DNA of 64,000 nucleotides from contig NZ_CP143889.1 in the NCBI RefSeq assembly GCF_036417355.1, positions 124,001 to 188,000 of the forward strand. Direction: 5' to 3'. Numbering within the stretch: position 1 is the first letter of the stretch; every line of letters starts with the position of its first letter. The translations under genes were made by a program, and so were the position numbers. Source of the stretch: Akkermansia sp. RCC_12PD. Lineage in GTDB: Bacteria > Verrucomicrobiota > Verrucomicrobiia > Verrucomicrobiales > Akkermansiaceae. Positions 1-64,000 of this stretch are shown here, piece after piece. Under the pieces are notes generated by a model that made no database searches, was not told where the DNA came from, and was given only the letters and a program-made list of their open reading frames with translations.

Positions 1-205
1 CTAGCCATTCCCTGGGGGAACGTCCAGAAGCTTCTTCGAACACCACCGTCATTCCCGGCTTGTCTTTCATCCGTATTCCCGGTTCATTTTTCCAGGACAG
101 TCCCGGCATTTGTCCACAGAGTTTTCAAGGGTGAGTTCCGCTTTTTTTCCGGCCTCCATTTTCATTCCCGCCCATTTGTTAGTTTCTTTTCCGCCAACAT
201 GAAAC

Positions 206-229
206 GGGGCCGCCCTTAAGGGCGGCCCC
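206..229 (-). terminator. Terminator after ilvB
   Basis: A perfect 10-bp inverted repeat (GGGGCCGCCC / GGGCGGCCCC) with a TTAA loop lies about 37 bases beyond the ilvB stop codon. Read on the minus strand it is followed by GTTTCATGTT, so the T-tract is weak but the stem is very stable. I see no gene in positions 1-205. Confidence 0.7.
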
Positions 230-265
230 GTCTTGAATGATGGTGAACGGGAAATGTTTTTCGCC

Positions 266-2119
266 CTACAGGGCGGTCGGGATTTCCTTGCCGAGTTCGG
301 ACGCCTTTTTGGCAGTACCGTCGCCGGCGATGCGTTCCAGGATCACGTCCTTGTAACTCATGCCGCCCAGAATCATCGGCAGAACATGCACGTCATGGGG
401 AACCATCACGTCCAGAACGTATGCCTCCGGGGATTCAATCATGCGGGTGATTGCTGCGGGAAGTTCCTCAATGCGGAGCACACGCTCGCATTTGACGCCG
501 AACCCGGCGCAGATGAGCGGATAATTCGGGTAGATGATATCTTCCGTCTTGTGGGTGGGGTCGTAGTCGTCGTGCGGGTCCGCCAGGAAGGTCTGCGCGC
601 GGTTGGAGTCGTACTTCAGGTCTTCCCACTGTACTACCATGCCCAGATGCTGGTTGTTCAGGATGATGCATTTGACGGGCATGCGCTCCACGTGGATGGT
701 CGCCAGCTCCTGAATGTTCATGAGCATGGAGCCGTCTCCGTCTATGTTGACGACCAGCTTGTCCGGATAGGCCAGGCAGGCGCCCATGGCGGCGGGGAGG
801 CCGTAGCCCATGGTGCCCAGGCCGCCGGACGTGGCCAGGCGGCGGGGCTTGTCAAATTTGAAGAACTGGGCGGCGAACATCTGGTGCTGGCCCACGCCGG
901 TGCAGATGATGGGGTCCTTGTCCGCCGTCTGGCGGTAGAGTTCCTCAATCACGGACTGCGGAGCGATGTAGCCCTTGCGGTCTTCATAGGAGAAGGGGTA
1001 CTGTTCCTTCCAGCCTTCGATCGTCTTGAACCATTCCGGCGTACGGGTGAAGCCGGAGGATTTGCGTTCCCACCCCTTCCCTGCCAGGGCCGCGTTGAGA
1101 ACGCCGAGGGCGTCCTTCACGTTGGCGCGGATGGGATGGGCGACTTTTTTGTTTTTGTTAATCTCGGACGCGTCAATGTCAATGTGGACGATAGTGGAGT
1201 CCGGACAGAACATGCTGACGGCTCCCGTCACACGGTCGTCAAAGCGTGCGGCCAGGGCGATGACCAGGTCCGCTTCATTCACGGCATTGTTGGCAAACAC
1301 GGCTCCGTGCATGCCCAGCCATCGGAGGGAGAGCGGGTGAGTTTCCGGCATGGCCCCGATGCCCATCAGGGTGGTTGCCACGGGAATCTGGGTGCGTTCC
1401 GCGAATTCCAGCAGGTCCGCGGAGGCTTCCGCGGTGATGATGCCGCCGCCGGCATAGATGACGGGACGGCTGGCGTTTTCAATCAGGGGGATGAGGGCTT
1501 CCAGCTCTTCCACGGGAACGGGCAGCACCGGATTGTAGCCGGGGAGGTCCATTTCCATGTCGAAGTCCGGAGTGAAGACGGCTTCCTGCACGTCCTTGGG
1601 CATGTCAATCACCACAGGGCCGGGACGGCCCGTGGAAGCGATGTAAAAGGCTTCCTTCATGATGCGGGGCAGTTCTTCCGGTTCCGTGACCAGATAACTG
1701 TGCTTCACGATGGGGGCGGTCATGCCGAACACGTCCGTTTCCTGGAAAGCGCCGCGGCCAATCAGGGAGCGCATGACCTGCGCGGTGATAGCCACCAGGG
1801 GCGTGGAGTCCAGATAGGCGTCCGCAATGGAGGTGATCATGTTGGTGGCGCCGGGGCCGGAAGTGGAGATACAGACGCCCACCTTGCCCGTAACACGGCC
1901 GTAGCCTTCCGCTCCAAACGCGCCGCCCTGTTCGTGGCGGGGGAGGATGGTCCGGATTTTGGGCTGATGGCTCAGGGCCTGGTGAATCGGCATGCTGGCG
2001 CCGCCGGGATAGGCAAAGACGACGTCTACACCTTCACGCACGAGGCATTCCACGAGCACTTCGGCTCCTGTCATGCGGGTTTTCGTCGGGGCGGATGATG
2101 TTTTGTCGTTTGTACTCAT
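266..2119 (-). CDS. ilvB: Acetolactate synthase, large (catalytic) subunit
   Basis: This is a ThDP-dependent acetohydroxyacid synthase of 617 residues, which condenses pyruvate with pyruvate or 2-oxobutyrate as the first shared step of valine, leucine and isoleucine synthesis. The N-terminal domain shows the family pattern FAYPGGASMPIHQAL and RHEQGGAFGAEGYGR, including the ThDP-activating Glu. The C-terminal ThDP/Mg site is visible as GDGSMLMNIQELAT followed by NNQHLGMV. The track frame can be read six bases further upstream from a TTG, but the ATG giving MSTNDK at 2117-2119 is the better start. No regulatory small subunit (ilvN) lies next to it, so that subunit would have to be encoded elsewhere. 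An AT-rich inverted repeat (CAAATAA / TTATTTG, 2123-2141) sits just upstream and may belong to the promoter or operator; that is inference. Confidence 0.95.
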   Translation of the reverse strand: MSTNDKTSSAPTKTRMTGAEVLVECLVREGVDVVFAYPGGASMPIHQALSHQPKIRTILPRHEQGGAFGAEGYGRVTGKVGVCISTSGPGATNMITSIADAYLDSTPLVAITAQVMRSLIGRGAFQETDVFGMTAPIVKHSYLVTEPEELPRIMKEAFYIASTGRPGPVVIDMPKDVQEAVFTPDFDMEMDLPGYNPVLPVPVEELEALIPLIENASRPVIYAGGGIITAEASADLLEFAERTQIPVATTLMGIGAMPETHPLSLRWLGMHGAVFANNAVNEADLVIALAARFDDRVTGAVSMFCPDSTIVHIDIDASEINKNKKVAHPIRANVKDALGVLNAALAGKGWERKSSGFTRTPEWFKTIEGWKEQYPFSYEDRKGYIAPQSVIEELYRQTADKDPIICTGVGQHQMFAAQFFKFDKPRRLATSGGLGTMGYGLPAAMGACLAYPDKLVVNIDGDGSMLMNIQELATIHVERMPVKCIILNNQHLGMVVQWEDLKYDSNRAQTFLADPHDDYDPTHKTEDIIYPNYPLICAGFGVKCERVLRIEELPAAITRMIESPEAYVLDVMVPHDVHVLPMILGGMSYKDVILERIAGDGTAKKASELGKEIPTAL

Positions 2120-2122
2120 GTG

Positions 2123-2141
2123 CAAATAATATTTTTATTTG
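2123..2141 (-). promoter_or_regulatory. AT-rich inverted repeat upstream of ilvB
   Basis: The arms CAAATAA (2123-2129) and TTATTTG (2135-2141) are separated by five bases and end four bases before the ilvB start codon. In otherwise GC-rich DNA this could be an operator or part of the core promoter. There is no direct evidence of function. Confidence 0.25.
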
Positions 2142-2270
2142 TTGCGTAGGAAAAGAGGTTCTAGCGCATTCCGCGCGCAATGTGAAGCCTTTTCATCCAA
2201 AAGTCAGAGGCGTGCCGCCTGCGGGAATACGCCGGGAAAAGACGCCGCGGCACAGGCGCGGCGGATAGTA

Positions 2271-2879
2271 TCAGGAGAGGGACGGCCTGCGCACCCGCAC
2301 GCAGTCCATGCCTGCGGCGGCAGCCGCGGCAATGCCCGGAACGGCGTCTTCAAACACCACGCAGCGGGAGGGGGCGGCCCCCAGCCGTTCCGCGGCCAGC
2401 AGGAACATGTCTGGAGCCGGTTTGCCGTGTTCCACGTCCTCAGGGGTTAAAATCACGTCGAACAGTCCCGTCAATCCGGCGGCGGCCAGGGTGCGGCGCG
2501 CGCCGGGAATGGCGCTGCCCGTGGCAATAGCCTTGGGGGCATCCCCCAGGGAGTGCACGAATTCCAGCACTTCCCCGATGGGCTGCATGCCTTCCTGCTC
2601 CAGCATTTCCAGATAAATGCGGCGCTTGTCCGCCGCGGTGGATTCCGCATCCATCACCAGCCCGTAGCGTTCATTCAGGAAGTACACCACGTCATTGGCG
2701 GATTTTCCGCCGCAGGAGTAGAATTCATCCTCCCGGAAGACGGATGCGGGAGCTCCTGCGCGGGCCAGGGCCTTGCGCCATGCCTTGTAGTGGAGGGGCA
2801 TGCTGTCCACAAGAGTGCCGTCCAGGTCAAAAATATATCCTTCATATTTTTTCTCAGGCAAATCCACGCGCTTGTTCAT
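2271..2879 (-). CDS. HAD-superfamily hydrolase, beta-phosphoglucomutase-like
   Basis: A 202-residue HAD subfamily IA protein. Motif I is IFDLDGTLVDS near residue 17, with the nucleophile Asp and the second acid/base Asp. Motif II is the ATGS segment (AIATGSAIPG), and motifs III/IV are KPAPDMFLLAAERLG and VVFEDAVPGIAAA. The alpha-helical cap between motifs I and II and the VDSMPLHYKAW stretch resemble beta-phosphoglucomutase and small sugar-phosphate or phosphoglycolate phosphatases. The substrate cannot be told from sequence. It stands alone on the minus strand, about 150 bases upstream of ilvB and divergent from rpsT. Confidence 0.85.
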   Translation of the reverse strand: MNKRVDLPEKKYEGYIFDLDGTLVDSMPLHYKAWRKALARAGAPASVFREDEFYSCGGKSANDVVYFLNERYGLVMDAESTAADKRRIYLEMLEQEGMQPIGEVLEFVHSLGDAPKAIATGSAIPGARRTLAAAGLTGLFDVILTPEDVEHGKPAPDMFLLAAERLGAAPSRCVVFEDAVPGIAAAAAAGMDCVRVRRPSLS

Positions 2880-2971
2880 GACGGCGCTTATGATGCCACG
2901 CCTCCGTTTTCCGGTAAAGCCCGCAGTCTGACCGCATGCGGCCGGAATGGCTTAAAAAATACATCCTGAGC

Positions 2972-2999
2972 TTGACATTTTATCCTGTTATTCTAATGT
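2972..2999 (+). promoter_or_regulatory. Sigma-70-type promoter of rpsT
   Basis: A consensus -35 box TTGACA (2972-2977) and a -10 box TAATGT (2994-2999) are separated by 16 bases. The predicted start of transcription is about 35 bases before the rpsT ATG. It is one of the clearest promoters in the window, which fits a highly expressed ribosomal protein gene. Confidence 0.6.
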
Positions 3000-3039
3000 T
3001 TCTGCCACCTCGAAACGAAAACCGAACCTTTTTTCGAAC

Positions 3040-3303
3040 ATGGCCAATACCAAATCCGCACTCAAGCGCATCCGTCAGACCGCAACCCGCACCGCCCGCA
3101 ACCGCGCCACGACTTCCAAGCTGAAAACTCTACGCAAGAAGATTTCCACCGCTGTTGAAACGGCTGACAAGGAAGCCGCCGCCACCGCTTACAACACGTT
3201 TTCCTCCGCAGTTGACAAGGCCGCCAAGGTAGGCACCATCCCCGCCAACCGCGCCGCCAACTACAAGAGCAAGGCCGCCAAGGCCATCGCAAAAATCGCC
3301 TAA
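3040..3303 (+). CDS. rpsT: 30S ribosomal protein S20
   Basis: An 87-residue basic protein beginning MANTKSALKRIRQ, the hallmark N terminus of bacterial S20, and the usual length for the family. S20 binds 16S rRNA early in assembly of the small subunit. The body is helical and rich in Lys, Arg and Ala. The start follows a run of T (TTTTTTCGAAC) with no Shine-Dalgarno motif. A strong terminator follows after 33 bases, and its tail runs directly into the next gene. Confidence 0.97.
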   Translation: MANTKSALKRIRQTATRTARNRATTSKLKTLRKKISTAVETADKEAAATAYNTFSSAVDKAAKVGTIPANRAANYKSKAAKAIAKIA

Positions 3304-3336
3304 GTTTTCACTTCGGTTTTCTGTCGATCTTATGGC

Positions 3337-3372
3337 AAGCCGCTCTGTTTATCTGAGCGGCTTGTTTTTATT
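3337..3372 (+). terminator. Terminator after rpsT, abutting the next start codon
   Basis: A 9-bp stem AAGCCGCTC (3337-3345) / GAGCGGCTT (3355-3363) with a 9-base loop is followed by GTTTTTATT. The ATG of the zinc-ribbon gene begins at the very next base, 3373. Confidence 0.85.
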
Positions 3373-3603
3373 ATGACTCCCATGCAGCAATCCCGCCTGG
3401 ATAAAGCCAAACTGATCATCGACCGCCCCGCGGATTTCAAGGTCTGCGAAGCCTGCGGCTCCATCGTATCCGAAACCACTGCGGCATGCCCCAACTGCAA
3501 CGCCTACCGCTTTGACGCCAATCCGGATTACGTCGTGGAACAGGCCGTGCTGCTTGCCTCCCGCGAGCAGCGTTCCGTCACGCCGGAAGATCTGGAAAAG
3601 TAG
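3373..3603 (+). CDS. Small zinc-ribbon protein of unknown function
   Basis: A 76-residue protein with two CxxC knuckles (C25-x2-C28 and C39-x2-C42) that should bind one zinc ion. The N terminus is helical (QQSRLDKAKLIIDRP) and the tail acidic (VTPEDLEK). I do not recognise a named family; such mini zinc ribbons usually contact nucleic acid or protein. A second in-frame Met lies at residue 4. The start codon immediately follows the U-tract of the rpsT terminator, so this gene is either expressed only by read-through or translated from an unusual leader. It has its own terminator downstream. Confidence 0.8.
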   Translation: MTPMQQSRLDKAKLIIDRPADFKVCEACGSIVSETTAACPNCNAYRFDANPDYVVEQAVLLASREQRSVTPEDLEK

Positions 3604-3659
3604 GACTTTCGCCGCCCGGCCTTCCTTCCGGGCCGCCATTCCGCCTCAGCAGTTTTTTC

Positions 3660-3693
3660 AGGAGCCTCCCCTTCCGGGGCAGGCTCCTTTTTC
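3660..3693 (+). terminator. Terminator after the zinc-ribbon gene
   Basis: An 8-bp stem AGGAGCCT (3660-3667) / AGGCTCCT (3681-3688) has an inner CCCC/GGGG extension and is followed by a T-run. It lies between the convergent zinc-ribbon gene and ispH. Confidence 0.8.
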
Positions 3694-3723
3694 ATCTCTC
3701 CGTGCAGGAACGACAGACCGTTT

Positions 3724-4938
3724 CTATTTGCGGAGGTCTGCAATGCGCAGGATAGTCGCCTCAATCAGGTTGGCCGGGCACGAGGCTCCCGCCGTAATGC
3801 CCACTTTCAGGGATTTGCCCAGATTCTGCACTACGGGCTCCGTGGTCATTCTCCGGACTTCCCGCGTTTCCGTATCAAAGGCGTCCACATACTGGATGGA
3901 TTTGATGCTTTCAGCGGATTCAATGAAGTAGGTGGGGACGTGTTTCCTGGCGATGTCCACCAGATGCGTGGTATTGGAGCTGTTGTAGCCGCCCACCACA
4001 AACATCACGTCCAAGGGGTTTTTCAAGAGATCGTACAGCGCGTCCTGACGGTCCTGGGTAGCGCCGCAAATGGTGTCGAACACATAGAAGTTGTCGTCGT
4101 CGCCGTCGCGCTGGACGATGGCGTCCCTGATCATTTTCTGGAGCGTCTGGGTTTCCGTCTTGAGCATGGTCGTCTGGTTGGCGATGCCCACTTCCTCCAG
4201 ATCGCGGTCCGGGTCAAATCCGGGGGAACAGCAGCCTTCAAACCGTTTCATGAAGGCTTCCCGGCTGCCTTTGCCGAGGATGTAGTCGCATACGGCGGCG
4301 GCATCCTCCAGGTCATAAACCACCAGGTATTTTCCCCTGCCCTTTTCACCTAGGGCGCGGGAAGCCGTCGCGCTGGTTTCCTCATGGGTGGCTTTGCCGT
4401 GAATGATGGAGGTGATGCCCATGGAGGCGTAGTTTTTCACCCTTTTCCACACTTTCATGACGTCCCCGCAGGTCGTATCCACGATCTGGACTCCCTTTTC
4501 CTCCAGCGCGTCCATGAAGGAGGTGGGAACGCCGAAGGCGGGAACGATCACCACGTCGTCCGCGACAATTTGATCATAAGAGGCGTCCAGATGCTTCCAG
4601 GGAAGTTTTTTAATGCCCTTCCCCTCCAGCTGGCGGTTTACCTCCGGATTGTGGATGATGTCGCCGATCAGGTAAATCTGCCGGTCCGGGAAGACCTTGC
4701 GCGCCGCATAGGCGATGTCGATGGCGCGGCGGACGCCGTTGCAGAATCCGAATTCCCTGGCCAGGAAGAATTCCGTATGGCCCAGGTTGTACACATTACC
4801 CGCGGCGCGGATGTGGGAAATCAGTTCGCTCTGGTAATGCTGCTGGATTTCCTTCTCCACCAGTTCCATCACCTCGGCGCGTCTCACGTTCACTCTGGCT
4901 TTGCGGGTTGAGTCCTGATTCATGCTCACAGCTTCCAC
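3724..4938 (-). CDS. ispH: 4-hydroxy-3-methylbut-2-enyl diphosphate reductase
   Basis: The last enzyme of the non-mevalonate (MEP) isoprenoid pathway, an iron-sulfur enzyme that makes IPP and DMAPP from HMBPP. The three cluster cysteines are in FGFCNGVRRAIDIA, DTTCGDVMKVW and FDTICGATQDRQDAL. At about 404 residues it belongs to the longer LytB subtype with an N-terminal extension, rather than the ~315-residue Escherichia coli type. The start is either a GTG at 4936-4938, preceded by a purine-rich GAAGGAAAG, or the ATG at 4921-4923 giving MNQDSTRK. I keep the longer form. It is divergent from dus with about 55 bases between start codons. Confidence 0.93.
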   Translation of the reverse strand: MEAVSMNQDSTRKARVNVRRAEVMELVEKEIQQHYQSELISHIRAAGNVYNLGHTEFFLAREFGFCNGVRRAIDIAYAARKVFPDRQIYLIGDIIHNPEVNRQLEGKGIKKLPWKHLDASYDQIVADDVVIVPAFGVPTSFMDALEEKGVQIVDTTCGDVMKVWKRVKNYASMGITSIIHGKATHEETSATASRALGEKGRGKYLVVYDLEDAAAVCDYILGKGSREAFMKRFEGCCSPGFDPDRDLEEVGIANQTTMLKTETQTLQKMIRDAIVQRDGDDDNFYVFDTICGATQDRQDALYDLLKNPLDVMFVVGGYNSSNTTHLVDIARKHVPTYFIESAESIKSIQYVDAFDTETREVRRMTTEPVVQNLGKSLKVGITAGASCPANLIEATILRIADLRK

Positions 4939-4993
4939 ACTTTCCTTCTTTCGTCAAGACAATCACAGCTTGCCAAGCCGGGCTTTTCACGGT

Positions 4994-6052
4994 ATGCACA
5001 AGCCCATGCTGCTGGCCCTAGCCCCGATGAAAGACGTCACGGACCTGGCTTTTATCAAGACGTTGAACGACTTGAATTCCCTGCCGGATTATTTCATTAC
5101 GGAGTATTTCAGAACGGTGGCCCATCACAAAAAGATGGCCCCGTACATCATGCGCTCCATAGACGAAAACCCGACCGGGCGCCCCATTTACGGCCAGCTG
5201 GTGGGCCAGGAGCCGGAGCACCTGGTCCGGGATGCCCTGAATCTGATGAACCACGCCTGCGCCGGGGTGGACCTGAACATGGGCTGCCCCGCCCCCATCG
5301 TGTGCAGGCGGGGTGCCGGAGGCGGCATGCTGCGCTCCCTCCGGGCCATGGATTCCGCCCTGGGAGCGCTCCGGGACTCCCTGCCCGCCGGAGGCTTTTC
5401 CGTCAAATGCCGCCTAGGCTACGAGACCCCGGACGAGTTTGAACGCATTCTCCCCGTCATCGCCCGGCACACACCGGACCGGGTATGCATTCATGCCCGC
5501 ACCGTGCGGGAGGGCTACCGTTCCCCCGTGCATCCGGAGTGGGTCAAATGGGCGGCGGAAACGCTGAAATGCCCGGTCATCGCCAACGGGAATATTGTGG
5601 ACATGCAAACGGCGGAGGCATGGGTGAGGCTGGCGGCTCCGGCCGGCCTGATGGCAGGCAGGGCCGCCCTGCGCAATCCGTGGATTTTCTCCCAGCTACG
5701 CGCCCACTTCCGGGGGGAAGCCGCAACTGCCCCCACGTTCCGGGACCTCCTCCGCTACATCCGCAGCCTGTACAAACGCACGCTGGAAATGCAGGACCAT
5801 TACGTGGAGGAAAAACACATCCACCGGATGAAAAAGTATCTGGTCTATACCGCCCGGGGCCTTCCGGAAGAGTTTGACCACCACATGAAACGGGCCAAAA
5901 CCTCGCGCGATTTCATGCACATCTGCGAGGAGATTCTGGACAATGATACCCCCTTCCCGCCCACCCCTCCGGAAGATACCCACCTGTTCGCCCATTTCAA
6001 CGCCCTTCTCACTCAAGAGAAGGCTTGTCTCCCCGCCGGAATTCAGCTATGA
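4994..6052 (+). CDS. dus: tRNA-dihydrouridine synthase
   Basis: An FMN-dependent enzyme of 352 residues that reduces specific uridines in tRNA to dihydrouridine. The N-terminal TIM barrel shows LALAPMKDVTDLAF (FMN site), the catalytic-cysteine segment DLNMGCPAPIVCRRGAG, VKCRLGYETPDEF, CIHARTVREGY, PVIANGNIVD and LMAGRAALRNPWIF. The C-terminal helical domain follows from about residue 250. The Met at 4994 (MHKPMLLALAPMKD) is chosen because the upstream residues of the open frame do not resemble the family. Its stop codon abuts the next gene at 6053, so it leads a three-gene operon. Confidence 0.92.
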   Translation: MHKPMLLALAPMKDVTDLAFIKTLNDLNSLPDYFITEYFRTVAHHKKMAPYIMRSIDENPTGRPIYGQLVGQEPEHLVRDALNLMNHACAGVDLNMGCPAPIVCRRGAGGGMLRSLRAMDSALGALRDSLPAGGFSVKCRLGYETPDEFERILPVIARHTPDRVCIHARTVREGYRSPVHPEWVKWAAETLKCPVIANGNIVDMQTAEAWVRLAAPAGLMAGRAALRNPWIFSQLRAHFRGEAATAPTFRDLLRYIRSLYKRTLEMQDHYVEEKHIHRMKKYLVYTARGLPEEFDHHMKRAKTSRDFMHICEEILDNDTPFPPTPPEDTHLFAHFNALLTQEKACLPAGIQL

Positions 6053-7204
6053 ATGGCGACGTTCATGAATCCGCTGCCGCATGTCTTTCTGCTGGGCGTG
6101 ACTGCCGCCCTTTGCTCCGCTCATGATTCCGTCACCCAGGGCATGGAGTTTTTACGCGCCTACATGCCGGAACAGGACAAGCCGGTGATTACGGAAGAGC
6201 GACTGAAGAGAGAGGTCAGGCTGGCCCTGGACGTCCGCAGCCGCTTCCCTTGGGCGGGCAAGGTTCCCTGGGAAGTTTACGAGAACGACGTGCTGCCTTA
6301 CGCCGTGGTCAACGAACCGCGCGACGAATGGAGGGAGCAGTTCCGCAACCTTTTCGCTCCGCTCGTCTCCTCCTGCAAAACTGGGCGGGAAGCAGCCCTC
6401 ACCGTAGCCGCCTGCATCCAGAAGACACTGCACGTGAAATATTCCACGGAGAGGAGAGTCCCCCACCAAGGTGTGAAGGAGTCTCTGGAGTCCGGCAAGG
6501 TTTCTTGCACCGGGCAGAGCATTTTGCTCATTTGCGCCCTGCGCTCCATCGGCATTCCGGCCCGCATGGCGGGCGTGGTCACCTGGAACCACGTCCGGGG
6601 CAACCACAACTGGGTGGAAGCCTGGTGCGACGGAGAATGGCGGATGCTGGAGTACAATGAAAAGGATTTCAACACGCCTTGGGTCATGTCCGCCATCAGC
6701 ATGCTGGACCCCCGGAAACCGGAGAACGCCATTTACGCCACATCCTGGAAGAAGAAGGCGGAAGGAATGTTTTTCCCCCTGGTCTGGGAGGCCCGCTACG
6801 ACAGGAAAAGGAACGCGCTGGAGTTTCCCCCTGAAAGCCGGATTGTCCCCGCCGTCAACATCACCAAACGCTACATGAAGCTGGCTTCCTCCTGGGCGGC
6901 TTCCCAGCCGGAATACGTTCCCGGCAGCAAGCTGATGCTGGACATTACGGAGGATGAGGGAGGCAAACGCCGGAGACTGCCCCTCCATGTCTCCCTCAAG
7001 ACGGAAGAAGGGGAAGTTCTGGCGGAAGGCGTCACACCCGGTCCGTCCGACGACATGCGGAAGTTTCTGGAAATTACGCTGCCGGAGAAAGTGAACCGGG
7101 GCATGCTGGAATTCCTCCTTCCTGACGGGACCGTGCGCAGGGAGGCCATCACGCATACGGAGGCTCCAGTGCAGATTCTGAATCTTTCCGCAAGTCTCCG
7201 ATGA
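6053..7204 (+). CDS. Secreted transglutaminase-like domain protein
   Basis: A 383-residue protein with a short hydrophobic N terminus (residues 9-23) compatible with a signal peptide. A transglutaminase/protease-like core spans about residues 105-215: Cys152 in GKVSCTGQSILLICALRS, followed by GIPARMAGV, then His185 in GNHNWVEAWCDGEW. The third catalytic position appears as Glu200 or Asp205 in MLEYNEKDFN. The C-terminal 130 residues look like a beta-sandwich. The family includes peptidases and amidases of the cell envelope; the substrate is unknown. The gene abuts dus upstream and overlaps the next gene by ATGA, so translational coupling is likely. Confidence 0.75.
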   Translation: MATFMNPLPHVFLLGVTAALCSAHDSVTQGMEFLRAYMPEQDKPVITEERLKREVRLALDVRSRFPWAGKVPWEVYENDVLPYAVVNEPRDEWREQFRNLFAPLVSSCKTGREAALTVAACIQKTLHVKYSTERRVPHQGVKESLESGKVSCTGQSILLICALRSIGIPARMAGVVTWNHVRGNHNWVEAWCDGEWRMLEYNEKDFNTPWVMSAISMLDPRKPENAIYATSWKKKAEGMFFPLVWEARYDRKRNALEFPPESRIVPAVNITKRYMKLASSWAASQPEYVPGSKLMLDITEDEGGKRRRLPLHVSLKTEEGEVLAEGVTPGPSDDMRKFLEITLPEKVNRGMLEFLLPDGTVRREAITHTEAPVQILNLSASLR

Positions 7205-8058
7205 AGATTCCCCTGTTCTTCAACAACACGGCGCGGAGCGCCAGGGCGGGACGCTTCCGCCGGTGGCTGGAGAGATATGGTACCGTTTTCGACGTCATGG
7301 AGCCGGAAAGCAGCGAGGACATGCTGAACCGCCTGGCTGCCCAGGCGCGTTCCGGGGCACCCGCCGTAGCCGTGGCGGGCGGCGACGGCACGCTGAGGCT
7401 GGCGGCCCGCGCCCTCTGCAATACGGATACGGCCCTGGCCCTCTTCCCTGCGGGAACGGCCAACGTTTTTTCCCGTGAAATGGGATTCCGGCAGAATTTC
7501 GACCACGCTCTGCATGTGCTGAAAACGGGACGGACCAGGAAGGTCGACCTGTTTGCCTTCAATGGTCAGCCCTTTCTTCAAATGGCGGGCATCGGAGCGG
7601 ACGGACGCTCCGTGGAGCTGACGACATGGGAGATGAAGAAGAAGTGGAAGGCCTTCGCTTACGTAATCGCTGGAGCCAGGGCTTTCACGGAACGGCAGCC
7701 GTTCCTGACCCTGACGACGGATGACGGCAGGGTGCTGGAGGGACGCTCCATCATCTTCGGCAACGGCCGGAGGTACGGCGGCCCCATGAAACTGTTTGCA
7801 GAGGCAAATAATGAAGACGGCCTTTTGGATGCCGTGGTGTTCAAGCATGCGGCTCCTTCCATCATCAGAGAAAGCCTGCTGGCACTCGTTCACGGAGGGT
7901 TTCATTCCCTGCGCTACGGCGGTTTTGAATATGTGCGGATGACGGAAGGACAAGTTGCCGCCATCGGCCATGCGGCTTGTGAACTGGATGGAGATTATGC
8001 GGGAGACGCCCCCGTGCAAATCACGCGTGCCGGCAAGCTCAAAGTTTTCGCTCCGTAA
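7201..8058 (+). CDS. Diacylglycerol/lipid kinase family protein
   Basis: A 285-residue DAGK-catalytic-domain protein (YegS/BmrU/DgkB type) expected to phosphorylate a lipid alcohol with ATP. The nucleotide-binding loop is VAVAGGDGTLRLAA, followed by ALFPAGTANVFSREM; the second domain contains GIGADGRSVELT and IIFGNGRRYGGPMK. The start codon overlaps the stop of the transglutaminase-like gene by four bases. Its place after dus and a secreted protein does not define the substrate. Together with cdsA, fabI and the acyltransferase in the window it fits membrane lipid metabolism, which is inference. Confidence 0.87.
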   Translation: MKIPLFFNNTARSARAGRFRRWLERYGTVFDVMEPESSEDMLNRLAAQARSGAPAVAVAGGDGTLRLAARALCNTDTALALFPAGTANVFSREMGFRQNFDHALHVLKTGRTRKVDLFAFNGQPFLQMAGIGADGRSVELTTWEMKKKWKAFAYVIAGARAFTERQPFLTLTTDDGRVLEGRSIIFGNGRRYGGPMKLFAEANNEDGLLDAVVFKHAAPSIIRESLLALVHGGFHSLRYGGFEYVRMTEGQVAAIGHAACELDGDYAGDAPVQITRAGKLKVFAP

Positions 8059-8129
8059 AGACTCCCACCGGGCGGAAAAATCCGCTCCGGCCCATTCATC
8101 CGTACCGGGAAAATGCGTTTCATGCCGCC

Positions 8130-8582
8130 CTACCAGGGCAGGAAGCGCGAGAACGTATCCAGAATATGGGAATAGTGAAGAACATGGTTTTCCGGCACGC
8201 CGAAGAATATCAGAATGATGACGGCATCCAGAACGGCCGCGACGGCAATCCATTTAATGAAGACAGGCAGCAGGGAGAAAGAATCATGCAGCATGATCCA
8301 TTCCTGCATCACGAATGAATAGTCCGCGCCGGAATCAAAAAGACGGAATTCCTCAGACAGTTCCTCAAAGGTCATTTCGCGGGGGCAAATGTAATTCTTG
8401 GCCTCGATTCCCACACCGCAACAATGCAGGCCGCTTCCGGCCAGAGAAGCTTCCATATAGGCGCCCTCCCCGTTGAGCAGGGAAATACGGGAGTCATGAG
8501 TAGCCATACGGTATTGGTTCAGCATTTCCTCCAGGCTGCCGCATGCCTCCCCGTTATATGAATAACGATAGGGGACTGTCAC
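8130..8582 (-). CDS. Hypothetical membrane-anchored protein
   Basis: A 150-residue protein that I do not recognise. The first ~105 residues are soluble, with two adjacent cysteines (LHCCGVG) and an acidic stretch (FEELSEEFRLFDSGAD). A single hydrophobic segment near residues 107-127 (WIAVAAVLDAVIILIFFGV) is followed by a short aromatic tail ending at a Trp. This suggests a tail-anchored inner-membrane protein. It is convergent with the lipid kinase gene and sits downstream of fabI, separated by the fabI terminator. Confidence 0.6.
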   Translation of the reverse strand: MTVPYRYSYNGEACGSLEEMLNQYRMATHDSRISLLNGEGAYMEASLAGSGLHCCGVGIEAKNYICPREMTFEELSEEFRLFDSGADYSFVMQEWIMLHDSFSLLPVFIKWIAVAAVLDAVIILIFFGVPENHVLHYSHILDTFSRFLPW

Positions 8583-8669
8583 TCGTGGACTCTAATCAAC
8601 TGGAAAGCGGCGTGCAAGATTTTTTTGTCCTGAATACATGAACCCAGGCCCTTTCATCCCGTTTGGCCT

Positions 8670-8698
8670 AAAAAAGCCGTGCCGGCAAGCGGCACGGC
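8670..8698 (-). terminator. Terminator after fabI
   Basis: An 8-bp stem GCCGTGCC (8676-8683) / GGCACGGC (8691-8698) has a 7-base loop. Read on the minus strand it is followed by TTTTTT. It lies 25 bases past the fabI stop. Confidence 0.85.
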
Positions 8699-8723
8699 CC
8701 AAAAGAAAATAAATCACAGAGCA

Positions 8724-9509
8724 TTACATGCCCATGATCTGGTAGCCTCCGTCCACGTAAATCACCTGGCCGGTGATGGCGGCTGCGCCGTCGCTGGCCA
8801 GGAATACGCCGGTAGCACCCAGTTCCTCGCCCGTACAGGAACGGCCCAGAGGAGCGTGTTCCTCATAAACCTTGAACATGGAGGAAAAGCCGGAAACTCC
8901 ACGGGCTGCAAGCGTCTGCATGGGACCGGCGCTGATGCAGTTGACGCGGATGCCGCGGGAGCGGCCCAAGTCGTACGCCAGGTACCGGGTGCAGGCTTCC
9001 AGGGCGGCCTTGGAAACCCCCATCAGGTTGTAGTTGGGCACCACCTTTTCAGACCCCAGGTAGGACATAGCCAGAATGCTGCCGTTGTCGGACATCATCG
9101 GCTCCACAGCGCGAGAAAGCGCCACCAGGGAATAAGCGGAGATATCGAGGGAAATCTTGAAGGCGTCCCGTCCCGTTTCCAGGAAACTGCCGCCGCCAAG
9201 GGCTTCCTTGGGTGCAAAGGCTACGGAATGCAGCATGCAATCCACCTTGTCCGTGTGTTTGCGGACATTTTCAAAGAAAGCATTGATGGATTCGTCACTG
9301 CTCACGTCCAGATCATAAACGGGAGCGTCTTCACCGAAGTTTTCATGAATCAATTTGATCACGCCGTCCTTGAGGCGTTCGCCCTGATAGTTGAAGATGA
9401 GCTTTGCGCCCGCTTCATGCCATGCCTTGGCAATCGCGAAAGCGATACTGCGCTTGTTCGCCACGCCGACTACGACACCAACTTTGCCTTCGAGTAATTT
9501 ACTTGACAT
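8724..9509 (-). CDS. fabI: Enoyl-[acyl-carrier-protein] reductase (NADH), FabI type
   Basis: A short-chain dehydrogenase-like protein of 261 residues that carries out the last reduction of each fatty acid elongation cycle. The N terminus LLEGKVGVVVGVANKRSIAFAIA is typical of FabI, where the usual Rossmann glycines are replaced by GVANxRSIA. The catalytic Tyr-x6-Lys is seen as YNLMGVSK, followed by GPMQTLAARGV and the C terminus ITGQVIYVDGGYQIMGM. The start at MSSKLLEG is preferred over an upstream in-frame Met that would add 19 non-homologous residues. It is the last gene of a minus-strand run, 67 bases downstream of folD, and has its own terminator. Confidence 0.95.
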   Translation of the reverse strand: MSSKLLEGKVGVVVGVANKRSIAFAIAKAWHEAGAKLIFNYQGERLKDGVIKLIHENFGEDAPVYDLDVSSDESINAFFENVRKHTDKVDCMLHSVAFAPKEALGGGSFLETGRDAFKISLDISAYSLVALSRAVEPMMSDNGSILAMSYLGSEKVVPNYNLMGVSKAALEACTRYLAYDLGRSRGIRVNCISAGPMQTLAARGVSGFSSMFKVYEEHAPLGRSCTGEELGATGVFLASDGAAAITGQVIYVDGGYQIMGM

Positions 9510-9576
9510 AATGGTAGGTGAATACTGCCCTACTTTCCCTCTTTTGACAAGAAAAACGGGCGTCACCGGAAATAGG

Positions 9577-10452
9577 CTACGCCCCCGTCTGCTGGCGGCA
9601 GGCCTTGACCGTGTTGGCCATCAGCATGGCGATGGTCATCGGTCCCACGCCTCCGGGAACGGGCGTGATGGCCCGGCACCTGGGCGCCACTTCATCATAG
9701 GCCACGTCACCCACGATGCGGTATCCGCGCTTGGCGGACGCGTCTTCCACGCGGTTGATGCCCACGTCGATCACGACGGCGCCGTCTTTCACGAATTCCG
9801 CCGTTACAAAGGAGGGGCGACCGATAGCCGCGACAATGATATCTGCGGAACGGCAGAGTTCCGGAAGGTTTTTCGTGCGGGAATGAGCTACGGTCACCGT
9901 GGCGTTGGCTTGCTTGGACATCAAAAGATGGGCCATCGGCTTGCCCACGATCATGCTGCGGCCGATCACCACCGCATTGGCACCCGCGGTTTCAATGCCC
10001 GCAGCCTTCAGCAGCCTGATGCAGCCCAGCGGCGTGCAGGGTACAAAGCCGGATTCGTCCTCCATCACCAGTTTGGCGACGTTTTCCGGATGGAAGCCAT
10101 CCACGTCCTTGGCCGGGTCTATTTCCAGCACAACGGCAGCCTCGTCAATATGGGGAGGCGGGGGGCTCTGCACGAGAATGCCATGGATAGAGGCATCCGC
10201 ATTCAATCCCCTGATGACCTCAAACAGTTCCTCCTGGGAGGCATCCGCAGGGAGGACGATTTTCCGGGAATGCATGCCCAGTTCTCCGCATTTCTTCACC
10301 TTGGAATTGACATATACCTGGGAAGCGGGGTCATCCCCCACCAGGACTACGGCCAAGCCCGGCGTAATCCCGGCCGCCTTGAGCCGGTCAATGTCTCCCT
10401 TAACCTCTTCCAGAACCTGGGAGGCCACTAGCTTTCCGTCGATGATTTGCAT
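9577..10452 (-). CDS. folD: Bifunctional methylenetetrahydrofolate dehydrogenase / cyclohydrolase
   Basis: A 291-residue FolD that interconverts 5,10-methylene-THF, methenyl-THF and 10-formyl-THF. Family signatures are [18 protein letters not shown] (including the catalytic Lys), the QSPPPPHID stretch (usually QLPLP in this position), the [11 protein letters not shown] segment, the NADP site [17 protein letters not shown] and the C-terminal [15 protein letters not shown]. Its start lies inside the end of the upstream acyltransferase gene (25-base overlap), so the two are likely co-translated. It supplies one-carbon units together with the SHMT encoded at 29.5-31.2 kb. Confidence 0.95.
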
Positions 10453-11153
10453 AATTTTGATTGAGTAAGTGGAGGGAAGTCCGGGACACCTTCCTGCATC
10501 ATGCCGGCCAGCAGCCGGCCATATTCCGCCACTTGTTCATCCGTGATGCCCGGAGGGATGAACAGCCTTTTTTTCCAGAGAATGTTTACGTTGGAACCCG
10601 GCTTCGGGATGGCGTAATGGTCCCATGCCTTGTTCAGGCGCCAGTAGCTTTCATATTCTATGCAGACGGGGATAATAGGCAAACCCGTTTGCGAGGCCAG
10701 CCTGATGATGCCCGGCTGCACTTGGTACATGGGCCCACGCGGTCCGTCCGGAGTGAAACAAAAGCAGACGTTTCCCTCCCGGATTTTCCGGAGCATTTCC
10801 ATGTAGGCTATAGCGCCCCTGCGCCCGGAGGAACCTCTGACGGCTTCCAGGCCGAAGTATTTGCAAACGGCCTCCACCAGAGCACCATCCTTGCTGGCGC
10901 TTGTGAGCACGCACATGTTAAGCGGCTTGTGCGCCAGGTGCCAGGCGTATCCCGGCACGACGGTGCGGTTGTGCCAGAGGGCTACGAGGAAAGGCGTCGT
11001 GTACACATCGTCGTGTTCCTCCTTGATGGAGCGGATATTCAGACTCATGCACAAAGGCTGCAAGAGCGACCACAGACCCAGCCCGGCCATCTGCGTCCAC
11101 CAGCGGGTCCGCTTTTCAGTCGTTTTCCGTAAATTGGGAAGGGGAGGAAGCAT
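10428..11153 (-). CDS. Lysophospholipid acyltransferase-like protein (DUF374 type)
   Basis: A 241-residue membrane-associated acyltransferase-like protein. The DUF374 pattern is visible: [60 protein letters not shown] and [14 protein letters not shown]. This family resembles the lipid A/lysophospholipid acyltransferases and is often linked to envelope lipid assembly. The exact acyl acceptor is unknown. It follows a membrane-anchored protein by 15 bases and overlaps folD by 25 bases. Confidence 0.8.
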
Positions 11154-11168
11154 GAAACGGCGACAGTA

Positions 11169-12848
11169 TTACATGAATCCGTCCACGGTGATGCGGCCGG
11201 GAGACGGAACGGGAGAAGCCGGAGAGGAGCCGCCCGCCCCGCCGGACGGATAAGCTGGAGGAAGAATGCCGGATTCCGCGGCGGATTTCAATTCCTGAAG
11301 CATGGCGCCGGAGTTGTCCGAGGGTGATGCCGCCGTCCCGGAAACCTTCACGGTGATGACGAAGTCATGTCCATCCTGTGTGACTCCTTTGGGAATGCGG
11401 CGGCCATTTGCCATGTAGGAGGGCAGTTTGAATACAAGTTCCCCGGATACATTGGGACCGCTGCAATGCAAGTTGCCCGTAACGCCCAGGAAGCTTTGTT
11501 CAAACAGGGATATATCTTTCAAGGAAACGGACTGGTCCGTACCATCGCTTTCCATCATAAAGGAACCGGACGAGAATACGGGAGAGGAATACGGCAGGCC
11601 CGTTTCCATCCTGCGTTCCGTCATGGCCTTCAAAAGCTGGAACACGGGAAGGCGCATCATGGAAGCCTTGATGACGGACCCGCTGATACCCTGCAGTGAC
11701 GGCCTTTTCTGTTCCGGTCCTACGGGAAGGGAGAAAGTCACGCTCAATTCGCGCTTTTCCTCCACGGGTTGTTCACCCATGCGCACCTTGATCAGTGAAG
11801 AGAAACATTCCCCGACGAGCTGGGACAAGTCAAAGTTTCTGCCGGTCAGTGTCCAGTGGCGGTGACGGAAGTCGTTGTCCAGGCGCATGCTGCCCGTAAT
11901 CATGAAGGGACTCAAGTCCGTAGGCTTGTTGAACATGGCCCCCTTGTCCACAAAGCCGGAGAAGGTGAGCCGCTTGATGCCGAAACTGTCCAGAATAATG
12001 GAGCCCGCATCCACGGCCAACAGGGGCCACCCCTTGATTTTCAATTTTTGCTGAGAAAGGTCCAGTACATATTCCGTGGACGTCCCGCCATTCCTGGCAG
12101 TACGGATGTAGGCTTCCGCCGTCAGGTAAAAAGGCCCTTCGTTCCTCTCCAGGGTGAAAGGCTCCAGCTCATGGACATAACCCACTTCCAGGCGCGGAAC
12201 TGTATAGCGCTGAAAAGCGAACGGCAGTTCCTTCCCCGTCCGAGGCAGAGAGAATTTGGTGTATCCCGGGCGCAGGCCGATGGTAGCTTGTGACACATTG
12301 AGGCTTTCCCCCTTCACCCTGCCCAGAAACAGGGAAGTCGCGGAAATTTCCCCGGAAATTCCGTTCAGTGTGATGAAGGAAAGGCAGGAGTCTTCCGGAA
12401 AGGTGATCCTGATGCGGGAAGCTTTCAGGGAACGGCCATCCATGGCCATTCCGGAAACTTCCACATCTCCCCCCCACGCAGCGGACAGTTCTTCTTGCAT
12501 GCGGCTGGAAAATTCCACCGTATTGAATGAAGTCAGCCGATACATGTACGTTCCCACCAGTCCTCCGGCGACAAGCAAAATCAGAATACAGAGGCCTATC
12601 AAGAAACGCTTGTTTTTCAAAGCGGCCTTTTTGTCGCCCTGGTGTTCATCACTGTAAGAGCGGCGGCGCTTTTCCACACGGATGACCTTGGAGCCGTCCG
12701 GGCGCACCACCACTTCCCTTCTCCGCTCCACGCCGCGGGAATCGGAGTCATGTAACTGGCGCATGATATTCCCCGCACCCTGGGAGAATTCAGGATCAGA
12801 ATCGCTGTTTTTCACAGGCTTGTTTTTTAGAGGTTTACTCAACGGCAC
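11169..12848 (-). CDS. Membrane-anchored protein of unknown function, possibly AsmA-like
   Basis: A 559-residue protein with a charged, probably cytoplasmic N terminus (residues 1-85, many Lys/Arg), one transmembrane segment (about 87-108, FLIGLCILILLVAGGLVGTYM) and a long periplasmic domain. That domain has alternating beta-strand character with repeated SLKASRIRITF- and ESLNVSQATIGL-like patterns, as in AsmA/TamB-type proteins. The C terminus is rich in Pro, Ser and Gly. I recognise no catalytic motif. It overlaps the end of the secretin gene by 14 bases and is therefore probably co-translated with it. A supporting role in assembly of the secretin or the outer membrane is plausible but inferred. 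Confidence 0.6.
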   Translation of the reverse strand: MPLSKPLKNKPVKNSDSDPEFSQGAGNIMRQLHDSDSRGVERRREVVVRPDGSKVIRVEKRRRSYSDEHQGDKKAALKNKRFLIGLCILILLVAGGLVGTYMYRLTSFNTVEFSSRMQEELSAAWGGDVEVSGMAMDGRSLKASRIRITFPEDSCLSFITLNGISGEISATSLFLGRVKGESLNVSQATIGLRPGYTKFSLPRTGKELPFAFQRYTVPRLEVGYVHELEPFTLERNEGPFYLTAEAYIRTARNGGTSTEYVLDLSQQKLKIKGWPLLAVDAGSIILDSFGIKRLTFSGFVDKGAMFNKPTDLSPFMITGSMRLDNDFRHRHWTLTGRNFDLSQLVGECFSSLIKVRMGEQPVEEKRELSVTFSLPVGPEQKRPSLQGISGSVIKASMMRLPVFQLLKAMTERRMETGLPYSSPVFSSGSFMMESDGTDQSVSLKDISLFEQSFLGVTGNLHCSGPNVSGELVFKLPSYMANGRRIPKGVTQDGHDFVITVKVSGTAASPSDNSGAMLQELKSAAESGILPPAYPSGGAGGSSPASPVPSPGRITVDGFM

Positions 12849-15357
12849 TAAGAGCGGGAAGATCCGGACCGCCTTCCGGAGTTTCCGGAACGGGAGTATT
12901 CGGCGTGTACAGTTCCTTGCCTCCCGGATCCACCACTTCCGCCTTCACCATGATGATAATGGCCTTGCGCTGTTCCTTGGAACCCTGGGAACGGAAAAGT
13001 CGCCCTACCCAGGGGATATCCCCCAAAACAGGGATTTTGTCCTCATACTGGATGGAGGTAGCTTTTTTCAAGGCTCCGATCACCAGGGTGTTGCCCGTGA
13101 GGACGCGGACGGAAGAGGTCATGCTGCGCTTGGAAAACACGGGCTGGAGAATGAAGTTGTCCGACGCCTTGGTCATGGTTACTTCATCCTTCCCGTCTTG
13201 CTGGGATACCAAGGGCAGGAAAATGGGAGTGCCGTAGTTGATGAACCCGTCAAAATCCACGAGTTCCGGTGCAAGGGTAAGATCCACCATGGACTTGTCT
13301 TCGCTGATACCGGTCACCTCCACATTGAATACGGTGCCCAGCTGCCTGGTTTCAAATGCCGTAGGATGGGCGGGCGTCATCGGCATGATGGGAATGCGTT
13401 CCCCTACGTCGTCATCGTCACCCCAATAGTCGTCATTGTTATAATCCCTGCCCGTGCTATTGGGGATTTCGGGCGGATCGTATTCCGTGGGGTAAATCAG
13501 TTCCCTGCCGCTGAAGAAAGTTGCCTTTTCTCCGGGGCGCACCACCACGGAAGGATGCTGCATGATATCCGTGCCCTTCTTCTGGCTCAGACCCCGCATG
13601 ATCATGGTGATGTCTGCCTGGCTCCATATGCCGCGCATGGTCATGATGCTAGGCGCTCCTCCGGGGGTATAAACGGCATCCGAACTTCTGGCGGAAGTGC
13701 CGCGTTCGATCATGCCGTCAATGCTGTCTTCCGTAAATACCTGGTTGCCTGACCTCAGCCCGCCCACTACTCCCACAGGGGACGCTGCCCCAGCTACCCT
13801 GGCGACGCTGTCCAGTACGGTATTGTTATAATCGTTCTTGTCCGTCCCTGCCCCGCCCATGAACCATTTGTTGGGGTCAAGGTTGAGGTTCACAATCCAG
13901 TTGAATCCCAGTTCTTCCAGATCCGCCTGGTTGACTTCCAGAAACGTGGCGCTCACAATCACCTGCAGGGGCTGAGCCGCCGACTTGGCCGCCACCAGTT
14001 CTTCCAGGAAGTTCAAGTCCCTGGGAGTTCCATGAAAAAAGAGTGTGGAGTTGCCTGCGTTATATTTAACGGAGCTGCCGGCCGGCAATTTCAATCCCAT
14101 GGCGGCAAGCATCTTTTGCGGGTCTACCCGCTTCAGCGTCATTCCGGAGGAACCGGAGTCACCGGAAGCAAAAGGGTCCAGGTCGTCCGAACCTGATGAG
14201 GAATCCGCCCCGGAGAAGAAACCGGGAGGAACCGGAATAGTCTTGGAAACCATGTAGGATGTTCCGGCGGAAGGGGTGACGAGTTCCGCTCCATAGGCGT
14301 TCGTGCGGAAAATCAATCCGGAGGCGCGGGCCACGTACTGCAAGGCTTCGCGCAACGGAACGTTTTGAAGGTTCAGGGTAATTTTCTTGGCGGCGATGTC
14401 CTTGGCGGTAACGCTGTCCGGAGGACCGGGATCCAGGGAAATGTTAATCCCCCTCTCGGCTTCGGTCTGGGCCGTTTCATCATGCACTCTGGACTGGTTG
14501 CGGAGGTAGTCCACGGCTTCCTCCACCGTAGCCTGTTCCAGCTGGACCCTGGGCAGACGGATCATGCCCAGCTTCTGGTTCACGCTCACCACGGGATTTT
14601 CCAGGGGCTGTGAGAAGGATTCCGGTTCCTCGGGAACTTCTGTGACGGAAGGAAGACGTTCCCAAAGGCTGCTTACCTCCGCAAGGGCGTTCCCGCGGGT
14701 TTCATCCCGCGCAGAGGAAAAATAGTTGGTACGTGCACGGTTCACCTGTTCCATGCCGCGCCGCGCCGCCGTGTTGTAGGGATCAATGAGGAGAACGGAG
14801 TTAAATTCCTTCAGGGCCTCATCGTACTGTCCCAGCTCATAATACCCGAATGCCAGGCGAAGAAGGCCGTTGACCTTTTCCACGTCCACGACATGCTGCG
14901 GGGTCAGGGACGGATTCGTCCGGATCGGGTCCTTGAGCAGTTCCAGAGTACGCTTGGCCAAAGCATGGTTCGGAGTCGTTTTCAACGCGGATTTCAATAA
15001 TTCCGAGGCTTCGTCACGACGCCCCACCTTGATGTATTCCTGACTCACGGCCACGCTGGCATCCGCAATGCTGGTTTCCAGGAAGCGGCGCCGGGTCTCC
15101 ATATTGGGAGCCTTGGGCAAGGTATTCAGGCTTTTACGGTAAAGTTCCAGAGCCTCCTGATACTTGCCCTCGGAATATTGCTGACGCGCCTGGTTCAGAA
15201 GCAGCATGGAAGCCTGCGCCTGTTCTTCCATCCGGGCAGCAGCACGGCGGGCGGCGCCTGCGCCGTCCTGCGCCAGGGCAGGACAGGCTCCGGCAACGGC
15301 AAGCGCCAGAGCAATCTGCTGAATGGTAGACATGGAGTAAGGAAAACGTCTAGTCAT
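12835..15357 (-). CDS. TPR-containing secretin (type II secretion / type IV pilus outer-membrane channel family)
   Basis: An 840-residue secretin with a signal peptide ending near residue 29 (ALAVAGACPALAQ). Tetratricopeptide-like repeats lie at about 40-245 (QYSEGKYQEALELYRKSL and LAFGYYELGQYDEALKEFNS). A short N0/STN-like domain follows around 285-365 (ITLNLQNVPLREALQYVARA). The C-terminal secretin domain is marked by QVIVSATFLEVNQADLEELG and the diagnostic IPVLGDIPWVGRLFRS. A Ser/Gly/Asp-rich linker lies near 385-405 (SSSGSDDLDPFASGDSGSSG). A second start (MSTIQQ) lies eight codons in. No other secretion or pilus gene is in the window, so it is an orphan secretin encoded with lipid and folate genes. 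Confidence 0.9.
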   Translation of the reverse strand: MTRRFPYSMSTIQQIALALAVAGACPALAQDGAGAARRAAARMEEQAQASMLLLNQARQQYSEGKYQEALELYRKSLNTLPKAPNMETRRRFLETSIADASVAVSQEYIKVGRRDEASELLKSALKTTPNHALAKRTLELLKDPIRTNPSLTPQHVVDVEKVNGLLRLAFGYYELGQYDEALKEFNSVLLIDPYNTAARRGMEQVNRARTNYFSSARDETRGNALAEVSSLWERLPSVTEVPEEPESFSQPLENPVVSVNQKLGMIRLPRVQLEQATVEEAVDYLRNQSRVHDETAQTEAERGINISLDPGPPDSVTAKDIAAKKITLNLQNVPLREALQYVARASGLIFRTNAYGAELVTPSAGTSYMVSKTIPVPPGFFSGADSSSGSDDLDPFASGDSGSSGMTLKRVDPQKMLAAMGLKLPAGSSVKYNAGNSTLFFHGTPRDLNFLEELVAAKSAAQPLQVIVSATFLEVNQADLEELGFNWIVNLNLDPNKWFMGGAGTDKNDYNNTVLDSVARVAGAASPVGVVGGLRSGNQVFTEDSIDGMIERGTSARSSDAVYTPGGAPSIMTMRGIWSQADITMIMRGLSQKKGTDIMQHPSVVVRPGEKATFFSGRELIYPTEYDPPEIPNSTGRDYNNDDYWGDDDDVGERIPIMPMTPAHPTAFETRQLGTVFNVEVTGISEDKSMVDLTLAPELVDFDGFINYGTPIFLPLVSQQDGKDEVTMTKASDNFILQPVFSKRSMTSSVRVLTGNTLVIGALKKATSIQYEDKIPVLGDIPWVGRLFRSQGSKEQRKAIIIMVKAEVVDPGGKELYTPNTPVPETPEGGPDLPALSAVE

Positions 15358-15466
15358 AGGAATTTCCGGGACTATAGCGAATTAAATTCCGTCCGTCATT
15401 ATAAAAACGCCCAAAGGAGCAAAAAATATCGAACACGGAAAAGCGGGCTCCGCGCCCCGGCTTCTC

Positions 15467-17231
15467 CTATGCTTCTGACAGTTCCAAAACGCCTACTTCC
15501 CCCGGTTTCAGAGGATAGGCCATTCCCCTGTCCATCAGTTCACTTCTGTCAAAAAGCCTGTCTTTCCCCTCTTTCCACATCAGGTTCCTGGCGCGCACTT
15601 TCTCTGTCTGAATGCCGCACCAGTTGAACGCATGTTGGGGGATGGAGATGCAGAGGTTATAGAAATTGATGGTTGGAGAAAGATTTCCCACCACCAGCAC
15701 CGTGGAATGGGCATGATGCCTGAGCATGGCATACACCCAGTGTCCGGAAGTGTCTTCCGCCGGTTCCCTGCCGAAGGTGGTGTTTTTCATATTGGCCCAG
15801 TTCAACCCATAAAAATCCCCGCGGTCCAGAGCAGGATGCTGGAGAAGGGGAAGCAGACGCGCATGGAAATCCCTCAATTCCGCGGAGTCCTCGTCCAGCA
15901 GGGAGGCGTCAAACCTGCCGCCTGCCACCCAGGTCTGCAACTGCGGCAGGCAGGTATAGTCAAAGATGCTGGTCCGGCCGTTATGGCCGCCATAACCGCC
16001 CGGCGCTTCTGCGCGTTCCCCTACCTCCTGCCCGTTATACACCAGCACGGGTCCCTTGCCGGAGGCATACACGAGTGTCATGATCGCCGGCAGAATGGTG
16101 CGTCCCGTCCCGCCCCACGCTATGGGCGAGCAGACGCGCTTTTCATCGTGGTTTTCCACATAACGGACGCCGTGGGTCAAATACTGGGGCTCACTACGGA
16201 AAAGACGGTCAAAATCGTTGGCCCAGTTTCCCCGCGTATACACATGTTCCGCCAGATGGTAGCAATCGGCGTCATAAACGGCATTGAACCCTGATTCCAG
16301 CAGGGCGGTACAGGGATCGCCCGGAGTGGTTTTCAGATGGTCATTGTAGGCTTCCGCCATAAAAAACACGTCGGGCAGACGCACCCGGGAGCGGGCAATG
16401 GCCCATTTCCAGAACGCCATGGGAATCATTTGGGCCATGTCGCACCGGAACCCTCCAATGCCCAGTCCCTGCCAGAATGAAAGAATATCGTCCATGATTC
16501 TCCATGTCTTGGGGACCTTCTGCTTGGGGCTTGTCCAGTCGGGCAGCAGGCGGAGGGCCGGAAGCCCTGCCAGAAAGTTATAGCCGTAATTGAGCTTGAC
16601 CGTTTCATACCAGTCGCACCGGTCCGGCTCCCACGTCACCGCATTATTTCCCGTCACCCTGCCGAAAGTCATCTCCCCTTCGAACAGCCCGTCCGGGAGG
16701 CGCAGGGGGGGGGCCGTCGCCGGGACTGTTGGAAGTGAGGTAGAAATATCCCTGCTCCGGTGAAAAAAACGTATGGTGGTCGTCCCCCTCTCCAAAGTCG
16801 TCATGGCCGTCCCAGTCCGCCAGGTAGGCGCGGGATACATGGTTGGGGACAAAGTCCATGAGAGGCACCAGTCCAACGGACCGGCACCGCTTGACCAAGG
16901 CCTTGAATTCCTCCATCCTCAATTCCGGAGCGGATCCCAGGTCCGGGTCCACGTCAAAATAATCCAGAACCGCATAAGGGCTGCCGGCCAGCCCTTTAAC
17001 GATGGATTCCGGCTGTGCGGGCAGTCCGGGATGGGCTGTCTGTGTGGCATGCCTCAGCACGCCCGTCAGCCAGATGTGGGTAAAGCCCATCCTGGCGATT
17101 TCCCGCAGAGCCTTGTCCGTCACCCCATTAAATGTGCCGCAGCCGTTTTCCTCCCGACTTCCCCAATCTACTCCGTGCATTTCCATGTTGGAGAAGTGGC
17201 GGACAAACAGTTGATAGATGACCGGACGCAT
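15467..17231 (-). pseudogene. GH13 alpha-amylase-family protein, reading frame broken at a C9 tract
   Basis: The two halves are clearly one gene. The first 180 or so residues are read from 17231 (MRPVIYQLFVRHFSN; conserved region I DFVPNHVSRAY). The rest is read one frame over and contains region II GFRCDMAQM (nucleophile Asp), region III FFMAEAYN (acid/base Glu) and region IV YVENHDEKR. The frames meet at nine consecutive C on the coding strand (G9 at 16705-16713 on plus). With eight C the frame is continuous through GDGPPLRLPDGLF, giving about 587 residues. The enzyme would hydrolyse or rearrange alpha-1,4-glucans. All catalytic residues are present, so this may be phase variation, slippage, a recent mutation or a sequencing error rather than an old pseudogene. 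Confidence 0.85.
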
Positions 17232-17316
17232 GAATTGATATGACTTGATGCAACCCTTCCCCGGAAAAGAAGGGGGACAGGGGATGCCCTCCTTCTTCCG
17301 CAGGAATGGAGTTCGT

Positions 17317-18699
17317 TTATAATGCTAGTTTTTCCAGGTACTCTGCAAGTGTATTCTGATCCACCGGGGCAATTTGACCCAGCCGCAGCAAGGCCTCCCT
17401 CCTGTCTAGCAGCGCGCCTTCCAGCTGGAGTTCCTGGATATGGGAAAGCCATTTTTTGAAATCCGGACCCGGAGAAAACCCCAGAGCCTTCAGGTCGCGC
17501 CCGGTCACCAGGGGAGGCGGCACCAGAGGCTCCTGCTGGTAGGATTCCCTAGCGTCCCGGATGAATTGCCAATTATCCATCAATCCATTGGAGGAAAGAC
17601 AATCCAGCCGGTGCAGCTCCAGTTCATCCTGGAAGAAGGGGGAATTCATGAACATTCTCAAGGTGGATTTCTTCATCTGCCGCACATGCATGAAGCGCAT
17701 GTGGCGCTCCACCATGTCCGCCACGGCATCCACTACGGCATTGGAGTATTTCAATCTCCGCAAAATGACACGGGCCAGAACAGCACCTTCCTTGTCATGA
17801 CCGGAAAAACGGATTCTTCCCGTTTCATCCACCTCCCGGCAGGCAGGTTTGCCGATGTCATGCAGAAGCACGGCCAGGGCCAGCTCCAGGGAAACGGGGC
17901 CTCCGCCCGTTCCCAGGGCTTCCAGCATCATCAGGGTATGTGTGTACACATCCCCTTCCGGATGCCACTGGGGGGGCTGTCCGCAGCCGACCATTCCGTA
18001 TACTTCCGGGATGATGTGCTTCATGAGTCCCGTTTCCACCAGCATTTCCACCCCTGCCCTCCTGCGTGGAGCCAGCAGTATCCTGTCCAGCTCCTCCCGG
18101 ATGCGCTCCGGGGCTATCCGGGCCAGCAGACCGGAGTTCCTGCAAACCGAAGCGTACGTTTCCTCTTCCATGATAACTTCCCTGGTGATGGCAAAGCGCA
18201 CCGCCCGCATCAAGCGCAGGGAATCTTCCTCAAAGCGGCAGTCCGGATTCCCGATCGCCCGCAGAATCCCCGCCTCAATGTCCGGCATGCCATCCACATA
18301 ATCCACGATGCCTCCGGGAGGGTCGGAAAAAGGTTCCTCAAACAGGCCGTTCATCGTGAAGTCACGGCGCCGGGCGTCTTCACGCGCATCCGTGAAATAG
18401 ACGGCATCCGGACGGCGGCCGTCGCTGTAATTTCCGTCCCTCCTGAACGTGGCTACCTCAAAACAGAAGCCCTTGTGAAGAACCAGCACTACGCCGAAGG
18501 CGGCGCCCACCTCCCATGAACCGGGAAAAAGGCGCAAGACTTCATCAGGCCGGGCAGAGGTGGCAATATCTATATCCTTCACGGGATACCCCATCAGCCG
18601 GTCCCGGACACATCCCCCGGCAAAATACACCAGGTGCCCGGCCCGGGCCAGCAACCGCGCCACGGCTTCCGCCGCCTCTCTCATCGGAGTTCTTTCCAT
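17317..18699 (-). CDS. cca: CCA tRNA nucleotidyltransferase / poly(A) polymerase family, with HD domain
   Basis: A 460-residue class II nucleotidyltransferase that adds or repairs the 3' CCA end of tRNA. The head domain shows the metal-binding VRDRLMGYPVKDIDIATSA motif, followed by RRDFTMNGLF and RFEEDSLRLMRAVRFA. A C-terminal HD phosphohydrolase-type domain contains LLHDIGKPACRE and FSGHDKEGA. Sequence alone does not firmly separate CCA-adding enzymes from poly(A) polymerase; the HD-containing type and the absence of another candidate in the window favour cca. It starts 7 bases after the stop of the upstream thioredoxin-fold gene, so the two are co-transcribed. Confidence 0.88.
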   Translation of the reverse strand: MERTPMREAAEAVARLLARAGHLVYFAGGCVRDRLMGYPVKDIDIATSARPDEVLRLFPGSWEVGAAFGVVLVLHKGFCFEVATFRRDGNYSDGRRPDAVYFTDAREDARRRDFTMNGLFEEPFSDPPGGIVDYVDGMPDIEAGILRAIGNPDCRFEEDSLRLMRAVRFAITREVIMEEETYASVCRNSGLLARIAPERIREELDRILLAPRRRAGVEMLVETGLMKHIIPEVYGMVGCGQPPQWHPEGDVYTHTLMMLEALGTGGGPVSLELALAVLLHDIGKPACREVDETGRIRFSGHDKEGAVLARVILRRLKYSNAVVDAVADMVERHMRFMHVRQMKKSTLRMFMNSPFFQDELELHRLDCLSSNGLMDNWQFIRDARESYQQEPLVPPPLVTGRDLKALGFSPGPDFKKWLSHIQELQLEGALLDRREALLRLGQIAPVDQNTLAEYLEKLAL

Positions 18700-18706
18700 G
18701 AAACGG

Positions 18707-19969
18707 CTATTCCGGAATGGGACGCAGAGGGGGCGCGGATACGGGAGGCGCCACTGGAGCCGCCGGACGAACGGGCTGCCGTGAAGCCGGGGCCGGACGG
18801 CCCGCAGGAACGCGTGTGTCCGGGGAATTGACTCTTTCCGGAATCAGGACGGAAGGTGCGGCCGACGGAGCCTGTGGAGCCTTTTCAGCCTCCTTCCCCT
18901 TGAATTTGTTCATGGCGGCATAAAGATTGGCGTCAAACAGAAGATCCGGTGTGCCACGCATCAGAATCTTCCCCTTGGGATCGAGCAAATATACCCGTGG
19001 AGTATGGGCCACGCGGTAATCCTTGAATGCAACCGCCTGGGCATCCACCAGGGAAGGAATATCCAGGCTCAAATTCAGCAGGGCTTTTTTCACCCCTTCT
19101 TCAGAAACCGGAGCTACGGGCATCACCGTCATTCCGGGAAATTCCTTGCGCAGAGAAGCCGCCTTTTCCAAAAACTTGACGGACATGGCATCTCGCGGAT
19201 CCCAGAAAACCAGCAGAACGGGCTTGTCGCCGGAGGGAATTTCCACCCAGGTTCCCGTAGCGGAGGAAGGCAGCTTGATTTTCGGCCCCGTCTGGCCGAT
19301 ATTAAGATTGCGGATTTCATACAGCTCCTCCTTGACCAGGTCCTTGACGGGAATGGGGCCGAATTTGGAATCATAACACTTGATAATAGCGTCCTTCAGA
19401 AGTTTGCCCCTGGCAGCAACAAGGCGGCCGTCATCCTGCTGCATCCCGGAACTTTCCTTCATGACCATCGCCAGCCCCAGGGAAGCCAGTCCCTGGTCTT
19501 CCGGAAACTGGTTCAAATCCTTGATCTTTTCCAGAATGGTACGGCAGCGCAAATCGCGCGAGTTGCTCAGTGCATGGGCCGCCTGTCCGGCGCCCTTTTC
19601 CATCACCATATTGTTCTCCAGGGCATTCAGGCAGTTCAGGAGGATTTTCCTGGCAACATTCCCGCCCGGGAAGGCTTCCTCAAGCGCCTGCGGATGATCC
19701 AGAAACCAGACAATGGCAGGAAGGGTATAAGGTTTCGAGAGATCACGCCCCACCTGCCCCCACAAATCCCTGGCTGCGGTCACGGCATCCGGCTGGCTTT
19801 TCAGCAGTTCCGCCCTTTTTTCATCTGTCTCAGCTATCTTGAACGCAGATTCCCAGTCCGCCTGCCTGCTGTTCCAGACGGACAGGACATTTTTCATGCC
19901 AATCTCGTCCGCAGAAGCCCATCCGAACAAACCGCATGTACCGGCGATCACGCAAAGCATTCTCTTCAT
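18707..19969 (-). CDS. Secreted protein with a thioredoxin-like fold but no CxxC
   Basis: A 420-residue protein with a signal peptide (MKRMLCVIAGTCGLFGWASA). The N-terminal half is helical and unrecognised. At about residues 235-350 there is a thioredoxin/AhpC-TSA-like domain (KPVLLVFWDPRDAMSVKFLEKAA, then VAHTPRVYLLDPKGKILMRG with the cis-Pro-type TP). The active-site CxxC is replaced by DPRDAMS, so it cannot act as a classical disulfide oxidoreductase. The C-terminal ~70 residues are low-complexity Pro/Ala. It is the first gene of the run leading into cca. A chaperone or binding role is inference. Confidence 0.65.
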   Translation of the reverse strand: MKRMLCVIAGTCGLFGWASADEIGMKNVLSVWNSRQADWESAFKIAETDEKRAELLKSQPDAVTAARDLWGQVGRDLSKPYTLPAIVWFLDHPQALEEAFPGGNVARKILLNCLNALENNMVMEKGAGQAAHALSNSRDLRCRTILEKIKDLNQFPEDQGLASLGLAMVMKESSGMQQDDGRLVAARGKLLKDAIIKCYDSKFGPIPVKDLVKEELYEIRNLNIGQTGPKIKLPSSATGTWVEIPSGDKPVLLVFWDPRDAMSVKFLEKAASLRKEFPGMTVMPVAPVSEEGVKKALLNLSLDIPSLVDAQAVAFKDYRVAHTPRVYLLDPKGKILMRGTPDLLFDANLYAAMNKFKGKEAEKAPQAPSAAPSVLIPERVNSPDTRVPAGRPAPASRQPVRPAAPVAPPVSAPPLRPIPE

Positions 19970-20460
19970 ACCGCGCCACTATGCCCTGACGGACACTCCG
20001 CGTCAATCAAACGTAACGACAATTCATGATGAAACCGTTTAGTCAAAAGCGCACATGCCATTTCCCCCAATCCGGAAATCTCCGGCTGGTTCAAATTCCC
20101 TTTCCAGTTTTCCGGGAAAGCGCCCCGCGCATGCCTCCTGGGGTCAGCCCTGCCGTCCATACTCCCTTCCACCGCAAAAAGTCCCAGACGGACGCCAATT
20201 CATGCATCCATATCAAATGACGTTTTCCCACATCAAATGGGGAAGGAAACGCCTTTTCCCCTCCGGGAGCATGACCTCCCCAATAACCCGGTAGTTTTGG
20301 ACCACAACCGGATAATCCCGGATACTGACTTATTTCAGGAAAAACGTTGCGGCCTGTTTATTAGAGACGGTAAACGTCAACGTGCAGTTCTTTTACACCT
20401 GGTCACGACCGGAGTGAACGTTTGACGGCAATTCACATCCAGCTTCAGTGAAATTCCATC

Positions 20461-20500
20461 CATAAAAACGAACAAACCCCGGCGAATCACTTCGCCGGGG
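20461..20500 (-). terminator. Strong minus-strand terminator in the intergenic region
   Basis: A perfect 10-bp stem CCCCGGCGAA (20477-20486) / TTCGCCGGGG (20491-20500) with a 4-base loop is followed on the minus strand by TTTGTTCGTTTTTATG. It is about 375 bases beyond the PiT stop codon, so it may end a separate short transcript or act as a back-up terminator. Confidence 0.75.
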
Positions 20501-20669
20501 CTGCTGTTCAACTAACTACCTATGAAGACGGAGAGATCCTTGGTGGATGAAGTGCTCTCTCTTTCACTGCATCCGGATCATAACCGTTATGGGTGAGACA
20601 GCCGGGACGCGAATATGTTCAAACATTTCGTTTTTTGTATGACACAAGCCTGGAACGACGCCCTGAACG

Positions 20670-20703
20670 GAAAAGCGGCTACGGATTTTTTCCGCAGCCG
20701 CTT
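20670..20703 (-). terminator. Probable terminator after the PiT gene
   Basis: The stem AAGCGGCT / AGCCGCTT extends over one mismatch into CGGA / TCCG with a T5 loop (20673-20703). On the minus strand it is followed by TTCCGTTC, a short T-tract. It lies 170 bases past the PiT stop. Confidence 0.6.
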
Positions 20704-20873
20704 CGTCCAACTACCTGTAAAATCAATGCTGTTTAAAATAGGAGGGAGTTTCCGCGATCCCTGCCACTGAACGATCCTTTCCTGTAGAAATAACCGGGAA
20801 AGAAGGTTTCAAGACTCTCCACCCCTTTCCTGAAGAAAATAAGGAAGACCCGTTCCCATCCCGAATATTCCGT

Positions 20874-23114
20874 TTACGCCGCCACGAAATTCCTCTCGTC
20901 ATTTGTCAGGGCGCGCACCTGAACCGCCATGAATCTCATTTCATTGAGCATATTCAGATACAGCAGGGAAGAACGCGTTCGCGTCTGATTGCGCTGGGTT
21001 CTCTTGATCTGTCGCTTGGTGGCTTTGGCCACAAGCTGGAGCAGTTGCTCCTGCGCCACCATCGTGTAGTCGAACTGAATATAGGTTCCCGTCTGGAGCA
21101 TTTTGCAATATTCGTCCAGAAGTTTCATCAGGGCCGTGTGGACTTCCTTCAAGTCGCTCACCTGGTCAATGGTGAAGGGCGTATGGTTATTGTCCACATA
21201 AGTGAAGATGGATTCGGAGAACTGGGCCAGGCTCTGCGTGGCTTCATTCAAATGCTCCAAGGCCTGGACAAAGTGATAACCCATGTCCAGGGAGCGGGAC
21301 TGCATCTTGTAGAGAATGGGAAGAATGTCGTACTTGTGGTGCTCGCTGCTGGTGAGCGCCAGGCGCTCCGCGGCTTCTGCCAGTTCCTTGAGGGCCTTGC
21401 GGTCCCCCTGGAAAAAATTTTCCACGGTGTCGTTGTATATTTCCCGGAGCTTGAGTGTACTGTCCACGATCTGGTGGCTGCACACGTCCAGAATGTTTTC
21501 CTCCGTGATCTGGTCAAACCGTTCGGTGGAAAGCTTGTTTTCCCGCTTGCGGTGCATGACGGTGGATTTCACCAAGATAACGGCCACCAGCGCCAGCAGG
21601 CCGAAGATGGCATATATCTGCCCGTAATGCAGCACCGTAGCCATGATGGCAGCCAGAGTGAAGGCGGCCAGTCCCGTCATGAACCAGCCGGAAATGACCG
21701 TAAGCACGCCGGTAACCCGGTAAACGGCGCTCTCCCTTCCCCATGCCTTGTCCGCCAGGGAGGACCCCATGGCTACCATGAACGTCACATACGTGGTGGA
21801 GAGTGGAAGCTGCTTGCCGGTAGCCCAGGCGATCAGCAGGGAAGCCACGGTCAGGTTCACGGTGGCGCGTATCAAGTCAAACGCCACGCGGTCCTTGGGA
21901 TTCAGTGGCTGGGGAGCCGGGTCCCACTGGTGGTTCATGCGCACCAGCATGCGGGCGGGAATGAGTTTTTTCACGCCGCGCCCCAAGGCGATGGCACTGC
22001 GCACAATGGCGCGGGCCGGAGGCACGGAACCGAAGCGCTCAATGCCGCCCTCCCCCTGCCGGGAAAGCTCCACGCCGGTGGCAATAACCGTTTTGGCCTT
22101 TTTGGAAAACCACAGCGCAAAAATCATCATGCAGCCCGCCGCAAAAAGGATGTAATGGTTCACGGGACCGCCCTTGCCGGGCATCAGGCATTCCATGGCG
22201 GTGATGGAGGCCGTGCTTCCGCCGTCCGCCACGACGCCCCGGGCGTACTGGAAGGAATCCAGCCCCCCCATGAAAACACCGATGAAGTTCACCAGGTCAT
22301 TGCCCGCAAACGCCAGGGCCAGGGAAAAGGTCCCCGCCAGGACGGTCAGACGCAGAATATTGGTCATGAACAGGTGCTGAAGCAGGAACATGAGCAGGGA
22401 GAAGCCTGCGAAGGCGACCAGAACCGCCAGCCCCAGGTTCTGGTCAATGTAGGCAATCATGCCGCGGTCCAGCAGGGTGGATTCCTTCAACCCCTTAAAG
22501 ATGGCAAAGTACGCGATAGCCGTCATGGCAATGCCGCACCAGAAGCAGCCGAACCACTTGAAACGGGACTGGTACTTGAAGGTGAACGCCAGGCGGGAAA
22601 TCCACATGACGATGGTACCCACCGTAAAGGCGATGGCTACAGAAAGAAGGATGCCGGTGACGATTTCAAACGCCTTGTCCGTATTGATGAAGTCCCACAC
22701 CGTTTCCGTCATGTGGAGTTTGGAAATTTTGAAAAGGGCCGTAGCTACGGCGGAGCCGAGAATGCCGAATACCAGGGAAACCGTGGTGGAGGTGGGCAGG
22801 CCGAACGTGTTGAACGTGTCCAGAAGAATCACCTCGCTGATCATCACCCCCAGGAACAGCAGCATCACTTCATGGTAGCTGAACATGTTGGGATGGAAGA
22901 TGCCGTTGCGGGCCACTTCCATCATGCCTCCGGAAAAGCACGCGCCCACCAGGACGCCAATGGAGGCCACGGCCAGGATTGCCCTGACGGGGGCGGCCTT
23001 GGAGCCGATGGCGGAGTTGAGGAAGTTGACGGCGTCATTCGCGACGCCATTGATCAAGTCAAATGCCGCCAGAAGCAGCAGGGCTACGATAATAATCCAG
23101 TAAATTGAGTCCAT
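20874..23114 (-). CDS. Inorganic phosphate transporter, PiT family, with PhoU-like C-terminal domain
   Basis: A 746-residue inner-membrane protein. The N-terminal part (about 1-500) has the PiT/PHO-4 repeats: FDLINGVANDAVNFLNSAIGSK and the second copy AFAGNDLVNFIGVFMGG, with GLPTSTTVSLVFGI and PLSTTYVTFMVAMGSSLADKAWG in the two halves. These transporters import phosphate as a metal-phosphate complex driven by H+ or Na+. The last ~220 residues are a soluble helical domain resembling PhoU (DQITEENILDVCSHQIVDSTLK), probably a built-in regulator of transport. This arrangement is known in several phyla. It lies 118 bases downstream of the hrpB-like gene. Confidence 0.92.
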   Translation of the reverse strand: MDSIYWIIIVALLLLAAFDLINGVANDAVNFLNSAIGSKAAPVRAILAVASIGVLVGACFSGGMMEVARNGIFHPNMFSYHEVMLLFLGVMISEVILLDTFNTFGLPTSTTVSLVFGILGSAVATALFKISKLHMTETVWDFINTDKAFEIVTGILLSVAIAFTVGTIVMWISRLAFTFKYQSRFKWFGCFWCGIAMTAIAYFAIFKGLKESTLLDRGMIAYIDQNLGLAVLVAFAGFSLLMFLLQHLFMTNILRLTVLAGTFSLALAFAGNDLVNFIGVFMGGLDSFQYARGVVADGGSTASITAMECLMPGKGGPVNHYILFAAGCMMIFALWFSKKAKTVIATGVELSRQGEGGIERFGSVPPARAIVRSAIALGRGVKKLIPARMLVRMNHQWDPAPQPLNPKDRVAFDLIRATVNLTVASLLIAWATGKQLPLSTTYVTFMVAMGSSLADKAWGRESAVYRVTGVLTVISGWFMTGLAAFTLAAIMATVLHYGQIYAIFGLLALVAVILVKSTVMHRKRENKLSTERFDQITEENILDVCSHQIVDSTLKLREIYNDTVENFFQGDRKALKELAEAAERLALTSSEHHKYDILPILYKMQSRSLDMGYHFVQALEHLNEATQSLAQFSESIFTYVDNNHTPFTIDQVSDLKEVHTALMKLLDEYCKMLQTGTYIQFDYTMVAQEQLLQLVAKATKRQIKRTQRNQTRTRSSLLYLNMLNEMRFMAVQVRALTNDERNFVAA

Positions 23115-23232
23115 AACTGTCTCTTGTGTATGGTGGGCGGAGGGCGTCCGCGAGCTGCACCACCGCCTCTTTACACGGAAAAGGGAGATTTTGCCACTGT
23201 TTTGTTACAGAAAATTCACCCTTCCCGTCCCG

Positions 23233-25818
23233 TCAGCGGGAGGGACGCAGAAAGTCCAATTCGGAGGGGTCCGGCCAGCAGTGCCGGGGATAACGTCCGG
23301 CCAGATCCTTTTTCATCTGGCCGTAGCCGTTGCGCCAGAAACTTTCCAGGGAGCCGGTCACCTGCCACGGCCTCTGGCTGGGGGCCAGAACTTCCACTTT
23401 CACGGTTACGGCTCCGCGGGCAATGCGGGGGGATTCCGCCACGCCAAACAATCTCTGCACCGTCAGGCCGATTACCGGCGTGGAATCCTCCTCATACCGG
23501 ACCTTGGCATGCTGCCCGTTGGGGAGCTTGAGGCTAACCGGGGCGTAGTCGTCCAGTGCCTTCGCCTGCCAGCCGGAAAGCCAGTCCCGGAGGACGGGCA
23601 TGATCTCCCGCTCCTTGATATCCTTGTATCCCACGGCGCCTTCACAGACCATGGCGATGGCCACCAGCTTGTCTTCTTCCCCGAACAGGGGCAGTTCCAG
23701 CTCCGGCATCCAGCGGCTCAGGCCGTTCAGACGGCGTATCCACTGCTCCACGGCGTGGTCCCACTTTACCAGCTTCAAGGTGCCGTCCACCACTTTTTCC
23801 GCCAGAATGGGAGCGGCCAGTTCCGCAGGGGCATCCCCGCGGTCGCGGTCTTCCAGCACCAGGTCTTCATACATCAGGCGCTGGTGCAAGCGAACGCGGC
23901 GCAGGCCAGAGTCAAAAACGGCCGCCTCCCCGCCGGAAAAACGTTCCGGCCATACGGCGCGCAATTCTTCCGGGGTGATGAGCGTGCAGCGGCCTATGCG
24001 GGTTTCCACCGCCTTTCCGGACAGTTCTGCCATTTCCGCGGCCACAAAGTGCAGGCCGCGTAAGGCCACGCTGCCTTCGGACAGCCTGCCGCCCGCGCCG
24101 CCCGCCATGCGGCACGTGCTGGCCGCCACGCCGTTCCGGACGCCTACATGATCCGCAAACCCTTCCATTAATGCCCGGACGACGGAAGAACGCGCCGCCA
24201 GGAAATCCGGCTCCGGCACCTCCCGTGAATACCCGCGGCTGCCGATGGACAGCAACTGCCGGTAAGCCATCCACACTTCCCGCGCACCGCGGGCGGAAAT
24301 GCCCAGGCGGCCGCATGCTCCTGCATCAAAATGGGAATCCAGGGCCTTCCCCACGGCGCGCCATTCCGCCTGAAAGTCCGTATAGTCGCCGGAATCCCGC
24401 AGATCATCGTTCAGGCCGCCCTTCGCTTCCACGCCTTCCCCCTGCATCAACGCCGCAATGGCGGCCAGTTCCACCGCGCACCGTTCATCCTGCCCGGCCA
24501 CGATCAGGCGGCCCAGCCGTGGCGGCAGCGGAAACGCCGTCATCCTCCTGCCCGTCTCCGTCAGGCGTCCCTCCCCGTCCACGGCTCCCAAGGAGGCAAG
24601 GAGATGGCGCGCCCGCTGAAGAACCAGAGGGTCCGGCCTGTCCAGCCAGCGGAATTCCTCCGGGTCCGCCACACCCCAGGAACACAGGTTCAAAACGGCT
24701 CCGGACAAGTCCACCCGGAAACACTCCGGAGGGTCGAATTCCGCCTTCTTCGCCTGTTCGGCCTCACTCCAGAGCCGGAAGCAGCGGCCTTCCGCCACGC
24801 GGCCCGCACGGCCCGCGCGCTGGGCGGCGGACGCCTTTGAAATCCTGACCAGGTGCAGGGTGTCCATGCCCCGGTACGGGTCCCATCCGGACTGGCGCAC
24901 CCATCCGGTGTCAATGACGGTCCTCACCCCCTCGATCGTCAGGGAAGTTTCCGCCACATTCGTAGAGACGATGACGCGCGGCCGCCCTCCCTTTTCCACC
25001 GCGCGGTTCTGCTGTTCCGGACTCAATGCCCCGTACAGGGGGAAAATGTCCCGGCCCCCCAGCCACGGTTTTCCCTCCAGCAGTTCCACTGTGCGCCGGA
25101 TTTCGTAAACGCCCGGCATGAACAGGAGAATGTCTCCGCAAGCGGCATCCTTCACCGCCTCACGGACAGCTTCCGCGGCCTGGTCCCAGACGGACGGTGG
25201 CGCCACCCTCCCCCGGCCGTCGCTGACTGGACGGGCAGGACGGTACGTGATTTCCACCGGGTACTGCCGTCCGCAGGCTTCCAGCTCCCGGCAGGATTCC
25301 CCCATGTATTCTCTCAGGCCGGACATTTCCAGCGTGGCGGACATCACCACCACGGCAAGGTCCGGCCGCGGCCCTTCCTGCAGGTCCAGCACACGCCCCA
25401 GGGACAAGTCCCCGGAAAGGCTCCGTTCATGGAATTCGTCAAAAACCACCGCGCTCACCCCTTCCAGGCCGGGGCGGTCCGTCAGCCAGCGTTCCAGCAC
25501 GCCGTCCGTCACGTACGCAATACGGGTACGGGAGGATATGTGCCGCTCAAAACGGACCATGTACCCTACTTCCCGTCCCAGTTCCACGCCGCGCAGCCTG
25601 GCGACGTGCCGGGCCAGCAGGCGTGCCGCCATCCGGCGCGGCTGGACGACGACGATGAGGCCGTTTCCCCCTAGCCCCGCATCATCCATCATCGGAGGAA
25701 TTCCGGTGGACTTTCCAGAACCCGTAGGCGCCTTCAGCAAAATGCGGGGAGACGCTCCTTTAAGGGCTTTTAGAAATTCCCCGCGGATTTCCTCAATAGG
25801 AAGAGACGTACCAGGCAT
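23233..25818 (-). CDS. hrpB: ATP-dependent helicase, HrpB type
   Basis: A DEAH-box helicase-like protein of 861 residues. Motif I is LKAPTGSGKSTGIP, motif II is DEFHERSL (the DEFH variant typical of HrpB), motif III is VVVMSATLEM and motif VI is SAAQRAGRAGRVAEGRC. These are followed by the helicase-associated and HrpB C-terminal domains (LDDYAPVSLKLPNGQHAKVRYEE). HrpB is common in bacteria but its substrate and cellular role remain unclear. The start at MPGTSLPIEEIRGEF avoids overlap with cdsA; a longer frame of 883 residues is open. It is 35 bases downstream of cdsA and probably co-transcribed. Confidence 0.9.
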   Translation of the reverse strand: MPGTSLPIEEIRGEFLKALKGASPRILLKAPTGSGKSTGIPPMMDDAGLGGNGLIVVVQPRRMAARLLARHVARLRGVELGREVGYMVRFERHISSRTRIAYVTDGVLERWLTDRPGLEGVSAVVFDEFHERSLSGDLSLGRVLDLQEGPRPDLAVVVMSATLEMSGLREYMGESCRELEACGRQYPVEITYRPARPVSDGRGRVAPPSVWDQAAEAVREAVKDAACGDILLFMPGVYEIRRTVELLEGKPWLGGRDIFPLYGALSPEQQNRAVEKGGRPRVIVSTNVAETSLTIEGVRTVIDTGWVRQSGWDPYRGMDTLHLVRISKASAAQRAGRAGRVAEGRCFRLWSEAEQAKKAEFDPPECFRVDLSGAVLNLCSWGVADPEEFRWLDRPDPLVLQRARHLLASLGAVDGEGRLTETGRRMTAFPLPPRLGRLIVAGQDERCAVELAAIAALMQGEGVEAKGGLNDDLRDSGDYTDFQAEWRAVGKALDSHFDAGACGRLGISARGAREVWMAYRQLLSIGSRGYSREVPEPDFLAARSSVVRALMEGFADHVGVRNGVAASTCRMAGGAGGRLSEGSVALRGLHFVAAEMAELSGKAVETRIGRCTLITPEELRAVWPERFSGGEAAVFDSGLRRVRLHQRLMYEDLVLEDRDRGDAPAELAAPILAEKVVDGTLKLVKWDHAVEQWIRRLNGLSRWMPELELPLFGEEDKLVAIAMVCEGAVGYKDIKEREIMPVLRDWLSGWQAKALDDYAPVSLKLPNGQHAKVRYEEDSTPVIGLTVQRLFGVAESPRIARGAVTVKVEVLAPSQRPWQVTGSLESFWRNGYGQMKKDLAGRYPRHCWPDPSELDFLRPSR

Positions 25819-25853
25819 GCGGCTTGACGTTTTTTCTTGTCCGGCTCTTCCGC

Positions 25854-26813
25854 TCAATACACTACCGTCATCATCAGAATACACAGGAACGGAACGGTGA
25901 AAGACGGACTGTCAATGAGATCGAAGAGGCCGCCTATGCCCGGAAGCAGGGAGCCAGAATCCTTCACGGACAGGCTGCGCTTGACCAGGGAACCCGCCAA
26001 ATCGCCATAAACGGCCAGAATAAAAATGAGGGTAATGCCCAGAACCAGCATCAGGACGGATGCCGGAGAAAGCGACGTCGCGCCGAACATCGGGAATACC
26101 AGGACTATCCCCGCGGCATTCGTCAGCAGCCAGGAGCCGATGATACCCTCCCAAGTTTTTTTGGGACTGATATGGGGAATTAATTTTTTGGTGAAGAATT
26201 TACCCCCCAGCAGCAACCCGCTGACGTAGGCGAAAATGTCGGTCATTTTCGTCACCAGGATCACCCACAGCACCATCATCACAATGCGCGGAGACTCAGC
26301 CCCCGCCTCCAGATAGCCCAGATGGATGGCGGGAATAGCGAAGGCGAACAGCCAGCCGGGGTAAATGAAAGACAGCAGCGTTGTAGCGACGGAGCGGAGC
26401 GCGCGGCTCCCGACGATGGGGCGGTTCATCTCCCGGATGAACGCCACCACAACCAGAATCACCGGAGCCGCCACAACCAGCAGCAGGGGGTCCGGCATCA
26501 TTCTGAATTCATCCCGCATCGTGAGACGGAATTTGTTGAAAAAACACGCCACGGACAACAGCACCGGATAAGCCGTCCCGAAAAGGAAACTCAAGCGAGC
26601 CTGTCCCGCCTTGCCGGACCGGATGAGCATGTGGCGCCATTCCCACGCGGTCAGGATGCAGAAGATGCACACCAGCCCGTAATAGCCGGCTTCACGGTTC
26701 CAGACCAGGGCGCCGGCCAGCAGGCCCAGCAGGACAAAGGTGCTGAACAAACGCTGGAACAGCACGCGCATTTTGCTTCCGGCAGGGGCATTTTCCCGGG
26801 GTGGTGTGGTCAT
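25854..26813 (-). CDS. cdsA: Phosphatidate cytidylyltransferase (CDP-diacylglycerol synthase)
   Basis: A 319-residue polytopic membrane enzyme that makes CDP-diacylglycerol from phosphatidic acid and CTP, the branch point of phospholipid synthesis. Seven or more hydrophobic segments are visible. The C-terminal family signature is seen as GDLAGSLVKRSLSVKDSGSLLPGIGG, shown here in part, ending in LFDLIDS; its Asp residues bind metal. In the canonical signature the last part is HGGxxDRxD, so this copy departs at HGG (GIGG) and DR (DL). The ATG giving MTTPPREN is chosen because the 47 residues upstream are not membrane-like. It starts the cdsA-hrpB run. Confidence 0.9.
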   Translation of the reverse strand: MTTPPRENAPAGSKMRVLFQRLFSTFVLLGLLAGALVWNREAGYYGLVCIFCILTAWEWRHMLIRSGKAGQARLSFLFGTAYPVLLSVACFFNKFRLTMRDEFRMMPDPLLLVVAAPVILVVVAFIREMNRPIVGSRALRSVATTLLSFIYPGWLFAFAIPAIHLGYLEAGAESPRIVMMVLWVILVTKMTDIFAYVSGLLLGGKFFTKKLIPHISPKKTWEGIIGSWLLTNAAGIVLVFPMFGATSLSPASVLMLVLGITLIFILAVYGDLAGSLVKRSLSVKDSGSLLPGIGGLFDLIDSPSFTVPFLCILMMTVVY

Positions 26814-27123
26814 ACTCGCGCAAAGTGTACAGAAAACGCCTCTGACCTCAATACTGAATTGGCTCAGCGTAGAGGCTTCTTCCGGAAAGCTGCCGCACGG
26901 AGGGGCCGCCGCAGGCGGAAAACGCAGTTTTTCCCCCCCTATATTTTTCCGCATGTAAGAAAGAGTCCCATTTTCCCAATTTTAAAAGGCTTCCGGGAAT
27001 GCCGTCAAAAATAGCGTCATGTGGACGTTTTATGAGATAGACATTCACACGCAAATCAGTAACACTTACAACCCAGCAATACATCCCTCCGGGAATGGAG
27101 GGATTACGCACCATTTTTCCCCC

Positions 27124-29343
27124 ATGAACACGCACTCATTCCGTTGGATCAGACTTACAGCGTTTTCGGCCCTTGCCGCGGCAGCCATAACTTCCTGCGC
27201 CTCAGCGGCCACCGATTTCAACCAGGTTGGCAAGCAGATGTCCCTTCTGCTCCAAAACTTCCACTTTTCCCGCAAGGAATTCAGCGACGATCTTTCCAAC
27301 AAGTTTCTGGAAACCTATCTGCGCAAGGTCGACCCCAGCAAGATTTTCTTCACCCAGCAGGATGTGGACGCCCTGAAGAAGAAATACGGAAAGGAACTGG
27401 ACGACTACCTGATGTCCGGACAGATGATGGACGCGGCCAAGGCCATGCACGCCCTGTACCGCCAGCGCGCCATGCAGCGCATTGCCTATGCGCGCGACCT
27501 GCTGAAACAGGGCGGCTTTACGTTCACGCAGGACAAGACCATTGAACGCTCCCGCCGCAAGATCGACTCCTGGCCCAAGGATGAAGCGGAAATGCAGCAG
27601 GTCTGGAAGGACTTGGTGGAGGAACAGCTCCTGTCCGAGACCCTGCGCCGAGAAACCGTGGCGCGCCTGGCCAAGGAACAGAACAAGCCTGATCCGCTGG
27701 CCAATGAAAAGCCTGTGGAAGAAAAGCTACTCATGCGCTATGAGCGCATTCAGCGCAACATTCAGGAAACGGATCTGGAAGACGTGGCGGAAACCCTGCT
27801 GAGCGCGGTAGCCCTGACCTATGACCCACACACGGACTACATGGGAGCCCGCCAAGTGGACCGCTTCAAGATCTCCATGAGTCCGGAGCTCACCGGCATC
27901 GGAGCCCTGCTGGGCGGCGAGGATGACGGCTCCACGAAAATCAACGGAATCGTTGTGGGAGGTCCGGCGGACAAGTCCGGAGAACTCAAGCTCAACGACC
28001 GCATCGTGGCCATTGACTCCAACAACACCGGAGAGATGGTGGATATCCTGTTCATGAAGCTGGACAAGGTGGTGGATATGATCCGCGGCTCGGAAAACTC
28101 CCAGATCCGCCTGAAGGTGGAACCGGCGGACGCTCCCGGCCAGGCCAAGATCATCACGCTGACCCGCTCCAAGGTGCCGTTGAAAGATGAACTGGCCAAA
28201 GCGGAAATCATTGAACTGAACGGTGCCCCGGACGGCCAGAACCGCATCGGCGTGCTGAGCCTTCCCTCCTTTTACGCGGATATGGACGGCGGCGACCGCC
28301 GCTGCGCCGCAGACGTCAAAAAACTCCTGGAACGGATGAACAAGGAAAAAGTGGACGGCCTCGTGATCGACCTCCGCAACAACGGCGGCGGCTCTCTGGA
28401 AGAAGTGCGCCTGATGACCGGATTTTTCACCGGGCGCGGCCCCGTGGTACAGATCAAGGACACCCGCGGCAACGTGGATGTGAAAACCGCCAACAATCGT
28501 GAAAAACTCTTCAAGGGCCCCATTGTAGTGCTGATCAACAAGCTCAGCGCCTCCGCCTCGGAAATTCTCGCCGCCGCCCTTCAGGACTACGGCCGCGCCG
28601 TCATTGTGGGGGACACCTCCACCTTCGGCAAGGGAACCGTGCAGCAGCCAGTGGACATCGGACAGTACCTGCCCTACTTCTCCGCCAGGGACCGGGCCGG
28701 CCTGCTGAAAGTCACTACGCAAAAGTTCTACCGGGTGCCGGGCGGTTCCACGCAGCTGAAGGGCGTGGAAAGCGACATTCAACTGCCCACCGCCACGGCT
28801 GCCTTTGAACTGGGAGAGGAAATCCTGGACTACGCCATGCCCTACGACCAGATCCCCCCCTGCCACAATTACAAGAAGGACTCCGCCATCGCCGGCATCC
28901 TCCCCGCCCTGAAAGCAGCCAGTGCCGAACGCGTAGCAAAGGACCGCGACCTCCAGATCGCCAAGGAAGACATAGCCATGATGAAGCAGCGCATCAAGGA
29001 CAACAAGCTATCCCTGAACAAAAAGGTCCGCGAACAGGAAAACGCCTCCCTGGAAGAACGCCGCAAATCCATCAACCAAGAGCGGAAAACCCGCTTTGCG
29101 CAGATGGCCAAGGACGACGCCGCAAAGTACAAAATCTACCGCCTCACACTGGACGACATCAACGCGCCGGAACTGCCCCTGGCCAATCCTGAAAAGGACA
29201 ATGAACAGTTCATGCACGTGGCGGAAGACCCCACGGCGGAACTGGACGACTCCCCGGAATATCCCTCCGGCCTTGATCCCGAACTCCGGGAAGGCATCAA
29301 CATTGTCCAGGACATGCTGAAACAGCAAACTCCTGCAAAATAA
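27124..29343 (+). CDS. prc: Carboxy-terminal processing protease Prc/Tsp (S41 family)
   Basis: A 739-residue periplasmic protease. The signal peptide (FSALAAAAITSCASA) could be processed as a lipoprotein or by signal peptidase I. An N-terminal Tsp helical domain (FLETYLRKVDPSKIFFTQQD) is followed by a PDZ domain around 250-350. The S41 core contains GLVIDLRNNGGGSLEEVRLMTG, then NKLSASASEILAAAL carrying the catalytic Ser, and TFGKGTVQQP with the catalytic Lys. The C-terminal Tsp domain is charged. Tsp-type enzymes trim or degrade envelope proteins from their C termini. I chose the Met at 27124 because the signal peptide begins there. A strong terminator follows. Confidence 0.93.
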   Translation: MNTHSFRWIRLTAFSALAAAAITSCASAATDFNQVGKQMSLLLQNFHFSRKEFSDDLSNKFLETYLRKVDPSKIFFTQQDVDALKKKYGKELDDYLMSGQMMDAAKAMHALYRQRAMQRIAYARDLLKQGGFTFTQDKTIERSRRKIDSWPKDEAEMQQVWKDLVEEQLLSETLRRETVARLAKEQNKPDPLANEKPVEEKLLMRYERIQRNIQETDLEDVAETLLSAVALTYDPHTDYMGARQVDRFKISMSPELTGIGALLGGEDDGSTKINGIVVGGPADKSGELKLNDRIVAIDSNNTGEMVDILFMKLDKVVDMIRGSENSQIRLKVEPADAPGQAKIITLTRSKVPLKDELAKAEIIELNGAPDGQNRIGVLSLPSFYADMDGGDRRCAADVKKLLERMNKEKVDGLVIDLRNNGGGSLEEVRLMTGFFTGRGPVVQIKDTRGNVDVKTANNREKLFKGPIVVLINKLSASASEILAAALQDYGRAVIVGDTSTFGKGTVQQPVDIGQYLPYFSARDRAGLLKVTTQKFYRVPGGSTQLKGVESDIQLPTATAAFELGEEILDYAMPYDQIPPCHNYKKDSAIAGILPALKAASAERVAKDRDLQIAKEDIAMMKQRIKDNKLSLNKKVREQENASLEERRKSINQERKTRFAQMAKDDAAKYKIYRLTLDDINAPELPLANPEKDNEQFMHVAEDPTAELDDSPEYPSGLDPELREGINIVQDMLKQQTPAK

Positions 29344-29369
29344 GGGAGAGACTCCCTGCTCTTTGAAAA

Positions 29370-29409
29370 GCGCCCCGGTTTCCGCCAGAAGCCGGGGCGC
29401 CTTTTGTTA
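29370..29409 (+). terminator. Terminator after prc
   Basis: A 9-bp stem GCGCCCCGG (29370-29378) / CCGGGGCGC (29392-29400) is followed by CTTTTGTTAT. It lies 26 bases past the prc stop. Confidence 0.85.
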
Positions 29410-29522
29410 TTTAAACGGCGATTCCGGAAGCTTCAAATTGGAATGATTCAATTCTTCATCCCGGACTTGCCAGCCGGAAAGAAATGAGGCAGAATATTTT
29501 CCCGCCAGCAATATGCACCATC

Positions 29523-31211
<1,689 letters not shown>

Positions 31212-31236
31212 CCCCCTGTGTCCCAACATGCTTTCC

Positions 31237-31270
31237 AGCCGTTCCGCCTCTCCGGCGGAACGGCTTTTTT
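31237..31270 (+). terminator. Terminator after the RpiB-SHMT gene
   Basis: A 12-bp stem AGCCGTTCCGCC (31237-31248) / GGCGGAACGGCT (31254-31265) with a 5-base loop is followed by TTTTT. Confidence 0.92.
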
Positions 31271-31503
31271 AGGGTCTGAATCATGAAAATTCCATACGGA
31301 CAGCTAAACAGCTTCCAGCGACCGGAACATTCGATTCATCACGGAACGGCCAGAGTCTCTTCTAACGTCGAAAGGCCTTGAATTCGTAGCTGTTGAAATT
31401 GGATCCCCTATTGATTATTAGCAGGCAGCGATTCCTGCTAAAGGGGATGAGGCTTCTTCCGACGAATTTCCGTGAAGCGGGAAATAACCTTGCTTCCCAA
31501 TCA

Positions 31504-31568
31504 TTTATCGTATCTAATACGGGATAATGGTTTATCCAGAAAAACAATTTTATATAAGATACGATGAA
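31504..31568 (+). promoter_or_regulatory. Inverted repeat that includes the start codon of the next gene
   Basis: ATCGTATCT (31507-31515) is perfectly complementary to AGATACGAT (31557-31565), and pairing extends outward through a G-U and two A-U pairs. The right arm contains the first two bases of the ATG at 31564, and the extension pairs the third. An inner hairpin GGATAA (31522-31527) / TTATCC (31532-31537) lies within. If transcribed, this would bury the start codon, suggesting translational control. The DNA is notably AT-rich here. Confidence 0.4.
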
Positions 31569-32100
31569 AAGCCTGGTAATATACTTGCTTGCGGGAACAG
31601 CCATGCTGTGCCCCATGAACGGAAGCAGCGAAGAAAGCGCCCCGTCCACGCCTCCGCCTGTAAAAGACCCTAAAGATGATTTCCTACCGGACATGGATTT
31701 TTGTTCCATGGTATTTCAAGATATTTCATCAAAACCCATTGTCTGGAATGATGACCGCTCCCTGGCTGTTATTTACGACGAGACGGCATCGGGCGTGCTT
31801 TGCTATACGTTCTGGTGCGTAAAAAGAAACGCACAGGGAAGGATGGTTCCCATTGCCAAGTATGCAGTCTGGACAGATTTTCCCAAAAAAGGAATCCTGC
31901 TGGACGAAAAAGGGCTAACCGTCGTGCTGGAAAGTACCAAGTGGCAAAAGGTAGGAACGACGACGATCAGCCATTATTTTCCGTTTACGATTCCCCAGGC
32001 ACAAATATCTTTCACACAAAAAGGAAACGAGCACCTGAACGGCGTGAAGAATGAGGATCTGGAAAAGGAATGGAAAGAATTTACGGAAAAATGGGATTAA
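31564..32100 (+). CDS. Hypothetical small secreted protein
   Basis: A 178-residue protein with an N-terminal hydrophobic segment (MKSLVIYLLAGTAMLCPMNG) that looks like a signal peptide, followed by a Ser/Pro-rich linker (SSEESAPSTPPPVKDPKDD). The remaining part has alternating polar and aromatic residues typical of a beta-rich fold, and a charged helical C terminus (KNEDLEKEWKEFTEKWD). I do not recognise a family. The gene is less GC-rich than its neighbours and is flanked by terminators on both sides, so it forms its own transcription unit. Its start codon lies in the arm of an inverted repeat. Confidence 0.65.
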   Translation: MKSLVIYLLAGTAMLCPMNGSSEESAPSTPPPVKDPKDDFLPDMDFCSMVFQDISSKPIVWNDDRSLAVIYDETASGVLCYTFWCVKRNAQGRMVPIAKYAVWTDFPKKGILLDEKGLTVVLESTKWQKVGTTTISHYFPFTIPQAQISFTQKGNEHLNGVKNEDLEKEWKEFTEKWD

Positions 32101-32158
32101 CGGATATTTCCGGTTCATTGGGAGGATGTCTTATCAATGGATTCTCAAGAAAACCGTT

Positions 32159-32194
32159 AATAAAAACAGGCCGGACTTAAACAGTCCGTCCTGT
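32159..32194 (-). terminator. Likely bidirectional terminator
   Basis: The stem ACAGG-CGGACT / AGTCCG-CCTGT (one mismatch, 32166-32194) has a 5-base loop. On the minus strand it is followed by TTTTTATTAAC, matching termination of the DoxD-like gene about 200 bases upstream. It may also end the plus-strand hypothetical gene. I see nothing else between 32101 and 32391. Confidence 0.65.
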
Positions 32195-32391
32195 CGAATT
32201 TACCCCAAGGATAATTTATTGCTTATTCAAGGGACTTTCGGATGAATGGGCATGTCATTCCATCCTTCGGGCTTGGCGAAGAAACTGTATTGCTTGTTCT
32301 TGAAGAAATCATACACGCTTATCGTCCGGAAAAATTTTCCCCACGGGGGTTCTTATCCTTATTGTGCCTTTCTCCTTCTTCCGGGGCGGCC

Positions 32392-33444
32392 TCATGCACC
32401 ACCGGCCTTTCGGACCTGAGCGGACCACTCCTTGCCGCTCACATCCGTCAGCACGATGGAGACCGGACCTGCCGGAACCACGGGCAACGTGACGGGAAGC
32501 GTTACGCCGGCCTTCGCCCCCAGCGGTATAACCAAACCGAAAGCTCCCGGCTTGATCCGCGCGATATAACTATTTTCAATAGCGGAAGGAGGGATGGCGG
32601 AAAGCTCGTCCGCCTCCATCCTCCACAGGGTGTTTCCCTGGCCGTCTGTCAGCCGGATGCGGACCAGGAAGGAACCGTAGGTGTCCACGCCCTCCGTGCG
32701 GTATATGTTGAAGCGCAGGCCATCCCCGGAGAGGGAGGCCCCGCTGACTTCCAGCAGGGGCTTCACGGATTTGTTATGGAGCGGCCCCCAGACCCCGCCA
32801 TGGAAAAACTGGTTGGTTCCCAGAGTGACGAACATCATGAACACGGCGGACCAAATGGAAATCTTCGCCAGCTTTCCGTACTCCAGCGGCAACGGACCGG
32901 AAGCTACCCAGGCAAACAGGGAGGAACGGCGCGAGCAGCACGGAAGCTTGGAAAGCCTGCCGTCCAGAGAACAGGAACCGCCCCCCGTCAGGAAGAGGAG
33001 AAGTCCGGCGCACATCCCCAGAATGCCTATCTGCCATTCATCCAGGCAGGTGGTTCCCAGCCACCCGGAACCCAGCAGAATCCCCAGCGCCAGGGAGAAA
33101 ACTCCTACGGCCGCCAGACGCGTCAGCAGCCCCAGCATGAGCATCAGCCCTACCAGGCATTCAATGATGGTAAACGCCGCCATAAACCACCAGAGTTCGG
33201 ACGGATGCGTCACCAGATATTCAATGACCGGCTTGATGCCCAGCGCATTGGGAAGAAAATGGTTGAATTTAACGCCAATGTATCCCGGATCATCCGGAAT
33301 CAACTTGTTTTCCAGAACCAGGCGGCGCCAGAAAGCGGAGAAATACGTCCAGCCCACCACCAGGCGAAGAGGAAGGGCTATCACCGCGGCCCAGCGGTAG
33401 GCCTCAGGCCGGAGGGAGGAATCATGGAAACGTTCTTCTTTCAT
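32392..33444 (-). CDS. DoxD/DoxA-like membrane protein (thiosulfate:quinone oxidoreductase family)
   Basis: A 350-residue protein. The first ~175 residues contain four hydrophobic segments of the DoxX/DoxD type (PLRLVVGWTYFSAFWRRL, WWFMAAFTIIECLVGLMLMLGLLTRLAAVG, LDEWQIGILGMCAGLLLFLTGGG). A fifth segment near 205 leads to an extracytoplasmic beta domain resembling DoxA (RFNIYRTEGVDTYGSFLVRIRL). In Acidianus the separate DoxD and DoxA subunits oxidise thiosulfate to tetrathionate and reduce quinone. Whether this bacterial fusion form does so is unknown, and many DoxX-like proteins have other roles. It stands alone on the minus strand. Confidence 0.7.
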   Translation of the reverse strand: MKEERFHDSSLRPEAYRWAAVIALPLRLVVGWTYFSAFWRRLVLENKLIPDDPGYIGVKFNHFLPNALGIKPVIEYLVTHPSELWWFMAAFTIIECLVGLMLMLGLLTRLAAVGVFSLALGILLGSGWLGTTCLDEWQIGILGMCAGLLLFLTGGGSCSLDGRLSKLPCCSRRSSLFAWVASGPLPLEYGKLAKISIWSAVFMMFVTLGTNQFFHGGVWGPLHNKSVKPLLEVSGASLSGDGLRFNIYRTEGVDTYGSFLVRIRLTDGQGNTLWRMEADELSAIPPSAIENSYIARIKPGAFGLVIPLGAKAGVTLPVTLPVVPAGPVSIVLTDVSGKEWSAQVRKAGGA

Positions 33445-33537
33445 CTGGTCAAATTTTACAGTATTTCGTTATCCTATTTCCACCGGAAAAAAATCAAAGG
33501 ATAAAATGCGCGTCCGTGACAGCGGAAGTGTCCGTGC

Positions 33538-34269
33538 CTACCGCGCGGCCATGCCGTCCCATACCGGGAAGTAATAATGCAGGGAGGGCGCAGGTTCATT
33601 CAGCAGACGGTAGTGCCACCATTCCGGGGAATAGTTGGCAAAGCCCTGTTTCTCAAATGCCTTTTTCAGAATCATCCGGTTCCGGTGCTGGAACGGGGTC
33701 ACCAGGGGGCTTTCCGTGGCGGAGCTGGGGTCCAGCAGGTCATGATGGCCGCCCATGTCCACGGGCTTTCCTGTTTTAGCATACAGCAGGGTGGCATCCA
33801 CGGCCACACCGCGGGAATGTTCCGAGAAGTCGCGCACGTAGTGGTCGCCGAAGACTCTGGACTTGTCAATGTTCGGGTAATAGCGCGCCTTCATCTTCTG
33901 GTCCTCGGCATCCCTGCCCCATTTGCAAATGTCCAGCACGGCGGTATGGGGGCGGTAGGCGTCGTAGATTTCCAGCAGATACCCCTGTTTGTACAAGTCT
34001 TCCGATACTTTTTTCAATGCCTGGGCCGCCTGGGTGCGCAGAATGGCCCGCTTGCCGTGGTAGCCGTCCAGCGGACGCCCCACAAAGTTGTCATATCCGG
34101 CGTATTTGAGGTTGCTCCTCACAAGGGGGGCCACCTGGTCCACATAAACAAAGCCCGGCTGCATCACGGGCTGCAAAGGCTGGTTGAATTCAGGCTTGAA
34201 TTCCTTGCTCCCTGAGCAGGAAGCCAATAAAATAAAAATGCCGCATGCCGCGGCCAGGCGGGTCTTCAT
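33538..34269 (-). CDS. D-alanyl-D-alanine dipeptidase lipoprotein, VanX/DdpX type
   Basis: A 243-residue protein with a lipoprotein signal peptide (GIFILLASCSGS, lipobox Cys). The M15D zinc peptidase signatures are present: EIYDAYRPHTAV with the conserved Arg, FSEHSRGVAVDATL with the zinc His and Asp, and SPEWWHYRLLN with the catalytic Glu and third zinc His. The enzyme would cleave D-Ala-D-Ala released during peptidoglycan turnover. There is no vancomycin-resistance cluster nearby, so a nutritional or recycling role is more likely than resistance; that is inference. The start at MKTRLAAA fits the signal peptide. It is 38 bases downstream of the end of the frame containing rpoD's partner genes on the same strand, that is, it follows rpoD. 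Confidence 0.87.
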   Translation of the reverse strand: MKTRLAAACGIFILLASCSGSKEFKPEFNQPLQPVMQPGFVYVDQVAPLVRSNLKYAGYDNFVGRPLDGYHGKRAILRTQAAQALKKVSEDLYKQGYLLEIYDAYRPHTAVLDICKWGRDAEDQKMKARYYPNIDKSRVFGDHYVRDFSEHSRGVAVDATLLYAKTGKPVDMGGHHDLLDPSSATESPLVTPFQHRNRMILKKAFEKQGFANYSPEWWHYRLLNEPAPSLHYYFPVWDGMAAR

Positions 34270-34307
34270 GACCCGTGAGCCTAGCACGGCATGTGGCGCA
34301 AATCCGG

Positions 34308-36368
34308 TCAGGATTCCGTCATTTCCAGGAAGCCCTTGATCTTGCTGATGCGCGTGGGGTGGCGCAGCTTCCGCAAGGCCTTGGCTTCAATCTGGCGGAT
34401 GCGTTCGCGGGTGACGCTGAACTGGCGTCCTACTTCCTCCAGCGTGCGGGGACTGCCGTCCCGGAGGCCGAAACGCTGTTCGATGACTTCTCGTTCGCGA
34501 TCCGTGAGGGTGTCCAGCACATCCTTGATTTTTTCTTTCAGGAAGGAGAAGGAGGCTTCCTCCATGGGATTTTCCGCCGCCTTGTCTTCAATGAAGTCAC
34601 CGAAGGAGGTGTCATCGGAATCGCCCACCGGAGCCTGGAGGGAAATGGGCTGCTGGGCCATTTTCAGCACGGAGCGCACGCGCTCCACGGGGAGGTGGAT
34701 TTCCTCCGCGATTTCCTCCGGCGTAGGTTCGCGCCCGTATTCCTGCACCAGCTGCTTTTGAACGCGCATCAATTTGTTGATGGTTTCAATCATGTGCACG
34801 GGAATGCGGATGGTGCGGGCCTGGTCAGCAATGGAACGGGTAATGGCCTGGCGGATCCACCAGGTGGCGTATGTGGAGAATTTATAGCCGCGGCGGTATT
34901 CGAATTTTTCCACCGCCTTCATGAGGCCCATGTTGCCCTCCTGAATCAGGTCCAGGAAGGAGAGGCCGCGGTTGGTGTATTTTTTGGCAATGGAGATGAC
35001 CAGGCGCAAGTTGGCTTCTACCATTTCATCCTTGGCCTTGCGGGCCTCGCGGAGCCATTTCCTGAGTTCCTGGTAGGCTTCGCCCATTTCATCCGCCGTC
35101 ATCCACATGCGCAGTTCCAGTTCCGCAAGGTGCTCCTTGAGTTCCTTGTTGCCGGGGTCTTTTTCAATCTTTTTCTGCAGGCGCAGCACGCGGTCGCGGG
35201 CTTCGTCAATCACGGAGCAGAAGTCTTCAATCACCTTGTGCTTGAAGTACAGGCGGCCGAACAGCTTCACCAGAACGCCGGTGATTTTGTCGAATTCAGC
35301 CTGGCGGGCCTTGACGGCCTTGGCCGCTTCCTTGCTGCGGTACAGCTTGCGGAAGGCGCTTGAGGCGTCCTGGTGCGTCTGCTGGATCTGGGCGCAAAGC
35401 TGGGCCAGGCCCTTCATGTAGCGTTCCCGCGAGTCGATCTTCTTGTCCAGAATCACGCGGTCAAAGCGTTCCTCATTGTCAAGCAGGCGGTAGGCCACAT
35501 CTAGATAGGCGTTGGCAATGAAACCGAAGCGGTGGACGGAGCGCTGGACGTTCTGTTCCGCGTCCTCAATCCTCTTGGAGATGGCCACTTCCTCTTCACG
35601 GGTGAGCAGGGAGACCTGCCCCATCTGCTTGAGGTACATGCGGACGGGGTCGTCCAGAATGTCCATCTTGGCTTCCAGCTTTTCCTCTTCATCCTCTTCC
35701 TCCGTGTTGATGCGGGTGCGGTCCGTGTAGCTGTCCACGTCGGAAGCGTCGATGATGTCGAATGCCATGCTGCGCAGGCGGTCCATGATGGCCTCGTAAT
35801 CCTGCTGGTCTACGATGTCGTTCGGAAGGGAATCGTTGATGTCGTCAAAAGTCAGGTATCCCTGTTCCTTGGCAAGCTTGATGAGTTCACGGATTTTCTC
35901 CTGAATTTCCGGGGCGTCAATCGGGTTCGTGATCTTGCGGCTGGCAGCCTTCTTGCGTTCCTCTTCCAGAATTTCACTCAATTTTTTGGGAGTTTCATTC
36001 TTGGAAGGCTTGGACGCGGGTTTGGCAGGTTTCGCCGGCTTCTTTTCTGCCGCCTTTGCGTGGGCCTTCTTGGCAGGAACGGGAGCGGCCTTTTTGGCCG
36101 GGGCCTTCTTTTCCACGGGTTTGGCGGCGGAAGCAGCAGGCACCGCCTTGGGAGCCTTGGCCGGGGATTTAGCCGCTGGCGCCGCCTTTTTAGCAGCCGC
36201 AGGAGCGGATGGCTTGGCAGCAGTTTTTTTGGCGGGAGCCGCCTTCGGGGCGGGTTTGGAAGCTTTGGCGGCAGGTTTGGCCGCTACTTTTTCCCTGGTT
36301 TCGGAAGCTTTTTTGCTGACAGAGGTCTTCTTGGGAGAAGAGGAGGATGGGTCACCGGATTTGGACAT
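34308..36368 (-). CDS. rpoD: RNA polymerase primary sigma factor, with long basic N-terminal tail
   Basis: The housekeeping sigma factor, 686 residues. Residues 1-128 form a low-complexity Lys/Ala/Pro tail like histone H1. Region 1.1 follows ([24 protein letters not shown]), then region 1.2 ([23 protein letters not shown]), a non-conserved region, region 2 ([22 protein letters not shown] and [17 protein letters not shown]), region 3 and region 4 with the -35-binding helix-turn-helix [20 protein letters not shown]. The start at MSKSGDPSS (36368) is preferred over an upstream in-frame Met. It lies 59 bases downstream of dnaG, the usual pairing with DNA primase in the macromolecular synthesis operon. 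Confidence 0.96.
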
Positions 36369-36427
36369 ATCTTGAAAGGAAGAGGGCACAATTCACCATT
36401 ATATCAATACCCGCAGGTATCGAGGCG

Positions 36428-38236
36428 TTACATTGTACCCAAAAGACGTTTCAAGTCAACACTAAGTTTCGATAATTCCACCCTTCTTGCAGCATCCGTG
36501 GAGGGGTCCGCAATTTCCGCCATCAGGGAGGCAATGTGCTTTTCCAGTGCCGCCTTTGCGATGCCGGAACAGGCCTCCTGCACGCACCGGCTTACGTCCG
36601 CAATGGGGATGGGGTCCAGACTGAGCATGGCCAGGGCGTCCTTCTCCGGCTGAGGCAGGGATTCCAGAAACGCGTGGATGGAGGCCGGATTGTCCGGTTT
36701 CGGCATGCGGGCCAGGATTTTTTTCAGGATGCCCCCGCCCGGCAGCAGGCGCATCGGCTCCAGCAATTCTTCAATGCGGTCCACGATCAGCTCCTGCGCC
36801 TGCGCATTCTGCAGGGCCAGTTCGCATAAAACGGCCACGGCGCGGTTCATCTTTACGGGCGGCAATTCTTCCGGCACATTTCCGGCAGCTTCCCCGGCCC
36901 GGTCCGCGGCACGCACTTGTTCGCGCTCCTTGCGGCGTCCGGCCGTCTTCACGGCGCTGCGCAAATTGCCGATGGTCATGCGCATCCGCGTGGCGAGGTC
37001 CGTCGTGGCCAGGTCACGGGCCACCGGATCGCTCATGCAGGCCAGCAGGGCTGTCATGCCCCGTGCAAAGGAGGCGCTGGCTCCTGCGTCTTCCAGCAGG
37101 CCCTGGCTTTTGGCACGCTCCACGCGCACCTCGAAGAAGGGCCTAGCTTGTTCCACCATCGCCGTGAAAGATTCCCGCCCTTCCCTCTTCATGAAGGAAT
37201 CCGGGTCGTCTCCCGGCGGCAGGTTCACCAGATAAACATCCTTGCCCAGAGGGGCCAGTTCCCGGAAGGCGCGGTCCGCCGCGGCCATTCCCGCCTTGTC
37301 CGCGTCAAAACACAGCACAATTTGGGACGCATAACGGGAAAGCGTCCGGGCATGCTCCGGCGTAAATGCCGTTCCCAGCGGAGCGACGGCAAAAGACAGC
37401 CCGGCTTCATGGCAGGCGATGACGTCGATCTGCCCTTCGCACAGGAGGGCCTTTCCGCTTTTGCCCATCGGACCGCGGGCCTTGTCCAGAGCGAACACGA
37501 CGTCCCCTTTCTTAAAGATGGCCGTTTCAGGGGAGTTGACATATTTGCCTGCATTCTCCTGGGGCCTCAGAAGGCGGCCGGAAAAGGCCACGCACTCTCC
37601 GTACACGTTGTTGATGGGGAACATGAGCCTGTCCCGGAAACGGGCGTAGATATCCCCGCGTTCCCCCCGGTTGGCAAGGCCGGAGTCAATCAGCACCTGG
37701 TCCGCAATTCCTTCCTTCCTCGCCCATGCCAGGAACTCGCGGGAGGAATCCGGGGCCCAGCCCACCTGCCAGCGTTTGGCCATCTCCGCGCCGTAGCCGC
37801 GGGAATTCAGGTAGGCCCTGGCTTCCGCCGCTTTTGGGGAGCGCAGGAGCAGCTTGTGAAAAAAATCCGCCGCCTTTTTGTGGGCTACCAGCAAAGCCGT
37901 GCGCGCCTTGCGGCGTTTTTCCTCAGCGGCGTCATACACCTCCTCCACCAGGGTAATGCCAGCCTTTTCCGCCAGACGCCGGACAGTGTCCGCAAAGCCC
38001 AGGTTTTCCATCTTCATCACGAAGGTGATCGCGGACCCCCCTTCCCCACAGCCGAAGCATTTGAAGTTCTGCCTGGTCTGGTCCACGATGAAGGACGGCG
38101 TTTTTTCATTATGGAACGGACAGCACGCCTTCCAGCGGGACCCGGCGCGCTTCAGGGACAGATAGGAGCCTACCACATCCACAATGTCAGTGGCTTCCAG
38201 AACGCGCCTGATGCTGTCTTCATCAATCCTTCCCAT
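36428..38236 (-). CDS. dnaG: DNA primase
   Basis: A 602-residue primase that makes RNA primers for DNA replication. The N-terminal CHC2 zinc finger is visible as CPFHNEKTPSF with CFGCGEGG. The catalytic core follows (FPINNVYGECVAFSGRLL), then the TOPRIM domain with the conserved Glu in LLCEGQIDVIACHEAG and the DxD-type motif CFDADKAGMAAADRAF. The C-terminal region would bind DnaB helicase. The start at MGRIDEDSIRRVLEATDIVDVVG fits the family; the frame upstream is unrelated. It is first in a dnaG-rpoD pair and divergent from nfeD. Confidence 0.96.
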   Translation of the reverse strand: MGRIDEDSIRRVLEATDIVDVVGSYLSLKRAGSRWKACCPFHNEKTPSFIVDQTRQNFKCFGCGEGGSAITFVMKMENLGFADTVRRLAEKAGITLVEEVYDAAEEKRRKARTALLVAHKKAADFFHKLLLRSPKAAEARAYLNSRGYGAEMAKRWQVGWAPDSSREFLAWARKEGIADQVLIDSGLANRGERGDIYARFRDRLMFPINNVYGECVAFSGRLLRPQENAGKYVNSPETAIFKKGDVVFALDKARGPMGKSGKALLCEGQIDVIACHEAGLSFAVAPLGTAFTPEHARTLSRYASQIVLCFDADKAGMAAADRAFRELAPLGKDVYLVNLPPGDDPDSFMKREGRESFTAMVEQARPFFEVRVERAKSQGLLEDAGASASFARGMTALLACMSDPVARDLATTDLATRMRMTIGNLRSAVKTAGRRKEREQVRAADRAGEAAGNVPEELPPVKMNRAVAVLCELALQNAQAQELIVDRIEELLEPMRLLPGGGILKKILARMPKPDNPASIHAFLESLPQPEKDALAMLSLDPIPIADVSRCVQEACSGIAKAALEKHIASLMAEIADPSTDAARRVELSKLSVDLKRLLGTM

Positions 38237-38456
38237 ACGGCCCGCCCAGACTATCACAAGAACCGGCTTGATACAAGGAGACAGAAGAGAAGCTCCTTCC
38301 ATCAGGCGCTTGAATCATCCCAAGCTTCAGACTGCGTCCCTTTAAAACCGGACCCTCACCCGGTTTCCGGAAGCCGCCATTTCCAACGCAGCCATCATGG
38401 CAGGGAGGATGCATTTCCCCATTGAGAAAAAAGACCCGCCGTGATAGCATTTTACC

Positions 38457-39894
38457 ATGAAGCACATCCACCTCCTGTTGCTGGCTTTTCTGGCTTTGTT
38501 TGCGGGCGCTCCGTTCCGGGCGGCCGCGGAAGAATCTTTCCGCGACAAGGTTGTCCTCATTCCCGTGGGGGAGGACGCCCTGACCAGCAAGCAGAGCTTC
38601 GGCTTCATGACCCGCATTCTGGAACGGGCGCAGAAGGAACAGGCCCGCGCCGTGGTGTTTGAGATGAACACGCCCGGCGGCCTGGCCTGGGAAACCAGCG
38701 AGATGATGATGAAGAGCATCCAGCCGCTGACCATCCCCACTTATGCCTACGTGAACCCCAAGGCAATGTCCGCGGGGGCCCTCATTTCCGCGGCGTGCGA
38801 CAAGATTTACATGGCTCCCGTTTCCTCCATCGGGGCGGCGGGCATCATCACTTCCTCCGGGGAGGAGATGGACCCCGTGATGCGCAAGAAGGCGGAGAGC
38901 GCCTTCTGGGCCTTCACGCGTTCCGTAGTGACGGAGAAGGGATACCGCCCGGAAGTGATCAAAGCCATGATGATTCCGTCCGAAGAGGTGCAGGAGTTCG
39001 GCCCCGTCAAGCTGGAGAAGGGAGCCCTGCTGACCCTGACGGGCAAGGAGGCCGCCACCCGGCTAGATGACGGAAAGCCCCTGCTGGCGCAGGGAACGGC
39101 CACCTCCGTGGCGGACCTGCTGGCGCAGGAGAAAGTGGACGCCCCCGTGGTCACGGCAGTGCCTACCGCCTTTGAAAAGATCGGCCTGTGGATTGCGTGG
39201 GCCTCCCCCCCTCCTGATTCTGCTGGGCATCGGCGGCATTTACATGGAGTTCAAGACGCCGGGATTCGGCATCGGGGGCATCGTGGCCATTGCCGCGTTC
39301 GCCCTGTTCTTTTTCGGCAACAACATCGCCGGAAACCTGGCCGGATACGAAACGGCCGCCCTGCTCGTGCTGGGGGTCATTCTGCTGTGCGTGGAATTTT
39401 TCGTCATTCCCGGCACGTTCATTGCCGCCATTGCGGGCGGCATCTGCATCTTCCTGGCGCTGTTCGGCGGCATGATCAGTTCCTGGGAATGGGACAACGT
39501 CATCCGCGGAGGCCAGTGGGAAGACTTCAACACCGTCGCCCTGGTCCTGGGCGTTCCCCTGCTGAAGCTGGTGCTGGGCTTGACGGGCGGCGCCATTGTC
39601 ATCACCATCTTGATGAAGTACCTGCCTGATTCCGTGCTGATGCGCCGCGTGACCAACGCCACCGTAAGCGGCGGCCCCGCCGGGGAGGCCGTGAGCATTA
39701 CGCGCGTCCAGGTCGGAGACCGGGGGAACGCCGTCACGGAACTGAAGCCCAACGGCAAGGCCATGATCAATGGCGAAATATGCGAGGTTTTCTCTCGACA
39801 AGGCATACTGATTAAGGGTACCCCTGTGCGCGTCGTGGACATACGTCCGTTCGACCTCGTCGTCGTCAGGGACGAATCCCCCGCCGGGGAATAA
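38457..39894 (+). pseudogene. nfeD: NfeD-family membrane serine protease, reading frame broken at a C7 tract
   Basis: The first frame (38457 to about 39205) carries a signal peptide and the ClpP-like protease domain: VVFEMNTPGGLAWETSEMM, then NPKAMSAGALISAACDKIYMAP with the catalytic Ser. The second frame (to 39894) carries the membrane domain (GIGGIYMEFKTPGFGIGG, several transmembrane helices) and the C-terminal OB-like NfeD domain (GDRGNAVTELKPNGKAMING). They meet at seven C (39205-39211). With six C the frame reads WIAWASPLLILLGIGGIY, exactly as expected for the family, and gives about 478 residues. Functional residues are intact, so slippage, phase variation or sequencing error must be considered. 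It lies 27 bases upstream of rimO. Confidence 0.87.
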
Positions 39895-39921
39895 TCCGCA
39901 TCACTCTTTTCCACTACTGCC

Positions 39922-41280
39922 ATGTCTCTCACCGTTGGACTCATTTCCCTGGGTTGTCCCAAGAATTTGATCGATTCCGAAATCATGATCGGCCACCTGC
40001 AGAAGGCGGGCATGACGATGACGCCGGACGCGGAACTGGCGGACGTGATGGTGGTCAATACCTGCGCGTTCATCGACCAGGCCAAGCAGGAAGCCATAGA
40101 CGCCATTCTGGACGTGGTGCGCGCCAGGGAAAGCGGAACCTATCCGGAAAACCAGAAGCTGATTGTGGCGGGATGCCTGTCCCAGCGTTTCCACAAGGAA
40201 CTTCCCGCCCTGCTGCCGGAGGTGGACGCGTTCATCGGCCCGGACCAGATCACCCGCCTGCCGGAGATTATCACGGAAGTGATGAACCGGACCGTGCGGA
40301 ACAAGAATTTCGTGGAAGGCAAATGCAAGTACGTTCCGGACTGGGAAACGCCGCGCTACCGCCTGACGCCTCCGCACAGCGCCTATATCAAGATAGCGGA
40401 AGGCTGCAACCACGGATGCGCCTACTGCATTATTCCGATGATCCGCGGACGCCACCGCAGCCGTTCCCAGGAGGATGTGGTGCGTGAGGCGGAAGCCCTG
40501 GTCAGGGCCGGCGTGAAGGAAATCAACCTTATTGCCCAGGATATCACGTACTACGGCATGGACAAGTGGACGGACGCGCGCCCGAACCGCCGCAGCGCGG
40601 TGGATTCCTCCCGCGGGGAATCCCTGGCCTCCCTGATCCGCGCCCTGAATGCGATTGAAGGGGAATTCTGGATCCGCCTGCTTTACACCCACCCCGCCCA
40701 CTGGAGCGACGAGCTGACAGCCGCTATCGCGGAAAGCCCGAAGGTGGCCCGGTACGTGGACATTCCCCTCCAGCATATTTCCGACAACATGCTCAGCGCC
40801 ATGCAGCGCGTGACGGACGGGGACTACATCCGCAACCTTCTCAGGGACATCCGGAAGGCCGTGCCGGGCATCGCCATCCGCACCACTTTCATCACCGGCT
40901 TCCCTGGAGAGACGGAAGACGACCATCAGGAACTGATGGAGTTCATCGAGGAATTCCGCTTTGAACGCGCCGGCATTTTCACCTTTTCAAGGGAAGAGGG
41001 AACCAGGGCCTACAACATGCCCGACCAAGTCCATCACCGCACGAAAGCGCGCCGCTACAATGAGGCAACCATGCTTCTCACGCGCATTGCCTCGGAGATC
41101 GGGCAAAAGCAGATCGGCCGGCAAATCAGGGTTTTGGTAGATGCTCCCGGCACGGCCAGAACAGAGTGGGACGCCCCGGACATTGACGGAACCGTTTCCG
41201 TCCCCCCCACACTGCCCGTGGGCGAATTTGCAACGGTCACGGTGACGGACGCCGTGGCCTATGAGCTGACGGCGGAATAA
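39922..41280 (+). CDS. rimO: Ribosomal protein S12 methylthiotransferase RimO
   Basis: A radical-SAM enzyme of 452 residues that methylthiolates an aspartate of ribosomal protein S12. The N-terminal cluster-binding domain has ISLGCPKNLIDSEIM and VVNTCAFIDQAKQEAID. The radical-SAM motif is CNHGCAYCIIP, followed by EINLIAQDITYYGMD and the C-terminal TRAM domain (GRQIRVLVDAP). The CPKNLIDSE pattern separates RimO from MiaB. The start is preceded by CTTTTCCACTACTGCC with no Shine-Dalgarno motif. It probably shares a transcript with nfeD. Confidence 0.96.
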   Translation: MSLTVGLISLGCPKNLIDSEIMIGHLQKAGMTMTPDAELADVMVVNTCAFIDQAKQEAIDAILDVVRARESGTYPENQKLIVAGCLSQRFHKELPALLPEVDAFIGPDQITRLPEIITEVMNRTVRNKNFVEGKCKYVPDWETPRYRLTPPHSAYIKIAEGCNHGCAYCIIPMIRGRHRSRSQEDVVREAEALVRAGVKEINLIAQDITYYGMDKWTDARPNRRSAVDSSRGESLASLIRALNAIEGEFWIRLLYTHPAHWSDELTAAIAESPKVARYVDIPLQHISDNMLSAMQRVTDGDYIRNLLRDIRKAVPGIAIRTTFITGFPGETEDDHQELMEFIEEFRFERAGIFTFSREEGTRAYNMPDQVHHRTKARRYNEATMLLTRIASEIGQKQIGRQIRVLVDAPGTARTEWDAPDIDGTVSVPPTLPVGEFATVTVTDAVAYELTAE

Positions 41281-41288
41281 CCGTACAA

Positions 41289-41359
41289 GGCGGCTGGATT
41301 CAAATATTGAAGATTAAATACTAAAGGCTGAAAGCCGCTTTTTCCAAATACTGCGGCTT
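41289..41359. terminator. Terminator region between rimO and the convergent lipoprotein gene
   Basis: GGCGGCT (41289-41295) can pair with AGCCGC (41333-41338), followed by TTTTTCC, as a plus-strand terminator with a long loop. The same right arm (AAGCCGC, 41332-41338) can instead pair with GCGGCTT (41353-41359). Either would suit the space between two convergent genes. Confidence 0.4.
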
Positions 41360-41413
41360 CCCGCAATCTTCAGCAGTCAGTCTCTGAATGTTCCATCTCT
41401 GCCCAAAGAAGCG

Positions 41414-42031
41414 TCACTGCTTCACACTGGATTCGGGCAGCGGCACGTTTTCCACAGGAGCAGGCGACGGCTGGGGAATGACGGCGGGTGCCAGGGAACC
41501 GGGAGCTCCCGGCTGGACGGGGACAAGGGAAGTATTCAAATCCAGTTCCCGGGAAGCGGCCGCGGCTTCCGGACTAACGGCGCCCGTATTGGCAGGCAGC
41601 GGCAGCAGTCCGCCGTCCTGGCCGAACATATCGGTACCGGAAACGGAGAAGAATCCCACGACTTCCTGCGGATTGACGATTTCCGAAAGACTTACATAGC
41701 CCTGCCGCCCGTCCTCAAATTCCACCTTGGCGAACAGTTCACCGCAAACAAGAACTTTCGCGGAAGCCGCCCCGTTCATGACCTTTCCACTGGTGGAGAA
41801 ACTGCTTTCAGGATTCTGTTCAAAAACCACCAGCTTTTCTTTCTTGAAGGTGATGGAATCCCCCGGCTTGTAAACGGCCTGTTCCGCATTGGCCTTCGCC
41901 GCCATTTTCTTGGATGTGATGCCTACCGGGTCAAGGGCGGAACTCTGGCGTTCCCATGGATTCACGTGCTTGTTCGTACTGCAGGATGCCAGCACCAGCA
42001 ACAGGGCGGAAGAAAGCAATGCAAGTTTCAT
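41414..42031 (-). CDS. Hypothetical lipoprotein with Pro-rich tail
   Basis: A 205-residue protein with a clear lipoprotein signal (MKLALLSSALLLVLASCSTN). The middle, about residues 55-130, has an SH3-like flavour (GDSITFKKEKLVVFE, AKVLVCGELFAKVEFEDGRQGYVSLSEIV). Bacterial SH3 domains often bind cell-wall peptides, but this similarity is weak. The C-terminal ~60 residues are rich in Pro, Ala and Ser. It is a single-gene unit, convergent with rimO and divergent from malQ. Confidence 0.65.
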   Translation of the reverse strand: MKLALLSSALLLVLASCSTNKHVNPWERQSSALDPVGITSKKMAAKANAEQAVYKPGDSITFKKEKLVVFEQNPESSFSTSGKVMNGAASAKVLVCGELFAKVEFEDGRQGYVSLSEIVNPQEVVGFFSVSGTDMFGQDGGLLPLPANTGAVSPEAAAASRELDLNTSLVPVQPGAPGSLAPAVIPQPSPAPVENVPLPESSVKQ

Positions 42032-42242
42032 TGTTCCGCATCATAATCACAGGTCCCGGCCTAGGAAAGCAGAATTTCATGCAGAGTTCTCCTTCATAAG
42101 CCGCTCATGGCACTGCCACACATCAGGGCGTATGCATGCGCATTAGACTTGCCGCTTTCCCCTTTGGAATGCTACTTTCTTTTCCAGCCTGTCTCCGAAC
42201 CATGTTCCACGGCGGATGAGGGCTCGCACCAGAAAATCTGCT

Positions 42243-44102
42243 ATGGATGAAAAGAGACTAGCCGGCGTCGTTCTGCCTTTGTTTTCCCTGCGCCGCAATA
42301 ATGACCACGGCATCGGGGATCTGACGGCCCTGCGCCAGTGGATAGACTGGGCGGCGGACGCTCATGTGGGATTTCTTCAGTTGCTGCCCGTCAATGCCTT
42401 GGGACGGGACGAATGCCCCTCCCCCTATTCCGCCATCAGTTCCATTGCGCTGGAACCCCTGTACCTTTCCCTGGAACCCTGGACCGTACCCGGCCTGGAA
42501 GAACGCGTCTTTAACGAGACGGGAGACACGCCGCCCTGGGAACAGCCTTCCGGCCCGGACCTGGTGGACTACCCCAAGGTCCGCTCCTGGAAGATGTGGA
42601 TTCTGCGCGGCGCATGGCACAATTTCCGGACCAAGCCGGAATATGCGGGCATCATGCCCAAGTTCCGGGAATGGGTGAAGGAACAGGGAAGCTGGCTGGA
42701 AGACTTCGTGTGCTTCCAGGTGCTCTGCGACCTGTTCGGCACGGCGATCTGGTGGCACTGGCCGGAACAGGACCCGGCGCGCGCCAAGGCCATTGCCGCC
42801 GACTACGAGGAAGAGAAGGATTTCTCCCGCTGGCTTCAATGGCTCTGCGAGAAGCAGTGGGAATTCATCCGGATTTATGCGGATGAACGCAACGTGAAGC
42901 TGATGGGGGATATTCCCATCGGCGTTTCCCTGTCCAGTTCCGATGTCTTTTTTGAACGCCACCTGTTCAATACGGACTGGTGCGGCGGCGCTCCGGCGGA
43001 AGGCAATTATGCCGCGGACCCGTTCACGGCCAAATGGGGCCAGAACTGGGGCATTCCCCTGTACAAATGGGATGTGATGGCCCAGGACAACTTCGCCTGG
43101 TGGCGCCGCAGGGTAAAGTACTGCACCAAAATTTTCAGCATGTACAGGATCGACCACATCCTGGGCTTTTACCGCATTTACGCCTTCCCGTGGAAACCCA
43201 CGGAGAACGACGTTTTCCTGCCCCTGACACGGGAGCAGGCCGCCGAAAGAACCGGAGGCCGCCTGCCCGCCTTCAAGCCGCGCGGCGACGACCAGGTGTG
43301 GGAACGCAACATGAATCTGGCGGACGGGGACTTGTACCTGCGCCTTGTGCTGTCCGCCGCCCCCGGCGTCAGCGTGGTGGGGGAAGACCTGGGCTGCGTG
43401 CCGGATTACGTGCGCCCGAACATGCGCCAGCTCGATATTCCCGGCTTCAAGATTCCCCACTGGGAGATCAAGCCGGACGGCTCCATCATCCTGGGCAAGG
43501 AATATCACGAATGCTCTTTCGCAGCATTCGGCACGCATGATTTTGAAACGCTCATGCAGACGTGGAACGACAGCTATGCCAAGATCGAACGCGCCCGCAA
43601 GCTGAATCTGTGGATGGGGGGCGTTCCCAAAACTCCTTCCAATCCGGAACAGGAACACATCATCAAGGAAGCGGAAGACGGCGCACGCCTGCTGAAATGG
43701 TTTGCCGACTACTGCGGAATGCAGCCGGAAACCTGGATGTCCTACTGGAATCTGGAGATCAAGACGGCCATGTACCGCGCCCTGTTCCGCTCCAAATCCC
43801 GTTATTCCGCCATTCTCTGGCCCGCCCTGTTCGATATCAACAAGCGACTGAATATTCCCGGCACCACCGGAGGCACCAACTGGAGGGAGCGCATGCCCTT
43901 CAAGGCCGTGGAAGCCTGTTCCATGCCGCAGACCGCATGGCTGCGCTCCATCATTGACGACTCCGACCGCACGCCGCTCCAGGGGGAAGACGCCATCAAC
44001 GCACTCAAGGCATCCAGCAAGCGCATTTTCCCGAAGGTGACCGTGAACAACGAACGCTTCCTGAAACGGATGCTGATGTGGCCCAACGGCAAATCGCTTT
44101 AA
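42243..44102 (+). CDS. malQ: 4-alpha-glucanotransferase (GH77, amylomaltase)
   Basis: A 619-residue GH77 enzyme that transfers alpha-1,4-glucan segments between maltooligosaccharides or glycogen-derived chains. Family landmarks are the N-terminal GIGDLTALRQWIDWAADAHVGFLQLLPVNALG with SPYSAISSIALEPLYL, the nucleophile region MYRIDHILGFYRIYAFP, the acid/base region VVGEDLGCVPDYVR, and FGTHDFETLMQTW. The start at MDEKRLAG is chosen over an ORF start nine codons upstream. With the broken GH13 gene at 15.5-17.2 kb it points to alpha-glucan or glycogen metabolism. Confidence 0.94.
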   Translation: MDEKRLAGVVLPLFSLRRNNDHGIGDLTALRQWIDWAADAHVGFLQLLPVNALGRDECPSPYSAISSIALEPLYLSLEPWTVPGLEERVFNETGDTPPWEQPSGPDLVDYPKVRSWKMWILRGAWHNFRTKPEYAGIMPKFREWVKEQGSWLEDFVCFQVLCDLFGTAIWWHWPEQDPARAKAIAADYEEEKDFSRWLQWLCEKQWEFIRIYADERNVKLMGDIPIGVSLSSSDVFFERHLFNTDWCGGAPAEGNYAADPFTAKWGQNWGIPLYKWDVMAQDNFAWWRRRVKYCTKIFSMYRIDHILGFYRIYAFPWKPTENDVFLPLTREQAAERTGGRLPAFKPRGDDQVWERNMNLADGDLYLRLVLSAAPGVSVVGEDLGCVPDYVRPNMRQLDIPGFKIPHWEIKPDGSIILGKEYHECSFAAFGTHDFETLMQTWNDSYAKIERARKLNLWMGGVPKTPSNPEQEHIIKEAEDGARLLKWFADYCGMQPETWMSYWNLEIKTAMYRALFRSKSRYSAILWPALFDINKRLNIPGTTGGTNWRERMPFKAVEACSMPQTAWLRSIIDDSDRTPLQGEDAINALKASSKRIFPKVTVNNERFLKRMLMWPNGKSL

Positions 44103-44964
44103 CGGGACGCCGGGAAAAACCCCGGAAAATATGCTCCGCCCGGCACGCAAAAAGGATGCGGGCTCGTCCTCTTCTGAGCCGGAACGCCAGGAAAGCCTGC
44201 CCCGGCAGGCTAGGAGAGGCTGTGCCAGATTCCGGAAAGCAGGAAGGCAGGACGTCGCCCGTCCCTGTATTAATCAGGTTTCCGGCGCACCCAAACACCG
44301 GATTTCCCGCCATTCCAGGCAAGAGAGGCTAAGGACGCGGAACCGAACATCCATCTGCGGGCGCCTATCAATAATATTTTTATCATTATTTTGGATCTCG
44401 TTAGAATAAACAAAAGTACATCAATACCGTACGGGCGATCTTTAACGGATTTGGAATCCGAAATGCATTTCTCAAGGGGAGAAACAGGTACGTGTACCGG
44501 TGAATCAGAGTTTCAGGCTTCCATGACCCGGCATACACTTCCCGTCCCTGCAGAAGCGCCATAAATTCATGAGACCAAATAAATCAGCTCCTTGCAAAGT
44601 CCCGGACAGCAAAAAACGAAGGAGCATTTTCCCTTCCCTGTGCTTCGAAATGTTTCCACTGCCAAAGCCGGAATGCCGCCATTTCCGGGCATTCGGCATG
44701 GAGGAAAACAAGGAGGAATTTGTCCAAATGATTTTTCTTCAGAATCGTAGCTTGACTCCGGATTCCAAATCCGCCAATGAAGCTCCATAATAGAAATCAT
44801 GTTTTGAACTGCAGTTTCTTCTGTAGGAAATCCAGGAAAAATACCGGACTCTTCATCATACTTTCCTGTCCGAATGCGGAAAGCCTTCATCAAAATAATT
44901 CCAAGCAGCTTCCCTTTCCGCATCCATTCTTGCCTCCAAAGAAAAAAGTCTTCATACTCACACC
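44103..44964. other. Intergenic region, 0.86 kb, no gene supported
   Basis: Several short frames are open, the longest on minus at 44567-44923 (118 codons), but none shows a recognisable domain, signal peptide or good start context. A 7-bp hairpin AGCCTGC / GCAGGCT lies at 44194-44211 without a T-tract. The part around 44360-44460 is AT-rich and could hold a promoter. I see nothing more. Confidence 0.5.
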
Positions 44965-45840
44965 ATGAGCTGGAGCTGGAACAAATTGTCCGCCGCCAAA
45001 TGGGAAGACGCCTGGAGCGAACGCATTGCCAGAAATCCGAATGCCGTCATTACGCAAATCAAGGGGGGCAAAACCATCAGAATTGTCGTTTACTGCGATA
45101 CGGAACAAGATGCCCTTATATTGAAAGAACATTTCGGAGGGTCCGTCCGGGAAGTCAAGACACAGGACTGGGTAGCAGCGCAAAACAGGGAGCCGCGCCC
45201 TCCCCTGAAAATCAGGGATTCCCTGCTCATCACGGAACAAACGGATGCCGAAAAGCTGAAAGCCCTGCAACAGCAGTTTCCCAAACGCCGCATCCTGAGC
45301 GTCCCGGCGGAAATGGCCTTCGGCACCGGAGACCATGCCACCACATCCGCCTGCCTGCGCTTCATCTGCGACTTTGCCAAGTCCCGCAAGGGGGCGGACT
45401 GGAGCATGACGGACATCGGCTGCGGTACCGCCGTACTGGCCATGGCCGCGCTGGAACTGGGGGCGGCCCGCGCCGCCGCCTTTGACTTCGACCCGATGGC
45501 CATTGAAGTGGCCCGGCACAACATGGAACGCAACGGCATTACCGATGCCCGGCTGGATTTGTTTGTGGGGGACGTGTTTGAATGGACTCCCACGGCTGGG
45601 CAGAAGGGTGACCTGGTTGTCGCCAACCTGTTTTCCACCATTCTGCAGAAGGCTTTTCCGCGCATCATCACGGCCATGAAGCAAAATGCCGTGCTGGTCA
45701 TTTCCGGTATTCTGGCCTCCCAGTGGGAGGAAACGAAGGCGGCCGCGGAACGCCGCGGACTCACGTTTGACAAAGTAATCAAACGGGGGAAATGGGTGAC
45801 GGCCAAAGGAGGGCTGAGTGCATCAACGGCCCGCGTATAA
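44965..45840 (+). CDS. prmA: Ribosomal protein L11 methyltransferase
   Basis: A 291-residue SAM-dependent methyltransferase expected to methylate ribosomal protein L11. The N-terminal substrate-recognition domain runs to about residue 100. It is followed by the PrmA signature MAFGTGDHATTSACL, motif I DIGCGTAVLAMAALELGA, acidic motif II AFDFDPMAIEVARHN and the motif IV region DLVVANLFSTILQKAFP (NLF in place of the common NI/NLL). The start is preceded by CTTCATACTCACACC with no Shine-Dalgarno motif. The following membrane-protein gene begins inside its last 23 bases. Confidence 0.92.
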   Translation: MSWSWNKLSAAKWEDAWSERIARNPNAVITQIKGGKTIRIVVYCDTEQDALILKEHFGGSVREVKTQDWVAAQNREPRPPLKIRDSLLITEQTDAEKLKALQQQFPKRRILSVPAEMAFGTGDHATTSACLRFICDFAKSRKGADWSMTDIGCGTAVLAMAALELGAARAAAFDFDPMAIEVARHNMERNGITDARLDLFVGDVFEWTPTAGQKGDLVVANLFSTILQKAFPRIITAMKQNAVLVISGILASQWEETKAAAERRGLTFDKVIKRGKWVTAKGGLSASTARV

Positions 45841-46177
45841 TCCCGCGGACACGGCCATAAAAGAAAACGACGGGAGAAAAAACAGCGGCGACTGGAAAAA
45901 CCTGCTCACGGGAGCGTGGGTATTAAGCCTTTTGAGCTATCCGCTGGCGGGCCTGATCATAGGACTGTATCTGGCCGGCTTCATGAGCCTAATCGCGGAA
46001 TATTCCTACATGGCCATCAATTTCCTGCTGTATTTCCATGCCCTGTACCATTTCCGGAGTTACTGGAACGGGAAGATGAATAAGACCATAGGCGTCTTTT
46101 ACCTGCTGCTGCTCATCGTCAATATGCTGATCGCCGCCAGTATTATTCTGTCCATGATCACCTGCTGGCTTGTATAA
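45818..46177 (+). CDS. Hypothetical small membrane protein
   Basis: A 119-residue protein with a polar N terminus (about 28 residues) and three predicted transmembrane segments (around WVLSLLSYPLAGLIIGLYL, YSYMAINFLLYFHALYHF and IGVFYLLLLIVNMLIAASII). I do not recognise a family. It overlaps the end of prmA by 23 bases in another frame, so its translation is probably coupled to prmA. It is convergent with ribE. Confidence 0.65.
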   Translation: MHQRPAYNPADTAIKENDGRKNSGDWKNLLTGAWVLSLLSYPLAGLIIGLYLAGFMSLIAEYSYMAINFLLYFHALYHFRSYWNGKMNKTIGVFYLLLLIVNMLIAASIILSMITCWLV

Positions 46178-46205
46178 ACAGGGAACAGTTCATCATTTCG
46201 GGACA

Positions 46206-46808
46206 TCAAATGCCTGCGCTTTCACGGGCCGTGAACAGCTTTTCCACGTATTTGGCCAGCATGTCCACTTCCAGGTTTACGGGCTGTCCGATCACGGCGT
46301 CCTGAAGGTTGGTGCGGCCGAAGGTATGAGGGGTAATCCAGAATTCCAGCAAGGTTCCGTTGAGATTGGCAATGGTCAGGGAAATGCCGTCAATGGTGAT
46401 GGAGCCCTTGTCAATGCAGTAGCGGGCCAGTTCATCGGGGATGCGCACTTCCAGCCTGTGATCCTGCCCCACGGGTTCCAGCGCCGTGATCGTTCCGGTG
46501 TTGTCCACGTGCCCCATCACAAAGTGGCCGCCGAAACGGTCCATGGCGGACATGGCGCGTTCCAGATTTACCAGGCTGCCGGGTTTCAGATTCCCTAAGC
46601 TGGTCACCCGGATGGTCTGGGAAAGCAGGTCGAAGGAGACGCGGTTCCCATCCAGGGCATCCACTGTCAGGCAGCACCCGTTCACGGCCACGGAATCCCC
46701 CAGGGAGAGTTCACTGCCGAAAGGGATGTCCAGCGTCAGCCTGGCTCCGCCGTCAATGGGGGTGAACCCCACCACGGTTCCAGTTGTTTCAACAAGTCCG
46801 GTAAACAT
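46206..46808 (-). CDS. ribE: Riboflavin synthase, alpha subunit
   Basis: A 200-residue riboflavin synthase that dismutates two 6,7-dimethyl-8-ribityllumazine molecules into riboflavin. The N terminus MFTGLVETTGTV is diagnostic. The two lumazine-binding repeats are visible: GDSVAVNGCCLTVDAL in the first half, and GSITIDGISLTIANL in the second. FGGHFVMGHVDNTG lies at the end of the first repeat. Family length is normal. The ATG at 46806-46808 is chosen; three further codons are open upstream. No FMN riboswitch is seen upstream. It lies 23 bases downstream of the antiporter gene. Confidence 0.95.
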   Translation of the reverse strand: MFTGLVETTGTVVGFTPIDGGARLTLDIPFGSELSLGDSVAVNGCCLTVDALDGNRVSFDLLSQTIRVTSLGNLKPGSLVNLERAMSAMDRFGGHFVMGHVDNTGTITALEPVGQDHRLEVRIPDELARYCIDKGSITIDGISLTIANLNGTLLEFWITPHTFGRTNLQDAVIGQPVNLEVDMLAKYVEKLFTARESAGI

Positions 46809-46831
46809 AAGAGTCAATCAGGATTCGGCGT

Positions 46832-48445
46832 TCAATGGCCGAAACAGGTGAAGAAGATGAACACGATCGCCGTGGGAAGGGCCGCCCACGTGAACAGCCA
46901 CAGGGGATTGATTCCCTTGAAGTATTTGCCCAGAATGGCCTGCCCCGCCGGATTGGGGGCGTTGGCAATCACCGTCAGGCCGCCGCCCGTCACGGCGCCG
47001 GCCACCACGGAATATTTGACGGCCTCCGGCAGGTTGGGAACGGTGGAAGCCAGGAAGGTGACGGCGGCATTGTCGTTGAACGCCGTCAGCAGGGTGGCGC
47101 CGATCATGGCGTAGTCCCCCAGGCGCGTCAGCACCGGTTCCAGCCACCAGGCCTGCACCCCGCCCAGGATCACCAGGCCGGCCAGGAAGAAGCCCACCAT
47201 CATCGGAACGCGCAGGGACATCTGGTTCTGGTACTGCGGCGTGGCAACCGTAAAGCCGATGAAGAAAAGGAAACTGCCGATGAACATCACCGGTTCATGG
47301 GAGAAGAGCACCGTCCAGGTCAGGAAGCAGACATGCGCCAGCGTCACCCACACGGGAATCCGGTCATTGCGGTCTTCCCAAGACTGGGGGATGGCGTCGT
47401 CAAACTCACTGAATTCGCGCTGCTGGGTGGCCAGACGGGCGAATTCCTTGCGGAACATCAGGAAATAGATCAGGTTGGATATGATGATGGCACACACGGC
47501 TTTCCAGCCGAAATGCTGGATCATGTGCGCCAGGCCCCAGTCCCATTTTTCCGCAACCATCACGACGGGAGGGGCGGCAAAGTGAGTCAGGGTTCCGCCG
47601 ATGGAGATGTTCACGAACAGCAGGCCCAGCGTGGCATACATCAGGGAGCGCTTCGGCTTGAGGTCATAGAATTTTTTGCTCAGGATCAGCGCGCCGATCG
47701 TCATGGCGGCCGGCTCCGTGATCAGGGAACCCAGCAGGGGGGCCAGGCACATGACGGAAATCCACCAGGCCCCGGGAGTGGCCTTCCCCAGTCTGGCGCC
47801 ACAGTTGACTACGGATTCCGCCAGCTTGAAGATGGGGCGGGAGGAAGCGATGATCATGATGATCATCACGAACATGGGCTCCGTGAACGAACAGTCGTAA
47901 TTCAGATAAGCTGAAAAGTCTTCAAAGGAATAGTATTTCCAGCACACGAACATGAAGGGGATAATCCAGATGCCGAACACGGCTTCCACTTCCCCCAGGA
48001 AATGAAAGATGGCGGAGGCAAAGGAGACCGGCAGCCGTTCTTCCGGATGCATCACGCGGAAGTTGGATTCCTTCAGCTTTTCCTTGTAGCGCAGGGCCAG
48101 CTTGTGGGAGTAGCGTTCAAAGCGCCCCGCCAGGAACGTATGTATGATGGCGCCCAGGAATACCAGCGTCACGGCCAGGTTGAAGCCGCCGGACTGTTCG
48201 TTGCGTTCGCTCAATACCTGGGACAGGCTGGCGTCCGGGGGCATCTGCTTGTACTGGCTGAGCGGAATCGGGAAATGGCTGTATTGGGATTCTCCTCCAA
48301 TTTCCGTGGCGGGATAGGCGGGCTCCGCCGCACGCACGGCAGCCTCTCCCGCTCCGGCGGCCATGAAAAAGACGGCTGCCGCCACTGCGGCAAGCCGACC
48401 AAAACGGAGTGTCAGAGCTTTGGTAAAATGACAAATGCTGCTCAT
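46832..48445 (-). CDS. Putative Na+/H+ antiporter
   Basis: A polytopic membrane protein of about 537 residues, with a signal-like first helix (LAAVAAAVFFMAAGAGEA) and roughly ten further hydrophobic segments. Landmarks include LAPLLGSLITEPAAMTIGALILSK, NISIGGTLTHFAAPPVVMVA and TAFNDNAAVTFLAS, which recall the NhaD/ArsB-like ion-transporter fold and the putative Na+/H+ antiporter family also found in chlamydiae. It would exchange sodium for protons across the inner membrane and could work with the proton-pumping complex I encoded downstream. The start is uncertain: ATG at 48466 and GTG at 48472 are also in frame. Confidence 0.78.
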   Translation of the reverse strand: MSSICHFTKALTLRFGRLAAVAAAVFFMAAGAGEAAVRAAEPAYPATEIGGESQYSHFPIPLSQYKQMPPDASLSQVLSERNEQSGGFNLAVTLVFLGAIIHTFLAGRFERYSHKLALRYKEKLKESNFRVMHPEERLPVSFASAIFHFLGEVEAVFGIWIIPFMFVCWKYYSFEDFSAYLNYDCSFTEPMFVMIIMIIASSRPIFKLAESVVNCGARLGKATPGAWWISVMCLAPLLGSLITEPAAMTIGALILSKKFYDLKPKRSLMYATLGLLFVNISIGGTLTHFAAPPVVMVAEKWDWGLAHMIQHFGWKAVCAIIISNLIYFLMFRKEFARLATQQREFSEFDDAIPQSWEDRNDRIPVWVTLAHVCFLTWTVLFSHEPVMFIGSFLFFIGFTVATPQYQNQMSLRVPMMVGFFLAGLVILGGVQAWWLEPVLTRLGDYAMIGATLLTAFNDNAAVTFLASTVPNLPEAVKYSVVAGAVTGGGLTVIANAPNPAGQAILGKYFKGINPLWLFTWAALPTAIVFIFFTCFGH

Positions 48446-48638
48446 GTCTGCGCACAGACTAAACATGTCCACTTTTTTGAGCGAGCGGAAAATGAGTCTG
48501 CACGCTTTTTAAGGAGAGCATGCCCGGAAAACGGAAAAATCCGCAGAGAGAGAACGGGCAGTGAAACGAAAAGGAACGGCTGTCATGCCTGCCGGAGTTT
48601 AAGATTGAACAGGACTCTCAAAAATAGTAGTTGCAGAT

Positions 48639-50093
48639 ATGCGCTCCGCCCTTGGTTTTCTTTCCGTTCTCATGATCTCAGCCGGTGTCGCCTGTGCGGA
48701 GCTTCCGCCCGAACTGCCTCCCATGACACCCCTGCCGCTCGCACCCGGACCAGTGACGGGCGGCACCATCAAGGGGGACCCCGCAGCAGGCATCGTGCCC
48801 GTCCGGGAACTGATCGAAGCCAACCGCAGGGATGAAGATATTCCCATGGCCGAGCCCATCCCCGGAGAAACGGCGACTCCGTCCGCGCCGGACGAATCCA
48901 TCCCGAATGCGGAACCCATTCCCGGGGAGACGCACCTCCAGCTCCCGCCCCAGGGCTCCCCTTCCATTCCGCCCTCCGCCTTTTCTCCCGTTCCCGTCCC
49001 TCAGCATGAAACACGGGTGGCCATCCTGGGCTACCATGATTTCAGCCGCACGCTGCCCGCCACGGAGATGCGCATGAATACGGACACGTTCCGAGCCCAG
49101 ATGCAGGCGCTGAAAACCGCAGGCGTGCCCATCATTACCATGAAGGATTTCCTGGACTGGAAACTGGGCGACAAGCAACTGCCCGCCAAGTGCGTCCTGA
49201 TCACCATTGACGATGGATGGAAGAGCGTTTACACGGACGCCTACCCGATTCTCCGGGAAATGAAAATCCCCTTCACCGTTTTCCCCTACACCAAGTTCAT
49301 CACAGGCCGCGGGTCCGCCATGAGCCGGGAACAGATTCAGGAAATGCTGAACAACGGAGCCACTCTGGGCAGCCATTCCGTCAGCCACCTGTACCCCAGG
49401 TCCTGGCGCGCAGCCCAGAGAAAGGGCACGCAGGCCGTCTTGGACCTGGCCGCCAGGGAAATAGGGGAATCCAGGAAAATTCTCCAGGAGAGATTCCCCG
49501 GTTCCGACGTGGAAGCCTATTGCTACCCGGGCGGTTTCGTTCTGCCGGAGATGATCACCAAGGCGGAGGAAGCCGGCTTCCGGGCGGCGTTTACCGTCAT
49601 TCCCAGAAAAGTGACCAAGGACACGGACCGCTGGAGAATTCACCGTTACATGGTGTTCGGCAAGGATCCCAAGACGTTCACCAGAGCCGTGAATTTCAAT
49701 ACTCCCAGCGCGCCGGAGACGCCCTCCCCCGCCCCCGCAGGCCATGAACAGGGGCTGGGGTCCTATCCGGCGCCCTCCCAGCCCGTCTTCCCGGCGGCCA
49801 ACACCGTGGTCCGCAGCCAGAATCCGGACATTTCCATTTCCCTTGCACGGGAACCGCAGCTCAATCCCAAGGACATGGAGATGCGCGTCTCCGGCTTCGG
49901 CTTGGTAAATGCCAAATATGACGCCAGGGAAAAAGTCCTGAAATGGACACCCTCCCGTCCCCTGCGCGTCAGCCCGGTCACCGTCCAGGTACGGTGGAAG
50001 GTTCCCGGCGGCAACATCTGGCAGACGGCCACCTGGCAATTCGGGATTGCGGAGCAGGAAATGCACTTCATTCCCGGAAACCTCGTCAAATGA
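48639..50093 (+). CDS. Secreted polysaccharide deacetylase family protein (NodB domain)
   Basis: A 484-residue protein with a signal peptide (GFLSVLMISAGVACA) and a Pro-rich spacer to about residue 120 that contains two copies of AEPIPGET. A carbohydrate esterase 4 domain spans about 122-350: VAILGYHDF, the motif-1 Asp pair in LITIDDGWKS, the zinc motif LGSHSVSHLYP and YCYPGGFVLPE. A C-terminal beta domain follows a Ser/Pro linker. The family removes N-acetyl groups from peptidoglycan, chitin-like or mucin-type glycans; the substrate here is unknown. The gene is separated from the nuo operon by 0.66 kb. Confidence 0.87.
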   Translation: MRSALGFLSVLMISAGVACAELPPELPPMTPLPLAPGPVTGGTIKGDPAAGIVPVRELIEANRRDEDIPMAEPIPGETATPSAPDESIPNAEPIPGETHLQLPPQGSPSIPPSAFSPVPVPQHETRVAILGYHDFSRTLPATEMRMNTDTFRAQMQALKTAGVPIITMKDFLDWKLGDKQLPAKCVLITIDDGWKSVYTDAYPILREMKIPFTVFPYTKFITGRGSAMSREQIQEMLNNGATLGSHSVSHLYPRSWRAAQRKGTQAVLDLAAREIGESRKILQERFPGSDVEAYCYPGGFVLPEMITKAEEAGFRAAFTVIPRKVTKDTDRWRIHRYMVFGKDPKTFTRAVNFNTPSAPETPSPAPAGHEQGLGSYPAPSQPVFPAANTVVRSQNPDISISLAREPQLNPKDMEMRVSGFGLVNAKYDAREKVLKWTPSRPLRVSPVTVQVRWKVPGGNIWQTATWQFGIAEQEMHFIPGNLVK

Positions 50094-50439
50094 CAGACTC
50101 CGCGCACGGCGTGTCCGCCGGAAAGGCAACGCAACCCCGCCGGAGAAAAGGTTGAAGGCCGCCTCCTTTGCCGATTAACGTTCCGGATTTACGCCAACGG
50201 ATAGAGTCTGGAAAAGAAAAGCCGTTCCCGACCGCCGGCAAGGCCTCCCCCCCGCACGGCTTTTGGTCTGCCCTGCCGGAAAAATCCCGGCTTTCCGGAA
50301 ACGGAAGACATCTCTTTTTCCGGTCCCAAAACTGGCAAGGACAGGCAAAGAGCAAATTCACCTTTCTCCCTTTGCCGCTCAAACTCTTGCAAAGGAAGAA
50401 ATACCCCTTCCCTTCCGGAAAACGGCGACCTCGCAACGG

Positions 50440-50465
50440 TCTTGTAAAAAACTCTTGTAAAAAAC
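50440..50465 (+). repeat. Tandem 13-bp repeat
   Basis: Two adjacent perfect copies of TCTTGTAAAAAAC occupy 50440-50452 and 50453-50465. A related word (CTCTTGCAAAGG) occurs about 55 bases upstream. A regulatory role for the nuo operon is only a possibility. Confidence 0.7.
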
Positions 50466-50619
50466 GGGATGGCTTTGCCGATTCATCGAATGCTTGCTCC
50501 CTTTCCCGCCGGAAAGGAACCGCTCCATGCCGCAAGGACATTCCGGATTTCCAATCCCCCCTCCCTGTCGCGCCATTACTCTTTCGCTCCCCGGCGCATT
50601 CCGTTGCTTCCCTCTCATG

Positions 50620-50633
50620 TTAGTTTAAACTAA
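50620..50633 (+). promoter_or_regulatory. 14-bp palindrome upstream of nuoD
   Basis: TTAGTTTAAACTAA is a perfect palindrome in an AT-rich segment about 125 bases upstream of nuoD. It is followed by TATATT (50637-50642), which may be a -10 box. It is a reasonable candidate for a regulator-binding site of the operon. Confidence 0.35.
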
Positions 50634-50756
50634 TTCTATATTAGGTAAAAAGACATGACGAAAAGACCAAGAAATCTTACATTTGGCTTGCCCGAAGGGT
50701 GCGAAGTGGCATAATCATCCGGCACCATTATCAGGTTCAGCCAGGCAGGACATTCC

Positions 50757-52001
50757 ATGAACACGAGCACCAAAACCTTCACCGTTGCAGATACAGCCGC
50801 CAACGCCGATTATCTCACCAATACATCCGAACCGCTCGGAGAAACGATGACCCTGAACGTGGGCCCCTCCCACCCCGCCACCCACGGCGTGCTCCGCCTG
50901 GTTCTGGAACTTGACGGCGAAGAAATCATCAGCTGCGATCCCGTAGTGGGCCACCTGCACCGCGGCATGGAGAAGATCGGGGAGACGATCCAGTACAACC
51001 AGTTCGTCCCCTACACCGACCGTTTTGACTACCTGGCCCCGCTGTCCAACAACATCGCCTACGCCTGCGCCGTGGAAAAGCTGATGGGCTGGGAACTTCC
51101 GCCCCGCGGCCAGGCCCTGCGCGTGCTCGCCCTGGAGCTTTCCCGTTTTTCCTCCCACATTCTGGGAGTGGGCGTGTACGCCATGGACGTAGGCGCCATG
51201 ACCGTGTTCCTGTACTGCTATGAGGAACGTGAAAAAATCCACAACTTTTACGAACAGCTTACGGGCGCGCGCTTCACGTCCTCCTACACCCGCATCGGCG
51301 GTCAGACGCGCGACGTACCGCAGGAAATGCTGAAGGAAGTGCTCGCCTTCTGCGACCAGGCGGAAAAGACCGTTGACGAAACGGAAGCCCTGCTGCTCAA
51401 GAACAAAATTTTCATCGACCGCCTCCAGGGCGTGGGCATCATTCCCCGTGAAAAGGCCCTTTCCTGGGGCCTTACCGGAGCCAACCTGCGCGCCAGCGGC
51501 GTCAAGCGCGACCTGCGCAAGACCAATCCCTACCTGGGCTACGAACAGTACGAATTCGATATCCCGATCGGCGAACACGGAGACTGCTACGACCGTTTCA
51601 CCATCCGCATTGAGGAAATGCGCCAGTCCCTGCGCATCATCCGCCAGGTGGTCGCCACCATGCCGGAGGGACCCATCAACGTGGTGGACAAGAAAGGCAC
51701 GCTTCCGCCCAAGGAAAAAGCGCTGACGGACATGGAATCCCTGATCCGCCAGTTCATGACCACCACCATGGGCGTGAACGCCCCCGCGGGCCAGGTTTAC
51801 TTTGCCGCGGAAAACCCGAAGGGAGAGCTGGGCTTCTTCCTGGATTCCAAGGGCGGTGGTCTTCCCAACCGCCTGCGCATGCGCTCCCCCTCCTTCTGCA
51901 ACCTTTCCATCCTGCCGGAGCTTCTGCCGGGGCACCTGGTTTCCGACGTTCCGGCCATTCTCGGCTCCTTTGACTTCGTGATGGGCGAATGCGACCGCTA
52001 A
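50757..52001 (+). CDS. nuoD: NADH-quinone oxidoreductase subunit D
   Basis: The 49-kDa-type subunit of the peripheral arm of complex I, 414 residues, lining the quinone-binding site together with NuoB. Signatures are TLNVGPSHPATHGVLRLVLELDGE, VGHLHRGMEKIGE, YTDRFDYLAPLSNN and RARSPSFCNLSIL-like RMRSPSFCNLSILP near the C terminus, ending in FDFVMGECDR. It is a plain NuoD, not a NuoCD fusion. It is the first gene of the operon, although nuoA, nuoB and nuoC usually precede it. The leader lacks a Shine-Dalgarno motif. Confidence 0.97.
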   Translation: MNTSTKTFTVADTAANADYLTNTSEPLGETMTLNVGPSHPATHGVLRLVLELDGEEIISCDPVVGHLHRGMEKIGETIQYNQFVPYTDRFDYLAPLSNNIAYACAVEKLMGWELPPRGQALRVLALELSRFSSHILGVGVYAMDVGAMTVFLYCYEEREKIHNFYEQLTGARFTSSYTRIGGQTRDVPQEMLKEVLAFCDQAEKTVDETEALLLKNKIFIDRLQGVGIIPREKALSWGLTGANLRASGVKRDLRKTNPYLGYEQYEFDIPIGEHGDCYDRFTIRIEEMRQSLRIIRQVVATMPEGPINVVDKKGTLPPKEKALTDMESLIRQFMTTTMGVNAPAGQVYFAAENPKGELGFFLDSKGGGLPNRLRMRSPSFCNLSILPELLPGHLVSDVPAILGSFDFVMGECDR

Positions 52002-52049
52002 CACGAACCCGCACCTTTTCCGCCAACCTTAACACATATTTCCATTCCC

Positions 52050-52631
52050 ATGTCCGATTACGCTGAAAACGCCATTGACGCGCTCATCGCCCATCATCCC
52101 AGCCCCGGCGAACAATTCTACCCGGCCTTTGAAGCCACGCCGGAACTTGATGCCGCCGCAAGCGAATACATCACGCATTATCCGGAGGGCAAACAGCAAT
52201 CCGCCGTTCTCCCCATTCTGCATGAGATTCAAAAGAAATTCGGCTACATCAGCGCGGACGCCATCACCTGGACGGCGGAAAAACTGGGACTCACCCCTGC
52301 CCACGTGCTGGGCGTGGTCACTTTCTATCCCGGCCTGCGCCAGACCTGCCCCGGCAAGAACCACATCCGCGTCTGCCGCACGCTTTCCTGTGCCATGGCG
52401 GGGGCGGACAGCCTCTTCAACACCATCTGCACGCGCCTGGGAATCGACAAGAGCAGCATCGACCACCACCACCCCATCGGCGTCAGCCCCTCGGGCCTGT
52501 GGAGTGTGGAAGGCGTGGAATGCCTCGCCAACTGCGGATTCGGCCCCAACATGATGGTCAACGACATCCTGTATGAAAAAGTCACGCCGGAACTGCTGGA
52601 GGAAGTGATCCTCAAATACCAGAACGCCTAA
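52050..52631 (+). CDS. nuoE: NADH-quinone oxidoreductase subunit E
   Basis: The 24-kDa-type subunit of the NADH-oxidising module, 193 residues, holding the [2Fe-2S] cluster N1a. The thioredoxin-like domain carries the four ligands in CRTLSCAMAGA and CLANCGFGPNMMVND. The N-terminal helical part has ILHEIQKKFGYISADAI and THVLG-type PAHVLGVVTFYPGL. It sits between nuoD and nuoF with spacers of 48 and 30 bases. Confidence 0.96.
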   Translation: MSDYAENAIDALIAHHPSPGEQFYPAFEATPELDAAASEYITHYPEGKQQSAVLPILHEIQKKFGYISADAITWTAEKLGLTPAHVLGVVTFYPGLRQTCPGKNHIRVCRTLSCAMAGADSLFNTICTRLGIDKSSIDHHHPIGVSPSGLWSVEGVECLANCGFGPNMMVNDILYEKVTPELLEEVILKYQNA

Positions 52632-52661
52632 TTTTCCCCACCACGCACCAGATCACCCGCC

Positions 52662-54062
52662 ATGAGCATTACCTATCTTCCCGGTAAAGAGCCCCATCCC
52701 AGGGAAACGCGCCGCATCCTTAAAAACATCAACCGCGAAGGGTGGAACACGTCCATTGACTGCTACCTGGCCGACAGCGGCTATGAAGAGTTGAAAAAGG
52801 CGCTCGGCATGGAGCCGAAGGCCGTCATTGACGAGGTGAAGAAATCCGGCCTGCGCGGCCGCGGCGGCGCGGGCTTCCCCACCGGCGTGAAGTGGACCTT
52901 CATTCCTCCGAACAACACGAAGCCCGTCTATCTGGTCTGCAACTGCGACGAATCCGAACCCGGCACCTTCAAGGACCGCTACATCGTCCACCAGGACCCC
53001 CACCAGCTCATTGAGGGGATGGTTATTTCCAGCTACGCGGTGGGCGCCCACCTGGCGTACATCTACATGCGCGAGGAATTCCCCATCGCCGCGGAAACCA
53101 TGCTCAAGGCCCTGCAGGAGGCGCGCGAACGCGGCTTTCTGGGCAAGAACATCCTGGGGTCCGGCTACGATCTGGAAATCCACCTGCACCGCGGCGCGGG
53201 CGCCTACATCTGCGGTGAGGAAACGGCCCTGCTCAATTCCCTGGAAGGCGTGCGCCCCTATCCCCGCATCAAGCCCCCCTATTTCCCGGCCGCCATCGGC
53301 CTGTACGGCTGCCCCACCATCGTGAACAACGTGGAATCCCTGTGCCAGGTGAAGCACGTCATCGCCATGGGCGGCGAAGCCTACGGACAGGAAGGCGCCA
53401 AACGCTCCCCCGGCACGCGCATCATCGGTGTCTCCGGCGACGTGCAGCGCCCCGGCTATTATGAAATCGTTTCCGGTTCCATGACCTTCGGCGAACTGCT
53501 GTACGACGTCTGCGGCGGTCCCCGTGAAGGCCGCGAATTCAAGGCGGTCATTCCCGGCGGCTCCTCCTCCAAGGTCATGCGCACGGACGTGGAGTACAAG
53601 ACCCGGAATCCGGACGGCACCACGGGCAAAATCTCCTTCTTCGACATCCCGCTGGACCTGGACAGCATCGCCCAGTACGGCTCCATGTCCGGTTCCGGCG
53701 CGGTCATCGTCATGGACGACTCCCGCTCCATGCCCTGGGCGCTGAACAACATCAACCGCTTTTACGCCCACGAATCCTGCGGCCAGTGCACCCCGTGCCG
53801 CGAAGGATGCCCGTGGATGATGAAGCTCAGCACGCGCATTCTGGAAGGCAAGGGCGCCCCCTCGGACGTGGACCTCCTCATCCAGGTAGCCAACCAGATT
53901 GAAGGCAAGACGGTCTGCGCCTTTGGGGAAGCCGCCTCCTGGCCCACCCAGGCCATGGTCTCCAAGTTCAAGGAGGAATTCGTGGCCCTGACGGATCCCT
54001 TCAACGCCTGCCTGCCCCATTCTGCGGAAGGCAGGGAGCAGCGCCGCTATTTCATCCGGTAA
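52662..54062 (+). CDS. nuoF: NADH-quinone oxidoreductase subunit F
   Basis: The 51-kDa-type subunit, 466 residues, which binds NADH and FMN and starts electron transfer in complex I. The FMN/NADH site is seen in GLRGRGGAGFPTGVKW and NCDESEPGTFKDR; the glycine-rich GAGAYICGEETALLNSLEG follows. The N3 [4Fe-4S] ligands are in ESCGQCTPCREGCPW plus a later Cys (KTVCAFGEAA). The residues are all conserved, so NADH should be the donor. Confidence 0.97.
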   Translation: MSITYLPGKEPHPRETRRILKNINREGWNTSIDCYLADSGYEELKKALGMEPKAVIDEVKKSGLRGRGGAGFPTGVKWTFIPPNNTKPVYLVCNCDESEPGTFKDRYIVHQDPHQLIEGMVISSYAVGAHLAYIYMREEFPIAAETMLKALQEARERGFLGKNILGSGYDLEIHLHRGAGAYICGEETALLNSLEGVRPYPRIKPPYFPAAIGLYGCPTIVNNVESLCQVKHVIAMGGEAYGQEGAKRSPGTRIIGVSGDVQRPGYYEIVSGSMTFGELLYDVCGGPREGREFKAVIPGGSSSKVMRTDVEYKTRNPDGTTGKISFFDIPLDLDSIAQYGSMSGSGAVIVMDDSRSMPWALNNINRFYAHESCGQCTPCREGCPWMMKLSTRILEGKGAPSDVDLLIQVANQIEGKTVCAFGEAASWPTQAMVSKFKEEFVALTDPFNACLPHSAEGREQRRYFIR

Positions 54063-54110
54063 CCGCACCACGTCCCCAGTTTCAATTCCATTCCCTCCCA
54101 TCACGTCATC

Positions 54111-55847
54111 ATGAGCGAAGAAGCTTACAAACTCCCCAAAGACGCCGCTGCCGCGGAAGGCAAGGTGAACGTCCAGATCAACGGCACGTGGTACCGTTTC
54201 CCGCGCGGCACCAGGATTGCAGACGCCTGCCGCTCCGTGGGCGTACCGATTCCCTGCTTCTGCTACCATCCCAAGCTGGCCGTCGTCGGCTCCTGCCGCA
54301 TGTGCCTGGTGGAACAGGGCATGCCTCCCAGGCTGGCTCCGGGGCAGACTCCCTCCTACGACGAACAGGGTTTCCAGCCCATCCAGTGGATGCCCCGCCC
54401 CATCATCTCCTGCGCGAACACGGTAGCGGAAAACATGGGCGTACGCACGGACAGCCCGCTGGCGGCCGAGGCGCGCCGCGGCGTGCTGGAATTCCTGCTC
54501 ACCAGCCACCCGCTGGACTGCCCCATCTGCGACCAGGCCGGGGAATGCAAGCTTCAGGAATACTCCAACGACTACGGCCAGATTGAAGGCCGCTACGAGG
54601 AAAAGAAAACCAAGAAGGGCAAGAACCTCAGCATCGGCCCGCGCGTCAATCTGGACCAGGAACGCTGCGTGCTCTGCGGCCGCTGCGTGCGCTTCATGCG
54701 CGACATCATGCACGACGAAGTGCTCACGATGTCCCAGCGCGGCACGTACAACGCCATCACGGTCTATCCCGGCCGGGAACTGGACAGCAACTATTCCCTG
54801 AACACCGTAGACCTTTGCCCGGTGGGCGCCCTGACCTCCAAGGACTTCCGCTTCAAGATGCGCGTGTGGTTCCTGAAGGAGACCAAGACCATTGACGTGG
54901 ACTGCGGCACCGGCACCAACATCACCCTGTGGACCAGGGAAGACCGGGTGTACCGCATCACCCCGCGCCCGAACGACGCCGTGAACTCCTGCTGGATGCC
55001 GGACTCCCACCGCCTGAATTACAAATACATCAATTCTCCCCAGCGCATCCCGCAGCCCGTGATCCGCACGGACGCCGGAGCTCCCCACCGCCCGGCCACC
55101 TGGGAACCGGCCCTGGCTTCCGCCGCGGAAGCCTTCAAGCGCATTTCCCCGGACAAAATCGCGATCATCGCCTCCGGACGGATGACCAATGAAGAACTTT
55201 ACATGGTGCGCCACCTGGCCGCCCAGATCGGCACGGACAAGGTGGACATCGTACTCCGCACGGGGGAAAGCGACGGAATGCTGATTTCCGCAGACCGCAA
55301 CCCAAACACGAACGGCGCGAAGCTGGTGCTGGGCATCGACCCCGGTTCCAGACTGGACGCCATCCGGGAAGGAGTGCGCAACGGCTCCGTCAAGGCCGTC
55401 CTCGCCCTGGGGGAAGACCTCACCGCTCCGGAAGCCGGATTCACGCCGGAAGACCTCAAGAAGCTGGACTACCTCTTCATGATCGCCCACAGCGCCAATG
55501 AAACGGGCCGCCATGCGGACCTGGTGCTCCCCGGCGTCACCTATGCCGAAAAATTCGGAACCATGATCAACGTGGCGGGCCGCATCCAGCGCCTTAACCG
55601 CGCCATCCGGCCCGTGGGCTATTCCCGCGACGACTGGCAGATCCTGAGGGACATCACTGTGGCCCTGGGCGGCAATCCCGCCCTGAAGGACTTCTCCTCA
55701 GCCCTGGATATCCTGACGGTCATGAGCACCGAATACAAGGCGCTGAACGGCCTTACCTGGGGTTCCATCGGAGACGGCGGCCTGCCCATTCTGGAAACGG
55801 GCGTCACCATTCCCATGGTGGAACGCGAAAGGAACCAGCCCCGCTAA
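54111..55847 (+). CDS. nuoG: NADH-quinone oxidoreductase subunit G
   Basis: The 75-kDa-type iron-sulfur subunit, 578 residues. The [2Fe-2S] N1b ligands are in CFCYHPKLAVVGSCRMC with a distal Cys in IISCANTV. The HxxxCxxCxxxxxC set of cluster N5 is HPLDCPICDQAGECKL, and N4 is CVLCGRCVRF with a distal CPVG. A truncated molybdopterin-oxidoreductase-like domain follows (HRLNYKYINSPQRIPQPVI, later NETGRHADLVLPG). It is shorter than the 908-residue E. coli protein, as in many bacteria whose NuoG has a reduced C-terminal domain. An insertion near residues 90-105 (QGMPPRLAPGQTPSYDEQG) is mildly unusual. Confidence 0.96.
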   Translation: MSEEAYKLPKDAAAAEGKVNVQINGTWYRFPRGTRIADACRSVGVPIPCFCYHPKLAVVGSCRMCLVEQGMPPRLAPGQTPSYDEQGFQPIQWMPRPIISCANTVAENMGVRTDSPLAAEARRGVLEFLLTSHPLDCPICDQAGECKLQEYSNDYGQIEGRYEEKKTKKGKNLSIGPRVNLDQERCVLCGRCVRFMRDIMHDEVLTMSQRGTYNAITVYPGRELDSNYSLNTVDLCPVGALTSKDFRFKMRVWFLKETKTIDVDCGTGTNITLWTREDRVYRITPRPNDAVNSCWMPDSHRLNYKYINSPQRIPQPVIRTDAGAPHRPATWEPALASAAEAFKRISPDKIAIIASGRMTNEELYMVRHLAAQIGTDKVDIVLRTGESDGMLISADRNPNTNGAKLVLGIDPGSRLDAIREGVRNGSVKAVLALGEDLTAPEAGFTPEDLKKLDYLFMIAHSANETGRHADLVLPGVTYAEKFGTMINVAGRIQRLNRAIRPVGYSRDDWQILRDITVALGGNPALKDFSSALDILTVMSTEYKALNGLTWGSIGDGGLPILETGVTIPMVERERNQPR

Positions 55848-55882
55848 CAACACTTCACACGCATACAACCCGTTAATCCGCC

Positions 55883-57151
55883 ATGATTGATTCGATTCTA
55901 ACCTTCTGCGACGAGGTGCTCAGCAACCCCATCTGGTTCTACGTCATCACCCTGCTGATCAAGATCGTCATCTGCTTTGCCATCACCATCCTGTTCATTC
56001 CGATCTGCGTGTACATCGAACGCCGGGTGGCCGCCTGGATCCAGGACCGCGTGGGCCCCAACCGCGCCGGCATCCCGCTGAGCATCTTCCGCCGCTTCGG
56101 CATGAAGTCCGACCTGCCGTTCAAGAAGACGCTGGACTACTTCGGCCTGCCCCACGACGGCAAGATCGCCAACCTGTGCCGCTTCTTCCGCCTGGACCGG
56201 GACATTCCCATCTTCGGCCTCGTCCAGCCCATGGTGGACGGCGGCAAGCTGTTCCTGAAGCAGGACTTCACGCCGCCCTTCGTGCGCCGCGTCTATTTCT
56301 GGATCGCCCCGATGCTGGTGCTTGCCCCGCCGCTGATGACGGCCGCCGTCATCCCCTTTGCCGGAGACCTGCACACCTCCTACGGCAATGTGAACATGGC
56401 CGTGGCCAACCTGAGCGTGGGGCCGCTGTGGGTGTTCGCCATCTCCTCCCTTTCCGTGTACGGCCTGGTGCTGGCGGGCTGGTCCTCCAACTCCAAGTTC
56501 CCGTTCCTGGGCGGCGTGCGCTCCTCCGCGCAGATGATCTCCTATGAAATCAGCATGGGACTGTCCATCATCCCCGTTCTGATGATTTACAGCACGCTGG
56601 ACCTGTCCAACATCGTGGAATACCAGGCGGCCAACGGCTGGCTGCTGCTTCCCGTGTGGGGAGAGGGCCTGAGCTGGCAACGCTGGATTCTGCTGGTGCC
56701 CGTGGCCATCAGCTTCCTCATCTTCCTGACTTCCATCTTCGCGGAAGCCAACCGCACCCCCTTCGACATGTCCGAATGCGAGACGGACCTCGTGGGCGGC
56801 TATCACACGGAATACTCTTCCATGAAGTTCGCGCAGTTCTTCATGGGCGAATACGCCGCCATGGTGGTGGGCTCCTCCCTGGTCATCACGCTCTTCCTGG
56901 GCGGCTGGTCCATCGGCTTCGGCCTGGACGGCTGGCTGAACGAACACGTCGCCAACTGGGTGGCGGTGCTCTGCCAGCTGATTGCCTACGTGCTCAAGCT
57001 CCTCTTCTTCGCCTTCTTCTTCGTCTGGGTGCGCTGGACGCTGCCCCGCTTCCGCTATGACCAGGTGATGAAGCTCGGCTGGATGGTCTTCTTTGAACTG
57101 GCCGTCATCAACATCTTCATCACGGCCGCCATCCTGTACTTCGTCAAGTAA
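55883..57151 (+). CDS. nuoH: NADH-quinone oxidoreductase subunit H, with a cytoplasmic-loop insertion
   Basis: The membrane subunit that joins the quinone site to the proton-pumping arm, 422 residues with about eight transmembrane helices. Family motifs are YIERRVAAWIQDRVGPNRAG (residues 45-63), QPMVDGGKLFLKQDF (115-129) and EANRTPFDMSECETDLVGGYHTEYSS. In most NuoH proteins the first two motifs are nearly contiguous; here about 45 extra residues (64-111) separate them. Loop residues are basic and aromatic. Position in the operon and all conserved acidic residues support a functional subunit. Confidence 0.96.
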   Translation: MIDSILTFCDEVLSNPIWFYVITLLIKIVICFAITILFIPICVYIERRVAAWIQDRVGPNRAGIPLSIFRRFGMKSDLPFKKTLDYFGLPHDGKIANLCRFFRLDRDIPIFGLVQPMVDGGKLFLKQDFTPPFVRRVYFWIAPMLVLAPPLMTAAVIPFAGDLHTSYGNVNMAVANLSVGPLWVFAISSLSVYGLVLAGWSSNSKFPFLGGVRSSAQMISYEISMGLSIIPVLMIYSTLDLSNIVEYQAANGWLLLPVWGEGLSWQRWILLVPVAISFLIFLTSIFAEANRTPFDMSECETDLVGGYHTEYSSMKFAQFFMGEYAAMVVGSSLVITLFLGGWSIGFGLDGWLNEHVANWVAVLCQLIAYVLKLLFFAFFFVWVRWTLPRFRYDQVMKLGWMVFFELAVINIFITAAILYFVK

Positions 57152-57181
57152 ACCAACCCTTTATCCCGATACACAAATATT

Positions 57182-57745
57182 ATGGCCTTCAAAACGATCA
57201 AGCGCCCGAAGATTTCCCTCGGAGAGCGGTTCTACTTGCAATCCATCCTGGGCGGTCTGTGGATCACCATCAAGCACCTGGCCCTGGCTCTGGCGGGCAA
57301 GTCCCGCAACAAAAAGGAACTGGCCGGCTCCGGAATCGGCGTCACCATGCAGTACCCGGAATTCCGCTGGGACAAGCACCTGCCTCCCTATTACCGCGGC
57401 TATCCCGTGCTGGTGAAGGGCGAGGACGGACGCGAACGCTGCGTCTCCTGCCAGCTCTGCGAATTCATCTGCCCCGCCCGCGCCATCACCATCACGCCCG
57501 GCGCCGTCAAGGAAGGCGACTGGGACAAGGTGGAAAAAGCCCCCAAGGAATTCGAGATCGACATGCTCCGCTGCATCTACTGCGGCATGTGCGAGGAAGC
57601 CTGCCCGGAACAAGCCATCTTCATGAGCCAGGACTACCTGCTCACCCCTACGGACCGGACGCAGTCCATCCACAACAAGGCCAGGCTTTACGAACTGGGC
57701 GGCACCCGCAAGGGGCTGGTCAACAAGTGGAACCAATACAAATAA
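57182..57745 (+). CDS. nuoI: NADH-quinone oxidoreductase subunit I
   Basis: The TYKY-type ferredoxin subunit, 187 residues, carrying clusters N6a and N6b. Both [4Fe-4S] motifs are complete: CVSCQLCEFICPARAI and CIYCGMCEEACPEQAI. The N-terminal amphipathic segment (ITIKHLALALAGK) and RGYPVLVKGEDGRERC are typical. It passes electrons from NuoG to NuoB, whose gene is not in this operon. Confidence 0.97.
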   Translation: MAFKTIKRPKISLGERFYLQSILGGLWITIKHLALALAGKSRNKKELAGSGIGVTMQYPEFRWDKHLPPYYRGYPVLVKGEDGRERCVSCQLCEFICPARAITITPGAVKEGDWDKVEKAPKEFEIDMLRCIYCGMCEEACPEQAIFMSQDYLLTPTDRTQSIHNKARLYELGGTRKGLVNKWNQYK

Positions 57746-57781
57746 CACACCCCGAACTCTTCACTCCACATTCTGCACGTT

Positions 57782-58708
57782 ATGAACATTTTTGCCAGTG
57801 ACATACTCTTCTACGTCTTCGGGGCCCTGGCCGTGATCCTGTCCCTAATGGTCGTCTTCATGCGCAACCCCGTTTCCTCCGCCATGATGATGGCCCTCTC
57901 CTTCGGGGCGACGGCCGCCGTCATGATCGGTCTGGGCGCCCACTTCCTGGGCATTCTGCAAATCCTCGTGTACGCCGGGGCTATCATGGTTCTCTTCGCG
58001 TTCATCATCATGCTGCTGAACGTAAAGCTGGAAACCTCCCCCTTCCGGCGGCCCGTTTCCGTCGCCGTGGGCGTCATCATCGCAGGGCTGTTCCTCGGCC
58101 AGCTCATCGGCATCATCTACTCCCTGCCCGGCGCGAAGGATTGCGGCCGCTGTCCGATGGCCAGCGCGGAACAGGCCTGGAACGACTTGAAGATCGGACA
58201 AAACGAGGCTAACGAAGCTACGGAATGCAACGCTGGCGTGGCCTGCGGATTGCGCGCCTCGACTTCCGCTTTTACAAATGCTGAAATCGACCGCCTGATC
58301 AACAACGGCCAGCAACAAGGAAACGTGGAATCCGCCCAGGCTCCGGGAGCAGCCGCATCCGGCAAGCACGGCGTCAACGGCCTTCCTCTCGACAAAATCG
58401 CCATCTGCGGACAGAAGCAAAGGAACTATGCCTTTTCCGGAAACTCCATTGACTGTTTATTGTTGAGTTCATCTATCCAGGCCCCCCGGATCACCCTTCC
58501 TCCGCTTTCCCCCAAATGTTCCGCGCATCTTTATCCGGAAGGCACCACCATCCGGGCGGAGATCAACAACGGGGAATTCCCGGATACCGCCCTGCTGGGC
58601 CGCACCCTGTTTGACAAGTACAACCGCACGCTGGTCATCGCAGGGCTGGCCCTGCTGGTGGCCTCCATCGGGGTCGTGGTCCTGAGCCGCCGCCCCTCCG
58701 GCAAATAA
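57782..58708 (+). CDS. nuoJ: NADH-quinone oxidoreductase subunit J, with a ~150-residue insertion
   Basis: A membrane subunit of the proton-translocating arm. Usual NuoJ is about 165-200 residues; this one has 308. Residues 1-116 show the normal first four helices (FGALAVILSLMVVFMRNPVSSA, LGILQILVYAGAIMVLFAFIIMLLN), and residues 268-308 the normal last helix (LGRTLFDKY... then VIAGLALLVASIGVVVLSR). Between them, residues ~118-267 are an unfamiliar polar segment with seven Cys (including CGRC and two in ECNAGVAC). It is less GC-rich than the rest of the operon. By the known NuoJ topology the insert would face the periplasm. Confidence 0.93.
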   Translation: MNIFASDILFYVFGALAVILSLMVVFMRNPVSSAMMMALSFGATAAVMIGLGAHFLGILQILVYAGAIMVLFAFIIMLLNVKLETSPFRRPVSVAVGVIIAGLFLGQLIGIIYSLPGAKDCGRCPMASAEQAWNDLKIGQNEANEATECNAGVACGLRASTSAFTNAEIDRLINNGQQQGNVESAQAPGAAASGKHGVNGLPLDKIAICGQKQRNYAFSGNSIDCLLLSSSIQAPRITLPPLSPKCSAHLYPEGTTIRAEINNGEFPDTALLGRTLFDKYNRTLVIAGLALLVASIGVVVLSRRPSGK

Positions 58709-58734
58709 CGAACATCTCAACACAGCCAATCATC

Positions 58735-59052
58735 ATGATACCTCTTACGCATTATCTGATCCTCTCCGGCATTCTGTTTGCCATCGGCCTGGTGGGGGTG
58801 ATCGTCCGGCGCGACATCATCGTCATTTTCATGTGCCTGGAAATGATGCTCAGCGCGGCCAACCTTTCCCTGGTGGCCTTCTCCCGGGCCCAGGGCTCCA
58901 TGGGACTGCCCAACTATGACGGCCAGTCCCTGTCCATCTTCGTCCTGACCATCGCCGCGGCGGAAGTGGCCATCGGCCTGGCCCTGATCGTTTCCCTGTA
59001 CCGCGCGCGGCGCACGGCCAGCACCCAGGACCTTCATACGCTGAAAGACTAA
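58735..59052 (+). CDS. nuoK: NADH-quinone oxidoreductase subunit K
   Basis: A 105-residue three-helix membrane subunit homologous to MrpC. The two membrane glutamates needed for proton transfer are present in IFMCLEMMLSAANLSLVAFSR and TIAAAEVAIGLALIVSLYR. Length and sequence are normal. It is placed between nuoJ and nuoL with spacers of 26 and 24 bases that lack Shine-Dalgarno motifs. Confidence 0.97.
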   Translation: MIPLTHYLILSGILFAIGLVGVIVRRDIIVIFMCLEMMLSAANLSLVAFSRAQGSMGLPNYDGQSLSIFVLTIAAAEVAIGLALIVSLYRARRTASTQDLHTLKD

Positions 59053-59076
59053 GAGCAACCCGAACCTCACACGAAC

Positions 59077-60909
59077 ATGTTAGACATCGACATCCAATAT
59101 ACCTGGCTCCTGCTCTTTCTGCCCCTGGTCGTGGCGGCTTTCAACTGGTTTTTCCTGACAAAGCGCGCGAACGTGGCGGCCCTCACCTCCACCTTCTCCT
59201 GCCTGGTCACCTTCGTTCTTTCCCTGGCCCTGCTGGACAAGACCGGAACGGATGCCTTCACCTGGCTTTCCATTTCCAGCGTCTTCTCCATTGACCTCGG
59301 CTTTGTGCTGGACCCCCTCTCCACGCGCATGATGCTGGTGGTCACGGGCATCGGCCTGCTGGTGCATATCTTCTCCCTCGGATACATGGCGGACGACAAG
59401 GCCAAGGCCCGCTACTTCGCCTGCCTGAGTCTGTTCATGTTCTCCATGACGGGCATCGTCCTGGCCAGCAACATCGCCATGACCTTCATCTTCTGGGAGC
59501 TGGTGGGCCTTTCCTCCTACCTGCTCATCGGCCACTGGTACACCAGGTCCGCCGCCGCGGACGCCGCCAAGAAGGCCTTCATCTGCAACCGCGTGGGGGA
59601 CTTCGGCTTCCTGATCGGCATCCTGACCCTCTGGGCGCTGACCAATACGCTCAATTTCAGCCTGATGGAAATGCCCGCCGGCATCAGTGAAACCCTGCTG
59701 AACATCACGGTGCTGTGCCTGTTCTGCGGCGCGGTGGGCAAGTCCGCCCAGTTCCCGCTGCACGTGTGGCTGCCGGACGCCATGGAAGGCCCCACCCCCG
59801 TTTCCGCCCTGATCCATGCCGCCACAATGGTCGCCGCCGGGGTGTACATGATGGTGCGCGTCCAGCTCTCCATCGGCGTGGAAGCGTTCCCCTCCCTCTC
59901 CTGCGACGTGATCGCCATCATCGGCGCTATCACGGCCATCATCGCCGCCTTCATGGCAACCCAGCAAAACGACATCAAGCGCGTGCTGGCCTATTCCACC
60001 CTGTCCCAGCTCGGGTACATGGTCATGGCCCTGGGCCTGCTGGCCGGGGAAGCGGCCATGTTCCACCTGTTCACCCACGCCTGGTTCAAGGCGCTGCTCT
60101 TCCTCGGCGCGGGCGCCATCATCTTCGCCTGCCACCATGAGCAGGACATCTGGAAGATGGGCGGCATCATGAAGCGCATGAAGCTGACCTCCCTGACCTT
60201 CATCATCGGCACCATGGCCCTGATCGCCATTCCGTTCACGTCCGGCTTCTTCTCCAAGGAAGCCATCCTGGAAGCCGCCTTGCACAAAAACCCGGTGTTC
60301 TTCTGGATCGGCGGCGGCGTGGCCCTGCTGACCACCTTCTACATGATGAGAGTCATCTTCGTGGTCTTCTTCGGCAGGGAACGCAGCCACAGCGCGGAAC
60401 ATGCGCGGGAAGTGGGCGGCGTCATGCTCATTCCCCTGCTGATCCTGGCCGTGCTCGCTGTCATCTCCGGCTACGGCTTCATCGCGGACAGGCTGGTTCC
60501 CTTCAACGGTTTTGCAGTAGCGGACTTCCACATGGAAATGCCCTTCTACGTATCCATGGGCGCCCTCGTCCTGGGCATTCTGCTGGCTGCCGTCTTTTAT
60601 GCGGGCTCTCCGGCTTCCGACAAGCTCTCCGGCAACGCCGTCTCCCGCGCCCTCGCCAACCGGCTCTACATCGACTGGTTCTACGACAAGGTGCTCGTTA
60701 AAGGCGTGCAGGGCATTCTGGCCTCCATCATCGACTTCATCGACCAGTTCATCATTTCCGGCCTCATCGTGGGCGGCCTGGCCCGGCTGACCGCCGCCGT
60801 CGGCTCCCTGCTCCGCCGCCTGCAGTCCGGCAACATGGCCGCCTACACGGTTCTGTTCGGAGTCGGCCTGCTTCTGGTCATTTACTTCACCGTCTTCTAT
60901 TCCTGCTAA
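59077..60909 (+). CDS. nuoL: NADH-quinone oxidoreductase subunit L
   Basis: The distal antiporter-like proton-pumping subunit, 610 residues and about 16 helices, including the long lateral helix at the C terminus. Signatures are FWELVGLSSYLLIGHWY (TM5 Glu), KSAQFPLHVWLPDAMEGPTPVSALIHAATMVAAGVYM (shown in part), QQNDIKRVLAYSTLSQLGYM and HAWFKALLFLGAGAII. Key Lys and Glu residues are retained. The C-terminal anchor helix is present (MAAYTVLFGVGLLLVIYFTVF). Confidence 0.97.
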   Translation: MLDIDIQYTWLLLFLPLVVAAFNWFFLTKRANVAALTSTFSCLVTFVLSLALLDKTGTDAFTWLSISSVFSIDLGFVLDPLSTRMMLVVTGIGLLVHIFSLGYMADDKAKARYFACLSLFMFSMTGIVLASNIAMTFIFWELVGLSSYLLIGHWYTRSAAADAAKKAFICNRVGDFGFLIGILTLWALTNTLNFSLMEMPAGISETLLNITVLCLFCGAVGKSAQFPLHVWLPDAMEGPTPVSALIHAATMVAAGVYMMVRVQLSIGVEAFPSLSCDVIAIIGAITAIIAAFMATQQNDIKRVLAYSTLSQLGYMVMALGLLAGEAAMFHLFTHAWFKALLFLGAGAIIFACHHEQDIWKMGGIMKRMKLTSLTFIIGTMALIAIPFTSGFFSKEAILEAALHKNPVFFWIGGGVALLTTFYMMRVIFVVFFGRERSHSAEHAREVGGVMLIPLLILAVLAVISGYGFIADRLVPFNGFAVADFHMEMPFYVSMGALVLGILLAAVFYAGSPASDKLSGNAVSRALANRLYIDWFYDKVLVKGVQGILASIIDFIDQFIISGLIVGGLARLTAAVGSLLRRLQSGNMAAYTVLFGVGLLLVIYFTVFYSC

Positions 60910-60930
60910 CCTCCCAACCAATCACACACC

Positions 60931-62355
60931 ATGCTTATCTGGCTTGTTCTCATTCCTCTGATTGCCTCAGCCCTCATCGGTCTGTGCAAGGCGCCCGCGC
61001 GCCCGACGGCCCTGCTCAGCGCAACGCTGACGCTGGCCCTGGGCATCTGGGCCCTGGTTAGCTTTGACGACTGCGCTTCCTGCTGGTCCCGCTTCCAGGG
61101 GCTGGATCTTCAACTGACCCTGGCCCCCGCCATGGCCAAGGTGATGCTGCTGCTGACCATCCTGGTCACCTTCGCCACGGTTCTGGGCACCAATCCTCCC
61201 AAGGGAGGGGAAGCTTCCTGGTACAACTCCGCCCTGCTGATCTCCGCGGGCGCCACCGGCGCTTTCCTGTCCAACAACATTATTTCCTTCTTCGCCTTCC
61301 ATGAACTGGCGCTGATCCCCACCTTCGTGATGATCGGCCTGTACGGCAGGGGGGACAAGCGCACCACCGCCTGGCGCGCCACCCTGTACCTGGGGCTGGC
61401 CTCCATGGTGCTGCTCGCGGCCCTGCTGATGATCGGAACGCAGGCCGGGTTCACCTTCTCCGGCCTCCAGGACTTCATCCAGAACGGACAGCCCCTGGAA
61501 AATGCGGAACTGATCGGCGCCCTGCTGATCGCCGGATTCGGCACCCTGATCTCCCTGTTCCCGTTCCATTCCTGGGCGGCACCCGCCTATGCCTCCGCCC
61601 CCGCCCCGGTGGCGATGATGCACGCGGGCGTTCTGAAAAAATTCGGCCTGTACGGCCTGTTCATGTTCCAGCCCCTGATGGAAGCGGGCTTCCTGCCCTG
61701 GACGAATATCCTGCTCGTCCTGCTGGTGTGCAACGTGATCTGGGTGGGCTACGTGACGGTGAACCAGAAGCGGCTGGACCTGCTGCTGGGCAACTCCTCC
61801 GTGATGCACATGGGCTACATCTTCCTGGCCTTCGCCGCCCTGATCGTATCAGGTTCCGCGGAAGCCAACCCCTGGGCCGTGAAAGGAGCGGCCCTGCTGA
61901 TGCTGGCCCACGGCCTTTCCATCGCCCTGCTCTTCATGCTCTGCGGCCAGATTGAAAAGCAGACCGGCACGCTGGAAATCAATTCCCTGGGCGGCCTGGG
62001 AACCAGGCTGCCGCGCATGGCCTTCGTCTTCGGCCTGGCAGGCATGGCCTCCATCGGCCTCCCCGGCCTGGCGAACTTTCCGGGCGAGTTCATGGTCTTC
62101 TTCTCCGGTTTCTCCGGGTTCGAGAACGGCTTCGGCCCCGTGCAGTTCGCCACGATCCTCTGCCTGTGGGGCCTGGTCATCGGCGCCGTGTACATGCTGA
62201 GGGCCTACCGCAACATCTTCCAGGGCGACCTGTCCAAGGCCGCCGCCTACGCGACGGAACTGCTGCCCGCCGAACGCGCGGCCAATTACTTCCTGGTCAT
62301 CACCCTGGTCGTCTTCGGCTTCCTGCCGGACCTGGTTCTCCAATTCTTCTCCTGA
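60931..62355 (+). CDS. nuoM: NADH-quinone oxidoreductase subunit M
   Basis: An antiporter-like proton-pumping subunit, 474 residues and about 14 helices. Markers are FAFHELALIPTFVMIGLYG (TM5 Glu), FPFHSWAAPAYASAPAPVAMMHAGVLKKFG in two adjoining parts, NSSVMHMGYIFLAF and GLPGLANFPGEFMVFFSGF. In most NuoM proteins the motif reads HTWLPDAHxxAPT; here it is HSWAAPAYASAPA, so the usual LPD is altered, as is known in some Bacteroidetes-like complexes; I could not check this. It is placed 21 bases after nuoL. Confidence 0.95.
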   Translation: MLIWLVLIPLIASALIGLCKAPARPTALLSATLTLALGIWALVSFDDCASCWSRFQGLDLQLTLAPAMAKVMLLLTILVTFATVLGTNPPKGGEASWYNSALLISAGATGAFLSNNIISFFAFHELALIPTFVMIGLYGRGDKRTTAWRATLYLGLASMVLLAALLMIGTQAGFTFSGLQDFIQNGQPLENAELIGALLIAGFGTLISLFPFHSWAAPAYASAPAPVAMMHAGVLKKFGLYGLFMFQPLMEAGFLPWTNILLVLLVCNVIWVGYVTVNQKRLDLLLGNSSVMHMGYIFLAFAALIVSGSAEANPWAVKGAALLMLAHGLSIALLFMLCGQIEKQTGTLEINSLGGLGTRLPRMAFVFGLAGMASIGLPGLANFPGEFMVFFSGFSGFENGFGPVQFATILCLWGLVIGAVYMLRAYRNIFQGDLSKAAAYATELLPAERAANYFLVITLVVFGFLPDLVLQFFS

Positions 62356-62401
62356 TCATCCCCTGAATACAATCCAAGCTTAACCTGATCTTCTTTTACC
62401 C

Positions 62402-63784
62402 ATGCAAGCGTACATTCCGGAATTCATCCTAGCCGGCCTGGCGATGATCCTGCTCCTGGCTGAAACCTTCTTCAAGAAGGCTCCCAAATTCGTCTTCGGC
62501 CTGATCGGGGCGGCGGGCGCCCTGGCGATGCTTCCCTTCTACATGGAAAGCCTCTACGCCAATACCTACATCATCCTGGCCCTGGTCGCCACGGCGATAA
62601 CCCTGCTTCTTTCCGTGGACTTCCGCGCTGTCATCAACCTGTCTTCCAACGACTCCAAGACGCAGGACGGCACCGGGGAATTCTATATCCTGCCCCTGCT
62701 CGCCTGCGTGGGGATCACCTCCCTGTGCAAGGCCGCCAACCTGGTGGAACTCTTCGTTTCCCTGGAAGTGCTCACGCTGAGCTCCTTCATCATGGTGGGC
62801 TATTTCCGCCGGAACCTCGGCTCCACGGAAGCGGGCATCAAGTACCTGATTCTGGGAGCCGTCAGCACGGGCTTCCTCGTCTTCGGCCTAGCATGGTACT
62901 TCGGCATGACTGGCACCTTTGAATACAACCACGCCATCGTCATGGCCGCCCTTTCCGGACAGACGGCACCGGGCATGTTCTTCGCCCTGGCCCTGCTCCT
63001 GCTCGGCACTGCCTTCAAGATCGGCGCCGTTCCCATGCAACTGTGGATTCCGGACGTGTACCAGGGCGCACCCACCCCGGTGACGGCCTTCCTCTCCGTA
63101 GCGTCCAAGGTGGCGGGCTTCGCCCTGCTGAGCATCATCCTGGCGCCCTTCGCCGGCATTCCCGCCGTCCAGTTCGTCATCGCCCTGATGGCCGCGACCA
63201 CGCTGCTGGTGGGTAACCTGGGAGCCATTCCCCAGACCAACCTGAAACGCCTGATGGGGTATTCCTCCATCGCGCAGGCCGGCTTCATCCTGCCCCTCTT
63301 CATCGGCACGTTGAAGGGGCAGCTGGCGCCCAACGCGCCCTTCTACCTGGCGGTGTATCTGGTCATGACCTTCGGGGCCTTCTTCGCCCTCGCCATGATC
63401 CGCACCCAGCGCGGCAGCGAGGAAATCTCCGCCTTCCGCGGCCTGGGCAAAACCAATCCCCGCCTGGCCCTCGCCATCACGATCATGTTCGCCTCCCTGG
63501 CAGGCGTTCCGCTGACGGCCGGCTTCTTCGCCAAAATGATCTCCTTCGTCCACGTCATCAACACGGGCCTGTACCTGAACTGGATGCTGCCCATCATGAT
63601 CATCTGCGCCGCCGCAGGTTTCTACTATTACTTCAAGGTTATCCGCTCCATGTACTGGGACAAGCCGGAAGAAGGCATGGAAGCCGTGCAGGTGCCCGTC
63701 ATCTCCGGCGTGATGCTGGCGGCCTTCTCCGTCTTCATCGTGATCGGCGGCCTGATGCCCCTGTTCATCAACCCGATCCGTTAA
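62402..63784 (+). CDS. nuoN: NADH-quinone oxidoreductase subunit N
   Basis: The third antiporter-like subunit, 460 residues. Landmarks are FVSLEVLTLSSFIMVGYFRR (TM5 Glu), GSTEAGIKYLILGAVSTGFLVFG, GTAFKIGAVPMQLWIPDVYQGAPTPVTAFLSV in part, QTNLKRLMGYSSIAQAGFI and FASLAGVPLTAGFFAKM. It completes the operon and is followed by a terminator. The gene spacing from nuoM is 46 bases, without a Shine-Dalgarno motif. Confidence 0.97.
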   Translation: MQAYIPEFILAGLAMILLLAETFFKKAPKFVFGLIGAAGALAMLPFYMESLYANTYIILALVATAITLLLSVDFRAVINLSSNDSKTQDGTGEFYILPLLACVGITSLCKAANLVELFVSLEVLTLSSFIMVGYFRRNLGSTEAGIKYLILGAVSTGFLVFGLAWYFGMTGTFEYNHAIVMAALSGQTAPGMFFALALLLLGTAFKIGAVPMQLWIPDVYQGAPTPVTAFLSVASKVAGFALLSIILAPFAGIPAVQFVIALMAATTLLVGNLGAIPQTNLKRLMGYSSIAQAGFILPLFIGTLKGQLAPNAPFYLAVYLVMTFGAFFALAMIRTQRGSEEISAFRGLGKTNPRLALAITIMFASLAGVPLTAGFFAKMISFVHVINTGLYLNWMLPIMIICAAAGFYYYFKVIRSMYWDKPEEGMEAVQVPVISGVMLAAFSVFIVIGGLMPLFINPIR

Positions 63785-63812
63785 AAAAACTTCCTTCCGT
63801 TCATCATCCTGT

Positions 63813-63858
63813 GAAGGCCGCTTCCGCATCCTGCGGGGCGGCCTTCCCTTTCTTCCTC
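63813..63858 (+). terminator. Terminator of the nuo operon
   Basis: GAAGGCCGC (63813-63821) pairs with GCGGCCTTC (63838-63846), with an inner CCGCA / TGCGG stem, followed by CCTTTCTTCC. It is 29 bases beyond the nuoN stop. I see no gene in the remaining ~140 bases of the window. Confidence 0.8.
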
Positions 63859-64000
63859 CGCCGGGAACGCCGCAACCTTTTGAAATGGCTGGAAGGAATG
63901 GAGCGGAAACGAATGAAATGTTTGACGGCTTTCCAGTCATAAAATTTTCATTGCCGGAAAAACCCGCGTCTTCTCCATCTTCAGACGGCGCACCATGCCG

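Follow-up and report, generated by a model that had tools for sequence, protein, structure and literature searches.

Bacterial surface proteins with recombining hypervariable segments have conserved flanks, a swapped variable centre and an allele tree that conflicts with the species tree. Core complex I subunits, by expectation, follow the species tree; at the locus described here, a short segment of nuoJ has passed between species, unlike most of the operon. Inner-membrane proteins can serve as entry points: the accessible part of PMC9291907 describes GltJK as the entry route of a Burkholderia BcpA toxin and traces the specificity in part to regions predicted to be periplasmic and, overall, to several regions including the GltK C-terminus, and the accessible part of PMC6832061 describes the use of ManYZ for entry by lambda-type phages. 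The NuoJ protein of Akkermansia resembles both kinds of system. As in the recombining surface-protein segments, we find conserved flanks, an exchanged variable centre and a tree conflict, but in an inner-membrane respiratory subunit that faces the periplasm instead of the cell surface. Like GltJK and ManYZ, NuoJ is an inner-membrane protein whose periplasm-exposed part can differ among species. However, specificity in GltJK, as far as the accessible part of PMC9291907 goes, does not lie at a swappable tip, and a receptor role of NuoJ is only conjectured. Our search of the open-access literature, by title and start of abstract, returned no paper on this NuoJ loop, and a published Akkermansia selection scan names, in its accessible part, NADH-quinone oxidoreductase subunit B and not J (PMC10540074).

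The window, a 64,000-nucleotide stretch of the Akkermansia sp. RCC_12PD genome, encodes nuoJ (complex I subunit J/ND6, 308 aa) on the forward strand at positions 57,782 to 58,708, as identified from the list of open reading frames and a Pfam match. The gene sits between nuoI and nuoK in the nuo operon, whose other genes in the window were named by eye, without family search; 11 of 11 nuo genes have relatives within a single stretch at 15 of 15 loci. Akkermansia NuoJ falls in the same Pfam family as NuoJ, Nqo10 and ND6 (Oxidored_q3, PF00499; E = 3e-32, 111.8 bits against a curated cut-off of 33.2). In the profile search for domains that the preliminary description had suggested, this was the only confident match; the others at E <= 1 were weak (Deltameth_res 0.63, and Ribosomal_60s 0.18 when the loop was queried alone). 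The best solved relatives are the NuoJ chains of 7p64, 7p61 and 3rko, which we take to be E. coli NuoJ. In 3rko the entire chain has 184 residues, whereas the loop between helices 4 and 5 of the Akkermansia protein alone has about 160 (residues 115-273, 159 residues). For E. coli NuoJ an N-out/C-in topology is given in the accessible part of PMC4604451. If this topology applies by homology, the helix 4-5 loop would lie in the periplasm, where the preliminary description had placed it.

That description had called the 308 residues longer than normal, and the relatives bear this out. Of the 53 NuoJ proteins from outside Akkermansia matched in the order search, 30 were read; 28 of these have 166-200 aa as called, and the other two (209 and 244 aa) have uncertain starts. 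Within Akkermansia, the NuoJ sequences come from 62 genomes (58 of 59 that gave a match, plus G077, G090, G097 and G108) and from G216, the latter from L083 (L240 of G216 lies wholly inside L083). Outside the A. muciniphila clade, 54 of the 57 called Akkermansia sequences, which include a few genomes twice, measure 199-235 aa; the remaining three have 264 and 293 aa, both with starts called too early, and 352 aa (G015). The clade itself, taken as the matches at E <= 1e-60 among 76 genus genomes, comprises 12 species with one genome per species in the comparisons. All 12 have the loop, with NuoJ lengths of 236-308 aa. Phylum-wide, the family search for NuoJ gave matches in 42 of 115 genomes.

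Since NuoJ lengths and elements are graded across order, genus and clade, the loop seems to have grown in steps, from an order-wide element before helix 5 through an enlarged genus loop to the long clade tip. The earlier claim of about 150 extra residues between the last two helices was right in its location, between helices 4 and 5, and overstated in size, as the stretch before helix 5 matches, by eye, an order-wide element and the genus loop is already enlarged. Absence from close relatives, together with evidence for a recent insertion or an assembly chimera, had been named as what would speak against the insert. Because 12 Akkermansia species have the loop in common, we conclude from the comparison that it is neither an artefact nor a recent foreign insert. 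At the same site, the 352-aa NuoJ of G015 (L011) carries a different and longer tip of about 139 residues (hand-set bounds), which is free of cysteines, contains repeated DGK/DGD pieces and by eye looks like a small strand-rich domain.

The loop consists of two arms and a tip, all on the forward strand. Arm 1 (residues 115-140, LPGAKDCGRCPMASAEQAWNDLKIGQ, positions 58,124 to 58,201) is conserved in the clade alignment, and so is arm 2 (residues 239-273, LPPLSPKCSAHLYPEGTTIRAEINNGEFPDTALLG, positions 58,496 to 58,600). The C-terminal half of arm 2 resembles, by eye, the order-wide NuoJ element: its pre-helix-5 stretch (I)RAEIxNGEFPDTALLG matches ..DLKAGxLPDxKLxG. Between the arms lies the tip or linker (residues 141-238, positions 58,202 to 58,495), which is hypervariable, ranges from 26 to 98 aa in the 12 species and is exchanged across them; judged from the clade comparison, it is the allele-specific part of the NuoJ loop. 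Protein comparison further revealed two weakly similar 19-residue motifs in the tip (residues 155-173 and 209-227, positions 58,244 to 58,462), of which relatives have one. Seven of the 19 residues are identical, a score reached by 5 of 1,000 shuffles with a split point that was picked after looking, and a profile built from the tips of ten relatives matched the window tip twice, weakly. An old internal duplication of the motif could possibly have lengthened this tip allele. A simple DNA duplication was rejected, since a search for a DNA repeat joining the two motifs found none; the protein similarity is suggestive only. An exact 12-base direct repeat (GATCAACAACGG) occurs at 58,297-58,308 in the tip and at 58,561-58,572 in arm 2 and may be due to chance. 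AlphaFold2 models of NuoJ, from two runs with 6 sequences each, were poor (mean pLDDT 45.1 and 49.9).

The insert had been described as polar, with seven cysteines including a CGRC motif, and this holds: all seven NuoJ cysteines (121, 124, 149, 155, 209, 225 and 246) are inside the 159-residue loop, a content that exceeds the 1.45% seen among 89,202 residues sampled from the genome (binomial p 0.009). Pooled over the 12 species, cysteines make up 59 of 1,356 loop residues versus none of the 1,776 other NuoJ residues. Every one of the 12 clade species has counterparts of the arm cysteines C124 and C246; for C155 of the tip, too, all 12 show an aligned cysteine, though in an alignment of a very variable stretch. 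The three other tip cysteines vary, and C121, which belongs to CGRC, occurs in 3 of the 12 species. A CGRC metal or redox site as a conserved feature was therefore rejected, and with it the earlier proposal of a metal site built on this motif. In the genus as a whole, a PG..CP motif is found in 51 of 63 distinct called sequences; of the other 12, two (L033 and L050) are missed only through starts called too early, nine have another cysteine spacing and one, L062, is cysteine-free. A cysteine soon after helix 4 is present in all of the 63 but L062, as judged by eye where the exact motif is absent. This sequence (G090, NuoJ of 210 aa) has the sole cysteine-free loop among them.

Tree and site comparisons show that NuoJ tips have moved between Akkermansia species, which is new; that the tip is an allele moved between species was missed by the preliminary description. 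Two trees were built for 11 species, with L083/G216 left out: one for the species, based on 3 non-nuo genes (7.5 kb), and one for the nuo backbone minus the loop (12.2 kb). G057 and G077 are sisters in both trees (100/100), and so are G047 and G017 (100/100). The tips of G057 and G077 nevertheless share an identity of only 0.18, though the pS of their nuo backbones is 0.028. At the same time, the tip of G077 has an identity of 0.93 with those of G017 and G049, and the tip of G057 one of 0.78 with that of G047. On the tip data, G057+G077 is rejected (p-AU 1.5e-5), and so, weakly, is window+G004+G037 (p-AU 0.03). Both backbone trees reject the tip-allele groupings (p-AU 2e-12 or less), which we set up with the tips already in view. 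Within the tip tree itself, the allele groups have modest support (78-90). That is, the segment tree contradicts the species tree with support.

Site patterns place this conflict within a short part of nuoJ. For the quartet G057/G077/G047/G017, the ten other nuo genes contain 285 sites that favour the species pairing and 5 that favour the allele pairing. In nuoJ of the same four species, 57 sites favour the allele pairing, all of them at codons 135-198 (G077 numbering), and the 11 sites favouring the species pairing are all outside; nuoJ thus holds 57 of the 62 nuo sites for the allele grouping, with sharp breakpoints inside the conserved gene. Because allele-type sites are confined to codons 135-198 and species-type sites lie only outside, the exchanged tract is, by this reconstruction, bounded by codons 102 and 206 of G077 and at most about 310 bp long. 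With G049 in the quartet, nuoJ has 54 sites of the allele type, located at codons 135-181 of G057. In this quartet the other nuo genes contain 181 informative sites, 58 of which favour the allele pairing as well, and the G049 operon is therefore mosaic elsewhere. Quartets setting G037 against the window were mixed (nuoJ 30/20/6 and 27/18/7), so exchange in G037 is less sure. Between the window and G037, dS of the nuo genes is 0.01-0.09 except for nuoJ with 0.29, and the two NuoJ proteins show 84% identity over aligned residues and a length difference of 57 residues.

One tip class has spread recently. Of about 42 synonymous sites in the 56-residue tip, the species that share it differ at 1 to 3 (pS 0.024-0.070), which is below the values for their three non-nuo genes (pS 0.15-0.26) and nuo backbones (0.10-0.13). 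By contrast, G047 and G057 have 41-residue tips with a pS of 0.178 (5 of 28 sites), about as old as the species split, so this class may be the inherited one. Overall, the five tip classes that we defined need 6 changes on either tree, with a minimum of 4.

How exceptional nuoJ is depends on the pair of genomes compared. The backgrounds were 400 kb of G000 and G004 (287 genes) and, for the other pair, 200 kb from G077 and 163 kb from three contigs of G057 (106 genes); genes were chosen with no gene caller, by a rule of our own that took the longest frames whose dN/dS is low. Among the 106 genes of the G057-G077 pair, only nuoJ has at least 15 differences in 25 codons together with less than 2% divergence elsewhere. 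Two other genes with more divergent blocks differ throughout and are probably not true counterparts. Four others among the 20 G057-G077 genes listed, which are not divergent throughout, have a pS of 0.22-0.31, although two of these genes are short and differ in length between the genomes; exchange is therefore not unique to nuoJ. Import-like raised synonymous divergence between G057 and G077 is seen at L233:12602-13156 (G057:C4:72602-73156; 0.24) and L235:3593-5302 (G057:C8; 0.22). For G000 and G004 the median pS over the 287 genes in 400 kb is 0.136. Here nuoJ is unexceptional, as 108 of the 287 genes reach at least the same divergence in their worst window. The nuo operon combines low pS with high GC3, and against this background the locally raised synonymous divergence of the window-G004 pair was rejected as proof of import. 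Once the tips are removed, the operon's highest 25-codon pS falls in the nuoJ arms in only 4 of 8 pairs.

Taken together, we consider it quite probable that the extra residues are a native helix 4-5 loop of NuoJ, enlarged in Akkermansia and periplasmic by homology, with structural arms and a tolerated tip that is swapped by homologous recombination. Between the conserved arms, the tip varies freely in length and sequence while staying in frame, and whole tips have crossed between species in short exchanges with breakpoints in or beside the arms, presumably through homologous recombination. The arms may pack against complex I on its periplasmic face, perhaps held in place by disulfides among C124, C155 and C246, although three conserved cysteines are an odd number, which counts against this. 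The tip itself would be a flexible appendage with no catalytic role, so that complex I would tolerate almost any tip; recombination and relaxed, possibly diversifying, selection would then keep several tip alleles circulating among species. As both structural models are poor, packing, disulfides and flexibility are inferred only.

Two other origins or roles of the loop fit the data less well. A foreign or mobile insert, or an assembly chimera, seems very improbable. It would account for the composition of the tip (GC 0.561, GC3 0.643), whose GC3 is below that of the sequence before (0.868) and after the loop (0.914), and the GC below that of the flanking operon in the preliminary description stands to this extent. 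But a GC3 of 0.6-0.7 is ordinary in this genome (48 of the 218 genes sampled over 400 kb): the codon use of the tip is genome-typical, the unusual bias lies in the nuo core, and a foreign origin is not needed. Over these 218 genes pS drops as GC3 rises (Spearman -0.30; G000 and G004, 400 kb from 120001; L167-L186, L147-L166), with nuo low, so any import scan in Akkermansia must allow for codon bias. A DNA search of the loop's own genome returned one match, the loop itself, the next protein match having an E of 0.14, and a mobile or repeated in-frame element was rejected on these grounds; one scan of viral contigs gave no relative of the loop. Moreover, G004, a separate one-contig assembly, encodes a NuoJ that is 95% identical and has a tip of the same class (identity 0.83). 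The idea of a remnant of foreign sequence is not supported, given the single genomic copy and the ordinary codon use. A functional domain, whether it forms a metal or redox site or serves to dock a periplasmic partner, is also unlikely, if less so. The conserved arms and the seven cysteines, three with a counterpart in every clade species, would suit it, yet CGRC is restricted to 3 of 12 species, the other cysteines come and go, the loop has no domain match, and G090 of the same genus manages with a cysteine-free loop.

The preferred reading, a tolerated tip swapped by recombination, leaves the selective regime to be weighed. That tolerance is purely neutral, a weakly constrained tip gathering indels and undergoing ordinary homologous recombination that is visible there only since the tips differ, has in our judgement close to an even chance. 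Across eight pairs, which are not independent, dN/dS is 0.04-0.14 in the helices, 0-0.35 in the arms and 0.35-0.84 in the tip in seven of the eight; in the eighth pair, the tip value of 2.4 rests on one synonymous change, and for the window-G037 pair tip dS is close to saturation. The tip values below 1, the genome-typical GC3 of the tip and the few more import-like genes of G057 and G077 agree with neutrality. Harder to reconcile with it are the short exchange tract with species signal intact on either side, tip-class changes in excess of the minimum, and a C155-aligned cysteine kept by 12 of 12 species within an otherwise free region. Diversifying selection, in which parts of phages, bacteriocins or contact-delivered toxins cross the inner membrane by docking on the NuoJ tip and a swap brings escape without respiratory harm, is a plausible reading to which we give tentative credence, somewhat short of even. 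It would explain why exchange in the quartet G057/G077/G047/G017 is restricted to the tip, why one recent tip is common to three species that are not mutual closest kin and why there are 6 class changes instead of 4, and it has precedents in the inner-membrane entry proteins GltJK and ManYZ, as described in the accessible parts of PMC9291907 and PMC6832061. Against it stand the tip dN/dS below 1 in seven of eight pairs and the lack of a known agent, receptor role or phenotype. A search for TPS domains (CdiA-type) found nothing in the 12 species, and 14 control genomes gave nothing either. We regard as doubtful, although conceivable, the more specific proposal that the tip is a variable 'ID loop', an inner-membrane docking site for periplasm-reaching phages or toxins which species escape by importing tip cassettes, with arms-race diversification at this one loop.

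The moving nuoJ segment means that part of the enzyme's periplasmic face is free, or forced, to vary. Forced variation, if true, would identify a site at which phages or toxins enter through the inner membrane of Akkermansia, and since Akkermansia is a cultivable gut commensal, either case is directly testable.

Two other subunits encoded in the window differ in length from those of E. coli, where NuoH has 325 aa and NuoG about 900 aa. NuoG (54,111-55,847) has 578 aa, far below its E. coli counterpart. NuoH (55,883-57,151) has 422 aa and, compared by eye with E. coli NuoH, about 50 extra residues from helix 1 to helix 2, between GPNRAGIP and LVQPMVDGGK; NuoH frames of the A. muciniphila clade likewise measure 422 aa, those of G015 and G090 438 aa.
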